From NCBI GenBank assembly GCA_019635485.1, contig JAHBZL010000029.1:1-64000 (forward strand): 64,000 bases of DNA, in the 5' to 3' direction. Under the pieces are notes generated by a model. The model did no database searches and had not been told where the DNA came from. It saw only the letters and a list, made by a program, of their open reading frames with translations. This DNA comes from Piscinibacter sp. (lineage in GTDB: Bacteria; Pseudomonadota; Gammaproteobacteria; Burkholderiales; Burkholderiaceae_C). Positions 1 through 64,000 of this stretch are shown here, piece after piece. Position 1 is the first letter of the stretch, and every line of letters starts with the position of its first letter. The translations under genes and the position numbers were made by a program.

Positions 1-283
1 GCTACAGATCGTCGCCTTGGTAGGCTTTTACCCCACCAACAAGCTAATCTGCCATCGGCCGCTCCAATAGCGCGAGGTCTTGCGATCCCCCGCTTTCACC
101 CTTAGGTCGTATGCGGTATTAATCCGGCTTTCGCCGGGCTATCCCCCACTACTGGGCACGTTCCGATGTATTACTCACCCGTTCGCCACTCGTCGCCAGG
201 TTGCCCCGCGTTACCGTTCGACTTGCATGTGTAAGGCATGCCGCCAGCGTTCAATCTGAGCCAGGATCAAACTCTTCAGTTCG
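1..283 (-). rRNA. rrs: 16S ribosomal RNA, 5' portion (truncated by window edge)
   Basis: On the minus strand this reads as the first ~280 bases of 16S rRNA. It begins near the universal AGAGTTTGATCCTGGCTCAG primer site (about 257-276 in reverse complement) and runs through the V1 and V2 regions. The text after the primer site, including ATTGAACGCTGGCGGCATGC, is typical of Burkholderiales. The rest of the gene, the spacer tRNAs, 23S and 5S lie beyond position 1. The exact mature 5' end is approximate (about 281-283). It is transcribed leftwards from the promoters at 470-609. Confidence 0.97.
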
Positions 284-407
284 ATCTTGAATGTTTGCTC
301 AAAGAATTGAAGTGAACTTCACTTCAGTGAGCGTTTAAGGTCCAAGAGACCTCGGATCTTGCGATCCTTGGCACTCGCCTTCAAACGCCCACGCTTATCG
401 GCTGTTA

Positions 408-421
408 GTTTTTAAAGAGCT
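408..421 (-). promoter_or_regulatory. boxA-like rRNA antitermination site
   Basis: The minus strand carries GCTCTTTAAAAA here, about 130 bases upstream of 16S. This matches the boxA core (TGCTCTTTA) bound by NusB/NusE in rRNA antitermination complexes. It lies downstream of both promoters, as expected. Confidence 0.6.
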
Positions 422-469
422 TGCCTTGCGGCGCCGCTGATTTCGTTACCGTCTTCAGCGAAGAAAGCG

Positions 470-499
470 ATTCTGACATGTTTTTCTAAACCCTGTCAA
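470..499 (-). promoter_or_regulatory. rrn promoter P2 (sigma70-like)
   Basis: Reading leftwards there is a perfect -35 box TTGACA (494-499), an 18-base spacer and a weaker -10 box CAGAAT (470-475). The bases after the -10 (TCGCTTTCTTCGCTGAA) closely resemble those after the P1 -10 (CGCGGTCTTCGCTGAA). This suggests that P1 and P2 arose by tandem duplication. Confidence 0.55.
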
Positions 500-581
500 G
501 CACTCGGCTTTCTCGTCTTCTTCGCGCTTGCTGGGTTGCCGGCTTTTGATCCGGCGCCGCCTGCATTCAGCGAAGACCGCG

Positions 582-609
582 ACTATAGCATGCAAATACG
601 GCGTGGCAA
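582..609 (-). promoter_or_regulatory. rrn promoter P1 (sigma70-like)
   Basis: Reading leftwards there is a -35 box TTGCCA (604-609), a 16-base spacer and a -10 box TATAGT (582-587), followed by a GC-rich discriminator starting CGCGG. A short spacer and GC-rich discriminator are typical of growth-rate and ppGpp-controlled rRNA promoters. The -35 box lies only a few bases beyond the ptsI stop codon at 615. Prediction from sequence only. Confidence 0.65.
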
Positions 610-614
610 GTGGC

Positions 615-2384
615 TCATGCGCTCGGGACACCAGCCTCGCTCATCGCCAGCTGTTGCGGCTCGTCCGCCTCGAGCGCTGCCTCGGCCCGCGCCACACACT
701 TGCGCACGTCGGCGCGGAGCACCCGCTGCTTGATGGAGGCAATCTGCGCGGGATGCATCGAGAAGCTGCGCAACCCGAAGCCGAGCAGCACTTCAGTGAA
801 GGCCGGGTCCCCCGCCATCTCGCCGCACACGCTGACGTGCTTGCCTGCGCGCCGGGCCTGCTCGATCGTGGTCGAGATCAACGACAGGACCGCGGGATGC
901 CACGAGTCATACAGGTGCGCCACGGACTCGTCGGCGCGATCGATCGCCAAGGTGTACTGGATCAGGTCATTCGTGCCGATCGAAACGAAATCGAAGTACC
1001 GAAGGAACGCCGGCAGCATCAGCGCCGCGGCCGGCACTTCGATCATCGCCCCGACCTCGACGTCCACATAGGGTTTCCCCGCCTCGTCCAACTGCTGCTT
1101 CGCCCGGGCGATCGCCTCCAGCGTGGCGTGAACCTCGTTGAGGTGGGCAATCATCGGGATCAGCAGGCGCACCTTTCCGAATGCGCTCGCCCGCAGGATC
1201 GCGCGCAGCTGCTGCCGGAACATGCCGGGCTCGGACAGGCTCCACCGGATCGCCCGCAGACCCAGGGCGGGATTCAGCGCATGCTCATGACGAAGTTCGT
1301 TCACGCTCATCCGCTCCAGCGGCTTGTCCGCGCCGATGTCGACGGTTCGGATGGTCACCGGAAGGCCCTGCATGGTTTCGACCGCGGCCCGGTAGGCCTC
1401 AAACTGTTCCTCCTCATCGGGCAGTTCCCCGTTCCGGTTCATGAACAGGAATTCGCTGCGGAACAGGCCGACGCCGACAGCCCCCGCTTCGAGCGCACCC
1501 GCAGCGTCACCCGGCAACTCGATGTTGGCCAGCAGTTCGACCTTTTCGCCGTCCAGCGTGACTGCCGGGGTGTGCCGCAGTCGCGAAAGGCGCTCACGCT
1601 CCAGGCCGGCCTGCCGCTGCCGGAAGCGGTACTCCTCCAGCACGATCGGCGACGGGTTGACGATGACGATGCCGTTGTCGCCGTCGATGATCAGCCAGTC
1701 GTCCTGCCGGATGATCCGGCTCGCCTCGCGGGTGCCGACCACGGCCGGGATGTCCATGCTGCGCGCGACGATCGCGGTGTGCGAGGTGCGCCCGCCGACA
1801 TCGGTGATGAAGCCGGTGAAGACACTCCCCTTGAACTGCAGCATGTCTGCCGGGGCGATGTCGTTGGCCACGAGCACGAGCGGGTCTTCGCCGGCAAAAT
1901 CCCGCGCACCGGTCGCAGCGACCGCCGCCAGAGGGGTCTCGGGGTCGCGAGCCAGCGCACGCAGCAGCCGTTCGACGACTTGTTCGAGGTCGGCCTTGCG
2001 TTCACGCAGGTAATCGTCCTCCATCTCGTCGAACTGGCGGGCCAGCACCTCCAGTTGGGCCGACAGGGCCCATTCCGCGTTGTAGTGGCGGTCGTGGATC
2101 CACTGCTTCGTCGCTCCCGTGAGCGATTCGTCGTGCAGCAGCATCAGGTGCACGTCAAGCAGTGCCGACAGTTCGGCCGGCGCCTCGGTCGGGAGGTCGC
2201 GCTTCAGCAGGCTCAGTTCCATCGCCACGGCGTCGCGCGCCACGCGCAGGCGGCCGACCTCCTCCTCGATGCGGCCCACGTCGATGAAGTAGTGCGCCAC
2301 ATCGACGCGGCTGGAGGCCACGAGCACGGCGCGCCCGATGGCAACCCCGCGCGACACCGGCAGCCCGAACACCTGGAAGCTCAT
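615..2384 (-). CDS. ptsI: PTS enzyme I (phosphoenolpyruvate-protein phosphotransferase)
   Basis: Enzyme I takes phosphate from phosphoenolpyruvate and passes it to HPr in the cytoplasm. The 589-residue length fits the family. The active histidine sits in GGRTSHTAIVARS (His202). The C-terminal PEP-binding barrel shows FVSIGTNDLIQYTLAIDRAD and the VCGEMAGDP cysteine motif. It follows ptsH by about 100 bases on the same strand. No sugar-specific EIIB/EIIC permease is present, so this set probably works as a regulatory relay, as proposed for other betaproteobacteria. Its stop codon almost abuts the rrn P1 promoter. Confidence 0.96.
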   Translation of the reverse strand: MSFQVFGLPVSRGVAIGRAVLVASSRVDVAHYFIDVGRIEEEVGRLRVARDAVAMELSLLKRDLPTEAPAELSALLDVHLMLLHDESLTGATKQWIHDRHYNAEWALSAQLEVLARQFDEMEDDYLRERKADLEQVVERLLRALARDPETPLAAVAATGARDFAGEDPLVLVANDIAPADMLQFKGSVFTGFITDVGGRTSHTAIVARSMDIPAVVGTREASRIIRQDDWLIIDGDNGIVIVNPSPIVLEEYRFRQRQAGLERERLSRLRHTPAVTLDGEKVELLANIELPGDAAGALEAGAVGVGLFRSEFLFMNRNGELPDEEEQFEAYRAAVETMQGLPVTIRTVDIGADKPLERMSVNELRHEHALNPALGLRAIRWSLSEPGMFRQQLRAILRASAFGKVRLLIPMIAHLNEVHATLEAIARAKQQLDEAGKPYVDVEVGAMIEVPAAALMLPAFLRYFDFVSIGTNDLIQYTLAIDRADESVAHLYDSWHPAVLSLISTTIEQARRAGKHVSVCGEMAGDPAFTEVLLGFGLRSFSMHPAQIASIKQRVLRADVRKCVARAEAALEADEPQQLAMSEAGVPSA

Positions 2385-2486
2385 GAAAAAATCCTAGCAG
2401 CCGTGCCCCGACGGCGACATCGGTACTTTCTTACAGGACCTGGTACAGGACCGCCGGCGAGCCCGCGCAGCGGCTCGCGCGGGAGC

Positions 2487-2756
2487 CTACTGGCCTTCGC
2501 CGAACTTGTCGTTGATCAGAGCCAGGAGCGCGTCCATCGCGGGCTGCTCGTCCAACCCGGCCGTCTCGACCTCGATCTCGGACCCCAGCCCCGCTGCAAG
2601 CATCATGACGCCCATGATGCTCTTCGCATTGACTCGCCGGCCGTTTCGGCTGAGATAGATGTCGCTTTGGAAGCCGCCCGCCAGCTTGGTCAGCTTCGCC
2701 GAGGCGCGGGCGTGCAGTCCCAGCTTATTGCTGATGGTGACGGTGGTCTTGATCAT
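2487..2756 (-). CDS. ptsH: PTS phosphocarrier protein HPr
   Basis: An 89-residue HPr that carries phosphate from EI to EIIA. The phosphorylation site His15 lies in GLHARA. Ser46 in AKSIMGVM matches the position of the HPr kinase regulatory serine; no kinase is visible in this window. Its start overlaps the end of the EIIA gene by 32 bases, which indicates translational coupling. ptsI follows downstream. Confidence 0.96.
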   Translation of the reverse strand: MIKTTVTISNKLGLHARASAKLTKLAGGFQSDIYLSRNGRRVNAKSIMGVMMLAAGLGSEIEVETAGLDEQPAMDALLALINDKFGEGQ

Positions 2757-3174
2757 TTCCGCCCGGTTTGTAGGTCTGGTTCTGGGGCCGGGACGTGGCC
2801 ACGGCCATCACGCCCTGGGCCGCGCCGGAAAGCGCACGCGCCACCAGCGCGTCGAGCGGTTCGTCGGCGTAGCACAGCGAGCGCCACAGCATCGGCACAT
2901 TCACCCCCGCCACCACCTTCACCTGCACGCCGTCGGCCAGGCGCTGCGCGATGTTGCAGGGCGTGGCACCGAACACGTCCGTGAAGACCAGGGCCTCGGG
3001 CTGCTTGACCTTCTGCAGCAACTCCCGCGCCCGCGCTTCGGCCTCCTCCGACGGCATGTCCGGTGTGACGTCGAGCACTTCGAGGCGGGCCGAACACTCG
3101 GGGAAGATGTGGTTCGCGACCGCCCTGAGCGAGGACGCCAGGGGCGCGTGAGCAATGATGAGCAACCCGGCCAT
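2725..3174 (-). CDS. PTS EIIA component, mannose family
   Basis: A 149-residue protein with the EIIA-Man fold. The N-terminal MAGLLIIAHAPLASSL carries the likely phospho-accepting His9. LVFTDVFGATPCN and VVAGVNVPML match the core of ManX/EIIA domains. It is a free-standing EIIA without EIIB, C or D partners, which fits a regulatory PTS rather than sugar import. The last ~30 residues, rich in Gln/His/Asn, overlap ptsH and are probably not part of the domain. The gene starts 19 bases after the upstream MFS gene and may belong to the same transcript. Confidence 0.9.
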   Translation of the reverse strand: MAGLLIIAHAPLASSLRAVANHIFPECSARLEVLDVTPDMPSEEAEARARELLQKVKQPEALVFTDVFGATPCNIAQRLADGVQVKVVAGVNVPMLWRSLCYADEPLDALVARALSGAAQGVMAVATSRPQNQTYKPGGNDQDHRHHQQ

Positions 3175-3193
3175 GTCGGAAATTATCGGTAGA

Positions 3194-4462
3194 TCAGGAG
3201 GATTGGACGGCGGGCCGTTCCACGATGCGGTCGTCGTGCCGCAAAAACCACAGGTAGCTGGACAACATGCACATCCCGAGTAACGCGATGGCCCCTCGAT
3301 GGGCCGACACGTCGCTCCACCCCCGGGCCCTGAGCAGGTCGATCATGAGACCGATGCCCCATTGCAGCGCGAAGATGCCCGCGAAGATCAGCAGGTTGTA
3401 GGCGGAAAGCGCGCGGCCGGCGATGGTCCTGGGGAACGCCTGGCCGACGGCGGGCTGGGACAGCGAGATGAACGTACAGCTCACGCAGAACGCTGCCCAC
3501 CATGCCGCGCCGGCGCGTTCGCCGAGCGCCACGCAGCCGAACAGCAACGCGATGCTCAGCGGCGCGCCGAGCCGGATCAACGACTGCGCGTCGATTCCCC
3601 GGGAGTGCAGGCGCGGCATGCCCAGGCCCCAGGCGAAGAAGGCCAGCAACATCGACACATTGATGATGAACAGCCCGGCCGCCGCCTCACTGGGCGACTG
3701 GCCGCAGACGCGCACCAGCCACGGCCCGGCCCAGAGCGACTGGATGGCGATCAGCCCGCCGTAGTGGAAGAAGGCCATCGGGGCGAAGCGCTGAAAGGTG
3801 CGGTTCTGCCAGACCTGACCGTAGCCGCCGGGAGCGGCCGCGCCGGCCGGGCGGGCCGCGTCGGCCGGCGCCCAGACGGCGATCGCGAGGCCCGCCGCCA
3901 CGATGGCGACGGCAAGCCCCCAGAACAGCCCGCGCCAGCCCAGCAGCGGCAACAACCACTGCACCGGCAGCGTCGAGGCCACCATGCCCAGCGAGCCGAC
4001 CATCAGCATCCAGGAATTGGCGCGCAGCTGCGCACCCGGGCCGAAGCGATGACGGAAGGTCGTGAGCGGCGCCATCAGGCAGGCACTCACCCCCACACCG
4101 ATCAGCACGCGCGCCAGGGTCAGGCCGACGAAACTGGGCGCGGCCGCGAAGGCCGCGCACCCGGCGACCGCCACCGCGAGGAAAGCCAGCAGCACACGGC
4201 GCGGCCCGAAACGGTCCAGCGCGCTGCCCAGGGGAAGCTGGGTCAACGTGAAGCCGAGAAAATAGGCCCCCGCGAGCATGCCCAGCTCGGCCGCGCCGAG
4301 CCGCAGTTCGGCGCTGAACACCGGGGCCAGCGTCGCCGTCACGCCGCGCAGCAGCGTCGACAGGAAATAGGCCAGCGCAAAGGCCGCGAAGGCCAGTACG
4401 GCGGCGGGCTGGGTCAGAGCCGGCGCCGCATCTGCGTCGGCTTCAGCGCGCTTCCCGATCAC
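3194..4462 (-). CDS. MFS transporter
   Basis: An inner-membrane major facilitator superfamily protein of 422 residues with about 12 hydrophobic segments. The loop 2-3 signature region reads GSALDRFGPRRVLL. I start it at the GTG at 4462, which overlaps the stop of the upstream lipoprotein gene as GTGA. The open frame extends to 4966, but that part merely runs antisense to, or inside, the neighbour. The substrate cannot be told from sequence. Neighbours are a lipoprotein upstream and the PTS genes 19 bases downstream. Confidence 0.85.
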   Translation of the reverse strand: MIGKRAEADADAAPALTQPAAVLAFAAFALAYFLSTLLRGVTATLAPVFSAELRLGAAELGMLAGAYFLGFTLTQLPLGSALDRFGPRRVLLAFLAVAVAGCAAFAAAPSFVGLTLARVLIGVGVSACLMAPLTTFRHRFGPGAQLRANSWMLMVGSLGMVASTLPVQWLLPLLGWRGLFWGLAVAIVAAGLAIAVWAPADAARPAGAAAPGGYGQVWQNRTFQRFAPMAFFHYGGLIAIQSLWAGPWLVRVCGQSPSEAAAGLFIINVSMLLAFFAWGLGMPRLHSRGIDAQSLIRLGAPLSIALLFGCVALGERAGAAWWAAFCVSCTFISLSQPAVGQAFPRTIAGRALSAYNLLIFAGIFALQWGIGLMIDLLRARGWSDVSAHRGAIALLGMCMLSSYLWFLRHDDRIVERPAVQSS

Positions 4463-4983
4463 GCGTCCAGCCTCAGACCACCGATGAAGGTGTCGGCCGC
4501 GGACGGTTCCAGCGCCGTTGCCAGCACTGTTGCCTGATAGATGCGCAGGCCATGCACGAAGAACGCCGCCTGCTCCTGCACCGCCGCGCCGTCCGGGCGC
4601 CGCCCATCCAGCCGGAGACGGACCGCCCGCGGGTTCGGCGTCATGCCCGGCACCTGCAGCGCCTGCTCCTGCACGTTCGTGCCATTGACGTTCGAAATCG
4701 CCGTCTCGCGCAACTCTTCCAGCACGGGCGCGACGGACACCGGGTCGTCGAGATCGGCGTAGGCCAGTGCGAAGGTCGCGCCATCCGCCGAACAGACCAG
4801 CATCTCCATGCGGGTCGCTCGGCCGCCCAGCGGGACGGGGCGGCTGTGGCGATCCGGCTTGCAGGGGAACATGGCCGCAACGCCGACGTCCGGCAGCCGC
4901 AGCTCGCGCCAGTTCAGCGCCGGCGAGCAGGCCGCACCCAGGACGGCCGCGGTCGCGGCGAGGCAAAGTCGGCGGAGTCGCAT
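4459..4983 (-). CDS. Putative lipoprotein of unknown function
   Basis: A 174-residue protein that starts MRLRRLCLAATAAVLGAAC, a clear lipoprotein signal peptide with lipobox LGAAC. It should therefore be lipidated and attached to the inner or outer membrane. The mature part shows a pattern of beta strands and no motif I recognise. An ATG 42 bases upstream is possible, but the signal peptide argues for the start at 4983. It is translationally coupled to the MFS transporter downstream (GTGA overlap). Confidence 0.75.
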   Translation of the reverse strand: MRLRRLCLAATAAVLGAACSPALNWRELRLPDVGVAAMFPCKPDRHSRPVPLGGRATRMEMLVCSADGATFALAYADLDDPVSVAPVLEELRETAISNVNGTNVQEQALQVPGMTPNPRAVRLRLDGRRPDGAAVQEQAAFFVHGLRIYQATVLATALEPSAADTFIGGLRLDA

Positions 4984-5034
4984 CGGTCGATTATCCGGGG
5001 CCGTGCCGTCCCACCCGGGCCGCACAATCGCCGC

Positions 5035-6300
5035 ATGGCTGAATCACCCACCCCCGCAGCGCCTCTGGAGGGCGTTCGTGTCCTCGACCTGTCCCGGGTC
5101 CTGGCCGGCCCCTGGTGCACCCAGACGCTGGCCGACCTCGGGGCCGACGTGATCAAGGTCGAGCGCCCGCTGCGCGACGGGCAGGGCGGAGACGACACCC
5201 GGGGCTGGGGTCCGCCCTTCCTGAAGGACCAGGCCGGCCACGACACGGCCGAAGCGGCCTACTTCCTCGGCACCAACCGGAACAAGCGGTCGATCACGGT
5301 GGACATCGGGCGCCCGGAGGGTCAGGCCCTGATCCGGCGGCTGGTCGAATCCTGCGACGTGTTCGTCGAGAACTTCAAGGTCGGCGACCTGGCGCGCTAC
5401 GGACTGGATTCGGAGCGGCTGATAGCGCTGAACCCACGCCTGGTCTATTGCTCGGTGACCGGCTTCGGCCAGACCGGTCCTTACCGCGACCGTGCCGGCT
5501 ACGACTACGCGGTGCAGGGCATCGGCGGCCTCATGAGCGTGACCGGTCCGTCGCGCGCCGAGATCGCCGACGATGCCCCCGGTGGCGGCCCGCAGAAGGT
5601 GGGTGTGGCGGTGGCCGACCTGTTCACCGGCATGTATGCCACCACGGCCATCCTTGCCGCGCTGCGCCATCGCGACCGCACCGGCGAGGGTCAGGCGATC
5701 GACATGGCACTGCTGGACACGCAGGTCGCCATGCTCGCCAACCTCGGCGCCAACTACCTCACCACTGGCCTCGCACCGCAGCGGGCCGGCAACGCGCACC
5801 AGAACATCGTGCCCTACCAGGTGTTCGAGGCGGCAGACGGGCACGTGATCCTGGCGGTCGGCAACGACGGCCAGTTCGCGCGTTTCTGCCAGGTGGCCGG
5901 GCACCCGGAATGGCCGCAGGATCAGCGCTTTGCCCGCAACGCGGACCGGGTGCGCCACCGTGCGACATTGGTCCCGCTGATCGCCACCGTCATGAAGCGT
6001 CGCTCGCGCGCCGACTGGCTGGCCGCGCTCGAGGCCGCCAAGGTGCCGTGTGGACCGATCAACGACCTGGCCGAGGTGTTCGCCGACCCGCAGGTCCGCG
6101 CGCGCGACATGACCGTCTCGCTGCCCCATCCGCTGGCCGGCGAGGTCCGCCTGGTGGCCAGCCCGATCAAGCTGTCCCGCACGCCGGTGCGCTACCGCAG
6201 CGCGCCGCCGCTGCTGGGCCAGCACACCGGAGACGTGCTGCGCGAGTTCGGACTCTCCGACCAGGAGATCGCGGCGCTGCGCGACGCGCAGGCGATCTGA
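5035..6300 (+). CDS. CaiB/BaiF family CoA transferase (class III)
   Basis: A 421-residue class III CoA transferase. These enzymes move CoA between carboxylic acids, for example formyl-CoA:oxalate, succinyl-CoA:carnitine or glutarate systems. The N-terminus MAESPTPAAPLEGVRVLDLS leads into RVLAGPWCTQTLADLGADVIKVE, a hallmark of the family. The catalytic aspartate is expected in the IDMALLDTQVAML segment. It is divergent from the lipoprotein gene with about 50 bases between them. The exact acyl substrate cannot be inferred. Confidence 0.93.
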   Translation: MAESPTPAAPLEGVRVLDLSRVLAGPWCTQTLADLGADVIKVERPLRDGQGGDDTRGWGPPFLKDQAGHDTAEAAYFLGTNRNKRSITVDIGRPEGQALIRRLVESCDVFVENFKVGDLARYGLDSERLIALNPRLVYCSVTGFGQTGPYRDRAGYDYAVQGIGGLMSVTGPSRAEIADDAPGGGPQKVGVAVADLFTGMYATTAILAALRHRDRTGEGQAIDMALLDTQVAMLANLGANYLTTGLAPQRAGNAHQNIVPYQVFEAADGHVILAVGNDGQFARFCQVAGHPEWPQDQRFARNADRVRHRATLVPLIATVMKRRSRADWLAALEAAKVPCGPINDLAEVFADPQVRARDMTVSLPHPLAGEVRLVASPIKLSRTPVRYRSAPPLLGQHTGDVLREFGLSDQEIAALRDAQAI

Positions 6301-6520
6301 GGTTCGGCGCCAGTCACAAACTGTCACATTTCCGCGCGCGAGACCGTGCCGGGCGCGAGGACGCGGGATGGCGCCGCGCGCCCGCCAGCGCGACACTCAC
6401 CAAAAGCCCGACCTGCGCGCCGCGTTCGTCTCTCGGGACGGCTCGGCTCCACGATGAGTCAGCTGCCCGTTGCGCCACCAGGCGCCCGAGCGCGCAGGGA
6501 CCTACAAGGACAACGACGGC

Positions 6521-7672
6521 ATGGACATGTCAGACGTCAACCGCAACGGCGGAGCGCAGTCGCGTTCCCATCCCACGCCGCCCGCCGACGACGTCGGCCC
6601 CGGAGATCGCTGGCACACCATCGTGGCCGAGATCGGCGCTGCCACTGCCGCGCCGCTGACCTCCGCGCTGGAGCGCATCCATGCGCTGGTCAGCAGTGGC
6701 CGCATCGACCGTGCCAGCCTGCGCGCGCTGCGCGACGAGGTTGAGCGCGCCCGGCAGGCCGGCATGATCGGCCAGCAGATCACGCGCTTCGCTTCGGGAC
6801 GGCTGCGCCAGTCGCACGAGCGGCTGCAACTCGCCGACACGCTGAAGGGCGTGCTCGCGCACCGCCAGCGCGAGACCCAGGCCCGCGGCATCGTGTTGAA
6901 ACCGGCCCTGAAGCCGGCGGAAGTGATCGTCGACGCGTCGCTGCTGTTCAGCCTGCTGAACACGGTGCTGGACTGGGCACTGGACCGGGCGCGCTCCAGC
7001 ATCGAGTTCCGGATCGAGCTGAAGGCCTGGCCGGCACACGCGCTGCTGGCCTGCCGCTTCGGCCTGCGGCCGCCGGACCAGCCTGACGACGCAGAGGCCG
7101 CGGCACCGGGTTCGCTGGACACGCTCAGCTGGCGCCTGCTCGAGCAGACCGCCTGGACCATGGGTCTGCCGCTGGACCGTCAGGAGGACGGCCATGCCGT
7201 CACGTTGACGATCGAGTTCCCGCGCACGGCGAGTGACGAGGTCGAAGGGGTCAGCACGCTCGAGATCGACGAGGGCTTTGCGCCTTCCAGCAACTCCAAG
7301 CCGCTGGCGGGCAGCCATGTGCTGGTCATCTCCGCGCGGCGCGAGTTGCGCGCCCAGGTGCGCGAGGCGCTGCGCAACATGGGCCTGGTGATCGACTTCG
7401 TCAGCAGCGTCGACGAGGCCACGGAGTTCTGCCGCGACAGCCTGCCTCACGCGATCATCGTCGAATCGATCCAGCGCGGCGAGAAGTTCGCCCACCTGCG
7501 CGACGAGATCACCCAGGAAGTGCCGGACTTCGTCTTCATCGAGATCATCGAGGAAGGCAACACGTTCGAGATGTCCGGCTTCAGCGGCTCGAACATCGCG
7601 AAGGTCGGGCGCGACGTGATCGACAGTTCGCTGCCCTCGGCACTGATGTTCGAACTCTCCAAGGGGCTCTGA
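6521..7672 (+). CDS. Degenerate histidine kinase-like/receiver-like protein
   Basis: A 383-residue cytoplasmic protein. Residues ~25-110 form a long helical region like a kinase dimerisation domain. Residues ~130-235 resemble an HATPase domain, but the N-box reads LLNTVLDWALDRA, with Asp where the catalytic Asn usually sits, and clear G boxes are missing. Residues ~265-380 look like a receiver domain. The phospho-acceptor Asp position reads AIIVES (Glu) and the N-terminal acidic pair is absent. Both halves are therefore probably catalytically dead and act by protein contact. The start is the ATG after AAGGA at 6506-6510; an ATG at 6527 is also possible. Confidence 0.6.
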   Translation: MDMSDVNRNGGAQSRSHPTPPADDVGPGDRWHTIVAEIGAATAAPLTSALERIHALVSSGRIDRASLRALRDEVERARQAGMIGQQITRFASGRLRQSHERLQLADTLKGVLAHRQRETQARGIVLKPALKPAEVIVDASLLFSLLNTVLDWALDRARSSIEFRIELKAWPAHALLACRFGLRPPDQPDDAEAAAPGSLDTLSWRLLEQTAWTMGLPLDRQEDGHAVTLTIEFPRTASDEVEGVSTLEIDEGFAPSSNSKPLAGSHVLVISARRELRAQVREALRNMGLVIDFVSSVDEATEFCRDSLPHAIIVESIQRGEKFAHLRDEITQEVPDFVFIEIIEEGNTFEMSGFSGSNIAKVGRDVIDSSLPSALMFELSKGL

Positions 7673-7704
7673 GCCCCGCCGAGCCCGGGACCCGGGGGCG
7701 GCTC
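7663..7704. terminator. Hairpins between two convergent genes
   Basis: The stop codon of the kinase-like gene lies within a perfect 7-base inverted repeat (GGGGCTC-T-GAGCCCC, 7663-7677). A second inverted repeat follows (GAGCC...GGCTC, 7681-7704, with CCCGGG cores). There is no clear T-run. It may serve both convergent genes as a terminator or RNA-stabilising hairpin. Confidence 0.35.
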
Positions 7705-9052
7705 AGGGCGCGGGCCAGCCCAGGCGCTCGCAGATGCGCTCGTAGCCGGTGCGAAGCTGCATGGCATCGCGGCCCGGCATGTTCAGCAGCGCCCAGCGGT
7801 GCGATCCGAGCCACTTCATGTCGCGTCGCAGCGCGCCGCCCTTCTTCGCGTAGATCTCCAGGCGTGCCTCGGGGAACTCGCGCGCCAGCCAGGCCAGATC
7901 GGCCCGCGACGGCCGTCGCGGGCAGCTCGTGCCGTCGAAGCTGCGCCAGACGAAGCTCGCCGCCGCTCCGAACCGGGCCGGGCGCGGGGCGGGCAGCGGC
8001 CGGCCGAGCGCCATCGCGAAACCCAGCTCGTAGGTGTCGATGCCCAGGACCCATTCGTGGAACTGGGCCAGCTGGGCCGCCAGGCGCGGGTTGATCTCGA
8101 TGAGCTTGAGTTCGCCGCTGGCGGGATCGACGAAGAACTCGAGGTTGAAAAAGCCGTGATCGAGCCCGATCGCCGGCAACACCCGCTCCGCGGCCTCCTG
8201 CAGGCGCCCGCGCAGGCCGGCCTCCAGCGGCGCCGGGTAGTCGAAGCGCTGGAAGGCCAGGGTCCCCGGGTACATGATCTCGTCGGTCACTCCCAGCAGG
8301 TGCACGCGGCCCTGGTGCAGGTAGCCGTCGACGTTGAGCTGCCGGCCCTCCAGCACCTCCTCGACAATGAGGTGCTGGCTATCGATCCGGAACTGGGGAA
8401 AGCGGGTCAGCGCCTGGTTGTGCGGCTCGATCAGCCGCCGGATGATGTGTTTTTCCCAGGGCGCGAAGCGCAGGTGCTCGATCAGCTGCTCGGGCGTGTC
8501 GCAACGGCGCGCCAGCACCGAGAAGGTCGCCTTCACCGGCTTGACGAACAGCGGGTAGCGCAGCCGGCGGGCGGCGGCGAGGTCGATCGTGTAGGGGATC
8601 AGATCGAAGCGCGGGCACAGGTCCGGCGCCACCGCCTGCAGCCGCTGGCGGGCTTCGAACTTGTGCTGCGCGCACAGCAGCGACTCCGGTGACGCGCCGG
8701 GCAACCCCAGCCGCTGGGCGATCAGCGCCGCCGCCAGGGCGCCGAACTGCTCGTTGGAACTGAACACCGCATCGACACGGCCGCGGTAGCGGTCGACCAT
8801 GCGGTCGACGAAGCGCCACAGGTCGAACCACATGAGCCTCGCGTTGCTCGGGAAGCGGAACAGGTCGAAGCCGTGTTCGTGGAAGCGGTAACGGCCGCTG
8901 CGCGCGTAGCGCGGCAGGAGCCGACCGTCCCAGTCGGCCCCGAACAGCACCAGCACCCGCGCGACCGGCACCGCCATCAACGGCCCGGCGCCGGTATCGG
9001 CGAAGTGCTCAGCAGCCACCGCCGGCAGGCGCAGGGGACGGTCCAGGCTCAT
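7703..9052 (-). CDS. ATP-grasp domain protein of unknown substrate
   Basis: A 449-residue protein with an ATP-grasp fold. LRYPLFVKPVKATFSV (near residue 175) holds the ATP-contacting lysine. VEEVLEGRQLNVDGYL and FNLEFFVDPASGELKLIEIN carry the metal-binding Glu/Asn residues (LIEINPRLA). Such enzymes ligate a carboxylate to an amine or thiol using ATP. The N-terminal ~120 residues resemble the pre-ATP-grasp domain. It has no operon partner, lying convergent to the kinase-like gene and followed upstream by a DUF4197 gene. The product is unknown. Confidence 0.8.
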   Translation of the reverse strand: MSLDRPLRLPAVAAEHFADTGAGPLMAVPVARVLVLFGADWDGRLLPRYARSGRYRFHEHGFDLFRFPSNARLMWFDLWRFVDRMVDRYRGRVDAVFSSNEQFGALAAALIAQRLGLPGASPESLLCAQHKFEARQRLQAVAPDLCPRFDLIPYTIDLAAARRLRYPLFVKPVKATFSVLARRCDTPEQLIEHLRFAPWEKHIIRRLIEPHNQALTRFPQFRIDSQHLIVEEVLEGRQLNVDGYLHQGRVHLLGVTDEIMYPGTLAFQRFDYPAPLEAGLRGRLQEAAERVLPAIGLDHGFFNLEFFVDPASGELKLIEINPRLAAQLAQFHEWVLGIDTYELGFAMALGRPLPAPRPARFGAAASFVWRSFDGTSCPRRPSRADLAWLAREFPEARLEIYAKKGGALRRDMKWLGSHRWALLNMPGRDAMQLRTGYERICERLGWPAP

Positions 9053-9113
9053 CGATGAACTTACGCGGCGCGGCCTTGGTCGGATTCGACCCCCGACTTC
9101 TTACAGCGGAGGA

Positions 9114-9803
9114 TCACTTCAGCGAGCCGAAGACCTTCTTCAGGATCGCGCTGCCGGTGGCCACCGGGTTCTGCCGGATCTTGCGCTCCTCCTCGCCGAT
9201 CATCAGGTACAGGCCGTCCAGCGCCTTGCCGGTGACGTACTGCTGGATGTTGGCGTCCTCCTTCTTCACCAGGCCCAGCCCGGCCGCCTTGCCCGCGACG
9301 GCGTTGTACTTGGAGGCGAGCGAGACGCGCTCGGTCGCACGCGTCACGACCGGGAGGAACTTCACCCCCAGCGGCTCGCGGGTCTTGCCGGCGAAGAACT
9401 GGGTGACGGAGTCGTCGCCGCCGGTGATGATCTTGCGCGCGTCTTCCACGCTCATCGACTTGACCGAGTTGACCAGCAGCGCCTTCGCCTCGGGCATCGA
9501 CTGTTCGGCGGCCCGGTTCATCGCGGTGACCAGTTCGTCGACACGCCGGCCCTGCCCCAGGGAACGCATCAGCTTGGCGCCGTCCTCCAGGTAGCCCGGC
9601 AGCGGGATGCGCACCTTCGGGTTGCCGAGGAATCCGTCGGTCTTGCCCAGCAGGCCGACCGCGGCCACCGCACCCCGCTCGAGCGCGGCGCGCACGCCGG
9701 CGGCGGCGTCGGTCTCGCTGAGCAGCGCAGCGCGGGCCCCCGTGACCGGCAGCCCGGCGGCCGTGGCGCCCAGCAGCGCTGCCGTAAACTGGCGTCGTTT
9801 CAT
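9114..9803 (-). CDS. DUF4197 domain-containing exported protein
   Basis: A 229-residue protein beginning MKRRQFTAALLGATAAG, a signal sequence with a twin-arginine-like KRRQF start, so probably periplasmic. The remainder (e.g. GFLGNPKVRIPLPGYLEDG and QYVTGKALDGLYLMIGEEE) matches the DUF4197 family, whose function is unknown to me. I start at the ATG at 9803; the much longer open frame upstream is antisense to the divergent thioredoxin-like gene. Only 12 bases separate the two start codons, so their promoters must overlap the opposing coding regions. Confidence 0.85.
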   Translation of the reverse strand: MKRRQFTAALLGATAAGLPVTGARAALLSETDAAAGVRAALERGAVAAVGLLGKTDGFLGNPKVRIPLPGYLEDGAKLMRSLGQGRRVDELVTAMNRAAEQSMPEAKALLVNSVKSMSVEDARKIITGGDDSVTQFFAGKTREPLGVKFLPVVTRATERVSLASKYNAVAGKAAGLGLVKKEDANIQQYVTGKALDGLYLMIGEEERKIRQNPVATGSAILKKVFGSLK

Positions 9804-9815
9804 TGGACGGCTCCC

Positions 9816-10325
9816 ATGAAGTTCGGTCGATATGTTGCCTTGACGCTCACCGCCGCGGCCATCGGGCTGGGAGCGTACCTGAGCTTCGAGCACCCGGGGC
9901 CGCCGGTTCCCGCACCGGACATCGGGTATACGCGCCTGGACGGCTCGACGTCCGAGCTCAGCCAGTTGCGCGGCCGGGTCGTGCTGATGAACTTCTGGGC
10001 CACCAGCTGTGCCGTCTGCGTGCGCGAGATGCCCGGCATCGTCGCGACGCACGAGCGCTTCCGCGCGCGCGGCTTCGAGACGATCGCCGTGGCCATGAGC
10101 TACGACGCGCCGGCCTCCGTCGTGCAGTTCGCGCAGTCGCGCCGTTTGCCGTTCGATGTCGCGATCGACAACACCGGCGCGATCGCGCGCGGCTTCGGCG
10201 GGATCGAGGCGACGCCGACGACGCTGCTGCTGAACAAGCGCGGCCAGATCGTGCGTCGCTACGTCGGCGAGCCGGACTTCGCCGCGCTGCACCGCGTGGT
10301 CGATCAATTGCTCGCCGAGACCTGA
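9816..10325 (+). CDS. TlpA-like thioredoxin family protein
   Basis: A 169-residue membrane-anchored thiol-disulfide protein. An N-terminal hydrophobic segment (residues ~5-22) should hold it in the inner membrane facing the periplasm. The redox motif is CAVC in FWATSCAVCVREMP, and the cis-proline segment reads GGIEATPTTLLLNKRGQIV. TlpA/ResA-type proteins reduce periplasmic disulfides, for instance in cytochrome maturation. The partner here is not evident. It is divergent from the DUF4197 gene. Confidence 0.9.
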   Translation: MKFGRYVALTLTAAAIGLGAYLSFEHPGPPVPAPDIGYTRLDGSTSELSQLRGRVVLMNFWATSCAVCVREMPGIVATHERFRARGFETIAVAMSYDAPASVVQFAQSRRLPFDVAIDNTGAIARGFGGIEATPTTLLLNKRGQIVRRYVGEPDFAALHRVVDQLLAET

Positions 10326-10336
10326 GCGCTCGCGCC

Positions 10337-11290
10337 CTACCAGAACCACCAGACGAACCAGATCACCAGCGCGATCAGCACGGCGCGCAGCGGGTTCGTC
10401 TCCAGGCTGAACCAGGACGACCACTCGTCCCAGTCGAAGCGGCGCCCGCGGCGCATCTGCTGCGCCTCGGCCTCCATCTGGGCCACGAACGCACGCCGGC
10501 GCGGCAGGTCGCCGTCCAGTGCGTCCAGGCGGCGCTTGAGCACCTCCGGCGCCGGCTTCTGCGCGTGCGCCCGCAGCGCGGGCTCGAGTGCCTTCACGGC
10601 CTCGTGGGCCTGCTCGAGGCGGCTGATCGCGAGCGTCGCGCCGCACTGGGCGCAAGAGATCGACTGGTGCGGCGGCAGCGCCGCGCCGCAGGCCGCGCAC
10701 TGCATCGCGGAGCGCTCGGCCTTCACCCGGTGCACCGCGTGCGGCTCGAGCGCCCCTTCGGGATCCAGCGCGCGCGCCAGGCGTGCCACGTCCAGCAGCG
10801 CCGGCACGGAACGGCAGTGCGGGCACTCCGCATCCTCACGCCCGATCGCCGCGCCGCAGTTGACACAGTCGACATGGCCGTGGCGCTCGACCAGGATCGC
10901 GCGGTCGACGCGCGACATCGGCCGCAGCAGCCCCTTCTCCTGCAGGAACTGCGCGAACGACTGGTAGGCGCCATGCCGGTTCACGCATTCCAGCTGCAGC
11001 GAGGCGCCCCAGCGGCTGCGGTTGTGGATCGTCTTCAGGCCGGCGCTGCAGCGCGGGCAGCGCGCATCGCCGCGCAGCACCTCGTGCGCGAGTGTCTGGG
11101 CCCGCGCCATCGTGCCGATCAGCTCGAGCAGGGCAACGCCATTGAGCCGCGCCGTCTCGGTGTGGTCGAACCAGACCAGGTCGCAGTGCATGCACAGGTC
11201 GATCTCGACCTGCCGGCCGTAGTGGCCGGGCAACGCCAGGCGCCGCATCGGCTGGCGGCAGTTGCCGCAGTTCAGCGCCGGTTCGCTCAT
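10337..11290 (-). CDS. Multi-zinc-ribbon protein with C-terminal membrane anchor
   Basis: A 317-residue protein whose first ~220 residues contain at least seven CxxC knuckles (CGNC, CMHC, CPRC, CVNC, CPHC, CAAC, CAQC). This suggests three or four zinc ribbons. A charged helical region follows, and then a C-terminal hydrophobic segment (AVLIALVIWFVWWFW) that probably anchors it to the inner membrane. The first part resembles TFIIB-type zinc-finger domains found in rhomboid-associated and other membrane proteins. Function unknown. It lies 17 bases after lipA on the same strand and may be co-transcribed. Confidence 0.75.
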   Translation of the reverse strand: MSEPALNCGNCRQPMRRLALPGHYGRQVEIDLCMHCDLVWFDHTETARLNGVALLELIGTMARAQTLAHEVLRGDARCPRCSAGLKTIHNRSRWGASLQLECVNRHGAYQSFAQFLQEKGLLRPMSRVDRAILVERHGHVDCVNCGAAIGREDAECPHCRSVPALLDVARLARALDPEGALEPHAVHRVKAERSAMQCAACGAALPPHQSISCAQCGATLAISRLEQAHEAVKALEPALRAHAQKPAPEVLKRRLDALDGDLPRRRAFVAQMEAEAQQMRRGRRFDWDEWSSWFSLETNPLRAVLIALVIWFVWWFW

Positions 11291-11307
11291 GGCCGGCGCC
11301 GGAATCC

Positions 11308-12321
11308 TCAGGACACGACCCCGGCCGACGCCGCCTGCTGGTCCGCGTGGTAGCTCGAGCGCACGAGCGCGCCGACGGCCGCGTGCGTGAAGCCCATCGC
11401 CGCCGCCTCCGCCTCGAACATGCGGAAGGTGTCCGGGTGCACGTAGCGCCGCACCGGGAGGTGATGGCCGGAGGGTGCGAGGTATTGCCCGATGGTCAGC
11501 ATGTCGATGCCGTGAGCGCGCATGTCCCGCATCACCTGCAGGATCTCCTCGTCGGTCTCGCCGAGCCCGACCATCAGGCCGCTCTTGGTCGGCACACCCG
11601 GCGCGAATTCCTTGAAGCGCTGCAGCAGGCTGAGCGAGAACGCGTAGTCGGAGCCTGGCCGCGCCTCCTTGTACAGGCGCGGGACGGTCTCGAGGTTGTG
11701 GTTCATCACGTCCGGCGGCGCGGCCTTCAGGATGTCCAGTGCGCGGTCCATGCGGCCGCGGAAGTCCGGCGTCAGGATCTCGATGCGGGTCTCGGGCGAC
11801 TGCGCGCGCACCTGCCGGATGCACTCGACGAAGTGCCCCGCGCCGCCGTCGCGCAGGTCGTCGCGGTCGACGCTGGTGATCACCACGTACTTGAGCTTCA
11901 GCGCGGCGATGGTCTTGGCCAGGTTGGCCGGCTCGTCGGCGTCCAGCGGGTCCGGCCGGCCGTGGCCGACGTCGCAGAACGGGCAGCGCCGCGTGCACTT
12001 GTCGCCCATGATCATGAAGGTCGCGGTGCCGTGGCCGAAGCACTCGCCGATGTTCGGGCAGGACGCCTCCTCGCAGACCGTGTGCAGCTTGTGCTCGCGC
12101 AGGATCTGCTTGATCTCGTAGAAGCGCGTGGTCGGCGAGCCGGCCTTGACGCGGATCCAGTCCGGCTTCTTCAGCGTCTCGGCCGGGACGACCTTGATCG
12201 GGATGCGGGCCGTCTTGGCCTGCGCCTTCTGCTTGGCGGTGGCGTCGTAGGGGGCCGGTCGGGCGCCTTCGGGACGCCCCGCAGCGTCCTGCGCCTCGGG
12301 GGTGACGTTTTCGGTGGGCAT
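11308..12321 (-). CDS. lipA: Lipoyl synthase
   Basis: A radical-SAM enzyme that inserts two sulfurs into protein-bound octanoyl groups to make lipoyl cofactors. The 337-residue protein has both iron-sulfur cysteine sets: [12 protein letters not shown] for the auxiliary cluster and [10 protein letters not shown] for the SAM cluster. The sequence continues with the standard barrel motifs ([33 protein letters not shown]). It sits 4 bases after lipB, the enzyme that supplies octanoyl groups. Confidence 0.97.
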
Positions 12322-12325
12322 GTAG

Positions 12326-12985
12326 CTACGGCGTCAGCAGCGCGGCCAGCTTGTCTCCGAGGCGCTGCGCGACGGTGTCCCAGTCGGTGGAAACCCCGAT
12401 TTTAGCGAGGTCGACGGTCTGCAGCCCGGCATAGCCGCAGGGATCGATGCCGTCGAAGGGGCTCAGGTCCATCGCCGCGTTCAGCGCCACGCCGTGGTAG
12501 GCGCAGTGCCGCGTGACCTTGATGCCGAGCGCGGCGATCTTGCCCAGCCCCTCGAACGGATCGCGCCGCGGGCCGGTCAGCGCCGCGTGCCCGAACGGGT
12601 CGTCCCGCCGCACGTAGATGCCGGGCGCACCGGCCACGCGGTGCCCGGTGACGTCGAACGAGGCCAGCGTGCGCAGCACCGCCTCCTCGAGCCGGTAGAC
12701 GTACTCCTTGACGTAGATGCCCAGCCGGCGCAGGTCGACCAGCGGATAGGCCACCACCTGACCCGGGCCATGGTAGGTGACCTGGCCGCCGCGGTTGGTC
12801 TGCACCACCGGGATCCCGTGCGGCGCGAGCACGTGCTGCGCCCGCCCCGCGATCCCCTGCGTGTAGACCGGGTCGTGCTCGCAGAGCCAGATCTCGTCGG
12901 GTGTCGTCTCGCCGCGCTGCTCGGTGAAGCTGCGCATCGCCTCGACCGTGGCGCCGTAGTCGACGCGGCCGAGGCGGCGCAGCAC
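12326..12985 (-). CDS. lipB: Octanoyltransferase
   Basis: LipB moves octanoyl from acyl carrier protein to lipoyl domains. The 219-residue protein has [20 protein letters not shown], with the conserved RGG and HGPGQ motifs. The acyl-accepting Cys and Lys lie in [18 protein letters not shown] start at the GTG at 12985 ([11 protein letters not shown]), which restores the usual LipB N-terminus and lies 8 bases after the ybeD stop. The open frame upstream to 13315 is spurious. Confidence 0.95.
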
Positions 12986-12993
12986 GGGTGGGC

Positions 12994-13281
12994 TCAGAGC
13001 ACCACCTTCACCATCGGGTGCGTCGAGAGCGTGCGGTACAGCTCGTCGAGCTGCTCGCGGCTCGTCGCCGTGATGGTGATCGTCAGGCCCAGGTAGTTGC
13101 CGCTGCTGCTCGGGCGCCGCTCGAGCGTGGCGGCGTCGAAGCCGGGGTCGAACTGGCGCGCCACCATCACGATGGCTTCGGCAAAGCCGTCGACGTTCGC
13201 GCCCATCACCTTGATCGGAAAGGCCGACGGGTACTCGATCAGCGACTGCTCGGGCGGGATCTCTCTCATCGTGACGTCCAT
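12994..13281 (-). CDS. YbeD-like DUF493 protein
   Basis: A 95-residue DUF493 protein with an ACT-like fold ([34 protein letters not shown]). E. coli ybeD also lies next to lipB. The family is thought to be a small regulatory protein, but its role is not established. An ATG 12 bases downstream is an alternative start. It sits in the conserved order dat-ybeD-lipB-lipA. Confidence 0.9.
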
Positions 13282-13321
13282 GCGCGCCAGATGGGGCCGG
13301 CGGACGCGAACTCAATCGTGC

Positions 13322-14209
13322 TCAGATCGACTGCGTCGCCTTGGCGCGCTGGTAGGCCTCGTACAGCTTCGCGTAGACCGGCCCGGGCTTGCCGCGCAGC
13401 GCGCCGTGGCCGACCGGCTGGCCGTCCAGCGTCGTGACCGGCAGCACCTCCTTGGTGGCCGAACTGAGCAGCAGTTCGTCGGCGGAGAGCACGTCGGCCT
13501 CCGGGATCGGACGCAGGTTGTAGGCGATGCCGGCGTCCTCGCACAGCTCGCGCAGCAGGTCGTAGCGGATGCCCTCCAGCACGTGTTCGCTCTTGGGCGG
13601 GCCTAGCAGCGCCCCTTCGTGCACCACCCAGACATTGCTCGCCGAGGCTTCGGTGAGCCAGCCGTCGCGGAACAGGACGGTCTCCACCGCGCCCTTGTCG
13701 GCAGACATCTGGCGCGCCAGCACGTTGCCCAGCAGCGAGATGCTCTTCACGTCTCCGCGCTCCCAGCGGAAATCGCGCGCCGTGACGCAGGCCACGCCGT
13801 GGTGGCGCTGCTCCGCGGTGGCCGGCTTCATCGGGCTGGCCATCATGAAGACCGTCGGCTCGATGTCCGCCGGCATCACGTGGTCGCGCAGCGCGACGCC
13901 GCGGGTCACCTGGATGTAGACCAGCTGGTCGTCCGCGCCCGTCTGCTCCGCCAGCGCGCCGACCAGCTTGCGGCAGCGTTCCAGCCACTGCTCGGAGGTC
14001 AGCGGCTCGGCGATGCGCAGCTTCGCCAGGCTGCGGCCGAGCCGGGCCACGTGCTCATCGAAGCGGAACAGCCGCCGGCCGTAGACCGGTACCGCCTCGT
14101 AGGCGCCGTCGCCGAAGATGAAGCCGCGGTCGAGCACCGACACCTTCGCGTCGCGCAGCGGGCCGTACTCGCCGTTCAGGTAGCACAGGGTGTCGGGCAG
14201 GGTCTGCAT
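13322..14209 (-). CDS. dat: D-amino-acid transaminase
   Basis: A PLP fold type IV aminotransferase of 295 residues. LDRGFIFGDGAYEAVPVYG is the N-terminal family signature. The PLP lysine lies in VKSISLLGNVLARQ. SLAKL, VTRGVALRDH and TEASASNVWVV are further class-IV motifs. It should interconvert D-amino acids and 2-oxo acids, for example D-alanine for cell-wall synthesis. That fits its neighbour dacC, a D-Ala-D-Ala carboxypeptidase that releases D-Ala. Branched-chain transaminase activity is the main alternative, but the sequence looks more like Dat. Confidence 0.9.
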   Translation of the reverse strand: MQTLPDTLCYLNGEYGPLRDAKVSVLDRGFIFGDGAYEAVPVYGRRLFRFDEHVARLGRSLAKLRIAEPLTSEQWLERCRKLVGALAEQTGADDQLVYIQVTRGVALRDHVMPADIEPTVFMMASPMKPATAEQRHHGVACVTARDFRWERGDVKSISLLGNVLARQMSADKGAVETVLFRDGWLTEASASNVWVVHEGALLGPPKSEHVLEGIRYDLLRELCEDAGIAYNLRPIPEADVLSADELLLSSATKEVLPVTTLDGQPVGHGALRGKPGPVYAKLYEAYQRAKATQSI

Positions 14210-14234
14210 CGGGCGCTCCTCGCGTCGGTCCAGC

Positions 14235-15398
14235 TTACTTGATCCACAGGCGGATGGCATCCCAGGCGCGGCCGAAGATGCCCGCCTCCTCGACCGGCTC
14301 GAGCACCACCAGGGGCACCTCGGCCACCGGCAGGCCGGCGGACGTGCTGACCTTGATCGTGCCGACCTTCTGGTCCTTGGCGAGCGGCGCAACCAGCGGG
14401 TCGATCCGCTCGACCTGGGTCTGCAGCTTGGTGCCCTCGCCCTTCGGGACGCTGACGAACACGCTCTGCACCGCGCCGAGCTTGGCGACGTCGGCCTTGC
14501 CTTTCCAGACCGGCGGCGTGGCCAGCGGCTTGCCCGCGTCGAACAGGCGCACCGCATCCCAGGCCAGGTAGCCCCAGTTCAGCAGCTTCTGGCTCTCGTT
14601 CGCGCGCGCATCCATCGACGCGGTGTTCAGCACCACGCTGAGCAGGCGCCGCTTGCCGTTCGGGAAATCGCGCTGCGCGCTGGCCACCAGGCAGTAGCCG
14701 GCCGCCTCGGTGTAGCCGGTCTTCATCCCGTCCACGGTCGGGTCGCGCTGCAGCAGCACGTTGCGGTTGTTCTCGTTGCTGGCCGGCGCGCCTTCGTAGC
14801 GGTACTTGCGCGTCGAGTAGATCGGGTAGAACTCCGGGAAGTCCTTGATGATGCGCGAGGCGACCACGGCGATGTCGCGTGCGCTGCTGTGGTGGCCGGG
14901 CTGCGTCAATCCGGTGACGTTCTTGAACACCGTGTTCTTCAGGCCGAACGCCTGAGCCTGCCGGTTCATCATCTCGACAAAACCGTCCAGGCTGCCGCCG
15001 ACGCCCTCGGCGAGCGCGACGGCCGCGTCGTTGCCCGAGTTGACGATCATGCCGCGCAGCAGGTCCGACACCTTGGGTGTGTTGCGCGGCTCGATGAACA
15101 TCAGCGAGCCGCCGCCCTTGCGCTCTTCCCAGGCGCGCAGCGAGACCGGCAGCGTCTGCTCCTCGGAGATCTTCTTGTCGCGGATCGCGCTGAACACCAC
15201 GTAGGCAGTCATCAGCTTGGTCAGCGAAGCGGGGTCGGCGCTGGCGTCGGCCTCGCGCTCGGCGAGCACCTGGTTGCTCGTCAGGTCCAGCAGGATGTAG
15301 CTCTTGGCGGCAATCTCGGGCGGCTGCGGCGCCTGCGCGCGCAGCGAGAGCGGGACGGTCAGGACCAGCAGGGCGGCCCATGCACGGAGTTTCTTCAT
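14235..15398 (-). CDS. dacC: D-alanyl-D-alanine carboxypeptidase (PBP5/6 type)
   Basis: A 387-residue low-molecular-weight penicillin-binding protein. It has a Sec signal peptide (residues ~1-23, ending SLRA), the SxxK motif in DPASLTKLM, the SGN motif in VNSGNDAAVAL, and the KTG motif in DGMKTGYTE. A C-terminal PBP5-type beta domain ends in GRAWDAIRLWIK, which looks like an amphipathic membrane anchor. It trims the terminal D-Ala from peptidoglycan pentapeptides in the periplasm. dat follows 25 bases downstream. Confidence 0.96.
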   Translation of the reverse strand: MKKLRAWAALLVLTVPLSLRAQAPQPPEIAAKSYILLDLTSNQVLAEREADASADPASLTKLMTAYVVFSAIRDKKISEEQTLPVSLRAWEERKGGGSLMFIEPRNTPKVSDLLRGMIVNSGNDAAVALAEGVGGSLDGFVEMMNRQAQAFGLKNTVFKNVTGLTQPGHHSSARDIAVVASRIIKDFPEFYPIYSTRKYRYEGAPASNENNRNVLLQRDPTVDGMKTGYTEAAGYCLVASAQRDFPNGKRRLLSVVLNTASMDARANESQKLLNWGYLAWDAVRLFDAGKPLATPPVWKGKADVAKLGAVQSVFVSVPKGEGTKLQTQVERIDPLVAPLAKDQKVGTIKVSTSAGLPVAEVPLVVLEPVEEAGIFGRAWDAIRLWIK

Positions 15399-15441
15399 CG
15401 GGAATCGGAGAGCGAAAACGGAAAAGGGTTCAGTCGGGAAT

Positions 15442-16065
15442 TCAGTCGATCGCCGGTTGCAGCTGTCGCACCAGCGTGTTCTTCAGCAGCGCGAGCTGCC
15501 CGTGGAAGAAGTGGCCGACGCCCGGGAACACGATCACCGGCAGCGCCTGAGGGCGGGCCCAGTCGAGCGTCGCGGCCAGCGGCACCACGTCGTCGGCCTC
15601 GCCGTGGATCACGACCGTGTCGGCGGGGACCTCGGGCACGCGCTGCTTCTGCGTCGACGGCCCGACCAGCGCCAGCCGGCGCGCCTTTGCGTCCTCGGGC
15701 AGACGCTGCGCCGCGGAGGCCGCGACGAAGGCGCCGAACGAGAACCCGGCCAGCAGCAACGCCTCGCCCGGCGCGCGGTGGGCTGCGATCACGGCCAGCG
15801 CGTCGTCGATCTCGCCGCGCCCATCGTCCCAGACACCTGCGGAGGCGCCGACACCGCGGAAGTTGAAGCGCACGCTGCGCCAGCCGAGCGCGATCGCGGC
15901 GCGCGCGAGCGTCTGCGCGACCTTGTTGTCCAGCGTGCCGCCGTGCTGCGGGTGCGGGTGACAGACGACCGCGAGGCCCACCGCCGCCTGCGGCGGCCGG
16001 TCGATCGCGCATTCGAGCGCGCCGGCCGGGCCGGCGATCAGCTGGCGTTCGGTCTGCGCGTTCAC
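15442..16065 (-). CDS. Alpha/beta hydrolase (dienelactone hydrolase-like)
   Basis: A 207-residue small hydrolase. The N-terminal strand contains VVCHPHPQHGGTLDNKV. The nucleophile elbow is GFSFGAF, with Ser in GxSxG. The acid is in VIHGEADDVVPL and the catalytic His in VGHFFHG. It starts with a GTG that overlaps the stop of the ferredoxin gene (GTGA). This compact type is common in proteobacteria with unknown substrate. Confidence 0.85.
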   Translation of the reverse strand: MNAQTERQLIAGPAGALECAIDRPPQAAVGLAVVCHPHPQHGGTLDNKVAQTLARAAIALGWRSVRFNFRGVGASAGVWDDGRGEIDDALAVIAAHRAPGEALLLAGFSFGAFVAASAAQRLPEDAKARRLALVGPSTQKQRVPEVPADTVVIHGEADDVVPLAATLDWARPQALPVIVFPGVGHFFHGQLALLKNTLVRQLQPAID

Positions 16066-16388
16066 CGGCCGACGTTCGGCGGCAGCAGCAGCCGCTCGAC
16101 GACCTGGCCGTTCTTCAGGTGCGAGTCGACGATCTCGTCGATGTCCTGCTTGTCGACGTAGGAGTACCAGACGGCCTCGGGGTAGACGACCGCCACCGGA
16201 CCGCCCGCGCAGCGGTCCAGGCAACCCGCCTTGTTGACCCGCACGCCGCCGGGTCCGGCCAGGCGCTCGGCCTTGACGCGCGCCTTGCAGTGGTCGAAGG
16301 CGCCGCGCGCATCGTGCTGCGCGCAGGCGGCCTCGCCGTTGTCCCGCTCGTTGAGGCAGAAGAAGATGTGGCGCTCGTAGTAGCTCAT
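16062..16388 (-). CDS. Thioredoxin-like [2Fe-2S] ferredoxin
   Basis: A 108-residue protein of the thioredoxin-like ferredoxin family. The four likely cluster ligands are Cys in HIFFCLNERDNGEAACAQ and in NKAGCLDRCAGGPVAVVYPE. Such proteins carry electrons or scaffold a [2Fe-2S] cluster in the cytoplasm. It is coupled to the hydrolase downstream by a GTGA overlap and follows the VanZ gene by 9 bases. Its redox partner is not apparent. Confidence 0.88.
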   Translation of the reverse strand: MSYYERHIFFCLNERDNGEAACAQHDARGAFDHCKARVKAERLAGPGGVRVNKAGCLDRCAGGPVAVVYPEAVWYSYVDKQDIDEIVDSHLKNGQVVERLLLPPNVGR

Positions 16389-16397
16389 GCTCGGATT

Positions 16398-17525
16398 CTA
16401 GGTGCGGGGGGCCGCCGGCTCGTCGGCGCGGGCGCCGACCCGCACCAGCAGGTAGACCATCGCGGCGTACGGCCACAGCCAGCCGACCCATTGCGCCGCG
16501 CCGTGGAAGCGGATGAACCGGCCCTGCTCCCAGGCCAGCAGGCTCTCGGCGAAATACGGATCGGCCGGCACCTGCACCACCAGCAGCACGAGCGCGGTCA
16601 GCGCGACCAGGCCGACCCCGGCGACCATGCGCCGTGGCAGCGGCACGAGCAGCAGCGCGAGCAGCGCGCCGAGCGCGAAGCCGGCGCCGGCATTGGCGGT
16701 GCGCCAGGCCAGCGCGTGGTCCGGCCCGAAGTTCAGCGCGGTCGAGAGCGTGGTGGCGGCCCAGCCCAGCGCTGTCGCCCCGCCGACCAGCAAGAGGCGC
16801 CGCCAGCCCGGCCGCGCCACCGTGAAGGCCACCATGCAGGGCGCCAGCAGTCCGAGCGCGACGATGACGAGTTCGGTGCCCGGGGACGGCGGCCCGAGTC
16901 GCGGCTCCGCGCTGAGCCAGGGCTCGACCAGCGGCAGCACCGAGCTGCCTTCGAGCAGCTCGCGGGCCCCTTCCTGGGCCCGCACCAGCACCTGCCCGAG
17001 CCCGAGCGGCAAGGGCGCCGGGAACAGCAGCCCGATCGGCCAGAGCAGCAGCAAGGCCAGGCCGCCGGCGCTGCGGCCGATGAACCAGCGGTCGCGCACG
17101 GCCTGCCAGCGTTCGACCCCGCCCAGTCGATGCACCAGGGCACCGATCGCCACGCCGGCCGCCGTACCCAGCGTGTTCAGCGCCAGGTCGACGTTCGACG
17201 GCACCCGGCGCGGCAGGAAGTTCTGCAGCAGTTCCATCGCCAGCGACAGTACGCAGCCCGCCGCCAGCGTCGTCCAGGCCGCCCGGGCCTGCGCCGCGCC
17301 GCGGCGCACCTGGGCGCCGAAGAGCAGCGCGCCGAGCGGCATGTAGCCGAGCAGGTTGGCGACCAGGTCGAAACCGCTCCAGTAGCGTGACGGCGGCGCC
17401 ACCAGGAACTGCAGCAGCGGTGCGCTCGAATCGCGCCAGCCCGAGAACGGGTACAGGCTCGCGTAGCCGATCAGCGCCGCATAAAGCCAGGCCAGCGGGA
17501 CGGCGGAACTGCGGTGACCCACCAC
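16398..17525 (-). CDS. VanZ family multi-span membrane protein
   Basis: A 375-residue protein with about nine or ten hydrophobic segments. The N-terminal ~135 residues form a VanZ-like domain (e.g. LVANLLGYMPLGALLFG, ELLQNFLPRRVPSNVDLALN). The C-terminal ~240 residues add further membrane spans. VanZ proteins are linked to low-level teicoplanin resistance in Gram-positives, but in Gram-negatives the role is unknown. It starts with GTG and lies 12 bases after hemJ. Confidence 0.75.
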   Translation of the reverse strand: MVGHRSSAVPLAWLYAALIGYASLYPFSGWRDSSAPLLQFLVAPPSRYWSGFDLVANLLGYMPLGALLFGAQVRRGAAQARAAWTTLAAGCVLSLAMELLQNFLPRRVPSNVDLALNTLGTAAGVAIGALVHRLGGVERWQAVRDRWFIGRSAGGLALLLLWPIGLLFPAPLPLGLGQVLVRAQEGARELLEGSSVLPLVEPWLSAEPRLGPPSPGTELVIVALGLLAPCMVAFTVARPGWRRLLLVGGATALGWAATTLSTALNFGPDHALAWRTANAGAGFALGALLALLLVPLPRRMVAGVGLVALTALVLLVVQVPADPYFAESLLAWEQGRFIRFHGAAQWVGWLWPYAAMVYLLVRVGARADEPAAPRT

Positions 17526-17537
17526 GGCGACAGCGGG

Positions 17538-17966
17538 TCAGAACGGCTTGACCACCACCAGGACGACGATGGCAGCGAAGAACAGCACCGCGGTTTCGTT
17601 GAAGACACGGAACCAGCGCTCGCTGCGCCGGTTCGTGAACTGCTCGAAGCGCCGCAGCAGCGATCGGCACGCATGGTGGTAGCCGATCGCGCCCACCACC
17701 AGCAGCAGCTTGGCGTGCAGCCAGCCGTTGCCCGGCCCGCGCCCGATTCCGTAGTAGAGCCACAGCACCAGCCCCAGCCCGAGCGCCGGGATCATCAGCA
17801 GCCCGCCGAACCGGTACAGGCGGCGCGCCATCATCAGCAGCCGCTCGCGCTCGGCGTGGCTGTCCGCCGGGACCGACGCGAGGTTGACGAAGATGCGTGG
17901 CAGGTAGAACAAGGCGGCGAACCAGGCCGCCACGAAAACGATGTGGAACGCTTTCACCCAGAGCAT
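17538..17966 (-). CDS. hemJ: Protoporphyrinogen IX oxidase HemJ
   Basis: A 142-residue inner-membrane protein with four hydrophobic helices. The N-terminal MLWVKAFHIVFVAAWFAALF contains the conserved His, and YLPRIFVN and RRLYRFGGLLMIPAL follow. HemJ oxidises protoporphyrinogen IX late in haem synthesis. Its head-to-head neighbour hemB supports this assignment over generic CopD-like annotation. A CATAAT box (17973-17978) lies just before the ATG, and a terminator-like hairpin lies 22 bases upstream. Confidence 0.9.
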   Translation of the reverse strand: MLWVKAFHIVFVAAWFAALFYLPRIFVNLASVPADSHAERERLLMMARRLYRFGGLLMIPALGLGLVLWLYYGIGRGPGNGWLHAKLLLVVGAIGYHHACRSLLRRFEQFTNRRSERWFRVFNETAVLFFAAIVVLVVVKPF

Positions 17967-17988
17967 CGGGGCATTATGGCGGGCGCAT

Positions 17989-19199
<1,211 letters not shown>

Positions 19200-19210
19200 T
19201 CTTCGCGCCC

Positions 19211-20308
19211 ATGCGCATCTTCCACGCCAGCGGGGAGCAGTTCACCGAGCTCCCGGACCTGCCCGACACGCTGCCGACCACCGGCTACCTGTGGATCGGC
19301 AGCGCGCGGCGCGAGTTCGAGGTGGGCAGCGCGACGCTGCAGGCCGCGCTGCACCGCTGGTACGCCACGCAGGTGGTCGACCTGCACGTCTCCGACCTGC
19401 TGAACAACCAGCTGCCGTCCCACTTCGACTACACCTCGGGCTACGACCTGCTGGTGTTCCGCCGCCTGGCCGCCGGCGCCGGCACGGCCGGCAAATTCCT
19501 CGACGAGAGCCACGGCACCTCGGCTTCGGCCAAGTCGGCGCTGGAGGCGATCGACACCAGCCCGGTCGGCTTCGTCGTGCTCGACAAAGTGCTGATCACG
19601 GTCCACCCGACCGACTGCCAGGTGCGCGAGTTCTTCTCGACCCGGTTGCTGCAGCAGGCCCAGATCGGCGAGGCGCGTGCCGGCGGGCGTCTGCCGACCA
19701 GCCCCGCCGACCTGATGCTGCGCATGGTCAACCACATGGTGGACAGCTACCTCGAGCTGCGCCGCCTGCTGACGCGCCAGTTCACCTACCTGCAGCAGGA
19801 GCTGTTCCGGCCGCGCAGCAACTTCCGCAACTGGCACCTGCTGCTGGAGTCGCGCAACGCGCTGCACATGCTGGAGGACACCTGCGAGGACCAGCGCAGC
19901 GCGATGATCGAATGGATCGACGCGCTCGAGGAATGGCCCGACGTGCCGGATCCCGCCGTGCGCCGCGAGCGCGAATTGCTGCGACTGCGCTCGCGCGACG
20001 TGATCGAGCACATCGAGCGCGTGCTGACGCACGTGCGTCGCCTCGAATCCTCCGCCGAGACCGCGGTGCAGATGCACTTCTCGGCGCAGAGCCACCGCAC
20101 CAACAACATCATGCGTGCGTTGACCGTGCTGACCGCGATCTTCCTGCCGCTGAACCTCGTCACCGGCTTCTTCGGCATGAACTTCGACGCCCTGCCGCTG
20201 ATCCACAGCGCCACCGGGTTCTGGGTCGCCGCGCTCATCATGCTCGCGCTGGGCATCGGGCTGAGCGTGTACTTCTGGCGCAAGAACTACCTGGGCAGCA
20301 CGCCTTGA
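19211..20308 (+). CDS. CorA/ZntB family metal ion transporter
   Basis: A 365-residue protein of the CorA superfamily. A large N-terminal cytoplasmic domain and long helices lead to two C-terminal membrane spans, with the signature GFFGMNFDALP between them (GMN motif). CorA-type proteins form pentameric Mg2+ channels, while ZntB-type ones move Zn2+. The sequence alone does not separate them. It starts 11 bases after hemB and its stop overlaps the start of the next gene (TTGA). Confidence 0.9.
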   Translation: MRIFHASGEQFTELPDLPDTLPTTGYLWIGSARREFEVGSATLQAALHRWYATQVVDLHVSDLLNNQLPSHFDYTSGYDLLVFRRLAAGAGTAGKFLDESHGTSASAKSALEAIDTSPVGFVVLDKVLITVHPTDCQVREFFSTRLLQQAQIGEARAGGRLPTSPADLMLRMVNHMVDSYLELRRLLTRQFTYLQQELFRPRSNFRNWHLLLESRNALHMLEDTCEDQRSAMIEWIDALEEWPDVPDPAVRRERELLRLRSRDVIEHIERVLTHVRRLESSAETAVQMHFSAQSHRTNNIMRALTVLTAIFLPLNLVTGFFGMNFDALPLIHSATGFWVAALIMLALGIGLSVYFWRKNYLGSTP

Positions 20309-21216
20309 GCGCGCTTCGATTCAGCCCGCGGCAGCTCGCGCTGCTGGTCGCGCTCACGCTCATCTGGGGCCTGAACTGGCCGGTGATGAAACTCGGGGTC
20401 AGCCAGTTCCCGCCGCTGACCTTCCGTGCCCTGTCGATGTGGCTGGGCCTGCCCGTGCTGTGGCTGGCGCTGCGCGCGCTGAAGGTGCCGCTGACCATCC
20501 CGCGCGCCGAATGGCCCGAGCTGGCGCGGTTGAGCGTGACCAACATGATCGTCTGGCACGTGCTGGCGATCATCTCGGTGCAGGCGCTGTCCTCGGGGCG
20601 GGCGGCGATCCTCGGTTACACGATGCCGGTATTCTCGGCGCTGTGGGGCATGACGCTGTTCGGCCAGCGCCTGAACGCGCGCCAGCTGGCCGGCGTGGCG
20701 GCCGCCGCGCTGGGCGTCGCACTGCTGCTCTGGCACGAACTGGCGCGCATGGCGGGCCGGCCCTGGGCGGCCGCCGGCATGCTGGTCGCCGCCGCGGTGT
20801 GGGCGCTCGGCACGCAGCAGCTGCGCCGCACCGCGATGCGTTCGGCGACGCTCGCGATCGTGTTCTGGATGACGGTGCTGACGACGCTGGTGATGACCGT
20901 GCTGGCCAGTGCGCTGGAGCACGGGCGCTGGTCCGCGCCGAACCCGGCGGTCTGGGCGACGATCCTCTACAACGCCGTGCTGATCTTCGGCTTCGCCCAG
21001 CCGGTCTGGCTGTACCTGGCGCGCAACCTGCCGCCGATCGCCTCCACGCTGTCGGTGATGCTGATCCCGGTGCTGGGCGTGCTGTCCGGTGCGGCCTGGC
21101 TCGGCGAAGTGCTGCACTGGCAGGACTTCGCGGCGATCGCGCTGATGCTGACGGCGATCGCCTCGGTGCTGCTGCCGCAGCGCGCGACCGGGCCGGTCGG
21201 TCAGGGCGCCGCGTAG
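20305..21216 (+). CDS. EamA/DMT family transporter
   Basis: A 303-residue drug/metabolite transporter with about ten membrane spans in two EamA repeats. [19 protein letters not shown] is the characteristic first helix. I start at TTG 20305, which overlaps the CorA stop as TTGA and gives [15 protein letters not shown]. Members export amino acids or metabolites; the substrate is unknown. Its 3' end overlaps the convergent ybeY by 16 bases. Confidence 0.87.
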
Positions 21217-21650
21217 GGGTCGGGAAAGCCGAGCGCCGCGAGAATGCGCGTCTCGCGCGCCTCCATCACGCGTGCGTCGCGCAACCGCTCGTGGTCATAA
21301 CCCTGTGCATGCAGCGCGCCGTGCACCAGCAGGTGCGCGTAGTGCGCCTCCAGCGCGAGGCCCTGCTCGCGTGCCTCGCGCTCGACCACCGGCGCACACA
21401 GCACGAGGTCGGCGACGACGGTCGGCGCCCGCTCGTAGTCGAAGGTCAGCACGTTGGTCGCGTAGTCGCGGCCGCGGAAGTCGCGGTTCAGCGCCTGGCC
21501 TTCCGGCGCGTCGACGATCCGCACGGCGATCTCCGCCGGCGCGTCGAGCGCGGCGCGCAGCCAGCGGGCGACGCGGTGCCGCGGCAGCTCGCGGCGGTGC
21601 CGCGGATCGCCGAACTGCAGCGCGAGCGTCAGCGCCTCACGCCCGATCAT
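21201..21650 (-). CDS. ybeY: Endoribonuclease YbeY
   Basis: A 149-residue zinc-dependent RNase needed for 16S 3' maturation and ribosome quality control. The metal motif [11 protein letters not shown] (consensus HGxLHLxGYDH) is complete, and [13 protein letters not shown] matches the family. The start at the ATG at 21650 overlaps the end of phoH by 14 bases, giving the common phoH-ybeY pair. The open frame further upstream is antisense or out-of-frame noise. Confidence 0.95.
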
Positions 21651-22638
21651 CGGAGCCGCGGGCGTCGTAGGCCTCGACGATGCGCGCCACCAGCGGGTGG
21701 CGCACGACGTCGGCGGCGGTGAAGCGGGTCGTCGCGATGCCGCGCACGCGGCGCAGCACACGTTCGGCATCGATGAGCCCGCTCTGCGTGCCGCGCGGCA
21801 GGTCGATCTGGCTCACGTCGCCGGTCACCACCGCCTTGGCGCCGAAGCCGATGCGCGTCAGGAACATCTTCATCTGCTCGGGCGTCGTGTTCTGCGCCTC
21901 GTCGAGGATCACGAACGCATGGTTCAGCGTGCGGCCGCGCATGAAGGCCAGCGGCGCGATCTCCAGCAGCCCCTTCTCGAAGGCCTTGGTGACGCGGTCG
22001 AAGCCCATCAGGTCGTACAGCGCGTCGTACAGCGGGCGCAGGTAGGGATCGACCTTCTGCGCCAGGTCGCCGGGCAGGAAGCCGAGCCGCTCGCCGGCCT
22101 CGACGGCCGGCCGCGTCAGGATGATGCGCTGCACCTGGCTGCGCTCCAGCGCATCGACCGCGCAGGCCACGGCCAGGAAGGTCTTGCCGGTGCCGGCGGG
22201 GCCGATGCCGAAGGTGATGTCGTGCGCCAGCATGTTGCGCAGGTAGGTCACCTGGTTCGGCGTGCGCCCGGCCAGGTCGGCGCGCCGCGTGTGCAGCACG
22301 ATCTCCGCCTCGTCCGGCTCGGCGCGTTCGGTGCGGCTCTTGACCGCCCGCAGCGCAGGCGGCCCCTTCAAGTCCGATTGCGCCTCGAACAGCGCCAACT
22401 GCAGCTGCTCGGCCCCGATCGGCCGGCGCGCCCGGTCGTACAGCGACTGCAGCAGCGCCACGGCACGCTCGGCCTGGCGCTTGCCGCCTTCGACGCGGAA
22501 CGACTCGTTGCGGCGGGTGATGCTCACGTCCAGCGCCGCCTCGATGCTGCGCAGGTGCTCGTCCAGGCTGCCGCACAGGTGCGCCAGCCGGGCGTTGTCG
22601 GAGGGGATGAAGGCGTGGCGCAGGATCACGGCCGGCAT
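21637..22638 (-). CDS. phoH: PhoH-like ATPase
   Basis: A 333-residue PhoH/YbeZ family protein. The P-loop is [15 protein letters not shown] and the Walker B segment is [34 protein letters not shown] and [14 protein letters not shown] are further hallmarks. The N-terminal part resembles a KH-like RNA-binding region. YbeZ works with YbeY in RNA metabolism, and the overlapping ybeY gene supports that role. It is divergent from the sensor kinase gene. Confidence 0.95.
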
Positions 22639-22671
22639 TGTCGCCGCAAGCCATCCTGCACAATTGTCCGG

Positions 22672-24570
22672 ATGACCCCGGCCGCCCTGTCACGCCTCGT
22701 CGCGCACGCGCTGCGCGTCTGCGCCCTGCTGGGCCTGCTCGGGCTGCCGGCCGTCTCGGCCGGGGCAGCGTCGCAGCCGACGCAGGTGCTGCAGTCCGCG
22801 CTGGCGGTGGCCAGCGAGGCGGACCACTTCCCGGACCGCGATCCGGACGTCGCCGAGGTGTCGCTGCCGGACGACTGGTCGTCCCGCTCGCCGCGGCTGG
22901 ACGGCACCGTCTGGTACCGGGTGCGCTTCGACCCGGCCGCGGGCATCGACCGCAGCGACCTGCTGGCGCTGTACGTGCCGCGCGTGTGCAGCAACTTCGA
23001 GGTGTTCCTGAACGGCCGGCTGATCCACCGCGGCGGCAGCATGCAGGAACCGCTGACGCGCAACTGCCACTACCCCCAGCTGGTCCCGCTGCCGGGCGGG
23101 CTGCTGCTGTCGCGCGGCAACGTGCTGGACCTGAAGGTGCGCGGCCACGCGCTGCAGCGTGTCGCGGCCCGGCAGCGCGCCGCCGGGCTGTCCGAGCTGA
23201 TGCTGGGCGAGCAGGGCGCGCTGCGCGCGCGGCAGGAACAGGACCGCTTCTGGAACGTCGACATGGTGGCGGCGGCCAACCTGGCGCTGGCGGTGCTCGG
23301 CGCGGTGCTGGTGGTGCTGGCCTGGCTGAACCGGCGCGAGGCCGCGATGGGCTACTTCGGCCTGATGGCGCTCGGCTGGGCGGCCCTGTCGGGTCGGCTG
23401 TGGTGGCGCGACATCCCGCTGGACGGCGCCAGCGTCGAGTTCCTGGTCTGCCTCGGCTTCACGCCGATCCTGGCGCTCGCGGTGCAGTTCCTGCTGAGCC
23501 ACGCCAACGTACGCTCGCGCGTGCTCGAGGCGGCGCTGCTCGCGCAGTGCGTGATCCTGCCGATGAGCCTGCTGCTGGCGGGGCCCGCGCGCCTGTTCGA
23601 GCTCGCCAGCGCCTGGTACCTGGTGCTGGCCGCCGAAGGCGTCGGCGCGATGGTGCTGTACCTGCGCATCACCTGGCGCGAACGCCGCAACGAGTTCTGG
23701 ACCATGGCGCCGGCACTGGCCGCGGCCGGCGGGGTGCTGCTGTTCGAGGTGGCCGTGCAGCGCGGCTGGCTCGCCGCACCGCCGGTGGCGCTGCTGCAGT
23801 TCGTGATGCCGATGCTGATGGTCGCGCTGGCGCTGCGCCTGCTGATGGTGTTCGGCCGCCAGCAGCGCCATGTCGACCTGGGCCGCCACGCGATGGAGGC
23901 GCGCATCCGCGAGATCACCACCGAGGTCGAGCGCAACTACGCGCAGCTGGCCGAGATGCGCGTGGAGCAGGTGACGCAGCAGGAGCGCAAGCGCATCGCG
24001 GCCGACCTGCACGACGACCTCGGCGCCAAGCTGCTGACCATCGTGCACACCAGCGAGAGCGAGCGCATCTCGACGCTGGCCCGCGAGGCGCTGGAGGAGA
24101 TGCGCCTGTCGGTGCGCGGGCTGACCGGCAAGCCGGTGCGCCTGGCCGACGCGCTGGCGGACTGGCGCGCCGAGACCGTCTCGCGGCTCGGCCAGGCCAA
24201 CGTCGAGATCGACTGGCGCAGCCTCGCCGAGGAGACCGAGCAGGTGCTGCCGGCGCGCGGCTACGTGCAGACCACGCGCATCCTGCGCGAGGCGGTCAGC
24301 AACATCATCAAGCACAGCGGCGCCTCGCACTGCAAGGTGCGCTGCGCGATCGCGGACGGCCAGTTCGGCATCAACATCCAGGACAACGGCAAGGGCATCC
24401 CGATGGAGCTGGACGGCAAGCTCGACCGCGGCCACGGCATGTCCAGCATGAAGCACCGCGCCAAGCAGATGCAGGGGCAGTGCCTGGTCGAGTCCGGCCC
24501 CGGGTACGGCACCGTGATCCGCCTCACGCTGCCGCTCGGCCCCGAGCTGCCGGCCGGCGCGGCGCGCTGA
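22672..24570 (+). CDS. Membrane sensor histidine kinase (7TM-type, HisKA_3)
   Basis: A 632-residue sensor kinase. An N-terminal signal sequence is followed by a periplasmic jelly-roll-like domain (residues ~40-200; e.g. GTVWYRVRFDP, FEVFLNGRLIHRGG). Seven hydrophobic helices follow (~205-395), then a coiled helix. The phospho-acceptor His lies in ERKRIAADLHDDLGAKLL. The ATPase domain has REAVSNIIKHSGASH (N-box) and IQDNGKGIP. It is followed after 48 bases by its response regulator. The signal sensed is unknown. Confidence 0.92.
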   Translation: MTPAALSRLVAHALRVCALLGLLGLPAVSAGAASQPTQVLQSALAVASEADHFPDRDPDVAEVSLPDDWSSRSPRLDGTVWYRVRFDPAAGIDRSDLLALYVPRVCSNFEVFLNGRLIHRGGSMQEPLTRNCHYPQLVPLPGGLLLSRGNVLDLKVRGHALQRVAARQRAAGLSELMLGEQGALRARQEQDRFWNVDMVAAANLALAVLGAVLVVLAWLNRREAAMGYFGLMALGWAALSGRLWWRDIPLDGASVEFLVCLGFTPILALAVQFLLSHANVRSRVLEAALLAQCVILPMSLLLAGPARLFELASAWYLVLAAEGVGAMVLYLRITWRERRNEFWTMAPALAAAGGVLLFEVAVQRGWLAAPPVALLQFVMPMLMVALALRLLMVFGRQQRHVDLGRHAMEARIREITTEVERNYAQLAEMRVEQVTQQERKRIAADLHDDLGAKLLTIVHTSESERISTLAREALEEMRLSVRGLTGKPVRLADALADWRAETVSRLGQANVEIDWRSLAEETEQVLPARGYVQTTRILREAVSNIIKHSGASHCKVRCAIADGQFGINIQDNGKGIPMELDGKLDRGHGMSSMKHRAKQMQGQCLVESGPGYGTVIRLTLPLGPELPAGAAR

Positions 24571-24618
24571 TACGATCCGACGCTGGCGGGCCCGTCGCGG
24601 CCCCGGACGAGGTGTGCC

Positions 24619-25272
24619 ATGAAGAACATCCTCCTGCTCGAGGATCTGCCCGAGATCCGCACCTGGCTGAAGGCGTTGGTGACCCAGGTGTTCCCGCAGT
24701 CCCAGATTTCAGAGGCGGCCCGCGTGCATGACGCGCTGGGCCTGATCAGCGCGGTGAAGTTCGATCTCGCGCTGATCGACCTCGGCCTGCCCGACGGCTC
24801 CGGCGTCGACGTGGTCGCCGCGCTGCGCGAGCAGCAGCCCGAGGCGCAGTCGGTGGTGGTGACCATCCACGACGACGACGACCACCTGTTCCCGGCGCTG
24901 CAGGCCGGTGCCTTCGGCTACGTGCTGAAGGAGCAGGCGCGCGAGCTGATCGCCGAGCAGCTCAACCGCATGAGCCAGGGCGAGCCGCCGCTGTCGCCCT
25001 CGATCGCGCGCAAGGTCATCTCGTACTTCGCCGCCCAGGCCAAGCCGCAGAAGGACTCGCTGCCGCACGTGCAGCTGACCGACCGCGAGAACGAGGTGCT
25101 GCTGCGCGTCGCCAAGGGTTTCACGCTGCCGGAGATCGGCGTGCAGCTGAACCTGTCGCGCCACACGATCGCCGACTACGTCAAGCAGATCTACCGCAAG
25201 CTCAACGTGAGCTCGCGCGCCGAGGCGGCCCTCGAGGCGCAGCGGCTGGGCCTGTTCGGACGAGGCCGCTGA
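24619..25272 (+). CDS. LuxR/NarL-type response regulator
   Basis: A 217-residue DNA-binding regulator. The receiver domain (1-120) has the acidic residues LLLEDLPE, phospho-acceptor Asp54 in [13 protein letters not shown] and Lys104 in GYVLKEQ. The C-terminal LuxR helix-turn-helix spans ~150-210 ([39 protein letters not shown]). It is the partner of the adjacent kinase. Target genes are not identifiable. Confidence 0.94.
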
Positions 25273-25303
25273 TGGGCGGCAACCCGGCGCCGGGTGCCCG
25301 ATC

Positions 25304-25876
25304 TTGATCGGCCGGCTGACCGGCACGCTGGCCGAGAAGTCGCCGCCGCAGGTGCTGGTGGACGTGGGCGGCGTCGGCTACGAGGTCGACGTGCCGATGA
25401 GCAGCTTCTACAACCTGCCCGGCCTCGGCGAGCGGGTCACGCTGCTGACCCACTTCGTCGTGCGCGAGGACGCGCAGCTGCTGTACGGCTTCCTGACGCA
25501 CGACGAGCGCGCCACCTTCCGCCAGCTGGTCCGCATCAGCGGCGTCGGCCCGCGCACGGCGCTGGCCATTCTCTCCGGCCTGTCGGTGGCCGAACTCGCG
25601 CAGGCCGTCAGCCTGCAGGAAAGCGGCCGGCTCGTGAAGGTGCCGGGGATCGGCAAGAAGACCGCCGAGCGCCTGCTGCTCGAGCTGAAGGGCAAGCTCG
25701 GCGATGCGCTGGCCGCGCCGGCCAGCGTCGGCAGCGACGCGCAGGCCGACATCCTGCAGGCGCTGCTGGCGCTGGGCTACAACGACCGCGAGGCGTCGGC
25801 CGCGCTGAAGGCGCTGCCCCGGGACATCGGCGTGAGCGACGGCATCAAGGCGGCGTTGAAGGCGCTCGCGCGCTGA
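25304..25876 (+). CDS. ruvA: Holliday junction branch migration protein RuvA
   Basis: A 190-residue DNA-binding subunit that holds Holliday junctions for Ruv[21 protein letters not shown] begins the OB fold, two helix-hairpin-helix motifs follow ([13 protein letters not shown] and [17 protein letters not shown]), and a RuvB-contacting C-terminal domain ends the protein. It starts with TTG at 25304, and ruvB follows 39 bases later. ruvC is not in this window. Confidence 0.96.
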
Positions 25877-25915
25877 CGCCCCTGCGGCCGCGGGCGCCGC
25901 GCGGATAATCGGTCC

Positions 25916-26974
25916 ATGAGCATCCAGACCGACGACTTCGCCCCCGCCCGACGGGTCGTCAGTGCCGCGCCCGCCTCGCCCAACGAGGAGGCGATCGAAC
26001 GCGCGCTGCGGCCCAAAGGGCTGGCGGAGTACGTGGGTCAGGCGAAGGTGCGCGAGCAGCTCGAGATCTTCATCGGCGCCGCGAAGAAGCGCAGCGAGGC
26101 GATGGACCACGTGCTGCTGTTCGGCCCGCCGGGCCTGGGCAAGACCACGCTGTCGCACATCATCGCGCACGAGCTGGGCGTGCACCTGCGGCAGACCTCC
26201 GGCCCGGTGCTCGAGAAGCCCAAGGACCTGGCCGCGATCCTGACCAACCTCGAGCGCAACGACGTGCTCTTCATCGACGAGATCCACCGGCTCTCGCCGG
26301 TCGTCGAGGAGATCCTCTACCCTGCGCTGGAGGACTACCAGATCGACATCATGATCGGCGAAGGCCCGGCGGCGCGCTCGATCAAGCTCGACCTGCAGCC
26401 CTTCACGCTGGTCGGTGCGACGACCCGCGCCGGCATGCTGACCAACCCGCTGCGCGACCGCTTCGGCATCGTCGCGCGGCTCGAGTTCTACAGCCCGCCG
26501 GAACTGGCGCATATCGTGGGCCGCTCGGCCGGCCTGCTCGAGGTGCCCATCGACGAGGCCGGCGCGTTCGAGATCGCGCGCCGCTCGCGCGGGACGCCGC
26601 GCATTGCCAACCGGCTGCTGCGCCGGGTGCGCGACTACGCCGAGGTGAAGGGCGACGGACGCATCGTGCAGGCGCTCGCGGAGAAGGCGCTCGCGATGCT
26701 GGACGTCGACCCGCTCGGCTTCGACCTGATGGACCGCAAGCTGCTCGAGGCGGTGGTACACCGCTTCGACGGCGGCCCGGTCGGGCTGGACAACGTCGCC
26801 GCCGCGATCGGCGAGGAGCGCGACACGATCGAGGACGTGATCGAGCCCTACCTGATCCAGCAGGGTTACCTGCAGCGCACGCCTCGGGGCCGTGTGGCGA
26901 CGCTGGCCGCCTACCGCCACCTCGGCGTCGCGCCGCCGAAAGGCGCGCCGGCCGACCTGTTCGACGGCGCCTGA
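25916..26974 (+). CDS. ruvB: Holliday junction helicase RuvB
   Basis: A 352-residue AAA+ motor that drives branch migration with RuvA. The Walker A motif is [15 protein letters not shown] and Walker B is [12 protein letters not shown]. Sensor and arginine-finger segments ([19 protein letters not shown]) are present, and the C-terminal winged helix ends in [17 protein letters not shown]. All core features are intact. Confidence 0.97.
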
Positions 26975-27002
26975 GCACGGCGCCCCTCACCGGAGCCCGC
27001 CG

Positions 27003-27452
27003 ATGGCCTCGCCTCCCCTGACCCCGGCCGACAAGGACGCCGACCGCCACGCCTGGGCGATGCTGCAGCGCGCCCGACCGACGGTCGACTGGGACAAGAG
27101 CACGCTGCGCCGCGCCGACCTGACCGGCGAGGGCCAGTGGTCGCGCGTGATGGCCGGTCACGACGACGAGCGGCATCTGTACGTCGGCGTCGTGCGTCCC
27201 GGCCGCGAAGGCCCGACCAACCCGCACGTGGTCGTGGTCGGCGACGTCAAATCGCTCTCGCTGGGATTCCACAAGCTCGAGCGCCCGGAGCAGTGCTGCG
27301 CCCTCGACGACACCCCGCTGGAAGGCTGCCGTCCGCGGCGCGGCAAGAGCGGCCTGACGCTGACGGTCGATGGCGCGACCGTCACCCGGCTGTACTGGAA
27401 CGGCCCGGCGAAACGCTTCGACGTCACGCCGGGACGGCTGCCCTCAGAGTAG
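27003..27452 (+). CDS. Hypothetical protein
   Basis: A 149-residue soluble, charged protein with no signal peptide or membrane segment. It reads like a small beta-rich cytoplasmic protein (RHLYVGVVRPGREG, HVVVVGDVKSLSLGFHKLE, LTLTVDGATVTRLYWNG). I do not recognise a family. It follows ruvB by 28 bases and could be in the same transcript. Its last 9 bases overlap the convergent gene. Confidence 0.65.
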   Translation: MASPPLTPADKDADRHAWAMLQRARPTVDWDKSTLRRADLTGEGQWSRVMAGHDDERHLYVGVVRPGREGPTNPHVVVVGDVKSLSLGFHKLERPEQCCALDDTPLEGCRPRRGKSGLTLTVDGATVTRLYWNGPAKRFDVTPGRLPSE

Positions 27453-27848
27453 GTCCTCGATCACCAGCCGGTGGTATTTCTCGGCCAGCAGCGCGCCGTG
27501 GCCGCGCACCGTGGCCGCCACGCGCCCGGCCTGCTCGTCATCCGGCGCGAACACGATCAGCCAGCTCGCCCCGTCGGCCGCCAGGGCCTTGTACTTGCGC
27601 ATCAGCGACACCTCGTAGCCGAAGCCGGCGAAGTCGCTGGTGTGCTGCAGCATCCGGTCCATCTCGTCGTTTTCCTCGGCGGCGCTGTATTCGAGCACGT
27701 CGTCGCGTTCGAATCCCTGCTGCAGCAGGGCGCGCACCGCCGCGGCGGCCGAGTCGTCGTCGGGCATCGCCACCACCACGTGACCGATCGGCTTGAAGGC
27801 GCCGAGCGAATGCGGGTGGTCGGCCTTGGTCATGCGCTTGAGGGCCAT
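27444..27848 (-). CDS. Hypothetical stress-type protein (GlsB/general-stress-like)
   Basis: A 134-residue cytoplasmic protein. The central VVVAMPDDDSAAAAVRALLQQGF, which begins a ferredoxin-like alpha/beta pattern, is followed by acidic and Met-rich helices. It resembles small proteins that detect or modulate by an alpha/beta sandwich with conserved 'D..aa..al...Gf' spacing. I cannot assign a function. The start ATG at 27848 is preceded by AGGAGGC-like bases. It overlaps the convergent upstream gene by 9 bases. Confidence 0.6.
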   Translation of the reverse strand: MALKRMTKADHPHSLGAFKPIGHVVVAMPDDDSAAAAVRALLQQGFERDDVLEYSAAEENDEMDRMLQHTSDFAGFGYEVSLMRKYKALAADGASWLIVFAPDDEQAGRVAATVRGHGALLAEKYHRLVIEDLL

Positions 27849-27942
27849 GATCGCAAGCCTCCTTGGCAGGGTGGTGCGGCCACTGTACGCCGCTGCCCGC
27901 CGGACCGGAAACCCGCGCCCGCGTCCCGGTCTTGCGCCGGCC

Positions 27943-29061
27943 TCAGCGCATGCAGCCGCGTGCGTCGACCGGCCAGACGGCCTCGACCCGGCCCGACGCG
28001 AGCCCGCCGCGCACGACGACGTAGTGGTCGTGCAGGTTGACGGTCGGGTCGCAATGCCCGGGCACCAGCCAGACCGTCTCGCCGAGCGCCGGCAGCGTGG
28101 CACCGGCGGCTCGGCGGCGCAGGATGCCGTGTTCGTCGCCGCCGTTCACGAAGTCGAGCTCGTGGCCCCAGATGCGCGGCAGGCCGGAGTCGATCGCGTG
28201 GGCCTTGTGGCCGGCATCGACGACGACGTGCGAGGTGCCGGCGCTCATCACCTGGCTCTTGACGAACAGCGCGTGCTCGAAGGCGGGCGCGTGCGGGGTG
28301 GCCTGGTTGTCGGCGTAGTCGCGGTCCATGAACACGTAGCTGCCGGACTGCAGTTCGCCGTACAGGCCGCTCATGCTCTCGTGCACGAAGGTGCCGGTGC
28401 CGGCCCCGGTGACCAGCGGGCAGGCGATGCCGGCGGCCGTGACGCTGGCCTGCGCGGCACGCGCCAGCGCGACGGCGTGGCGGATCGCGCTGTCGCGCTC
28501 GGCCGGCAGGCGCAGGTGCTGGGCCCGCCCGTGATACGCCTGCAGGCCCGCGAAGCGCAGGCCATGCGACACCACCTGGTGCGCGAGCGCGCCGGCGGCG
28601 GTCGGCGCGACGCCACAGCGGCCGTGACCGACATCGACCTCGACGAACACGTCCAGCATCGTGCCCTGCGCGCGCAGCGCCTGCGCCAGGCGGTCGACGC
28701 CGAGCGCGGAATCGACCGCGATGGCCAGTCTGACGCGCCCGGCCAGCGCCGCCACCTGTGCCAGCTTGGCTGCGTCGACCACCTCGTTGCTGATGTACAG
28801 GTCGGAGACACCCTGCGCCGCGAGCGCCTCGGCTTCGCTCGGCTTCTGCACGCAGACGCCGACCGCGCCGGCCTCGAGCTGCAGCCGCGCCACCGCCGCG
28901 CTCTTGTGCGTCTTCGCGTGCGGGCGCAGCTTCATGCCGTGCTCGCGCGCGTAGGCGGCCATGCGGGCGACGTTGCGCTCCAGCGCATCCAGGTCGACCA
29001 CCAGCGCCGGCGTGTCGATCGCCTCGACCGGGTCGCCGATCCGCGCGGCGGGCAGGTTCAT
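27943..29061 (-). CDS. D-threonine aldolase/D-serine dehydratase-like PLP enzyme
   Basis: A 372-residue fold-type III PLP enzyme of the DSD1/low-specificity D-threonine aldolase family. The PLP lysine is in MKLRPHAKTHKSAAVA. VFVEVDVGHGRCGV and GAGTGTFVHES bind cofactor phosphate. The C-terminal zinc site is suggested by His in VPGHCDPTVNLHDHYVV. It would split D-threonine or dehydrate D-serine. It overlaps the upstream phosphatase gene by an ATGA junction. Confidence 0.88.
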   Translation of the reverse strand: MNLPAARIGDPVEAIDTPALVVDLDALERNVARMAAYAREHGMKLRPHAKTHKSAAVARLQLEAGAVGVCVQKPSEAEALAAQGVSDLYISNEVVDAAKLAQVAALAGRVRLAIAVDSALGVDRLAQALRAQGTMLDVFVEVDVGHGRCGVAPTAAGALAHQVVSHGLRFAGLQAYHGRAQHLRLPAERDSAIRHAVALARAAQASVTAAGIACPLVTGAGTGTFVHESMSGLYGELQSGSYVFMDRDYADNQATPHAPAFEHALFVKSQVMSAGTSHVVVDAGHKAHAIDSGLPRIWGHELDFVNGGDEHGILRRRAAGATLPALGETVWLVPGHCDPTVNLHDHYVVVRGGLASGRVEAVWPVDARGCMR

Positions 29062-29714
29062 GGGCGTGTGCCTCCGTCGCTGAACTCGTCGTGCACGGCG
29101 GCGTCGAGGTGGCCCGTGTCGGCCCAGCCGACCAGCGTGAAGCCCGCGCCGGTGTGCAGCAGCCGGTTGATGCTGGCGTTGCCGAGCTGCCAGGAGCGCG
29201 GCGCGCGCAGGTCGACACGCGTCGCCGCGCGGTACAGGCAATCGAGCACGCCGCCATGCGCGACCAGCGCCACGACGTCGCCGGGATGCGCCTGCGCCAG
29301 CCGCGTGGCCGCGGCGACGCAGCGCTCGTAGAAGGTGGTCAGCGTCTCGCCGCCCGGCGGGCCGAACTCGGGGTCGCGGCGCCGCCAGCGCTCGCTCTCG
29401 ACCGGCCAGCGCTGCTCGATCTCGGCCCAGGTCTGGCCCTCGAAGCTGCCGAACGCGCGCTCGCGCAGACCCCGGTCCTCGAGCACCGGCAGGCCGACCA
29501 CCCGGGCCAGCGCGTCGGCCGTCTGGCGTGCACGCTGCAGGTCGCTCGAATAGACATGGGTCAGCCCCTCGTCGGCGAGCGCCCGGGCGAGCCGGTCGGC
29601 CTGCCAGCGCCCGGTGGCGTTCAGCGGGATGTCGAGCTGCCCCTGGATGCGCGTGCCGACGTTCCAGTCGGTCTCGCCGTGACGGATCGCGACGATGCGC
29701 GTGGCGGCGTTCAA
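29058..29714 (-). CDS. Histidine phosphatase family protein (phosphoglycerate mutase-like)
   Basis: A 218-residue protein of the RHG superfamily. The catalytic motif IVAIRHGETDWN is near the N-terminus, and the second catalytic His is in VALVAHGGVLDCLY. Related proteins act as phosphoglycerate mutases, alpha-ribazole phosphatases or general phosphatases; the substrate here is open. It starts with TTG, forming a TTGA overlap with the upstream gene, and is coupled downstream to the PLP enzyme. Confidence 0.9.
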   Translation of the reverse strand: MNAATRIVAIRHGETDWNVGTRIQGQLDIPLNATGRWQADRLARALADEGLTHVYSSDLQRARQTADALARVVGLPVLEDRGLRERAFGSFEGQTWAEIEQRWPVESERWRRRDPEFGPPGGETLTTFYERCVAAATRLAQAHPGDVVALVAHGGVLDCLYRAATRVDLRAPRSWQLGNASINRLLHTGAGFTLVGWADTGHLDAAVHDEFSDGGTRP

Positions 29715-30340
29715 GCGATCAGCCGCTTGTTCAGCGTGTAGGCGCCCGAGTAGGTGGCCTCGGCCAGCACGTGCGGGTAGATCGCCTGGCGCACCTGCGC
29801 GCCGGTGAAGCGGCCCTCGACGGGCGCGCGCTCCACCGCCAGCGCGTACAGCGTGAACAGGTAGTGGTGGATCAGCGAGTCGTTGAAGGGCGGGAAGGGG
29901 CCGTCGTAGCCGTAGTAGTCGCCGGCCATCTGCGCGTCGGCGGCGAACCAGCCGGTGTAGTCGTTGATGCCGTGGCGCGCGCCATGCAGCGTCGCCGGGC
30001 CGGCCTTGCCGCGGGCGGTGAAACCGCGGCTGAATTCGCCCTCGGCGATCGTGTGCAGCGCCGGTGGCAGGTCGACCAGCACCCAGTGGAAGAAGTCGAC
30101 GCGGGGCAGGTCCTGCGGCACCTCGCGGTCCGGCTGGTTGACGTCGTCGCCGCGGCTGGGCACGTCGAAGTCGTGGCAGATCAGCGCGTACGAGCGGGTG
30201 CCGACCGGCGCGTCGCTCCAGGCCAGGTGCGGGTTCAGGTTGTCCGAGAAGCCCACGCCGCCGGCCGCCTCCAGCCTGCCGGCCGCGTAGCGCGGCGGGA
30301 TGCGCTCGCCGTTGACCCAGCTGTCGCTCCAGAGTCTCAT
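29711..30340 (-). CDS. YbhB/YbcL (PEBP) family protein
   Basis: A 209-residue phosphatidylethanolamine-binding-protein homologue. NLNPHLAWSDAPVGTRSYAL and the ligand-pocket segment HWVLVDLPP are typical of the bacterial Raf-kinase-inhibitor-like family. The substrate is unknown. The start ATG at 30340 follows a strong GGAGGAG ribosome-binding site. It is part of the minus-strand chain from cfa to the PLP enzyme. Confidence 0.9.
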   Translation of the reverse strand: MRLWSDSWVNGERIPPRYAAGRLEAAGGVGFSDNLNPHLAWSDAPVGTRSYALICHDFDVPSRGDDVNQPDREVPQDLPRVDFFHWVLVDLPPALHTIAEGEFSRGFTARGKAGPATLHGARHGINDYTGWFAADAQMAGDYYGYDGPFPPFNDSLIHHYLFTLYALAVERAPVEGRFTGAQVRQAIYPHVLAEATYSGAYTLNKRLIA

Positions 30341-30362
30341 CGTGTCTCCTCCTGCGCCGTCG

Positions 30363-30686
30363 TCACACGCCCCAGACGATCTCCTGGTCCGCGGCGTGCG
30401 CACGTTTCATCATCTCCAGCATCGGCCAGGCGCGCTGGCGAAGGGTGACGCCTTCGGGCGGCTGCAGCGTGCGCCCCTCGGCCGCGGCCTCCCGCTCCGC
30501 GCGTTCGCGCGCCGCCTCCTCGGCCGCCACGGCATGCTCGATGGCCGCCATCGCGGCCGGCATCGCGGCGGGCTCGATGATGCCCTGCGCCGCCGGCTCC
30601 TTGCCGATGATGCGCAGCACATGGTCTCCGGACGGCCCCATCATGATGACGTCGCCGGCCGCCTTGGACTTGAACTTGTAGATCAT
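30363..30686 (-). CDS. DUF1840 family protein
   Basis: A 107-residue protein matching DUF1840, common in betaproteobacteria. It begins MIYKFKSKAAGDVIMM and ends with a Met-rich helix (RQRAWPMLEMMKRAHA). Function unknown. Its start overlaps the cfa stop as ATGA, so it is translationally coupled to the cyclopropane synthase gene. Confidence 0.82.
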   Translation of the reverse strand: MIYKFKSKAAGDVIMMGPSGDHVLRIIGKEPAAQGIIEPAAMPAAMAAIEHAVAAEEAARERAEREAAAEGRTLQPPEGVTLRQRAWPMLEMMKRAHAADQEIVWGV

Positions 30687-31942
30687 GTGTCGCCGGGCCG
30701 GTACATGTAGCCGCGGTTGAAGGGATAGGCCGATTGTGCTCCGCGCAGCGCACCCACCTCGAGATCGCCGCTCGGCCGCGCCGCGAGCATCTGGTACAGC
30801 GAGATCCAGCCGTGTTCGAAACACATCGCGCTGCCGGCCAGATAGAGGCGGTAGGCACGCACCACGGCCTCGCGCGTCAGGCGGCGCGCCGAGTCGAGAT
30901 TGGCCTCCAGGGCATCGCTCCAGGCCCACAGCGTGCGCGCATAGTGCGGCCGCAGGCTCTCGACGTCCACCGGCTCGAGCGCCTCTTCGCTCATCGTCTT
31001 GAGCACCTGCGAAACGTGCAGCAGCTCCCCGCCGGGGAAGATGTAGCGCTCGATGAAGTCGCCCATGCCGGCGCCGAGCTGCTCGTTGCGGGTGCCGCCC
31101 GCGGTGATGCCGTGGTTCAGCAGCAGGCCGCCGGGCCGCAGCAGCCGGTGGATCTTCGCGAAGTAGTCGGGCAGGCGGACCAGGCCGACGTGCTCGAACA
31201 TGCCAACCGAGGCGATCTTGTCGTAGGGCTCGTCCTCCGGCAGCTCGCGGTAGTCGCGCAGGTCCATGCTGACGCGCCCGCCCAGCCCGCGCTCCTCGAT
31301 GAGCCGGTTGACGTGCGCATGCTGGTTGCGGCTGAGCGTGATGCCGTGCGCCTTCACGCCGTAGTGCTCCGCCGCCCACAGGAGCAGCGCGCCCCAGCCG
31401 GCGCCGATGTCCAGGAACCGTTCCCCTTCGCGCAGCATCAGCTTGCGGCAGATGTGGTCGAGCTTGGCCTCCTGCGCCTGCGCCAGCGCCATGCCGCGCT
31501 CGCGGTAGTAGGCACAGGAGTAGACGCGGCGCGGGTCCAGCCAGAGCGCGTAGAAGTCGTCCGAGACGTCGTAGTGGTGTTCGATCTGCCGCGCGTCCGC
31601 CTCGGGGGCGTGGCGGTTGCGCGACTTGACGTGGCGCCAGATCTCGCGCCACCAGGTCAGCGGCAGCGTGTCGGGGCGGGTCGGGTCGTCGCCGATCATC
31701 TGCGCCGCGATCGCCATCAGGTCGCGCAGGTGGCCGTCGAAGTCGAGCCGGCCTTCCACGTAGTCCTGGCCGACCCGCCCGATCTGCCCCGCGACGAGGT
31801 GGGCCAGGCCGGCGTAGTCCTTCAGGTGCAGCGTGACGACGGCAGGCTCGGGGCCGAAGCGGCGGCCGCCGGGCAGCACCACGGCCAACGGCAGGTTCAG
31901 GCCGGCGAGTTTGCGTTCGAGAGCGGTGTCCAGGGGACCCAT
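30683..31942 (-). CDS. cfa: Cyclopropane-fatty-acyl-phospholipid synthase
   Basis: A 419-residue enzyme that adds a methylene group from S-adenosylmethionine across double bonds of membrane phospholipids. The SAM-binding motif is ERFLDIGAGWGALLLWAA. DVSDDFYALWLDPRRVYSCA and VGMFEHVGL are conserved in the CFA synthase family. I start at the ATG at 31942, where AAGGAGG lies 6 bases upstream; a TTG at 31948 is less likely. The ribosome-binding site lies in a hairpin loop (separate entry). Confidence 0.94.
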   Translation of the reverse strand: MGPLDTALERKLAGLNLPLAVVLPGGRRFGPEPAVVTLHLKDYAGLAHLVAGQIGRVGQDYVEGRLDFDGHLRDLMAIAAQMIGDDPTRPDTLPLTWWREIWRHVKSRNRHAPEADARQIEHHYDVSDDFYALWLDPRRVYSCAYYRERGMALAQAQEAKLDHICRKLMLREGERFLDIGAGWGALLLWAAEHYGVKAHGITLSRNQHAHVNRLIEERGLGGRVSMDLRDYRELPEDEPYDKIASVGMFEHVGLVRLPDYFAKIHRLLRPGGLLLNHGITAGGTRNEQLGAGMGDFIERYIFPGGELLHVSQVLKTMSEEALEPVDVESLRPHYARTLWAWSDALEANLDSARRLTREAVVRAYRLYLAGSAMCFEHGWISLYQMLAARPSGDLEVGALRGAQSAYPFNRGYMYRPGDT

Positions 31943-31960
31943 GCGCAACCTCCTTGCGCA
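31942..31960 (-). promoter_or_regulatory. Hairpin presenting the cfa ribosome-binding site in its loop
   Basis: The cfa leader reads TGCGCAA-GGAGG-TTGCGCA on the minus strand. A perfect 7-base stem holds the whole Shine-Dalgarno core in a 5-base loop. The last stem base is the A of the ATG start codon. Such a fold could set the translation rate or respond to temperature or a ligand. The sequence is certain; the function is inferred. Confidence 0.55.
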
Positions 31961-31989
31961 AGGGACTTTACAAAAACCGTGCCCAGTCG

Positions 31990-34158
31990 TCAGGAGGCGC
32001 CGTCGTACCCGACCCGTCCGGGGTGTCGGCGCAGCGGCACGACGCGCGGCGTCGTCTCCGCCTGGCCGGCCAGCAGCGACTCGAAGCTGCGCACATCGAG
32101 CGCCGGCGAGTAGAGGTAGCCCTGGTATTCGTCGCAGCCGGCCTGGCGCAGGAAGTTGCGCTGGGCCTCGGTTTCCACGCCCTCGGCGATCACCTGCAGT
32201 TGCAGCGCCCGGCCGAGGTCGATGATCGCGCTGACGATGCCGGCGTCGGCGGCGTCATCCGGGAGGTCCTTCACGAAGGCACGGTCGATCTTCAGGCGGC
32301 CGATCGGCAGCCGCTTCAGGTAGCCCAGGCTCGAATAGCCGGTGCCGAAGTCATCCACCGCGAGGTGCACGCCGAGGCGGGCCAGGGCATGCAGGCGGGC
32401 CAGGGTGTCCTCCGCGTCCTGCAGCAGGATCGACTCGGTCAGCTCCAGTTCCAGCCACTGCGCCGGCAGCGCGGCCGCGCGCAGCGTCGCCGCGACGCCG
32501 TCGACGAAGCCCGGCTGGCGGAACTGCAGCGCCGACACGTTGACCGACACGCGCAGCGAGCGCCCGCGGGCGTGCCACAGCGCCGCCTGCGCGACCGCCT
32601 GGCGCAGCACCCAGTCGCCGATCGCGACGATGAAGCCGCTCTCCTCGGCCACCGGAATGAAGGCTCCGGGAGCGACCTCGCCCAGCTCCGGATCGCGCCA
32701 ACGGATCAGTGCCTCCGCGCCGAGCACCGCGCCGCTGCGCAGATCGACCTGCGGTTGGTAGTGCAGCCGGAAGCGCTGCTGGGCGAGCGCCTGGCGCATC
32801 GCATGGTCCAGCCGCATGCGGGTGCGCAGCAGCGATTCGGGCACGGCCGCGTGCGGGCTGCCGAAGCGGTAGGCGTTGCGGCCCGACTGCTTGACCTCGC
32901 GCATGGCGGCGTCGGCGTGGCCGAGCAACTGGTCGGTGCCGGCGCCATCGGTCGGGTGCAGCGCGATGCCGACGCTGCCGGTGACCGTGAACTTCAGGCC
33001 GTCGAGCGTGAAGGGGCGCTGCAGTGCCTCCATCACCCGGCGCGCGGCGGCTTCGGCGCCGGCCGCGTCGGAACGCTGCGCGAGCAGTACGAACTCGTCC
33101 CCGCCGAGGCGGGCGATGGTGTCGATCTGGCGTACGCAGGCTTGCAGCCGCTCGGCGACCTCCACCAGCACGCGGTCGGCAACGCCGTGGCCCAGCGTGT
33201 CGTTGATGTGCTTGAAGCGGTCCAGGTTCAGCAGCAGCAGCGCGAACGGCGTGCCGTCGCGCTGCGTCTGCGCCAGCGCACGCTCGATTCGGTCGGCCAG
33301 CAGCGCGCGGTTCGGCAGCCCGGTCAGCAGGTCGTTGTGCGAGAGCTGCTCGATGCGCTTGTGCGCCGCGATGCGCTCGGTGATGTCGCGGAACGAGTAG
33401 ACGCGCCCGATCGGGCGGCCGCCGGTGCACTGCGGCCGCGTGATGCGCTCGAGCACGGTGCCGGAGTGCAGCACGATCTGGTCGCTCGCGTGCATCATCG
33501 TCGCCTCCTCGATCGCGGTGATCCGGCGCATGTAGGGCCCCGGGTCGACGACGCTGCGGCGCATCCAGTCCATCACCGCGTCGTCGTCGCGCCGCAGCAG
33601 CAGGTCCTCGGGGATGCCCCACAGCTCGGCGAAGCGGTGGTTGCAGTGGCGAATGCGTCCGGCCAGGTCGGTGACCAGCAGGCCGTCGGCGGTGGATTCC
33701 AGCGTCGCCGCGAGTTCCGCGGTGGTGGTCTCGAGGGCCCGTTCGGTACGTAGCTGCTCGGTGCGATCGTGCAGGCTGACGAGGTAGAGACGACCACCGT
33801 CGGTCTGCACCGGCGCGATGCGCCGCGTCACCGCGGCGGTGCCTCCGTCGAAGCGCCGCACCAGCGTGTCGGACAGCAGTTCGTGCCCGCCGCGGCCGGC
33901 AGCCAGTTCGTCCCAGAAGATCAGGTCCTCGGGAGCGGCGGCCAGCGTGCGCATCGACTGCCCGGCCAGCTCGGCCGCGCTGCAGCCGAAGAGAGCCCCG
34001 GCCGCCGGGTTGGCGGCCACCACCAGCAGGCGGGTCGGCTCGACCAGCCAGGCGGCCGGGAGCATCGCCTCCAGCAGCGCGCGCAGAGGCGCTGGCAGCG
34101 CCGCGGGCTCGACCGGCGCCGGTGGCGACGCCACCTCGGTGGGGCCCGGCAGGGTCAT
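31990..34158 (-). CDS. PAS-GGDEF-EAL cyclic di-GMP enzyme
   Basis: A 722-residue protein with two PAS-like domains (~25-140 and ~145-270), a GGDEF domain (~300-440; intact LGGDEFVLL) and an EAL domain (~460-710; GAEALIRW, DDFGTGYSSLGYLKRLPI). With both active-site motifs intact it could make, degrade or do both to cyclic di-GMP. No membrane spans are obvious. It overlaps the HD-GYP-like gene upstream by ATGA, so the two are translationally coupled. Confidence 0.92.
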   Translation of the reverse strand: MTLPGPTEVASPPAPVEPAALPAPLRALLEAMLPAAWLVEPTRLLVVAANPAAGALFGCSAAELAGQSMRTLAAAPEDLIFWDELAAGRGGHELLSDTLVRRFDGGTAAVTRRIAPVQTDGGRLYLVSLHDRTEQLRTERALETTTAELAATLESTADGLLVTDLAGRIRHCNHRFAELWGIPEDLLLRRDDDAVMDWMRRSVVDPGPYMRRITAIEEATMMHASDQIVLHSGTVLERITRPQCTGGRPIGRVYSFRDITERIAAHKRIEQLSHNDLLTGLPNRALLADRIERALAQTQRDGTPFALLLLNLDRFKHINDTLGHGVADRVLVEVAERLQACVRQIDTIARLGGDEFVLLAQRSDAAGAEAAARRVMEALQRPFTLDGLKFTVTGSVGIALHPTDGAGTDQLLGHADAAMREVKQSGRNAYRFGSPHAAVPESLLRTRMRLDHAMRQALAQQRFRLHYQPQVDLRSGAVLGAEALIRWRDPELGEVAPGAFIPVAEESGFIVAIGDWVLRQAVAQAALWHARGRSLRVSVNVSALQFRQPGFVDGVAATLRAAALPAQWLELELTESILLQDAEDTLARLHALARLGVHLAVDDFGTGYSSLGYLKRLPIGRLKIDRAFVKDLPDDAADAGIVSAIIDLGRALQLQVIAEGVETEAQRNFLRQAGCDEYQGYLYSPALDVRSFESLLAGQAETTPRVVPLRRHPGRVGYDGAS

Positions 34159-35420
34159 GTCGGTTCGCCCGTGTCGCGTACCGGCTCGAAGAAGTACGTC
34201 ACCCGGGGGCGCGGCGACAGGTACTGGCGCGTCGCTTCGGGAAGCTGCTGGGGACGCAGGCTGCGCCGGATGCCGATGCCGTCGGACTTCTCCAGGTCCA
34301 GGATCAGCGCGTCGTCGCGCGGCACGCCGGCCTCGTGCACCAGCACGCGCGGCTTGAGCGGGCGCGAGGAGTTGACGGCGACGACCATCGCGAAGCGGTC
34401 GTCGGTGAGCTGCACCGTCGAGCCCGGCGGGTAGACGCCCATCATCTTGATGAAGGCGCCGAGGATCGCGGTGTCGAAGCGGCTGCGCCATTGGGCGAAC
34501 AGCAGCGACACGGCCTCGTGCGGCGTCAGCGCGCGCGCGGCCAGGTTCGGATTGCAGAGGTTGTCGTAGCGGTTGACCAGCGCGACGATGCGCGCCAGCG
34601 CCGTCATGCGGTCGGTGTTCAGCTTGAGCGGGAAGCCCGTGCCGTCGGCGTGCTCGTGGTGCTGGGCGATCACCAGCGTCGCCCCGGGGGTCAGCCCCAT
34701 GCGACGCGCCTGGGCGACACCGTGGCCGACATGCTCCTCGTAGAAGCGCGCCTCGGCGGGGGTGAAGTGGTCTTCGCGGTGGCGCACGCGGTCCGGCAGC
34801 TCGAGCTTGCCGATGTCGTGCATCAGCGCACCGACGCCGAGGTCCTGCATGTCCGCCTCGCCCATGCCGAAGGCGCGCGCCATCAGCATCGAGATGATGG
34901 CCACGTTCAGCGAGTGCGTGGAGGCCTTGTCGCCGGCCGCCTCACCGAGCAGGCGGATGCACAGGTCGTGCTCGCCGAGCATCTTCTCCAGCAGCGCCCG
35001 CGCCAGTTCGTTCGCCTTCGCGGCCGCGTCCTGGGGCGCGCTGGCCACGAGATCGGTGGCTCGCTTGCATTCGCGCGCGGCTTCGGCGAATTGGCGCTCG
35101 CACAGCGCGAGTGCCTCCCGCTGGCGCGCCAGGGCCTCCTGGTGCCCGAGCGGCGCCGGGCGCGGCAATTCGATTTCGATGGTCGGCGCAGCGGGAGCCT
35201 GGTCCGCGGCGGCCTCCGGTTTCGGCAGATCACTCTGCGTGGCGCTCCAGCGCACCTCGCGCAAGCCGAGCGAGCGGATCGTCGCGATCTGGTCTTCCGA
35301 GGTAATGCGGAAGCTGCTCAGCGGGAACGGATGCGAGAGCCACCCCAGGTCCAGGTGCACGAACATGCCGACCCGCAACGCGGTGACGTCGATCGTTTCG
35401 AGGGCATGGAGGCGAGGCAT
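34155..35420 (-). CDS. HD-GYP-like phosphodiesterase
   Basis: A 421-residue protein with an N-terminal DUF3391-like beta domain (~1-80) and an HD-GYP-like domain (~170-340). The metal motif is MHDIGKLELPD. The GYP loop reads QHHEHADGTGFPLKL, i.e. GFP instead of GYP. HD-GYP enzymes hydrolyse cyclic di-GMP to GMP. Loss of the tyrosine may leave activity or change partner binding. I start at the ATG at 35420, not the longer open frame to 35510, because the N-terminus then fits the domain. Confidence 0.85.
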   Translation of the reverse strand: MPRLHALETIDVTALRVGMFVHLDLGWLSHPFPLSSFRITSEDQIATIRSLGLREVRWSATQSDLPKPEAAADQAPAAPTIEIELPRPAPLGHQEALARQREALALCERQFAEAARECKRATDLVASAPQDAAAKANELARALLEKMLGEHDLCIRLLGEAAGDKASTHSLNVAIISMLMARAFGMGEADMQDLGVGALMHDIGKLELPDRVRHREDHFTPAEARFYEEHVGHGVAQARRMGLTPGATLVIAQHHEHADGTGFPLKLNTDRMTALARIVALVNRYDNLCNPNLAARALTPHEAVSLLFAQWRSRFDTAILGAFIKMMGVYPPGSTVQLTDDRFAMVVAVNSSRPLKPRVLVHEAGVPRDDALILDLEKSDGIGIRRSLRPQQLPEATRQYLSPRPRVTYFFEPVRDTGEPT

Positions 35421-35491
35421 GGCGGGTGTTCGGGGCCTGGAATGGCCTGCATGGGGTTTCGGCAGGCCGGGTTCCGACTTGAGCACCGTGC

Positions 35492-35520
35492 TTGCCGACA
35501 CCCGGGACACCGCCTACAAT
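35492..35520 (+). promoter_or_regulatory. pca operon promoter
   Basis: A -35 box TTGCCG (35492-35497), a 17-base spacer and a -10 box TACAAT (35515-35520) precede pcaI by about 50 bases. An inverted repeat lies immediately downstream of the -10, where a repressor or activator could act. Confidence 0.6.
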
Positions 35521-35555
35521 GTTCTTCAATAGAACTGAAGTTCTATATACGAACA
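35520..35555 (+). promoter_or_regulatory. pcaI operator-like nested palindromes
   Basis: TAGAACT-GA-AGTTCTA (35530-35545) is a perfect 7-base-arm inverted repeat placed just after the predicted -10. It is flanked by TGTTC (35520-35524) and GAACA (35551-35555), which also form an inverted pair. This suits a dimeric or tetrameric regulator; the IclR-type protein at 42311 is a candidate, by inference only. Confidence 0.5.
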
Positions 35556-35571
35556 TCGGAGACTCGAATCC

Positions 35572-36270
35572 ATGATCGACAAGCGCAGCACCAGCGCCGC
35601 CGAGGCGTTGGCGGGTCTGGCCGACGGGGCCACGGTGATGATCGGCGGGTTCGGCGGCGCGGGTCAGCCGGGCGAACTGATCGACGCGCTGATCGAGCAG
35701 GGCGCGCGCGAACTCACCGTCGTCAACAACAATGCCGGCAACGGCGAGACGGGGCTGGCCGCGCTGCTGAAGGCGGGGCGCGTGCGCAAGATCATCTGCT
35801 CCTTCCCGCGCCAGACGGACTCCCAGGTCTTCGATGGTCTCTACCGAGCCGGTCGCATCGAACTCGAGCTGGTGCCGCAGGGCAACCTGGCCGAGCGCAT
35901 CCGTGCTGCCGGTGCCGGCATCGGTGCCTTCTTCACGCCGACCGGCGCGGGCACCGCGCTCGCCGAAGGCAAGGAGACGCGCGAGATCGGCGGCCGCACC
36001 TACGTGCTCGAGTACCCGATCCACGCCGACCTGGCGCTGATCAAGGCCGAACGCGGCGACCGCTGGGGCAACCTCGTGTACCGCAAGACCGCGCGCAACT
36101 TCGGCCCGATCATGGCGACGGCGGCGCGCCGCACCGTCGCCTCGGTGCACACCTTCGCCGAACTGGGCGAACTCGACCCCGAGTCCATCGTGACCCCGGG
36201 CATCTTCGTGCACCGGGTCGTGCAGGTGCCGCGGCGTGCCGCGGGCCCGGCCGGCCTGCAAGCAGCGTGA
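35572..36270 (+). CDS. pcaI: 3-oxoadipate CoA-transferase subunit A
   Basis: The 232-residue alpha subunit moves CoA from succinyl-CoA to beta-ketoadipate in protocatechuate/catechol degradation. VMIGGFGGAGQPGELIDALIEQ is the CoA-transferase family I signature. LTVVNNNAGNGETGLAALL and LVPQGNLAERIRAAGAGIG are typical of PcaI. GGAG at 35557-35560 precedes the ATG. pcaJ follows 5 bases later. Confidence 0.95.
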   Translation: MIDKRSTSAAEALAGLADGATVMIGGFGGAGQPGELIDALIEQGARELTVVNNNAGNGETGLAALLKAGRVRKIICSFPRQTDSQVFDGLYRAGRIELELVPQGNLAERIRAAGAGIGAFFTPTGAGTALAEGKETREIGGRTYVLEYPIHADLALIKAERGDRWGNLVYRKTARNFGPIMATAARRTVASVHTFAELGELDPESIVTPGIFVHRVVQVPRRAAGPAGLQAA

Positions 36271-36275
36271 CGACC

Positions 36276-36911
36276 ATGCACAAGCTGACTCGAGACCAGA
36301 TGGCCGCGCGCGTGGCCCGCGACATTCCGGAAGGCGCCTACGTCAACCTCGGCATCGGCCTGCCGACCCTGGTGGCGAACCACCTGCCGCGCGACCGCGA
36401 GATCTTCCTGCACAGCGAGAACGGGCTGCTCGGCATGGGTCCGGCCCCCGCCGCCGGGGCGGAGGACTTCGACCTGATCAACGCCGGCAAGCAACCGGTC
36501 ACCCTGCTGCCCGGCGGTGCCTTCTTCCACCATGCCGATTCGTTCGCGATGATGCGCGGCGGCCACCTCGACATCTGCGTGCTCGGTGCCTTCCAGGTCT
36601 CGGCGCGCGGGGACCTGGCCAACTGGCACACGGGCGCGCCGGACGCGATCCCCGCGGTCGGCGGCGCGATGGACCTGGCGATCGGGGCGAAGCAGACCTT
36701 CGTGATGATGGAGCACCTGACCAAGGACGGGCAGAGCAAGATCGTCGAGCACTGCAGCTACCCGCTGACGGCGCCGGCCTGTGTCGCCCGCATCTACACC
36801 GACCTCGCCGTGCTCGACGTGACGCCACGCGGCCTGCGCGTGATCGACCGCGTCGACGGCCTGTCGCACGCCGAACTGGAACGCCTCACCGGGCTGCAGC
36901 TGCAGTCCTGA
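36276..36911 (+). CDS. pcaJ: 3-oxoadipate CoA-transferase subunit B
   Basis: The 211-residue beta subunit carries the catalytic glutamate in LHSENGLLGMGP. YVNLGIGLPTLVANHL and MVMEHLTKDGQ-like MEHLTKDGQSKI match the family. A GTG at 36267 would give a GTGA overlap with pcaI and three extra residues; I use the ATG at 36276. It pairs with PcaI. Confidence 0.95.
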   Translation: MHKLTRDQMAARVARDIPEGAYVNLGIGLPTLVANHLPRDREIFLHSENGLLGMGPAPAAGAEDFDLINAGKQPVTLLPGGAFFHHADSFAMMRGGHLDICVLGAFQVSARGDLANWHTGAPDAIPAVGGAMDLAIGAKQTFVMMEHLTKDGQSKIVEHCSYPLTAPACVARIYTDLAVLDVTPRGLRVIDRVDGLSHAELERLTGLQLQS

Positions 36912-36928
36912 ACCCCACCGAGACCCCC

Positions 36929-38131
<1,203 letters not shown>

Positions 38132-38146
38132 GCGACCTTGTGGGGG

Positions 38147-38169
38147 GGCGCCGACCGTTAGTCGGCGCC
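38147..38169 (+). terminator. Hairpin after pcaF
   Basis: A perfect 9-base inverted repeat GGCGCCGAC-CGTTA-GTCGGCGCC lies between pcaF and the TIR gene. No T-run follows, so it may be a pause or RNA-stabilising hairpin rather than a full intrinsic terminator. Confidence 0.5.
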
Positions 38170-38194
38170 TACACTGCCGCCGGGGAGCGCGGCA

Positions 38195-39424
38195 GTGCCT
38201 GACATCTTTCTTTCCTATCGGCGCAAGGACAGCGCCAGCGCCACCGGCCGGCTCGCCGACCGGCTGGAGGAGCACTTCGGCCCTGCGCGGGTGTTCCACG
38301 ACCACGAATCGATCCTCGCGGGGGACGACTTCGCCGAGGCGATCCACCGGGCGATCAACGTCTCGACCGTGGTGCTCGCCATCATCGGGCCGGACTGGCT
38401 CGACGCGCGCGATGCGCAGGGCGCGCGCCGCCTCGACGACCGGTCCGACTTCGTGCGGCTGGAGATCGAGTCGGCACTGGAGGCCGGCGTCGCGGTCGTA
38501 CCGGTGCTGGTCGAGGGGGCGGCGATGCCGACGGCCGCGCAGCTGCCCCGCTCGCTCGCCGCGTTCGCGCGCTGCCAGGCGGTCGAACTGTCGGACACCC
38601 GCTGGCGCTACGACGCGGACCGCCTGATCGCGATGCTGCAGTCGCGCTACGCGATCGAGTCGGTGCGGCCGATGCTGACCGAATCGACCGGGCAGACGGC
38701 CGCCCTCGGCCCCGCCGCGCGCCTGGCGCTCGACCTGCTCGAGCTCGCCACGCACCCGACCCGCCTGATCGCCCGCCGCCAGACCGGCCACGTGGTGGAC
38801 CACGTGCGCGCGTTCGTCTTCCTGCTCACCTGCCTGCTGATCGGCAACACGGCGCTGCTGATCGGCATGAACGTGCACCCGACGCCGAGCTCGATCGGCG
38901 GCACCGTCGGCGGAATCGTCGGCTGGCTGGCCAGCGGCGAACTGATCGGGCTGATCCTGATCACGCTGCTCGCGGTGCCGCTGACGCTCGCCTGGCGCGC
39001 CACCGGCCTGCGCATCGAGTTCCGCCAGATCACGCTGATCCTCGCGCACGTCTACGGCGGCGCCTGGCTCGGTCTCACCGGCGGCCTGCTGGTGCTGGGC
39101 TTCGGCGTGCAGATGGTCGATGCGACGCTGTTCGACCGCGTCGTCGCACTGCTGGGCGGGCGCACGCCGGACGCGGCGGCGACGCTGGCCGAACGGGTCG
39201 GGCAGGCGGAGCAGATGCTGTTCGGCGCGCTGCATGGCCCGGCGGGGGCGGTCGCCACCGTGACCGGGCTGACCTGGTTCATCACCGCGGTGTGGGCGGT
39301 GGTCGCCTGGGGATCGTTCCGCCTCGCGTTCGGCACGACGCGCCTGCGCGCCGCCGCGGCCACGCTGCTGTGGCTGGCGATGCTGGGCGCACTCGGCTGG
39401 CTGAGCTGGCGCCTGGCGCGCTGA
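38195..39424 (+). CDS. TIR domain protein with C-terminal membrane spans
   Basis: A 409-residue protein starting with GTG. Residues 1-~150 form a TIR-type domain (MPDIFLSYRRKDSASATGRL, DHESILAGDDF, DFVRLEIESALEAGVAVVPVLV). Glu90 in VRLEIESAL sits where TIR NADases have their catalytic Glu. Residues ~205-409 contain about five hydrophobic helices (e.g. ELIGLILITLLAVPLTLAW), somewhat like Yip1-family membrane proteins. It stands alone between pcaF and the convergent rocD; no Thoeris partner is nearby. It may be a membrane-tethered signalling or defence protein. Confidence 0.78.
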   Translation: MPDIFLSYRRKDSASATGRLADRLEEHFGPARVFHDHESILAGDDFAEAIHRAINVSTVVLAIIGPDWLDARDAQGARRLDDRSDFVRLEIESALEAGVAVVPVLVEGAAMPTAAQLPRSLAAFARCQAVELSDTRWRYDADRLIAMLQSRYAIESVRPMLTESTGQTAALGPAARLALDLLELATHPTRLIARRQTGHVVDHVRAFVFLLTCLLIGNTALLIGMNVHPTPSSIGGTVGGIVGWLASGELIGLILITLLAVPLTLAWRATGLRIEFRQITLILAHVYGGAWLGLTGGLLVLGFGVQMVDATLFDRVVALLGGRTPDAAATLAERVGQAEQMLFGALHGPAGAVATVTGLTWFITAVWAVVAWGSFRLAFGTTRLRAAAATLLWLAMLGALGWLSWRLAR

Positions 39425-40672
39425 TCAGCCCGCGGCGAGCGCCGGCGCGGCGCGCGCGGTCGCGGCGGCGGGCCGCAGCCGGTGCAGCGATCGCTCCAGC
39501 GCGGCGACGGCGGTGTCGATCTGCGCACGCGTGATCACGAGCGGCGGCGCCAGCCGCACCACGGTGTCGTGCGTGTCCTTGGTCAGCACGCCCTCGTGCA
39601 TCAGCGCGTCGCACACCGCCCGGGCCGTCGCGACCTCCGGATCGATCTCCACGCCGACCAGCAGGCCGCGACCACGGACTTCGGCGATGGCCGGATGGCG
39701 CAATGCCCGCAGGCGCGCCATCAGGTGCTCGCCGAGTTCGGCTGCGCGTTCGGCGAAGCGCTCGCGCTCCAGCAGTTCGAGCGCCGCCAGCCCGACCGCG
39801 GCCGCCAGCGGGTTGCCGCCGAAGGTGCTGCCATGGTCGCCGGGCGTGAACTGCGCCATCACGTCGGAGCGCGCCAGGAACGCGCTGACCGGCAGCAGCC
39901 CGCCGCCCAGCGCCTTGCCGAGTGTCAGGCCGTCCGGCCGCACGCCCTCGTGGTCGCAGGCGAGCACGGCGCCGGTCCGGCCCAGGCCGGTCTGCACCTC
40001 GTCGCAGATCATCAGCACGTCGTGCCGGTTGCAGATCTCGCGCACGGCGCGCAGGTAGCCCGCCGGCGGCACGACGATGCCCGCCTCGCCCTGGATCGGC
40101 TCGACCAGGAAGGCCGCCGTATTCGGCGTGATGGCGGCCTCCAGCGCCCGCGCATCGCCGAAAGGCACGCTGACGAAACCCGGCGCGAACGGCCCGAAGC
40201 CGTCCCGGTACTGCGCTTCGCTCGAGAAGCCGACGATGGTGGTCGTGCGCCCGGCGAAGTTGCCGTCCGCGACGATGATCTGCGCCCGCCCTTCGGGCAC
40301 CCGCTTGACCTTGTAGGCCCATTTGCGGGCCGCCTTGATCGCGGTCTCGACGGCCTCGGCGCCGGAGTTCATCGGCAGCGCGCGGTCCATGCCGGTGCTG
40401 CCGCACAGCGCCGCGAGGAACGGTCCGAGGCGGTCGGTGTGGAACGCGCGCGAGGTGACCGCCAGGCGCTGCGCCTGCTCGGTCAGCGCGCGCACCAGCA
40501 CCGGATGGCTGTGCCCGAAGCTGACCGCCGAGTAGGCGGACATCATGTCCAGGTAGCGCCGGCCGTCGCGGTCGATCAGGTGGACGCCCTCGCCGTGCGT
40601 CAGCACGACCGGCAGCGGGTGGTAGTTGTGTGCGCCGTGGGCCGTCTCCAGCGCGATGGGATCGTTCAGCAT
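39425..40672 (-). CDS. rocD: Ornithine--oxo-acid transaminase
   Basis: A class III PLP aminotransferase of 415 residues. MMSAYSAVSFGHSHPVLVRAL and VMAQFTPGDHGSTFGGNPLA are characteristic of ornithine aminotransferase. The PLP lysine is in GLTLGKALGGGLLPVSAFL. It converts ornithine plus 2-oxoglutarate into glutamate-5-semialdehyde. Its stop abuts the TIR stop with no gap (CTGATCAG junction). A divergent Lrp-type regulator, likely its controller, starts 99 bases away. Confidence 0.92.
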   Translation of the reverse strand: MLNDPIALETAHGAHNYHPLPVVLTHGEGVHLIDRDGRRYLDMMSAYSAVSFGHSHPVLVRALTEQAQRLAVTSRAFHTDRLGPFLAALCGSTGMDRALPMNSGAEAVETAIKAARKWAYKVKRVPEGRAQIIVADGNFAGRTTTIVGFSSEAQYRDGFGPFAPGFVSVPFGDARALEAAITPNTAAFLVEPIQGEAGIVVPPAGYLRAVREICNRHDVLMICDEVQTGLGRTGAVLACDHEGVRPDGLTLGKALGGGLLPVSAFLARSDVMAQFTPGDHGSTFGGNPLAAAVGLAALELLERERFAERAAELGEHLMARLRALRHPAIAEVRGRGLLVGVEIDPEVATARAVCDALMHEGVLTKDTHDTVVRLAPPLVITRAQIDTAVAALERSLHRLRPAAATARAAPALAAG

Positions 40673-40770
40673 CGGGCCAGTCTAAGCATGTACGGGCGAA
40701 ATTTGCGTTCCATTGCTTGCACGACTAGACTATTGAACGCACGTTTATTTCACCACGCTGGCATTTCGAG
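40673..40770. promoter_or_regulatory. rocD/lrp-type divergent control region
   Basis: This 98-base spacer contains a promoter for the regulator: TTGCGT (40703-40708), 17 bases, TAGACT (40726-40731). It also contains a 6-base inverted pair GCGTTC...GAACGC (40705-40710 and 40735-40740). The region is AT-richer than average, as Lrp-type sites tend to be. A separate rocD promoter was not resolved. Confidence 0.5.
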
Positions 40771-41244
40771 ATGACAGGATCCGCAATCGACGGCCTCGAC
40801 CGCAAGATCCTGCAGGCCCTGCAGGAGGACGGCCGCGCCACCAATGTCGAACTGTCGGCCCGCGTGCACCTGTCGGCACCGCAGTGTTTCCGCCGCGTGC
40901 GCGCGCTCGAGGAGCGCGGGGTGATCCGCCGCTATGCGGCGCAGGTGCAGCCCGAGCCGCTGGGCATCGGCGTCACCGCGTACGTCAGCCTGAACATCGC
41001 CGGCGCCCAGTTCGGCCGCGTACGCGACATCGAGGCCAGCATCCGCGCCTTCCCGCAGATCCTGGAATGCCACACGGTGTCGGGCGACTACGACTACCTG
41101 CTCAAGGTGGTCGCACGGGATCTGAAGAGCTTGTCGCAGTTCCTGACCGACCGGCTGATGCAGCTGCCCGGCGTGGACGACGTGCGCTCGATGATCTGCC
41201 TCGAAGAGATCAAGGCCGGCGCCCCGCTGCCGGTCGACCCGTGA
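40771..41244 (+). CDS. Lrp/AsnC family transcriptional regulator
   Basis: A 157-residue regulator with an N-terminal winged helix (LDRKILQALQEDGRATNVELS, SAPQCFRRVRALEERGVIRRY) and a C-terminal RAM/ACT ligand domain (ECHTVSGDYDYLLKVVARD). Divergent placement next to rocD suggests it regulates ornithine/arginine use. Its stop overlaps the next gene as GTGA. Confidence 0.93.
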   Translation: MTGSAIDGLDRKILQALQEDGRATNVELSARVHLSAPQCFRRVRALEERGVIRRYAAQVQPEPLGIGVTAYVSLNIAGAQFGRVRDIEASIRAFPQILECHTVSGDYDYLLKVVARDLKSLSQFLTDRLMQLPGVDDVRSMICLEEIKAGAPLPVDP

Positions 41245-42257
41245 AGCTGCTGATCCTCGGCGGCGGGCGCTTCGTCGGTGCAGCGGTGCTCGACGCCGCC
41301 CGGCAGCGCGGCCACGCGGTGACGGTGTTCAACCGCGGCCGCGCGCGCACCACCTGGCCGGCCGGGACGACCGTGGTCGCCGGCGACCGCGACACCGATC
41401 TGGCCGCGCTGGCCGCGGCCTCCTGGGACGGCGTGATCGACACCTGCGGCTACCTGCCGCGCCAGTTGCGGGCGAGCTGCACGGCGCTCGGCGACTGCGG
41501 GCGCTACCTGTTCGTTTCCAGCGTCTCGGTCTACGCCTCGTTCGAACGTGCCCCGGTGCGCGAGGACGATCCGCTCGCCGACCCGGCCGGCGTCGACCCG
41601 GAAGACCGCCGCGTCGAAGCCTACGGTGCGCAGAAGGCGGCCTGCGAGGCCGTCGTCACCGCGGCCTTCGGCGATCGCGCGCTGATCGTGCGGCCCGGCT
41701 ACATCGTCGGCCCGGGTGACATCAGCGGCCGCTTCAGCCATTGGCCGTGGCGCTGCGCCGAGGGCGGGGAGATGCTCGTGCCGGACGCGCCCGCCGACGC
41801 GCCGGTCCAGTGGATCGACGTGCGTGACCTCGCGGCGTGGATGGTCCGCCTGCTCGAGAACGGCGCGGCCGGCCCGTTCAACGCGGTCGGCCCGCAGGAC
41901 GGCACGACCACCGGCTGGCCGGGTGTGTTTGCCGCCTGCACCGCGGCCGTTCATCAGTCGGGTCTCGCGCCGGCCAGGCAGATTCCTGTCAGTGAGCGCT
42001 TTCTCTCGGATCGGGGACTGGCGGAGTCGGGAGAGTTGCCGATCTGGGTGCCGTCCGGCGATCCGGCCTATGCCGGCTTCAACCATGTCGACGGCCGGCG
42101 CGCCCGGGACACCGGCCTGCAGACCCGGCCGCTGGCCGACACCCTGGCCGACATCCTGGCCGAGGGCGTGCCGCCGCCGGACGATGCGCGCCGCCGCGGC
42201 AAGCTGACCCATGCCAAGGAAGCGGCACTTCTGCGCGAATACCGCGCAGAAGTTTGA
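41241..42257 (+). CDS. NAD-dependent epimerase/dehydratase family protein
   Basis: A 338-residue Rossmann-fold protein. MKLLILGGGRFVGAAVLDAA is the GxGxxG-like nucleotide site (GGGRFVG), VFNRGR follows, and YGAQKAACE holds the Tyr-Lys pair of extended short-chain dehydrogenases. It starts with GTG in an overlap with the Lrp gene. The substrate, perhaps a sugar nucleotide or a reductase substrate, is unknown. Confidence 0.85.
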   Translation: MKLLILGGGRFVGAAVLDAARQRGHAVTVFNRGRARTTWPAGTTVVAGDRDTDLAALAAASWDGVIDTCGYLPRQLRASCTALGDCGRYLFVSSVSVYASFERAPVREDDPLADPAGVDPEDRRVEAYGAQKAACEAVVTAAFGDRALIVRPGYIVGPGDISGRFSHWPWRCAEGGEMLVPDAPADAPVQWIDVRDLAAWMVRLLENGAAGPFNAVGPQDGTTTGWPGVFAACTAAVHQSGLAPARQIPVSERFLSDRGLAESGELPIWVPSGDPAYAGFNHVDGRRARDTGLQTRPLADTLADILAEGVPPPDDARRRGKLTHAKEAALLREYRAEV

Positions 42258-42310
42258 TTGAAGAACATCCGCGGAGGCTTTGCCGATAGATTGGCCGGCG
42301 ACACGCCGCC

Positions 42311-44301
<1,991 letters not shown>

Positions 44302-44319
44302 CGGCTGAGGTGGCCGGGC

Positions 44320-45027
44320 CTAGTGCTTGGCCACCGACAGCCAGGCCTCCAGCTGCGCCGGCTCGCGCAGCAGCGCCTCGCTCTCTCCCTCGTGCACGAC
44401 GGCCCCGCGGTCGAGCACGACGGCGCGCTTCGTGATCGGCAGGATCATGCGCGGGTTCTGCTCGACGATGATGGCCGACATGCCCTCGTCGCGCACCACC
44501 CGCGCGATCGAGCGCAGCAGTTCCTCGACGATGATCGGCGCCAGCCCCTCGAGCGGCTCGTCCAGCAGCAGCAACTTCGGATTGAGCACCAGCGCACGGG
44601 CCACGGCGAGCATCTGCTGCTCGCCGCCGGACAGGTTGCTGCCCAGGTTCGTGCGCCGCTCCGCCAGGCGCGGGAACATCTCGTAGGCGCGTTCCACGGT
44701 CCACGGCCCGGGACGGGCCACCGCCGTCAGGTTCTCGTGCACGGTCAGCGACTTGAAGATGTTGCGCTCCTGCGGCACCCAGCCGATGCCGGCGGCGGCG
44801 CGCTTGTACGACGGCAGCGTCGTCAGGTCGCGCCCGTCGAGCACGATGCGGCCGGCGTGGCGGCGCGTCGCGCCGACCAGCGTGTTCAGCAGCGTCGTCT
44901 TGCCGGTGCCGTTGCGGCCGAGCAGGGCGAGCGACGCCCCCGGCTCCAGCGCCAGGTCGACCCCCTGCACGACCACGGCCTCGCCGTAGCCCGACTTCAG
45001 CCCCTCGACCCGCAGCAGCTCAGCCAT
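44320..45027 (-). CDS. livF: Branched-chain-type ABC transporter ATPase LivF
   Basis: A 235-residue ATPase. The Walker A motif is LLGRNGTGKTTLLN, the ABC signature is LSGGEQQMLA, and Walker B is LLLLDEPLEGLAP. LivF pairs with LivG to power uptake through LivHM. It overlaps livG by 8 bases and is the last gene of the livKHMGF set. Transporters of this type also import aromatic acids, so the pobA neighbour (convergent) makes that substrate plausible. Confidence 0.93.
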   Translation of the reverse strand: MAELLRVEGLKSGYGEAVVVQGVDLALEPGASLALLGRNGTGKTTLLNTLVGATRRHAGRIVLDGRDLTTLPSYKRAAAGIGWVPQERNIFKSLTVHENLTAVARPGPWTVERAYEMFPRLAERRTNLGSNLSGGEQQMLAVARALVLNPKLLLLDEPLEGLAPIIVEELLRSIARVVRDEGMSAIIVEQNPRMILPITKRAVVLDRGAVVHEGESEALLREPAQLEAWLSVAKH

Positions 45028-45775
45028 GCGGCGTGCCCTCCCCGAGGTACACCGCCTTGACGCGCGGATCGTTGGCGATGGCCTGCACCGGGCCTTCGGC
45101 GAACAGCGCGCCGTTGACCAGCACGGAGACCGTGCGCGCGAAGTTGAACACCAGGTCCATGTCGTGTTCGATCAGCAGCACCGTGACGTCGGCCGGCAAT
45201 GCGTTGACGATGTCGAAGATCTCCTGCCGCTCGCCTTCGGGCACGCCGGCCACCGGCTCGTCCAGCAGCAGCACGCGCGGCGCGCAGGCCAGCGCGGTGG
45301 CGATCTCGAGCTGGCGGCGCTTGCCGTAGGCCAGGTGCGCGACCTGCACGTCCATCACGTCGTCGAGATGGAACTGCTTGAGCAGGACTTCGCAGCGCTC
45401 GGCCACACGCGGGTCGCGCCCGAGCGGCTGCCACAGGCGCCGGCTGATGCCGAGCTGGTTGGAGACCGTGAGCGCGAGCGACTGCAGCGGCGTCAGCTCG
45501 GAGAACAGCTGGTTGATCTGGAAGGTGCGCACGATGCCGCGCCGCACGCGCCGGTGCGACGGCAGCGCGGTGATGTCCTCGCCGTCGAGCACCACCGTGC
45601 CCGCCGTCGGCTCCAGCACGCCGGTGAGCAGGTTGATCAGCGTGGTCTTGCCGGCGCCGTTCGGGCCGATCAGCGCCTGGCGCGCACCGCGTTCGACCTG
45701 CAGCGACACGTCGTTGGTGGCGGCGAAGCCGCCGAACTTCTTGACCAGGTTCCTGGTTTCGAGCACGACGGTCAT
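45020..45775 (-). CDS. livG: Branched-chain-type ABC transporter ATPase LivG
   Basis: A 251-residue ATPase. It has Walker A LIGPNGAGKTTLINLL, the signature-like LAYGKRRQLEIATAL and Walker B VLLLDEPVAGVPEGE. I start at the ATG at 45775, which overlaps the livM stop (ATGA). The longer open frame to 46678 runs in the wrong frame through livM. Confidence 0.93.
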   Translation of the reverse strand: MTVVLETRNLVKKFGGFAATNDVSLQVERGARQALIGPNGAGKTTLINLLTGVLEPTAGTVVLDGEDITALPSHRRVRRGIVRTFQINQLFSELTPLQSLALTVSNQLGISRRLWQPLGRDPRVAERCEVLLKQFHLDDVMDVQVAHLAYGKRRQLEIATALACAPRVLLLDEPVAGVPEGERQEIFDIVNALPADVTVLLIEHDMDLVFNFARTVSVLVNGALFAEGPVQAIANDPRVKAVYLGEGTPHG

Positions 45776-46728
45776 GACTTCTTCAACCAGGTCCAGGGCT
45801 TGAAGAACCGGTCGCGGCCGACCATCACCAGCGCGACCAGGAAGAGCCCGAGCCAGAAGGTCCAGTACTGCGGCGTCCACGCCGACAGCACGCTGTGCAT
45901 CAGCTTGAAGCCGACGGCGCCGAGCACCCCGCCCCACAACCAGCCGGTGCCGCCGATGATCAACATCAGCATCACGTCGGCGCTGCGGTGGAAGTCCAGC
46001 ACGTCCAGCGACGCGAAGCCGGTGGTCTGCGCGAGCAGCGCGCCGGCGGCGCCGGCCAGCGCGGCGGAGATCGTGTAGACCGCGCCCAGGCGCAGGTCGA
46101 CGTTCAGGCCGATCGCCGCGGCGCGCAGCCGGTTGTCCCGGATCGCGCGCAGCGACCAGCCGAACGGCGAGGCGACGATGCGCCGCGCGATCAGCAGCCC
46201 GATCGCCAGCACCACCAGCGAGTAGGCGAAGGCGACGCGGCCGTACAGGTCGAACTCGAAGCGCCCGAGCAGCGGGCCGATCACGACGCCCTGCAGGCCG
46301 TCGGCGCCGCCGGTGAAGTCGAGCTTGTTGGCCAGTTCGTAGAGGATCGCGGCGACGCCCAGCGTGATCATCAGGCGGGCCAGGTCGGAGCCGCGCATCA
46401 CGAGCACGCTGGACAGCGCGCCGAGCACGGTCGCCACGGCAATGCCCACGACCATGCCGACCAGCGGATCGGGCATCACGTGCTTGGCGAACAGCGCCGC
46501 CGCGTACGCCCCGACCCCGAAGAACGCCGCGTGGCCGAGCGAGATGATGCCGGCATAGCCGAGGATCAGGTCCAGCGACAGCGCGAAGAGCGCGAAGATC
46601 GCGATCTCGTTGCCCAGCAGCGAATGCTGCTCGCCGGCCACGAACCAGGACAGCCCGAGCGCCGCGAGCAGCACCCATTCCCAGGGGCGCCAGCGGCGCG
46701 CGGCGTCGATCGACGCGGCCGCGCTCAT
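45772..46728 (-). CDS. livM: Branched-chain-type ABC transporter permease LivM
   Basis: A 318-residue inner-membrane permease with about nine or ten spans. ALSLDLILGYAGIISLGHAAFFGVGAY is the LivM signature helix region, shown here in part as LGYAGIISLGHAAFFGVGAY. GWSLRAIRDNRLRAAAIGLN is the cytoplasmic coupling loop. Coupled by ATGA overlaps to livH before it and livG after it. Confidence 0.93.
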   Translation of the reverse strand: MSAAASIDAARRWRPWEWVLLAALGLSWFVAGEQHSLLGNEIAIFALFALSLDLILGYAGIISLGHAAFFGVGAYAAALFAKHVMPDPLVGMVVGIAVATVLGALSSVLVMRGSDLARLMITLGVAAILYELANKLDFTGGADGLQGVVIGPLLGRFEFDLYGRVAFAYSLVVLAIGLLIARRIVASPFGWSLRAIRDNRLRAAAIGLNVDLRLGAVYTISAALAGAAGALLAQTTGFASLDVLDFHRSADVMLMLIIGGTGWLWGGVLGAVGFKLMHSVLSAWTPQYWTFWLGLFLVALVMVGRDRFFKPWTWLKKS

Positions 46729-47585
46729 CGCGTCGCCCCCCGGCCGAACAGGCCCTGCGGGCGGAAGAACAGGATCACCACCATCAGCACGTAGACGACG
46801 AAGGCGCCGAGCTGCGGCACGTAGTACTTGCCCATCACGTCGGCGATGCCCAGCAGCAGTGCCGCCAGCAGCGGGCCGGTGATGGTGGTCGTGCCGCCCA
46901 CCGACACGACGATCAGGAAATAGATCATGAACTTGAGCGGGAAGCTCGGATCGAGCCCCAGCACCTCGGCCCCGAGCGCGCCGCCCAGCCCGGCCAGGCC
47001 GGAGCCGACCGCGAAGGTCACGCTGAAGACCGTGTTGACGTCGATGCCCAGGCCGGCCGCGACGCGCGGGTCGTCGACCGCCGCGCGCAGCCGGCTGCCG
47101 AAGCGCGTGCGCGCGAGCACCCACTGCAGCAGCAGCGTCAGCAGCAGGCAGACGACCACGATGAAAAGCCGGTACTTGCCGATGCCGACATCCTGGATCT
47201 CGAAGCGGCCCTGCAGCCACTCCGGCAGCTTGACGATCTGCTGCTGCGAGCCGACCAACCAGTCCATGCCCGCCACCGCCATGAACACCAGGCCGATCGA
47301 GAACAGCACATGGTCCAGGTGCGGCCGCTTGTACATCGGCCGGTACAGCACCCGCTCCATCAGCGCGCCGACCACGGCGGGCGCGAGAAAGGCCAGCGGC
47401 AGCGTGGCGAGGAACGGCACGCCCGCGCGGTCCATCAGCAGCACGGTGACGTAGCCGCCGGCCATCGCGAACGCGCCATGTGCGAGGTTGACGAAGTTCA
47501 TCAACCCGAGCGTCACGGCCAGCCCGACGGCGAGCACGAACAGCAGCATGCCGTAGGCGATGCCGTCGAACAGGAGGGTCAGCAT
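46725..47585 (-). CDS. livH: Branched-chain-type ABC transporter permease LivH
   Basis: A 286-residue permease with about eight spans. LTLGLMNFVNLAHGAFAM-like GLMNFVNLAHGAFAMAGGYV is the LivH helix signature, and RYRPMYKRPHLDHVLFSIG-like VLYRPMYKRPHLDHVLFSIG follows. The start at 47585 follows a hairpin-rich spacer after livK. It partners LivM. Confidence 0.93.
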   Translation of the reverse strand: MLTLLFDGIAYGMLLFVLAVGLAVTLGLMNFVNLAHGAFAMAGGYVTVLLMDRAGVPFLATLPLAFLAPAVVGALMERVLYRPMYKRPHLDHVLFSIGLVFMAVAGMDWLVGSQQQIVKLPEWLQGRFEIQDVGIGKYRLFIVVVCLLLTLLLQWVLARTRFGSRLRAAVDDPRVAAGLGIDVNTVFSVTFAVGSGLAGLGGALGAEVLGLDPSFPLKFMIYFLIVVSVGGTTTITGPLLAALLLGIADVMGKYYVPQLGAFVVYVLMVVILFFRPQGLFGRGATR

Positions 47586-47691
47586 GATGACGAGGACAGG
47601 AAGCCTTCGAGCGGCCGCCGCGGATCCGGCTCCGCCGGGCCGCTGGCGGCGCCCCCCTGGGGGGGAGCGCCGCGAGGCGCTCCGGGGGGGA
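47586..47691 (-). promoter_or_regulatory. livK-livH spacer with nested hairpins
   Basis: Between livK and livH lie a perfect hairpin GAGCGCC-GCGA-GGCGCTC (47665-47682), a C6-T-G7 block (47652-47665) and a second G7 block (47684-47690). The C run can pair with either G run, so two folds compete. Such a spacer often reduces readthrough so that the binding protein is made in excess over the membrane parts. Function inferred. Confidence 0.45.
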
Positions 47692-48864
47692 TCACTTCGA
47701 CTTCCCGGGGTCCTTCATCGCCTTGATGGCATCGAACTCGACGTTCTGCAGTTCGCCGCCGACACGCTCGACCTTGCGCACGTACATGTCGTGCACCACG
47801 TCGCGGGTCTGGCCGTCGATCAGCACCTGGCCGCGCGGGCTCTCGAAGAGCTGGCCCTTCATCGCGTTGAGCAGCTTCTCGCCGCCCTCGCCCTTGCTCG
47901 CCTTCAGGCCCTCGACAATGACGCGGATGCCGTCGTAGCCGCCGACCGCCATGAAGTTCGGCCGCATGCCGTTGTTGGCCTTCTTGAACGCGTCGACGAA
48001 CTTCTGGTTCGCCGGCGACTTGTGCGCGGCGGCGTAGTGGTGCGCGGTCACGACGCCCAGCGCCACGTCGCCCATGTCGTTGAGCTGGTCGTCGTCGGTG
48101 ATGTCGCCGGTGCCGATCAGGCGGATGCCGGCCTTGTCCAGGCCGCGCTCGGCGAACTGCTTCATGAACGCCGCGCCCTGGCCCGAGGGCAGGAACACGA
48201 ACAGCGCCTGCGGCGACGCGTCGCGCACCTTCTGCAGCACCGGTGCGAAGTCCGGGCCGCGCAGCGGCGTGCGCAGCTTCTCCATCACCTGGCCGCCGTT
48301 GAGCGTGATGCGGTCGGCGAAGTACTTCTCCGCGTCGATGCCCGGACCGTAGTCGCTGACCAGCGAGACGACCTTCTTGATGCCGTTCTTGTTGGCCCAC
48401 TCGGCGATCGCGACCGCCGCCTGCGGCAGCGTGAAGCTGGTGCGCACGACGAACGGCGAGGCCTCGGTGATGGCCGAGGTGGCCGCGGCCATCACGACCA
48501 TCGGCGTCTTCGACTGCGTGGCGATCGGCGCCGTCGCCATGGCCGACGGCGTGATGCCGAAGCCGGCCAACGCAACGACCTTGTCGTTGACGACCAGTTC
48601 CTGCGCCATGCGGCGGGTCTGGTCCGGTGTGCTGGCGTCGTCCTTGACGATCACCTCGACCTTGCGGCCACCGATGACCGGGTTGTTCTGGGCCATGTAC
48701 AGCTTGACCGCCGCATCGATCTGCCGGCCGGTGGAGGCCTGCTGGCCCGTCATCGGGAGGATCAGCCCGATCTTGAGGGGGTCTGCGGCGAGGGCGGGCG
48801 CGAGCGCGAACCCTTGGGCCACGAGCACGGCCAGCGTGGCCCGCAGGAGGTGTCGTTTGTGCAT
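47692..48864 (-). CDS. livK: ABC transporter substrate-binding protein, LivK family
   Basis: A 390-residue periplasmic binding protein. A Sec signal (residues 1-~27, ending APALAA) is followed by DPLKIGLILPMTGQQASTGR and two lobes typical of type I LivK-like proteins. KTPMVVMAAATSAITEAS and VVSLVSDYGPGIDAEK lie in the ligand cleft. The ligand could be a branched amino acid or an aromatic acid. I start at the ATG at 48864, preceded by AGGAGG. Confidence 0.9.
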   Translation of the reverse strand: MHKRHLLRATLAVLVAQGFALAPALAADPLKIGLILPMTGQQASTGRQIDAAVKLYMAQNNPVIGGRKVEVIVKDDASTPDQTRRMAQELVVNDKVVALAGFGITPSAMATAPIATQSKTPMVVMAAATSAITEASPFVVRTSFTLPQAAVAIAEWANKNGIKKVVSLVSDYGPGIDAEKYFADRITLNGGQVMEKLRTPLRGPDFAPVLQKVRDASPQALFVFLPSGQGAAFMKQFAERGLDKAGIRLIGTGDITDDDQLNDMGDVALGVVTAHHYAAAHKSPANQKFVDAFKKANNGMRPNFMAVGGYDGIRVIVEGLKASKGEGGEKLLNAMKGQLFESPRGQVLIDGQTRDVVHDMYVRKVERVGGELQNVEFDAIKAMKDPGKSK

Positions 48865-49110
48865 TCGTCTGTCTCCGGTGGATGGCCCGGGACACGCCGG
48901 GCCGGACAACAACAAACTCGATCTTCGCCGATTCCGTACCAGCCTCCGGGGGGCGAGGAACCCCTCGGCCGGGCCGCGAGCATGGTGCGGCAAGGGCATG
49001 CGGTCGACAATGCGGGTGTACGACTAGCAGCTATCGCAATCCGGCATGCCCCGAAAGCCGGGGGCTGCGGTGCGGCCTATGATCGGCGCGAACCCTGTCG
49101 AGGAGACCCG
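48865..49110. promoter_or_regulatory. livK/metE-like divergent intergenic region
   Basis: A 246-base spacer between the liv operon and the methyltransferase gene. A TATGAT box lies at 49078-49083, about 30 bases before the methyltransferase ATG, but no good -35 goes with it. CCCGGGACACGCCGGG-type repeats near 48885-48900 are present. No gene or known site was recognised. Confidence 0.35.
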
Positions 49111-50226
49111 ATGAGCACCCGTACCCTGCCCCCGTTCCGCGCCGATCATGTCGGCAGCTTCCTGCGCCCGAAGTACCTGCTCGATGCCCGCGAGCAGAAG
49201 GCACGCGGCGAGATCGGCGCCGAGCAGCTGCGCGCCGTGGAGGACCGCGCGATCACCGAGATCGTCAAGTTCCAGGAGGACGTCGGCCTGCAGTCGATCA
49301 CCGACGGCGAGTTCCGCCGCACCTACTTCCACATCGACTTCCTGGAGCAGCTCGGGGGTGTCAAGACCGACATCCCGGTCACGATCCGCAAGCCCGACGG
49401 CACCGAGGAGCTGGCCCCGCCGGTGATGCGCGTGGTCGACAAGGTGCGCCACGTGAAGGACATCCAGCGCGCCGACTTCGACTACCTCAAGAGCCAGGTC
49501 TCGGCCGGCCGCACCCCGAAGGTGACGATCCCGTCGCCGACGATGCTGCACTTCCGCGGCGGCCGCGCCGGCATCAGCAAAGAACACTACCCCGAGCTGG
49601 AACCGACCTTCTATGACGACGTCGCGCGCGCCTACGGCGACGAACTGCAGTCGCTGTTCGACGCGGGCTGCCGCTACGTGCAGATGGACGACACCAACAT
49701 GGCCTACCTGTGCGACGAGAAGATGCGTGAGGCGGCACGCCAGCGCGGCGACGACCCGAACGAGCTACCGCACCGCTACGCCAAGTTCATCAACAAGGTG
49801 GTCGCGCTGAAACCCGCCGGCATGACGCTGGCGATGCACCTGTGCCGCGGCAACTTCAAGAGCACGCACGCCGCGGCCGGCAACTACGAGCCGGTGGCCG
49901 AGGCCCTGCTGGCGGAGATGAACCTCGACGCCTATTTCATGGAGTACGACGACGACCGCTCGGGCGATTTCCGCCCGCTGCGCTTCCTGCCCAAGGGCAA
50001 GATCGTCGTGCTCGGGCTGGTCACGACCAAGTTCGGCGAGCTGGAGAGCAAGGACACGCTCAAGCGCCGCATCGACGAGGCCGCCAAGTACGCGCCGCTC
50101 GAGCAGCTGTGCCTGTCGCCGCAGTGCGGGTTCTCCAGCACGGTGCACGGCAACAACATTGCCGTCGAGGCACAGCGCAGCAAGCTGCGGCTGGTGGTCG
50201 AGACGGCCGCCGAGGTCTGGGGGTGA
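49111..50226 (+). CDS. MetE-like cobalamin-independent methyltransferase
   Basis: A 371-residue protein matching the catalytic half of MetE (YxjG/YxjH-type). FRADHVGSFLRPKYLLDARE starts the fold. The zinc ligands are in MTLAMHLCRGNFKS (His and Cys), EYDDDRSGDFRPL (Glu) and LCLSPQCGFSS (Cys). It may transfer methyl to homocysteine from an alternative donor. Such free-standing C-terminal MetE homologues also occur near O-demethylation genes; the aromatic-catabolism neighbourhood makes that worth noting. AGGAG precedes the ATG. Confidence 0.82.
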   Translation: MSTRTLPPFRADHVGSFLRPKYLLDAREQKARGEIGAEQLRAVEDRAITEIVKFQEDVGLQSITDGEFRRTYFHIDFLEQLGGVKTDIPVTIRKPDGTEELAPPVMRVVDKVRHVKDIQRADFDYLKSQVSAGRTPKVTIPSPTMLHFRGGRAGISKEHYPELEPTFYDDVARAYGDELQSLFDAGCRYVQMDDTNMAYLCDEKMREAARQRGDDPNELPHRYAKFINKVVALKPAGMTLAMHLCRGNFKSTHAAAGNYEPVAEALLAEMNLDAYFMEYDDDRSGDFRPLRFLPKGKIVVLGLVTTKFGELESKDTLKRRIDEAAKYAPLEQLCLSPQCGFSSTVHGNNIAVEAQRSKLRLVVETAAEVWG

Positions 50227-50261
50227 GCCGGGGCCGGCCGCACGGCCGGCTGACCCGGCGC

Positions 50262-50289
50262 TTGCCATTTCGCACGGCCGTGCTAAACT
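50262..50289 (+). promoter_or_regulatory. TetR gene promoter with internal operator (site 1)
   Basis: A -35 box TTGCCA (50262-50267), a 16-base spacer and a -10 box TAAACT (50284-50289). The spacer contains the perfect 12-base palindrome GCACGGCCGTGC (50272-50283). The same 20-base motif recurs at 50997-51016 with one change. A TetR dimer bound here would block polymerase, giving autorepression. Confidence 0.6.
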
Positions 50290-50296
50290 GCCATTC

Positions 50297-50953
50297 ATGG
50301 ACAAGGTCGGCACGGTCGAGGCGAAGACGCAGCGCAGCGGGCTGACGCTCGCGGCCATCCTCGACACTGCGCTCGAGATGGCCGCCGCCGAAGGGCTGGA
50401 GAGCCTGACGATCGGCGAGGTCGCGAAACGGCTCGGGCTGTCCAAGAGCGGCGTCTTCTCGCGCGTCGGCTCGCGCGAGGCGCTGCAGAAGGCTGTGCTC
50501 GAGGAATACGACCGCCGCTTCCTGCAGGACGTGTTCATGCCCGCGATGCGCGAGCCGCGTGGCCTGCCGCGGCTGAACGCGATCGTGCGGCTGTGGCTGC
50601 AGCGCACGCGCGACGTCGAGGCCCGCATCGGCTGCATCTACTGCGCCGGCGCCTTCGAGTTCGACGACCGGGAAGGCCCGCTGCGCGACCTGGTGATGGA
50701 CGGCATCCAGCGCTGGCGCAGTGCGCTCAAGCGCACCGTGATCCAGGCCATCGACGCCGGCCATCTGCGTGCCGACACGGACGCCGAGCAGCTGGTGTTC
50801 GAGCTCGACGGCCTGTTCATCGCGCTGATGCGCGAGGCGCGCTTCATGCGCGACGCCCGGGCCGGCGACCGGACCTGGTCCGCCTACGATCGACTGATCC
50901 GTTCGCTGCTCCCGCAGCCGGACCAGAGCGCGGCGCGCGCTTCGCGCCACTGA
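50297..50953 (+). CDS. TetR family transcriptional regulator
   Basis: A 218-residue regulator. The N-terminal helix-turn-helix spans ~20-70 (LTIGEVAKRLGLSKSGVFSRVGS). The C-terminal ligand domain (~80-205) resembles the TetR_C family with two Cys (RIGCIYCAGAFEF). I start at the ATG at 50297, which is only 8 bases after the predicted -10, so the transcript would be nearly leaderless. It very likely controls itself and the unit starting at 51033, given the shared operator. Confidence 0.9.
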   Translation: MDKVGTVEAKTQRSGLTLAAILDTALEMAAAEGLESLTIGEVAKRLGLSKSGVFSRVGSREALQKAVLEEYDRRFLQDVFMPAMREPRGLPRLNAIVRLWLQRTRDVEARIGCIYCAGAFEFDDREGPLRDLVMDGIQRWRSALKRTVIQAIDAGHLRADTDAEQLVFELDGLFIALMREARFMRDARAGDRTWSAYDRLIRSLLPQPDQSAARASRH

Positions 50954-50996
50954 CCCACGCCGGCGATGCAACCCACCCGGCGTGCTGCGCGACCAG

Positions 50997-51016
50997 ATTT
51001 CGCACGGTCGTGCTAA
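50997..51016 (+). promoter_or_regulatory. TetR operator (site 2)
   Basis: ATTTCGCACGGTCGTGCTAA matches site 1 (50267-50286) at 19 of 20 positions. A -10-like TAACTT follows at 51014-51019, in the same relative place as in site 1. This indicates one regulator controlling both transcription units. Confidence 0.6.
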
Positions 51017-51032
51017 CTTGAGGAGCCTGACC

Positions 51033-51143
51033 ATGGCCATCGTGATCATCGCCGTCGCCGCCGCTGCCGCCCTGGGCGGCTGGAACCTGGTCCGCCTGTG
51101 GCGCGCGCTGCCGCGCCGCAACAGCGACCTCGTGCTGTTCTGA
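51033..51143 (+). CDS. 36-residue single-span membrane microprotein
   Basis: A small open frame with a good ribosome-binding site (GAGGAG at 51020-51025) 7 bases before the ATG. It encodes MAIVIIAVAAAAALGGWNLV, a hydrophobic span, then a basic stretch RLWRALPRRNSD and LVLF. Predicted topology is one helix with a positively charged cytoplasmic tail. It lies between the operator and the hydrolase, whose ATG is 4 bases after its stop. It has no known family to me. It may anchor or regulate the hydrolase, or serve as a translated leader. Confidence 0.6.
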   Translation: MAIVIIAVAAAAALGGWNLVRLWRALPRRNSDLVLF

Positions 51144-51147
51144 GCGA

Positions 51148-52041
51148 ATGGACAGCAACCCCGCCGCGGCGTTCTACGCGGGCAGCGGCACCGCACGCGC
51201 GGTCGGCACGGCCTTGCGCCTGGTCGACCGCGTCGCTCCCAGCTGGGGCACGCGCAGCGCGCTGCGCCTGTTCTTCACGCCGCTGCCGTGGAAGTTCGCG
51301 ATGCGGCGGCCGATGCCGCGGCCCTGGATGACCCAGCGCTGGGCCTTCGAGGGCGTGACGCTGACCAGCTACCGGCGCGGCGACCTCGCCGACGAGCGGC
51401 CGGTGGTGCTGCTCGTGCACGGCTGGGCCGGCGGCGGCACGCAGATGCTCGCGCTCGGGGAGGCGCTCGCGGCGGCCGGCTACGACCCGGTGCTGCTGGA
51501 CCTGCCGGCGCACGGGCGCAGCGGCGGCTGGCGCAGCACGCTGCCGCAGTTCGCCCGGGCGCTGTTCGCGGCCGCGGCGCGGCTGGGTCCGCTGCACGGC
51601 GTCGTCGCGCACTCGCTCGGCGCGCTGGCGGCGGCGCGCGCCGCCGCGCGCGGGCTGCCGGTGCAACGCATCGCGCTGGTCGCGCCGTCGGCGCCGCCCG
51701 CGGCCTTCCTCGACTGGTTCGCCGGCAGCTTCGGCCTCGCGCAGGGACTGGCGGCACGCATGCGCGCGCAGATCGAGCGGCGCGAAGCGGTCGACCTGGT
51801 CGAGTTCGAGCCGGCGTGGCTCGGCGCGCGGCTGCAGCAGCCGGTGCTGGTGCTGCACGACGAGGGCGACCGCATCGCGCCGCCGGCGGCCGGCGCGCGC
51901 CTGGCCGCGTCACTGCCCGATGCGCGGCTGCACACCACCCGCGGGCTCGGCCACCGGCGCATCCTCGACGACGCGCAGGTCGCCGAGCGCATCCTCGAGC
52001 ACCTGCAGCCGGCGCGGCCGGCGGCCGGCGCCGCGCGCTGA
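51148..52041 (+). CDS. Alpha/beta hydrolase
   Basis: A 297-residue hydrolase. VVLLVHGWAGGGTQM is the oxyanion-hole strand. The nucleophile elbow reads GVVAHSLGAL, with Ser in AHSLG, and VLHDEGDRIAPP and GLGHRRIL carry the acid and His. The N-terminal ~75 residues are basic and may contact membrane. It should act on an ester or lipid-like substrate. It forms a two-gene unit with the microprotein under TetR control. Its last 132 bases overlap the convergent glycosyltransferase frame. Confidence 0.88.
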   Translation: MDSNPAAAFYAGSGTARAVGTALRLVDRVAPSWGTRSALRLFFTPLPWKFAMRRPMPRPWMTQRWAFEGVTLTSYRRGDLADERPVVLLVHGWAGGGTQMLALGEALAAAGYDPVLLDLPAHGRSGGWRSTLPQFARALFAAAARLGPLHGVVAHSLGALAAARAAARGLPVQRIALVAPSAPPAAFLDWFAGSFGLAQGLAARMRAQIERREAVDLVEFEPAWLGARLQQPVLVLHDEGDRIAPPAAGARLAASLPDARLHTTRGLGHRRILDDAQVAERILEHLQPARPAAGAAR

Positions 52042-53982
52042 CCACAGCGCGGCCAGCGCCACGCCGAAGGCACGGGCGAACCGGGCCGTGTCGAACAGCG
52101 GCAGCGCGGGCCGCTCGGCCTCGAGCCGCGCGCGCAGCATCGGCAGCGGCGAGCCCGGCGCGCTGAGCGCGAACGCCAGCGCCTCGTAGTCGGCCGGGCT
52201 GGCCGTGATCAGTTCGGGGAGCCGGGCCGCCTGCAGCAGGCTGGCGGCCACACGCGACGCGAAGGTGTCGCCGCGGCAGGTCAGCACCGGCACGCCGGCC
52301 CACAGCGCATCGCTGGCGCCGGTGTGCGCATTGCAGACGAAGGTGTCCAGGAACAGGTCGGCCGCGCGCAACCGCTCCAGGTGCGGCACCGGCGGCAGGC
52401 GCGGCGCGAACACCAGGCGATCCGGCTCGACGCCGGCCTGCGCCGCCCGCGCACGCAGCCGCTCCACCGCCGCCGCATCCGGTTGCAGCAGCCACAGCAC
52501 GCTGCCGGGGCGCCGGCGCAGCAGGTCCATCCAGACGGCCCACACCCCCGGCTCGAGCTTGGCCGGCGAGTGGAAGGCGCAGAACACGAAGGCCTGCGCC
52601 CGCAGGCCGAGTGCGGCGCGGTCCGCCCGGCCCTGCGGCAGCGGCCGGCGGTCGTCGTTGGCCTGGTAGCTGTGCGGCAGCAGCAGCAACGCCTCGTCGT
52701 AGTCGGCCGCATGGGACGGCGGCACGACCACCGGGTCGGCGATCAGCGCATCGATCCACGGCGCGCCCTGGGTGCCGGCAAAGCCGAGCCAGGCCACCTG
52801 CAGCGGCGCCACGCGGCGCGCGAACAGGCCCGGGCGCGCGTCGCGTGTCGGCCCGCCGAGATCGATCGCGATGTCGATCGACCGCTCGCGCGCCAGCTGC
52901 ACAGCGGCCTCGTCCGGCAGTGCACCGACGTCGAGGAAGTGATCGAAGGCGGCGCGCAGGCGTGCGCGCATCGGGTCGTCGGCCGGAGGGCCGAAAGCGA
53001 ACGCGGTCAGCTCGAAGGGGCCGCCGTGCAGCTGCTCGAGCAGGCCGACCGCAAGCTGCGCCGTCGCGTGCGCCCGGAAGTCCGCCGAGAAGAAGCCCAC
53101 CCGCAGACGCCCGTCGGGAGCCGGTGAAGGGATCGGACACGGCGGCCCGGCCACGCCGTTCAGCGTCGCCGCGAAGCGCCGCGCACAGCGCCGCTGCTGC
53201 GCGCGCGACAGCGGCAGGTGCAACGCGACGAACGGCGCGCAGACGGGCGCATCGGCGTCGATGCCGCGCGCGACGGCGGCACGGGACTCGTCCAGCCCGT
53301 CCCAGTCGCACAGGCGCAGCTTCGTGTGCAGCCAGCGGCCGAGCAGGAAGGGCCGGTCCGGCGCGAGTTCCAGCGCGCGGCGCTGCAGGGACAGCGCCTG
53401 CTCGCCATGGCCCGCCTGCAGTGCCGCATCGCCGAGCCGGGCCAGCGCGTCCGCCGCGCCGGCGCGGCTGGGCGCGAGGGCTGGCTGCAGCGCGAGCGCC
53501 CGTTCGTAGCTCGCCAGCGCCTCGGCCGGGCGGTCCAGCGCGAGCAGCGCGTTGCCGTGGTTGTGGTGGGCGGCCGCATCGCCCGGGTCCAGCGCCAGCG
53601 CCCGCTGCACGTCGAGCAGCGCATCGGCAGCACGGCCGCGGTCGAGCAGTGCCGCGGCGCGGTTGTTGAGTGCCTTCGGGTCGTCCGGCTGCAGCGCGAG
53701 CGCCCGTTCCAGGCTCACCAGCGCCTCGTCGGTCCGGCCCAGGTCGCGCAGCACCGCCGCGCGGTTCGACCAGGCCGGCGCCAGCCCCGGGGCGAGCGCG
53801 ACGGCGCGGTCCAGCCCGGCCAGTGCCGCGGCCAGCCGGCCCTGCTGGTAGTCGAGCACACCCAGCAGGTGCAGCGCCTCGGCGTGGTCGGGCGCGGCGG
53901 CGAGGACCTCGCCGTACAGCCGCCGTGCCAGCACCGCGTCCCCGCGCTGGTGCGCGGCGAGCGCCTGCGCGAGCGGCGCCAC
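51910..53982 (-). CDS. TPR-containing GT41 (OGT/SPINDLY-like) glycosyltransferase
   Basis: A 690-residue cytoplasmic protein. Residues 1-~210 hold about six tetratricopeptide repeats (e.g. GDAAAHHNHGNALLALDRPAEAL). Residues ~290-650 form a GT41 domain: LRVGFFSADFRAHATAQL, LQVAWLGFAGTQGAPWIDAL, and the UDP-binding segment CNAHTGASDALWAGVPVLT. GT41 enzymes add GlcNAc to Ser/Thr, or hexose to Asn in HMW1C. It starts with GTG one base after the caspase stop. The final ~44 residues overlap the convergent hydrolase and are probably an extension beyond the fold. Confidence 0.85.
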   Translation of the reverse strand: MAPLAQALAAHQRGDAVLARRLYGEVLAAAPDHAEALHLLGVLDYQQGRLAAALAGLDRAVALAPGLAPAWSNRAAVLRDLGRTDEALVSLERALALQPDDPKALNNRAAALLDRGRAADALLDVQRALALDPGDAAAHHNHGNALLALDRPAEALASYERALALQPALAPSRAGAADALARLGDAALQAGHGEQALSLQRRALELAPDRPFLLGRWLHTKLRLCDWDGLDESRAAVARGIDADAPVCAPFVALHLPLSRAQQRRCARRFAATLNGVAGPPCPIPSPAPDGRLRVGFFSADFRAHATAQLAVGLLEQLHGGPFELTAFAFGPPADDPMRARLRAAFDHFLDVGALPDEAAVQLARERSIDIAIDLGGPTRDARPGLFARRVAPLQVAWLGFAGTQGAPWIDALIADPVVVPPSHAADYDEALLLLPHSYQANDDRRPLPQGRADRAALGLRAQAFVFCAFHSPAKLEPGVWAVWMDLLRRRPGSVLWLLQPDAAAVERLRARAAQAGVEPDRLVFAPRLPPVPHLERLRAADLFLDTFVCNAHTGASDALWAGVPVLTCRGDTFASRVAASLLQAARLPELITASPADYEALAFALSAPGSPLPMLRARLEAERPALPLFDTARFARAFGVALAALWSARGAGRRPRRLQVLEDALGDLRVVEDAPVAEPAGGVQPRIGQ

Positions 53983-53983
53983 C

Positions 53984-55327
53984 TCAGCGCCTCGTTTCCA
54001 GCTGGCGCGGCGGCGTGTAGTTGTTGGCGCGCGCCAGGTTCAGGTAGCGCGAAGCCTCGGCGTCGCGCCGGTCGACGTTGCGGAAATGCTCGCTGAGCTG
54101 GTAGGCCGCGATGCCGTTGCCGAGGTAGGCCGCGAAGATCATCCAGCGCCCGCGGTCGCTGCGCTCGATCAGCGTCCCGGAGGCCGGCTGCGGCAGGCTT
54201 TCCGCGACCCGCATCGCGGCGTACTTGTCGCCGCGCACCGCGCGTTGCGCGTCCTCGGCCAGGCGCGGCGTGAGCTGGGCCGTCAGCGCGGAGACGTCCA
54301 GGTTCAGGCGCGCCTGCCGCGCCGCGGAGACGACCTTCTCGAGGTCGCCGATGCGCACCTGCGCGATGTCCGCCTGCTCGCCTTCGGGCAGCTTCTGCAC
54401 CAGCGCCTTCAGCTTGCCGATCGCCTCCTCGGGCGAGGCGGTGCTGCGCGCTGCTTCGAGCTCCGCGGCGGCCGGCGCCGCCTCGGGCTTGGGCGCGCTC
54501 GCCGGCGCGGCCGATGCGATCCACTTCGGGTCGCCGCTGACGTTGCTGGCCACCTCCGGTTCCTGCGCGTTCCGGCCGAAGGCCTTGACGATGCCCTCGA
54601 TGCTGTTGACCTTGCGCGCCACCTTGACACGCACCGTCTCGAGGGTCAGGAAGATCGAACGCGACGGATCGGTGACGTCCAGCTCCGACATCAGCGCCTC
54701 GGCGAACAGCGTGTAGCGCTGCGGATCGTTCGGCGCGAAGGCGCGCTTGCCCGGCCCGGTCGCGAAGACGACGTGGCAGCCGTCCGGCGGCATGGTCTGG
54801 TTGTAGCCCTCGGTCGGCGAGCGCGGCCGGTCCGGCGTGCGGCAGGCGTCGACCATGATCACCGTGGCGGCCGGCCCGGCGGGCCGGCTCAGCCGGGTGA
54901 ACACCTCGCGCTCCAGCGACAGGCAGCTGCGCGCCAGCTGTGCCGGCGCCGACTGCAGGTTGCCGCCGGCGGGCACGAGGAAGTTCTCGGCGTTCGACTG
55001 GAAGCCATGCCCGACGAAGTAGAACACCCCGGCGAGGCCGGGATTGGCGCCGATCGTGCGCTGCAGCTTGTCGAGTTCGGCCTGCACCTGCGCCACCGGC
55101 GGGTCGTGCAGCGCGACGGTTGCGAAGCCCATCCTCGACAGGCGCACCTCGAGGTCGGCGATGCACTTGCGCGCCGGCGGCAGGTTCTCGTCGGACGGGT
55201 TGTACGAGGTGTTGCCCACCAGCAGCGCCTGGCCGCTGGGCACGCGCTGCGCGGCCAGCGGCAGGGTCACCCCCAGCGCGGCGCCGGCCCCGCCCTGCAG
55301 CAAGCGCCGCCGCCGCATGCCCGTCAT
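53984..55327 (-). CDS. Exported caspase-like (peptidase C14) protein
   Basis: A 447-residue protein starting MTGMRRRRLLQGGAGAALGV, a twin-arginine-like export signal. Residues ~30-270 form a caspase/p20 fold with the dyad His107 (FYFVGHGFQ) and Cys162 (IMVDACRTP). A Pro/Ala linker (~285-310) leads to a helical C-terminal domain, possibly Sel1/TPR-like. It would cleave substrates in the periplasm. It overlaps the TpsA stop by ATGA and is followed one base later by the glycosyltransferase, so it may process TpsA. Confidence 0.87.
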   Translation of the reverse strand: MTGMRRRRLLQGGAGAALGVTLPLAAQRVPSGQALLVGNTSYNPSDENLPPARKCIADLEVRLSRMGFATVALHDPPVAQVQAELDKLQRTIGANPGLAGVFYFVGHGFQSNAENFLVPAGGNLQSAPAQLARSCLSLEREVFTRLSRPAGPAATVIMVDACRTPDRPRSPTEGYNQTMPPDGCHVVFATGPGKRAFAPNDPQRYTLFAEALMSELDVTDPSRSIFLTLETVRVKVARKVNSIEGIVKAFGRNAQEPEVASNVSGDPKWIASAAPASAPKPEAAPAAAELEAARSTASPEEAIGKLKALVQKLPEGEQADIAQVRIGDLEKVVSAARQARLNLDVSALTAQLTPRLAEDAQRAVRGDKYAAMRVAESLPQPASGTLIERSDRGRWMIFAAYLGNGIAAYQLSEHFRNVDRRDAEASRYLNLARANNYTPPRQLETRR

Positions 55328-58300
55328 CGGCAGCCGATCGCAGGCGCGTTCGCCCCGCCGCCGGCCGTGCACGACGCCGGCCGCGCCGCCGAGTCGATGT
55401 TGTCGACCGCCGGCGCCGCCAGGCCCGTCTCGAACACCAGCCCGCGCGACAGCTGCTTGCGGATGTTCTCCTTGCCGAAGCCGGCGGCCAGCGCCTCCGC
55501 CATGGCCCGGCGGAACGGCTCCTGCGCGTCGCTCACGCCCTGCAGGTAGCGCGTGAAGCGCACGTCCTCGAACGCGCCCTGCTCCACGGTCAGGATGCGC
55601 ACCGTCAGGCCCTGGCCATCGGAGCCGACCACCAGCGGCGAGACCGCGTAGTTGGCCGCATCCGCGCCGCCGAGCACGATGCCCGAGACGCTGACCGGCT
55701 TGCCGAGGCCCGGGTCGGGCGAGGACACGGCACCGACCGCGCCGCTCGCATCGAGCACCACGCTGTCGCCGGCGAGCACGCCGGGCAGCGCCGCGCCGTC
55801 GGTGTCGAGCTCGACCACCGTCGTGCCGTCGACGACCCGGTTGACCGCGCGGATGCCGGTGGCCTGCAGCGTCAGCGCACTGATGTTGACGGTCGCGTTG
55901 CTGGCGTCGGTCAGGCTGTAGTTCACCGCGTCGGCGCCGGCCAGCGTGACGCCGCTGATCGCCACCGGCTTCGCCGTGCCGACGTTCTTGTCCGCCATGG
56001 TGCCCGTAGCCCCGGCGGTGGACAGCGTCAATGCGTCGCCGGCGATCGCACCGGCCAGCGTGGCCGTCGAGCCGTCCAGCGCGACGGCCGTCGTGCCGTC
56101 GTAGGCCCGGTCCACCGCGGTGATGCCGGTGGAGGTGATCGCCAGCGTCGTGATCGTCACGGTCGGCGCGGCGGCCGGCGTCGCGAGGTAGTTGCCGCCG
56201 TCCGCGCCGCCCAGCGTCACCGTGCCGGTGACCGGCTTGGCGACGCCGACGTTCTTGTCCGCCATCGTGCCGGTCCCGCCGGCCAGCGTGACCGTGTCGC
56301 CGGCCAGCACGCCGGTCAGCGCGGCGGCCGCGGTGTTCAGCGCCACCACCGTGGTGCCGTCGTAGACGCGGTCGACCGCGGTGACACCGCTGGCCGAGAT
56401 CGGCCGCGGCGTGATGTTCACGGTCGGGTTGCTCGCGTCGGCGACGGTGTAGTTGCCGGCGTCCGTGCCCACCAGGGCCAGCCCGGTGACCGCCACCGCC
56501 TTGCCGGCTCCGACGTTCTTGTTGACCATGGCGCCGGTGGCGCCGGTGGTCGAGAGCGTCACCGTGTCGCCGGCGACCACGTTGTTGAGCGTCGCACCGG
56601 TGGTGTTCAGGCCGACCGCGGTGGTCGCGTCGTAGACGCGGTCGACCCCGGTGATGCCGGTGCTGGTCAGCGCGCGCGGCGTGACCGACGAGAGTGCGAT
56701 GCCCGGCCCGGCGGCCCGGTTGAAGCCGCCGAACGCGAGGCCGTAGTACTGCTCGCCGCCGCTGCCGGTAGCGACGACGTTCGTGCTGGCGGCGACCGCG
56801 TAGGCCTTGTCGGTGCCGACGTTCTTGTCGGCAAACGTGCCGTCGGCCGTCACGGTGTAGCCGCCCAGCGCGAGCGTGGGCCCGAGCGCCGTGGCCGGCG
56901 ACGTGGTCGTCCCGCCCGCCGCGGTGCCGGTCTGCGTGTACGTGAACGCGGTGCTGCCGTCGTAGACCTTGGTGACCGGCGCCTGGTCGGCCGGCGCCGT
57001 GGTGATGGCGCCGGTGGCGTTGGTGACGTAGACGTTGCCGGCCGCCGGCGTCGCGCCGGTCCAGCCGGCGAGCAGCACGTGGTTGATGTCGGCCGCGCCG
57101 GCGCCGAGCGCGACGGCGCCCAGGTCGTCCAGCGCGGCGTTGCTGGAACGGATGAAGAAGCGCCCGCCGGCGCCGGTCAGCAGCGCATTGCCGGTGTCGC
57201 TGGCGTCGATGAACCCCGCGCTCGTCAGGTCGATCAGCGTGCCGGTGGTGTTGATGCCGGCGGTGCCGAGCGTCAGCGTACCGCCGACCACGTTGACCCG
57301 CACGTCGCCGGCGCCGCGGCCGGTGAGGGTCAGCGGGCCCTGGGCGCCGAGGCTGATGCTGCCGGTCGTCGCGAAGTCCACCGGGCCGAAGAACTGGTTG
57401 GCCGTGTTGTCGAGCACCGCCGGCACGCCGCCGACGGTGATGATCTGCGTGTCGGCCGAGACGCTCAGTGCACCGCCGGCGCCGGCCACCTGCGCCAGGC
57501 CGCCGCCCGCGGCGGTCAGCGTCAGGTCGCCGAACACGGTGCCCTGCACGTTCATCGGCGTGCCCGCGGCGTTGTCGACCCGCACGTTCGCATTGCCGAC
57601 TTCCAGCGCGAGCAGCCCGATGCGGTTGTTCGCGCTCGTCAGGCTCAGGTCCATGCTGCCTTCGTTGATGAAGAAGGTGCTGACCTGGTTCGCCACCAGC
57701 CCGCCGGTGGTCGCCTCCGTCACGAAGCCGGACGAGGTGATCGACACCTGCCCGGCCGTGATGATGTTGTTGATGCCGATCGAGCTGCTCGCCAGCGACA
57801 CCGAGTTCAGCGACTGCAGCGGCGCGTTGATGCTGATCGAGTCGCTGAAGCCGTTGGCCGTGTCCGCCACCAGCGAGCTGTTGTTCAGCGTCACCGCGGA
57901 ACCGATCGAGATCGACTCGGCGTTCAGCGTCAGCGTCGTGGCCGCGCCGCCGGCCGCGACCGTCAGCGGCGCGGTCACGCTGATCTGGAACGTGGCCTGC
58001 AGCAGCACGTCGTTGGTGGCCAGCAGCGTCGCGACACGGTTGGCCGTGATCTGGCTCGCGAAGTTGCCCTGCGGGTCGGCGAACAGCACGTTGGCGACCA
58101 GGTCGTCGCCGGTGACGCCGTCGCCGTTCACGTCGGCCTGCGTGCCGACGATCAGCGTGCTCGGGTCCAGCAGCAGCGTGCCGCGCTCGCCGGCCGGCGC
58201 ACTCAGGTCGGCTTCGCCGAGAAAGTTCAGCGTCTGCTTGCCGGAGACCTCGGCGAAGCCGCCGTCGCCGCCCTCCGCCCCGCCGCGGGCAGACACCCGG

Positions 58301-59400
58301 CCCTGGAAGGTCGTTGCCTGGTCGGACCAGACGATCGCCGTGCCGCCGTCGCCGCGGCTGCCCGCGCTGACATCGATCGAGGCCTGCGGCCCGATCACCG
58401 TGACCTGCGCATTCGGCTCCGGCCCGCGGCCCTGCAGGTTGCCGCCCACCAGCACCGTGCCGCCGCCGATGTCGCCGGAGGCATCGATCGTCGCGCTGCC
58501 CAGCAGGCCGACGCGCTCGCCGAGAACCGACACCGCGCCGCCGCTCAGGCCCGCGCCGCCCGACGCGTCGAGCGTGCCGTCCACCTGCACGACACCGGAC
58601 GGCCCGCCGGACAGCAGGATCACGCCGTTACGCTGCTCAATGCTGCGCGCGCGCACCACGCCGCCGACTTGCATCACCGTGTTCAGCGCCGCGTCGGTGG
58701 CGGCTGCCTGAAGGGCCACGAGGCCGCCGTCGGCCGTGATGCTGCCGCTGTTCTCGAGCTTCGCCGCCACCGCGGCCGTGGGCACGCGGATCGACAGCAG
58801 GCCGGAGCCGGTCGGGTCGATCTCGACCGCGCTGCCGGCCGCGAGCGCCGCGGTACCGCCCGGCGCCACGATGCTGCCCGCGTTGCTGACCTGCGGCGCC
58901 GCCAGCACGACGTAGCCGCCGGGTGCGGCCTGCAGGCTGCCTTCGTTGCGCACCACGCCGCCGCTGCCGGACAGGCGCAGGTTGCCGGCCAGGAACTGGC
59001 CGACGTCGGCGTTCAGCGTCGTGGCCACCAGGGCGCCGACATTGACCTGCGACCCCGGCGCGAACAGCACGCCGTTCGGGTTCTGCAGGTAGACGTGGCC
59101 GTTGGCCGTCAGGCTGCCGAAGATCGCGCTCGGGTCGCCGCCGATCACCCGGTTCAGCGCCACCGAATCGCTGCCCGGCTGCACGAAGCGCACCGAATTG
59201 CCCGCGCCGATCGAGAAGCTCTGCCAGTCCGCCACCATCCGGGCACTGTTCTGCTGCACGACCATCGCCGTGCCGTTGCTGCTGATGCTGCCGCTGCCCT
59301 GCGTGACGACACCCCCCGTCGGCAGCGCCGCGGTCTGCGCGACGGCGGCGGCGGCGGCCCACGCCAGCGGCGTGACCAGGAAGACCTTGTTCCGTTTCAT
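55324..59400 (-). CDS. Two-partner secretion exoprotein (TpsA, filamentous haemagglutinin-like)
   Basis: A 1358-residue secreted protein. A Sec signal (1-~25) precedes the TPS domain, with VYLQNPNGVLF (NPNG at 107-110) typical of FHA/HMW1. A beta-helix middle follows (Gly/Ala-rich, ~130-800) and five YDG repeats (~810-1265). The tail has the only two cysteines in the protein, Cys1344 and Cys1357, 12 residues apart. At least 11 N-X-S/T sequons occur, many in the YDG repeats. The C-terminal Cys pair recalls the HMW1 surface anchor. It is exported by TpsB directly upstream. Confidence 0.92.
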   Translation of the reverse strand: MKRNKVFLVTPLAWAAAAAVAQTAALPTGGVVTQGSGSISSNGTAMVVQQNSARMVADWQSFSIGAGNSVRFVQPGSDSVALNRVIGGDPSAIFGSLTANGHVYLQNPNGVLFAPGSQVNVGALVATTLNADVGQFLAGNLRLSGSGGVVRNEGSLQAAPGGYVVLAAPQVSNAGSIVAPGGTAALAAGSAVEIDPTGSGLLSIRVPTAAVAAKLENSGSITADGGLVALQAAATDAALNTVMQVGGVVRARSIEQRNGVILLSGGPSGVVQVDGTLDASGGAGLSGGAVSVLGERVGLLGSATIDASGDIGGGTVLVGGNLQGRGPEPNAQVTVIGPQASIDVSAGSRGDGGTAIVWSDQATTFQGRVSARGGAEGGDGGFAEVSGKQTLNFLGEADLSAPAGERGTLLLDPSTLIVGTQADVNGDGVTGDDLVANVLFADPQGNFASQITANRVATLLATNDVLLQATFQISVTAPLTVAAGGAATTLTLNAESISIGSAVTLNNSSLVADTANGFSDSISINAPLQSLNSVSLASSSIGINNIITAGQVSITSSGFVTEATTGGLVANQVSTFFINEGSMDLSLTSANNRIGLLALEVGNANVRVDNAAGTPMNVQGTVFGDLTLTAAGGGLAQVAGAGGALSVSADTQIITVGGVPAVLDNTANQFFGPVDFATTGSISLGAQGPLTLTGRGAGDVRVNVVGGTLTLGTAGINTTGTLIDLTSAGFIDASDTGNALLTGAGGRFFIRSSNAALDDLGAVALGAGAADINHVLLAGWTGATPAAGNVYVTNATGAITTAPADQAPVTKVYDGSTAFTYTQTGTAAGGTTTSPATALGPTLALGGYTVTADGTFADKNVGTDKAYAVAASTNVVATGSGGEQYYGLAFGGFNRAAGPGIALSSVTPRALTSTGITGVDRVYDATTAVGLNTTGATLNNVVAGDTVTLSTTGATGAMVNKNVGAGKAVAVTGLALVGTDAGNYTVADASNPTVNITPRPISASGVTAVDRVYDGTTVVALNTAAAALTGVLAGDTVTLAGGTGTMADKNVGVAKPVTGTVTLGGADGGNYLATPAAAPTVTITTLAITSTGITAVDRAYDGTTAVALDGSTATLAGAIAGDALTLSTAGATGTMADKNVGTAKPVAISGVTLAGADAVNYSLTDASNATVNISALTLQATGIRAVNRVVDGTTVVELDTDGAALPGVLAGDSVVLDASGAVGAVSSPDPGLGKPVSVSGIVLGGADAANYAVSPLVVGSDGQGLTVRILTVEQGAFEDVRFTRYLQGVSDAQEPFRRAMAEALAAGFGKENIRKQLSRGLVFETGLAAPAVDNIDSAARPASCTAGGGANAPAIGCR
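55610..56985 (-). repeat. Five YDG/MBG-type tandem repeats within TpsA
   Basis: Units of about 87-90 residues each begin with a VYDG-type motif: KVYDGSTAF, RVYDATTAV, RVYDGTTVV, RAYDGTTAV and the degenerate RVVDGTTVV. They share AGDTVTLS, DKNVG and GNYTV/NYSLTDA segments. The DNA repeats are diverged, so they are old rather than a recent expansion. YDG/MBG repeats are extracellular stalk modules in adhesins. Confidence 0.8.
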
Positions 59401-59414
59401 CCGATGCTCCCCGA

Positions 59415-61136
59415 TCAGAACTGCTGGCTCAGCTGGAAGTAAGCCCGCGCGCGCGAGTCGTCGCTCTGCGCCTTCGTGTTGCCGCGCACCGCGACGTAGC
59501 CCTTGACGATCAGGCCGGTCGCGTTGCCGTAGGTCAGGCCCACCCCATGGCCGAACAGCTTGCGCGTGTTCTCGACGTCGCTGGGCAGAGGGTCGACGTG
59601 CTGGCGCCCCCAGCCGTAGTCACCGAACACACCGAGGATCCAGTCGCCCGGCAACGCCTCGATCGCCAGCGGCTTGCGGTACTCCCAGCCGACGATCAGG
59701 CCCGAGTCGCTCGGCGTCTCCGGGGCCGGGTAGGCCCGCACGCCGCTCGGCCCGCCGAGGCTGAACTTCTCGGAGCTGTCCAGGTTCTTGCTGGCGATCT
59801 GGGCCGCCGCGTTGAAGTACAGGTAGTCCTTGTTCGGCAGCACCTGCAGCCGCGAGCCCGTCAGCGCGAGCTTCCCGTAGCTGCCGGCGGACTGGTAGGT
59901 CTGCTGGTCCAGCACCTGTTCGTCGGGCGTGTCGAGCTCGAGCTTGCCGCCCACCAACGTCGCGGTGTAGTTGCTGATGCCGCCGCCGCCCAGCGTGTCG
60001 CGGAAGTCGCCCACCACGCCGAGCGTCACGTAGCTGGTCACGCCCTTCTTGATCTTCAGCGGGTAGGTGTTCACGCGGTCGTCGAACTTGCGCACGTCCG
60101 CGCTGCCGACGAAGAACAGGTTCGCGTTGCGCGAGCGGATCTGCGGGTGCAGCAGCTGGAAGGACAGCGCCGAGGCCGTGCCGTCGGCATCCAGCGGCTC
60201 GAGCTCGTCGCCGAGCCGGTACTTCAGAAAGCTCGCCGCCAGCCCGAACTTGGTGCCGCGCTCGTTGATCGGCGTGAGCCATGCGGCGCGCACGAACGCG
60301 GAGCCGGCATTGGTGGAGGCCTGCCCGCGCAGCGAGAACACGTCCCCGCGGCCGGCCAGGTTGAACCATTCGCCGCTCGCGAACACGCGGTAGCGGCCGG
60401 TGAAGATCGAGCCGCCGTTGTCCGCCTCCAGCGAATAGGCACTGCCCTTGGCGGCCGCGACCTTGATCGTCAGGTCGGCCTGGCCGACCTTGTCGCCCGG
60501 CGTCAGCGACGAGCTGATCGTGATGCCGCGCAGGTCGCCGAGCGTGAACAGCGCGCGCTCGATCAGCTCGCGTTCGGCGACCGGGTTGCCGCGCAGCAGC
60601 GCAATGATGCGGTCCATGAACTCGGGCGCCACCTTGACGCCCGGTTCGGACTCGATCTTCACCGCGCCGAGCCGGCCGATCAGCACCTGCAGCGTGACCG
60701 TGCCGTCGACGAGCTGCTGCTCCGGCACGTAGACCTGCGCGAGGAAGAAACCCTGGCGCTGCAGCGCGACCTCGACGTCCTTGGCGGCGTCCTCCAGGTC
60801 GAGCAGCGTCTTCGCGGCGCCGGTGTATTTCTGGAGCATCGGCAGCAGCGGCGCGGCGCGCTGCGCATCGATGCCGGCGATGCGGAAGGCCTTGACCGCG
60901 ACCGTCGGCCCGCCCGTCGTCGGGGCGGACACCGCGCGCGGCAGCACGAGTTCGGCCGGTGGCTTGCCGAGCACCGGCGCCGCCGGCGTCGACGGCTGGG
61001 CCTGCTGCAGCAGCGAGCCGGCGCTCGGCGCGTTGGGCGGCACCTGCTGCGCCAGCGCGGCGCCGGGCAACAGGCACAGGGCCAGGGCACGACGGAGGCC
61101 GGCCAGGCGGCGGGAATCAGCGGAATCGTCGGTCAC
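59415..61136 (-). CDS. TpsB outer-membrane transporter (ShlB/FhaC/HecB family)
   Basis: A 573-residue Omp85-type pore that secretes TpsA. A signal peptide (RRALALCLLPGAALA) precedes a Pro-rich linker, two POTRA domains (AVKAFRIAGIDAQRA..., GRLGAVKIESEPGVK) and a 16-strand barrel with the conserved FSLGGPSGVRAYP (VRGY/F-like motif) and C-terminal Phe. I use the GTG at 61136, because the ATG at 61211 lies upstream of the predicted promoter and would bury the signal peptide. tpsA follows 14 bases later with GGGGAG as ribosome-binding site. Confidence 0.9.
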   Translation of the reverse strand: MTDDSADSRRLAGLRRALALCLLPGAALAQQVPPNAPSAGSLLQQAQPSTPAAPVLGKPPAELVLPRAVSAPTTGGPTVAVKAFRIAGIDAQRAAPLLPMLQKYTGAAKTLLDLEDAAKDVEVALQRQGFFLAQVYVPEQQLVDGTVTLQVLIGRLGAVKIESEPGVKVAPEFMDRIIALLRGNPVAERELIERALFTLGDLRGITISSSLTPGDKVGQADLTIKVAAAKGSAYSLEADNGGSIFTGRYRVFASGEWFNLAGRGDVFSLRGQASTNAGSAFVRAAWLTPINERGTKFGLAASFLKYRLGDELEPLDADGTASALSFQLLHPQIRSRNANLFFVGSADVRKFDDRVNTYPLKIKKGVTSYVTLGVVGDFRDTLGGGGISNYTATLVGGKLELDTPDEQVLDQQTYQSAGSYGKLALTGSRLQVLPNKDYLYFNAAAQIASKNLDSSEKFSLGGPSGVRAYPAPETPSDSGLIVGWEYRKPLAIEALPGDWILGVFGDYGWGRQHVDPLPSDVENTRKLFGHGVGLTYGNATGLIVKGYVAVRGNTKAQSDDSRARAYFQLSQQF

Positions 61137-61178
61137 AGGGCCACCTGCCTTCGCGGTCGTCCAGGGAAAATCCGGTCG

Positions 61179-61207
61179 ACCATACGAAGCAGGCCGGGTG
61201 GTGTCAA
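61179..61207 (-). promoter_or_regulatory. Promoter of the TPS-caspase-glycosyltransferase operon
   Basis: On the minus strand, a perfect -35 TTGACA (61202-61207), a 17-base spacer and a -10 TATGGT (61179-61184). Predicted transcription starts near 61172, upstream of the tpsB GTG at 61136. It is among the best sigma70 matches in the window and the only one seen for the four-gene unit. Confidence 0.65.
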
Positions 61208-61247
61208 TCACCCTGTTCTGCGGTGCAGCAACTGCGCCACGCGGGGT

Positions 61248-61727
61248 TCACACGCGTGCGGAGCGCCCCCAGGCCACCTTCAGCAGCAGTTCGACCAGCA
61301 GCGCGCGCTCCGCTGGCGAGAGGGCGCGCAGCGACGCCTGCTCCATCGTCGCGGCGGTCTTCTCGGCACGCTGCACCAGGTCGCGGCCGGCGCGGGTGAG
61401 GTGGATCAGCATCGCACGCCGGTCGCGCGTGCTGCGCACGCGCTCGACCCAGCCGGCCTCCACCAGCCGGTCGATCGTGATCGCCATGTTGGGGGCCGAC
61501 ACGTCCAGCGCCTCGCCGAGCTGCTTCTGGTTGACCTCCGGGTTGGCGGCGACCAGCACGAGCACCGAGTAGTCCAGCACCTTCAGCCCGAGCGGCCCGA
61601 GATGGCGCGCGAACACCTTGCGCAGTTCGAGCGCGGCGCGGCTGGCCGCATAGCCGACCAGGGTGGTGAGGCGCGACTGGTCCAGGCCGGCCGGCGCCTC
61701 GGGCGGAGCCGGAACGGGGGACTTCAT
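61248..61727 (-). CDS. MarR family transcriptional regulator
   Basis: A 159-residue winged-helix regulator. The DNA-binding part is VNQKQLGEALDVSAPNMAITIDRL, given here up to LGEALDVSAPNMAITIDRLV, and the wing contains RVRSTRDRRAMLIHLT. Its start overlaps the acyl-CoA dehydrogenase stop as ATGA, so it is made together with that enzyme and may sense its substrate. It lies just upstream of the TPS operon promoter and could also affect it; that is inference. Confidence 0.92.
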   Translation of the reverse strand: MKSPVPAPPEAPAGLDQSRLTTLVGYAASRAALELRKVFARHLGPLGLKVLDYSVLVLVAANPEVNQKQLGEALDVSAPNMAITIDRLVEAGWVERVRSTRDRRAMLIHLTRAGRDLVQRAEKTAATMEQASLRALSPAERALLVELLLKVAWGRSARV

Positions 61728-63475
61728 GCGCCAGCCGCCGCGTCGATCGGCGCGTAGGTTGCCCAGCCGGCGCGCGCCTGCGCGATGGCGTGCTCGAACT
61801 CCGGCCGCAAGTGCGCGAAGCAGTGCGTGGCACCGTCGCACTTCGCGCGGTGGAAGGCGTCGCCGCGTGCCGCGTGCGGCGCCGAGACGGCATCGAAGCG
61901 CGCCCAGGCGAGCGCGACCAGCGCGAGGCCGGTGGCGCGCAGCAGGTCGTCGGCGACGCGGTAGGGCAGCTCGGCGTCGTCGCGGGCGGCCGCGACGACG
62001 TCCTGCGCCAGCACATCGAGCCGCTGCAGCAGCTCGCGCGCCGCCGGCGCATGGCGCGCATCGGCTGGCAGGGCCGCGGCCTGGCGCCGCAGCAGCGCGC
62101 CGAAGCGCTCGCCGCCGTCGGCGACCAGCTTGCGCACCACCAGGTCGATCGCCTGGATCTGGTTCGTGCCCTCGTAGACCATCGCGATGCGCACGTCGCG
62201 CACGCACTGCTCGACACCCCAGTCGTGCACGTAGCCGTGCCCGCCGAAGACCTGCAGCGCGTCGTTCGCCAGCGCGAAGCCGTTGTCGGTCAGGAAGGCC
62301 TTCAGCACCGGCGTCAGCAGGGCCGCGTCGTCCTGCGCGGCGCGGCGCAGCGCCGCATCCTCGGCGTGTTCGGCCACGTCGAGCAGGTGTGCGGTCTCGT
62401 AGGCCACAGCGCGGCCACCCTCGACCAGCACGCGCTGGCGCAGCAGGGTGCGCCGCACCGCCGGGTGCAGCACGATCGGGTCGGCCGCCGCCGGCGCCGC
62501 GCCGCGCTGCGGGGCGCGCGACTGCACGCGTTCGTGCGCATAGCGCAGCGCGTTGCGGTGCGCGTTGTCGGCCGCGCCCAGGCCCTGCAGCGCGACGTGC
62601 AGGCGTGCCGCGTTCATCATCGCGAACATCGCCGCCAGACCGCGGTTCGGCTCGCCGACCAGCCAGCCGGTGGCGCCCTCGAAGGCCATCACGCAGGTCG
62701 CGCTGCCCTTGATGCCCATCTTCTTCTCGATGCCGTCGCAGCGCAGCGCGTTGCGCGCACCGTCCGGCAGCAGCTTGGGGGCGAGGAACAGCGAGATCCC
62801 CTTCGTGCCCGAGGGCGCGTCGGGCAGGCGCGCCAGCACGAGGTGCACGATGTTGTCGGTCAGGTCGTGCTCGCCGCCGGAGATGAAGATCTTTTGGCCA
62901 GTCAGGCGCACGCTGCCGTCGGCCTGCGGCTCGGCACGCGTGCGCAGCAGCCCGAGGTCGGAGCCGGCCTGCGCCTCGGTCAGGCACATCGTCGAGAGCC
63001 ACTCGCCGCTGACCACCCGGCCGAGGTAACGCTGCTGCAGTTCGGGCGACGCGTGGCGGTGCAGGCACTCGTAGGCGCCGTGCAGCAGCCCGGGGTACAT
63101 GGTCCAGGCGTGGTTGGCCGCCGACAGCATCTCGTACAACGCGGCGTTCAGCACCTGCGGCAGGCCCTGGCCACCGACCGCCGGGTCGCAGGCCAGCGCC
63201 GGCCAGCCCGCCGCGACGAAAGCCTGGTAGGCGTCGCGAAAGCCGCGTGGCGTGCTGACGCGGCCGTCCTGCCAGCGGCAGCCCTCCAGGTCGCCCGGCG
63301 CGTTCAGCGGTGCGACGACGCCGGTGGCGAAACGGCCGGCTTCCTCCAGCACCTGCGCGGCGGTCGGCGCGTCCAGTTCGGCGAACGGCGGCAGCGCCGC
63401 CCAGTGCGCGGGCAGGTCGAGCAGGTCCTCGATCACGTAGCGCATCTCGCGCAGCGGCGCCTCGTACTGCCACAT
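61724..63475 (-). CDS. Acyl-CoA dehydrogenase (long, DmdC-like)
   Basis: A 583-residue flavoprotein, longer than classic ~380-residue dehydrogenases. GEWLSTMCLTEAQAGSDLG binds FAD and substrate, and the catalytic base Glu is in RIAMVYEGTNQIQAIDLV. An extra C-terminal domain (~450-583) is typical of the DmdC/3-methylmercaptopropionyl-CoA and related long acyl-CoA dehydrogenases. The substrate is undefined. It is flanked by a MarR regulator downstream and a LivF-type ATPase upstream. Confidence 0.9.
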   Translation of the reverse strand: MWQYEAPLREMRYVIEDLLDLPAHWAALPPFAELDAPTAAQVLEEAGRFATGVVAPLNAPGDLEGCRWQDGRVSTPRGFRDAYQAFVAAGWPALACDPAVGGQGLPQVLNAALYEMLSAANHAWTMYPGLLHGAYECLHRHASPELQQRYLGRVVSGEWLSTMCLTEAQAGSDLGLLRTRAEPQADGSVRLTGQKIFISGGEHDLTDNIVHLVLARLPDAPSGTKGISLFLAPKLLPDGARNALRCDGIEKKMGIKGSATCVMAFEGATGWLVGEPNRGLAAMFAMMNAARLHVALQGLGAADNAHRNALRYAHERVQSRAPQRGAAPAAADPIVLHPAVRRTLLRQRVLVEGGRAVAYETAHLLDVAEHAEDAALRRAAQDDAALLTPVLKAFLTDNGFALANDALQVFGGHGYVHDWGVEQCVRDVRIAMVYEGTNQIQAIDLVVRKLVADGGERFGALLRRQAAALPADARHAPAARELLQRLDVLAQDVVAAARDDAELPYRVADDLLRATGLALVALAWARFDAVSAPHAARGDAFHRAKCDGATHCFAHLRPEFEHAIAQARAGWATYAPIDAAAGA

Positions 63476-63486
63476 CGCCGTACTCC

Positions 63487-64000
63487 TCAGACTGCGGACT
63501 TCTGCCGCGACGCGCCGAGGTAGGTGTCGATCACGCGCGGGTCCTTCGCGAGCTGCTCGGCCGAGCCCTCCAGCGCCACCTCGCCCATCTCCAGCACGTA
63601 GCCGTGATCGGCGACCTCGAGCGCGGCGCGCGCGTTCTGCTCCACCAGCAGGATCGTGACGCCGGTCGCGCGCAGCCCTTCGATGGTGCGGAAGATCTCC
63701 TTGACCACCAGCGGCGCGAGACCGAGGCTGGGCTCGTCGAGCATCAGAAGGTCGGGCTGGCCCATCAGCGCACGGCCCACGGCGAGCATCTGGCGCTCGC
63801 CGCCGGACAGCGTGCCGGCGAGCTGCATCCGGCGCTCCTTCAGGCGCGGGAACAGCGTGTAGACCTGCTCCAGCATCGAGGCCGCCCCGCCCTGCCCGAG
63901 GCGCACCTTGCGGAAGCCGCCGAGCAGCAGGTTGTCCTCGACCGGCATGGTGCCGAACAGCGCGCGGGTCTCGGGCACCAGGGCCATGCCTTCCATCACG
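63487..64000 (-). CDS. LivF-type ABC transporter ATPase (5' end truncated by window)
   Basis: At least 171 residues of a branched-chain-type ATPase. The ABC signature is LSGGERQMLA and Walker B is LLMLDEPSLGLAPL, with LLVEQNARAAL after it. The Walker A part and start lie beyond 64000. It ends 11 bases before the acyl-CoA dehydrogenase start. A second liv-type transporter for a fatty or aromatic acid, separate from livKHMGF at 44-49 kb, is likely. Confidence 0.92.
   Translation of the reverse strand, partial: VMEGMALVPETRALFGTMPVEDNLLLGGFRKVRLGQGGAASMLEQVYTLFPRLKERRMQLAGTLSGGERQMLAVGRALMGQPDLLMLDEPSLGLAPLVVKEIFRTIEGLRATGVTILLVEQNARAALEVADHGYVLEMGEVALEGSAEQLAKDPRVIDTYLGASRQKSAV

What the first reader, a model, noticed from the sequence alone, without database searches (positions are those of the whole stretch)
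51910..61207. TPS adhesin operon with a caspase-like protein and a GT41 glycosyltransferase
One minus-strand unit with a strong promoter encodes TpsB, a 1358-residue TpsA, an exported caspase-fold peptidase and a TPR-GT41 glycosyltransferase, with gaps of 14 bases, an ATGA overlap and 1 base. GT41 next to a TPS pair is the layout of Haemophilus HMW1A/B/C (known: HMW1C is a GT41 enzyme that modifies the adhesin in the cytoplasm). The caspase-like gene between them is unusual. It suggests a pathway of cytoplasmic glycosylation, secretion, and periplasmic or surface proteolysis or release. That coupling is inference.
Basis: partly seen in the sequence, partly recalled or inferred. Interest (0 to 1): 0.8.

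Follow-up and report, generated by a model that had tools for sequence, protein, structure and literature searches.

The report
Adhesin operon with its own caspase
A bacterium related to Piscinibacter carries a large exported adhesin whose operon also encodes an exported caspase-like protease and a sugar-adding enzyme; in relatives the caspase goes with one kind of adhesin tail, which suggests that it cuts that tail, while the sugar enzyme is a local extra.

Summary
The four-gene operon is real: tpsB, tpsA, an exported C14 caspase and a TPR-GT41 glycosyltransferase, with the stated gaps. It is a unit: three Piscinibacter genomes carry it at one site between marR and an abhydrolase gene, and three others show that site empty. 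The HMW1C comparison fails at enzyme level: the GT41 is OGT-like, TpsA shows no sequon enrichment, and GT41 accompanies the caspase in 3 of 32 loci.
The stronger result concerns the caspase. Full-length homologs keep a His/Cys dyad (32 of 32). A long TpsA-like gene lies directly upstream in 27 of 32 loci, often with a possible 4-base overlap; 15 of 32 loci lie near type VI secretion genes. All 27 TpsA ends share a motif with a terminal cysteine pair. In 299 family genomes, the 18 with a full-length caspase are exactly the 18 with this tail; in 300 order genomes, 3 and 3. Three Limnobacter-type genomes, where the caspase is not beside tpsA, have the tail elsewhere.
Best reading: an Arg/Lys-specific periplasmic caspase that cuts the cysteine-anchored tail to release or mature the adhesin, analogous to LapG and CdrA. 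Cleavage and glycosylation are inferred, not shown.

The parts
61179..61207 (-). sigma-70-like promoter (TTGACA-17-TATGGT), between marR and tpsB
   Evidence: alignment with two orthologous loci
59415..61136 (-). tpsB, outer-membrane transporter (POTRA_2 + ShlB), GTG start
   Evidence: 77-79% identical orthologs
55324..59400 (-). tpsA, 1358-residue exoprotein
58585..59328 (-). TPS secretion domain of TpsA (residues 25-272)
   Evidence: PF05860
56176..56412 (-). best of five YDG repeat stretches of TpsA (residues 997-1075)
   Evidence: PF18657
55327..55551 (-). C-terminal hook motif of TpsA (last 75 residues), shared by the caspase-linked TpsA proteins
55330..55371 (-). terminal cysteine pair of TpsA (residues 1344 and 1357), its only cysteines
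53984..55327 (-). exported caspase (Peptidase_C14), twin-arginine leader, helical C-terminal domain; ATGA overlap with tpsA
55007..55009 (-). catalytic His107 codon of the caspase
   Evidence: invariant
54842..54844 (-). catalytic Cys162 codon of the caspase (DACR motif)
   Evidence: invariant
51910..53982 (-). TPR-GT41 glycosyltransferase, OGT-like, GTG start, no leader seen by eye
61248..61727 (-). marR gene: upstream border of the cassette; may also regulate it (inference)
51148..52041 (+). convergent abhydrolase gene: downstream border of the cassette

Best explanation
A two-partner-secretion system with its own exported caspase. TpsA passes the inner membrane and then TpsB, and is held at the surface by a short C-terminal tail with a terminal cysteine pair that stays on the periplasmic side, as in HMW1 and CdrA. 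The caspase, probably translated from the same message and exported by a twin-arginine leader (Tat or Sec), acts in the periplasm and cuts TpsA after a basic residue in or near this conserved tail, so that the adhesin is released or matured. In Piscinibacter a cytoplasmic OGT-like GT41 was added to the operon and probably puts single sugars on Ser/Thr of TpsA before export. Shown here: the genes, the operon as a unit, the conserved dyad, the predicted caspase fold, the pairing of caspase and tail, the cysteine pair. Inferred: periplasmic location, cleavage, its site and effect, and the GT41 target.
For: Operon unit: same four genes in 3 Piscinibacter-genus genomes, empty site in 3 others; dN/dS below 1 for all four genes in all three pairs. 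Caspase: Pfam C14, His and Cys in 32 of 32 rows, AlphaFold model (mean pLDDT 77; the five models 56-77) closest to MALT1 and caspases, Asp two residues before the Cys in 32 of 32, as in MALT1. Coupling: 27 of 32 loci have a long TpsA-like ORF directly upstream, 13 of 27 with a start codon that gives a 4-base overlap. Pairing: in 299 family genomes the 18 with a full-length caspase are the same 18 with the tail, 20 matches each; in 300 order genomes, 3 and 3. Test outside the model: Limnobacter-type genomes G003, G594 and G595 have the caspase away from tpsA but carry the tail elsewhere, and no such row was in the tail model; five genomes reached through other caspases have no tail. Cysteines: beyond residue 171 of the ORF stretch read, the terminal pair is the only one in 27 of 27. 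A basic residue stands one or two places before the invariant Glu-Asn of the tail in 30 of 30 tails, the Limnobacter ones included.
Against: No cleavage, localisation or glycan data. Strict pairing could reflect inheritance as one block rather than enzyme and substrate; it is clustered in one family. 12 of the 18 family genomes gave rows to the tail model. 12 of the 27 upstream ORFs are cut before their N-terminus and are called TpsA only by the shared tail. No single cleavage site is fixed: the basic residue before the invariant Gly (RLR-x-G) is present in 26 of 30 tails but missing in L161 and in all three Limnobacter tails. In G003 and G595 the tail-bearing ORF is short (520-607 and 263-313 residues) with no tpsB match in the stretch; only G594 shows a tpsB-tpsA pair. 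The Asp before the Cys is also present in the three comparison caspases, so it is not special to this family. The tail may serve TpsB anchoring alone. No sequon or Ser/Thr enrichment marks the GT41-linked TpsA.
Confidence: 0.55

Rival explanations
1. The conserved TpsA tail is only a TpsB anchor, and the caspase cuts elsewhere in TpsA (for example an N-terminal pro-piece, as in HMW1, whose residues 69-441 are cleaved off) or trims misfolded TpsA in the periplasm.
For: HMW1 loses an N-terminal pro-piece (PMC3983070, passages). Four Aquabacterium/Leptothrix-type genomes have short ORFs with two partial hook motifs; in the two read these follow an orphan tpsB with no caspase match in the stretch, which fits an anchoring role of the motif.
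Against: The tail, not just any TPS system, pairs with the caspase: 151 of 300 order genomes have a ShlB match, but only 3 have full-length caspase and tail.
Confidence: 0.25
2. The caspase is a stress or cell-death protease, or an effector, that merely shares the promoter; TpsA is not its substrate.
For: Bacterial caspase homologs lie in very diverse operons (PMC3501461, section 13); 15 of 32 loci lie near type VI secretion genes.
Against: Adjacent arginines in a leader-like N-terminus in 30 of 32, 4-base overlaps with tpsA, and co-occurrence with the tail even where unlinked.
Confidence: 0.15
3. HMW1A/B/C-type system: the GT41 is an HMW1C equivalent that N-glycosylates TpsA and so protects it, with the caspase as an accessory.
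For: Same broad enzyme family GT41, adjacency, terminal cysteine pair as in HMW1.
Against: TPR repeats and best solved matches human OGT and XcOGT; no HMW1C-specific domain in the Pfam scan; sequons 11, 16, 16 against shuffles of 12.6, 10.9, 11.5, only 5 shared by all three.
Confidence: 0.08
4. The GT41 is a passenger of the operon with another target (flagellin, the caspase, or an unrelated cytoplasmic protein).
For: GT41 is common in the family (88 of 170 genomes at E up to 1e-40), in places beside flagellin (7 of 29 inspected loci); only 3 of 32 caspase loci have it.
Against: Kept in all three operons under purifying selection (dN/dS 0.26-0.58). It and TpsA diverge faster than TpsB and the caspase between the window and the other two species, which would fit enzyme and substrate changing together but may be weak constraint.
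Confidence: 0.4

Closest known systems
CdrAB-LapG of Pseudomonas aeruginosa
   Same: TPS adhesin held by a C-terminal cysteine hook and released by a periplasmic cysteine protease near the C-terminus (passages of PMC11898600, PMC7616799, PMC5422565)
   Different: LapG is a transglutaminase-like cysteine proteinase (PMC4694147 passages) whose activity follows c-di-GMP, and the review places maturation protease genes outside TPS operons; here a caspase-fold protease is encoded directly after tpsA, and LapD-type control was not sought
HMW1A/HMW1B/HMW1C of Haemophilus influenzae
   Same: TPS pair plus a GT41 enzyme in one operon; adhesin tethered through two C-terminal cysteines (PMC3983070 passages)
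   Different: HMW1C has an AAD fold instead of TPR and modifies Asn; the GT41 here is OGT-like, sequons are not enriched, and there is a caspase gene
Caspase-like processing domains of polymorphic toxins
   Same: caspase-fold peptidases proposed to process exported toxins, with a T5SS case listed (PMC3482391 passages)
   Different: there the caspase is a domain inside the toxin; here it is a separate exported protein and no toxin domain was identified in TpsA
MALT1 paracaspase and bacterial orthocaspases/metacaspases
   Same: caspase fold, His-Cys dyad, Asp two residues before the catalytic Cys; orthocaspases cleave after basic residues (abstract of PMC6426788 in listing)
   Different: exported, with its own helical C-terminal domain, and tied to a TPS adhesin
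FlmG and other TPR glycosyltransferases of flagellin
   Same: TPR domain plus GT-B-like domain, cytoplasmic O-glycosylation (PMC7591256, abstract start, passages)
   Different: this one lies beside a TPS adhesin; two other GT41 genes of the same genome lie beside flagellin
FhaB/FhaC with SphB1 of Bordetella
   Same: proteolytic maturation of a TpsA (PMC5422565 passages)
   Different: SphB1 is a subtilisin-type autotransporter encoded outside the fha locus

Membership tests
Two-partner secretion (type Vb) | TpsB with POTRA and ShlB/FhaC barrel | tested here: met
   PF08479 and PF03865 above cut-off
Two-partner secretion (type Vb) | TpsA with N-terminal TPS domain | tested here: met
   PF05860 1.8e-35, TIGR01901
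Two-partner secretion (type Vb) | TpsB-dependent export of TpsA | not testable with these tools
   needs experiment
HMW1C-type adhesin glycosylation | GT41 enzyme of the HMW1C subfamily (AAD instead of TPR) | tested here: not met
   TPR repeats; best solved matches OGT and XcOGT
HMW1C-type adhesin glycosylation | adhesin rich in N-X-S/T sequons | tested here: not met
   z = -0.5, 1.7, 1.5 in the three GT41-linked TpsA proteins; the only strong excess (z 4.7) is in L054, which has no GT41
HMW1C-type adhesin glycosylation | C-terminal cysteine pair that tethers the adhesin | tested here: met
   pair present; tethering itself not tested
CdrA/LapG-type adhesin release | TPS adhesin with C-terminal cysteine pair | tested here: met
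CdrA/LapG-type adhesin release | LapG-family (transglutaminase-like) protease | tested here: not met
   protease is C14 with predicted caspase fold
CdrA/LapG-type adhesin release | c-di-GMP receptor (LapD) control | not tested
   no search for LapD or LapG was run
Peptidase C14 (caspase/paracaspase/orthocaspase) | His-Cys dyad and caspase fold | tested here: met
   32 of 32 rows; Foldseek to MALT1 3.9e-11
Peptidase C14 (caspase/paracaspase/orthocaspase) | cleavage after Arg/Lys | tested here: inconclusive
   Asp two residues before the Cys in 32 of 32; its link to specificity is recalled; activity not tested
GT41, OGT/SPINDLY branch | TPR repeats plus GT41 catalytic domain with OGT catalytic residues | tested here: met
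   which aligned residues are catalytic in human OGT is recalled

The most novel reading that the evidence does not exclude
A distinct class of two-partner secretion in Burkholderiales in which an operon-encoded, exported paracaspase is the dedicated maturase or sheddase of giant cysteine-anchored adhesins, often sited in type VI secretion gene clusters, with a Piscinibacter branch that lies apart from such clusters and gained an O-glycosyltransferase tuning the cut. It would give a bacterial caspase family a substrate predicted from its own operon.
Probability: 0.45. Interest if true: 0.78.

Novelty: new variant of a known kind. Interest (0 to 1): 0.62.

Why it matters
[quoted passage not shown] Here is a protease gene overlapping tpsA and pairing one to one with a particular TpsA tail in the genomes searched, which makes the question directly testable. 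It also offers a candidate natural substrate for a bacterial caspase family, and a possible link between large adhesins and type VI secretion clusters.

Tried and rejected
HMW1C identity of the GT41: rejected on domain layout and sequon counts. GT41 as a general partner of TPS: not supported, 3 of 32 caspase loci and 0 of 29 inspected GT41 loci outside the window. Those 29 are the loci returned besides the window's own, out of a longer match list; their flanks are about 1.5 kb, and the TpsA marker covers only the TPS domain, so a TpsA end could be missed. A position cross-check of PF13844 and PF03865 matches over 300 order genomes could not be completed because both match lists were cut. The whole-genome caspase and tail searches score at most 5 and 19 candidates per genome in the samples, so second copies could be missed. 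My ORF caller failed on the lower-GC locus L040 with the window's codon table and was retrained. In the caspase tree the window clade sits on a very long branch, so its place is unsure; I used the tree only for the family's separateness from three other caspases. VIA-align was not available. A first idea that the cut lies in RLR-x-G was weakened on recount: 26 of 30 tails have a basic residue there, the Limnobacter tails do not. Literature: no paper with a caspase gene in a TPS operon was seen in the listings of searches of the open library; several listings were capped (25 of 46, 20 of 78, 15 of 172 and 10 of 12 shown), one search returned none. PMC8929069 names both gene kinds in Janthinobacterium but no linkage in the passages seen; section 13 of the 2012 survey of caspase operons names no TPS genes. 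Subscription papers are largely not in the library. Papers cited by passages or one section were not read whole.
Full report
What is there. On the minus strand, tpsB (61136-59415), tpsA (59400-55324), a caspase gene (55327-53984) and a GT41 gene (53982-51910) follow each other with a 14-base gap, an ATGA overlap and a 1-base gap. Pfam confirms each part. A promoter-like site at 61207-61179 is the only one found in the 12.5-kb scan (0.2 expected); the same scan lists 7 terminator-like sites (3.5 expected), three on the minus strand inside genes of the unit. The promoter is largely kept in two orthologous loci.

The operon is a unit. P. defluvii (L046) and P. caeni (L047) carry the same four genes in the same place, between acyl-CoA dehydrogenase-marR and a convergent abhydrolase gene; identity is 80-82% for the caspase, 77-79% for TpsB, and about 65% for TpsA and GT41. 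Of 8 genomes of the genus searched, 3 have the window-type tpsB and 5 have no tpsB match. All 8 have a close marR. In 3 of the 5 (L135, L136, L137) marR is directly followed by the abhydrolase gene: an empty site. In L138 marR adjoins the methionine-synthase-like gene, and in L139 no border gene was seen within the flank. All four genes are under purifying selection (dN/dS 0.18-0.68, simple counting method). TpsA and GT41 change fastest between the window and the other two (0.68 and 0.56-0.58), the caspase and TpsB slower (0.29-0.37). This could be co-change of enzyme and substrate or weak constraint.

The caspase family. In 300 order genomes 41 have some caspase match, but only G000, G003 and G058 have full-length ones. 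G000 itself has a second, 33% identical full-length caspase, again directly behind a tpsA gene (3419 residues) and a tpsB gene, and beside type VI secretion genes tssA and tssB. Further loci came from named genomes and from 299 genomes of the family. I inspected 32 different loci with a full-length caspase. In 27 a long TpsA-like ORF lies directly upstream; 15 of these 27 show all or part of the TPS domain, and 12 are cut before their N-terminus and are recognised by the shared tail only. In 13 of 27 a start codon gives a 4-base overlap with the tpsA stop, and in L046 and L047 the overlap is 1 base. In 4 Limnobacter-type loci (L055, L058, L059, L067) the gene upstream is the type VI gene clpV instead, and one locus (L153) is cut by the contig end. 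Type VI genes, checked by Pfam for representatives, were seen within the inspected stretch in 15 of 32 loci (a weak kinase match in L153 is not counted). GT41 was seen in 3 of 32, all Piscinibacter.

All 32 keep the His and the Cys in an Asp-Ala/Ser-Cys-Arg setting, and the family separates from three other caspases with full support. With the start codons I chose, 30 of 32 have adjacent arginines near the N-terminus (not L058; L153 is truncated), a Tat-like leader in my reading; no signal predictor was available. The AlphaFold model (mean pLDDT 77; the five models 56-77) is closest to human MALT1 and to caspases, as is the sequence to MALT1. The C-terminal third is all helical and not named by Pfam.

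The TpsA tail. The last 75 residues of caspase-linked TpsA proteins share a motif (consensus VRTENVxxRLRxGVIAEVGxGRPAT...C...C; 21 of the 27 rows were aligned). Invariant columns include Glu-Asn, Leu, Gly, Glu, Gly, Pro and both cysteines. In all 27 ORFs the terminal cysteine pair is the only one beyond residue 171 of the stretch read; 14 of the 27 are open at their 5' side, and the longest stretch read is 4321 residues. 18 of 27 have exactly two cysteines in all; together 70 in 67,880 residues against 0.9% in the other window genes. HMW1 is held at the surface through such a pair, and CdrA is thought to be.

Pairing of caspase and tail. In the 299 family genomes, 20 have a caspase match at E up to 1e-20. 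18 of these are full length (20 matches); 2 (G417, G579) are partial, as is a second match in G492. The tail model finds 20 matches in 18 genomes, exactly the same 18; 19 of the 20 lie within 0.3 kb upstream of the caspase match, and in G564 the two are on different contigs, both at contig ends. In 300 order genomes strong tail matches are in G000, G003 and G058, the same three as for the caspase (two further matches near E 0.008 are short and weak). The search is not fully independent: 12 of the 18 family genomes, and G058, gave rows to the model. Cases outside the model are 6 family genomes and three Limnobacter-type genomes. In G003 the tail lies about 170 kb from the caspase on one contig; in G594 and G595 it is on another contig. 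G594 has a tpsB-tpsA pair there, while in G003 and G595 the tail-bearing ORF is short and without a tpsB match in the stretch, next to type VI genes. Five genomes that were reached through other caspases show no tail. For comparison, 151 of 300 order genomes have a ShlB match, so the pairing concerns one branch of TPS systems, not TPS in general.

How it most likely works. The tail is the part that should remain on the periplasmic side when TpsA is at the surface, and an exported protease of the caspase fold is probably made from the same message. The simplest model is cleavage of the tail by the caspase, releasing or maturing TpsA, like LapG and CdrA. The Asp two residues before the catalytic Cys predicts a basic P1 residue (recalled rule; the comparison caspases have it too). 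A basic residue stands one or two places before the invariant Glu-Asn in 30 of 30 tails read, and before the invariant Gly in 26 of 30, not in L161 and the three Limnobacter tails. The first is therefore the better candidate, but no site is established and none of this has been shown biochemically.

The GT41. It has TPR repeats and an OGT-type catalytic domain; best solved matches are human OGT and XcOGT. HMW1C differs by its N-terminal fold. TpsA has 11, 16 and 16 sequons in the three species against 12.6, 10.9 and 11.5 in shuffles, five shared by all three, and Ser+Thr 18-20%, within the 17-26% of caspase-linked TpsA proteins without GT41; the only strong sequon excess (z 4.7) is in L054, without GT41. 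In 170 family genomes, 88 have a GT41 match at E up to 1e-40; of 29 inspected loci none shows TPS or caspase markers in its flanks and 7 show flagellin. The same genome has two more GT41 genes beside flagellin. So the GT41 looks like a Piscinibacter addition; O-glycosylation of TpsA before export is plausible from context but unproven.

Known or new. TPS, caspases, GT41 enzymes and periplasmic release of a TPS adhesin are all known, and caspase domains inside exported toxins have been described (PMC3482391 passages). What I did not see in print (listings; open library only, several lists capped) is a caspase gene in a TPS operon. The 2017 review states that maturation protease genes appear not to be part of TPS operons. 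I therefore call it a new variant of a known kind, with the caspase-tail pair, not the GT41, as the main point.

Noticed in passing
L166 and L167 (also G598 C40, G600 C13): In four Aquabacterium/Leptothrix-type genomes short ORFs (182-215 aa) carry two partial copies of the TpsA hook motif; in the two read (L166, L167) they follow an orphan tpsB and begin with a leader-like stretch. Function unknown; possibly a plug, decoy or remnant.
   Followed up: partly
L039 (G000 C23), L144, L145: Three Piscinibacter-genus genomes have a second TPS system divergent from a type VI secretion cluster; in the window's genome it has its own caspase and a small lipoprotein-like ORF downstream, with a similar ORF behind the caspase in L164.
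   Followed up: partly
L042 5702-11569 (G000 C26): Two tandem GT41 genes and a GT2 gene lie beside a flagellin gene, probably a flagellin glycosylation set.
   Followed up: no
L055, L058, L059, L067: In Limnobacter-type loci the caspase follows clpV inside a type VI cluster, with a lipoprotein-like gene further downstream.
   Followed up: partly
L165 11219-12781 (G003) and L169 10080-10871 (G595): The tail-bearing ORFs of two Limnobacter-type genomes are short, with no tpsB match in the stretch and type VI genes beside them; they may be remnants or assembly breaks.
   Followed up: no
38195-39424: N-terminus of the predicted protein looks like a TIR domain (seen by eye).
   Followed up: no
51910-52041: The 3' end of the GT41 gene overlaps the convergent abhydrolase gene by 132 bases; a similar overlap occurs in L046 and L047.
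   Followed up: no
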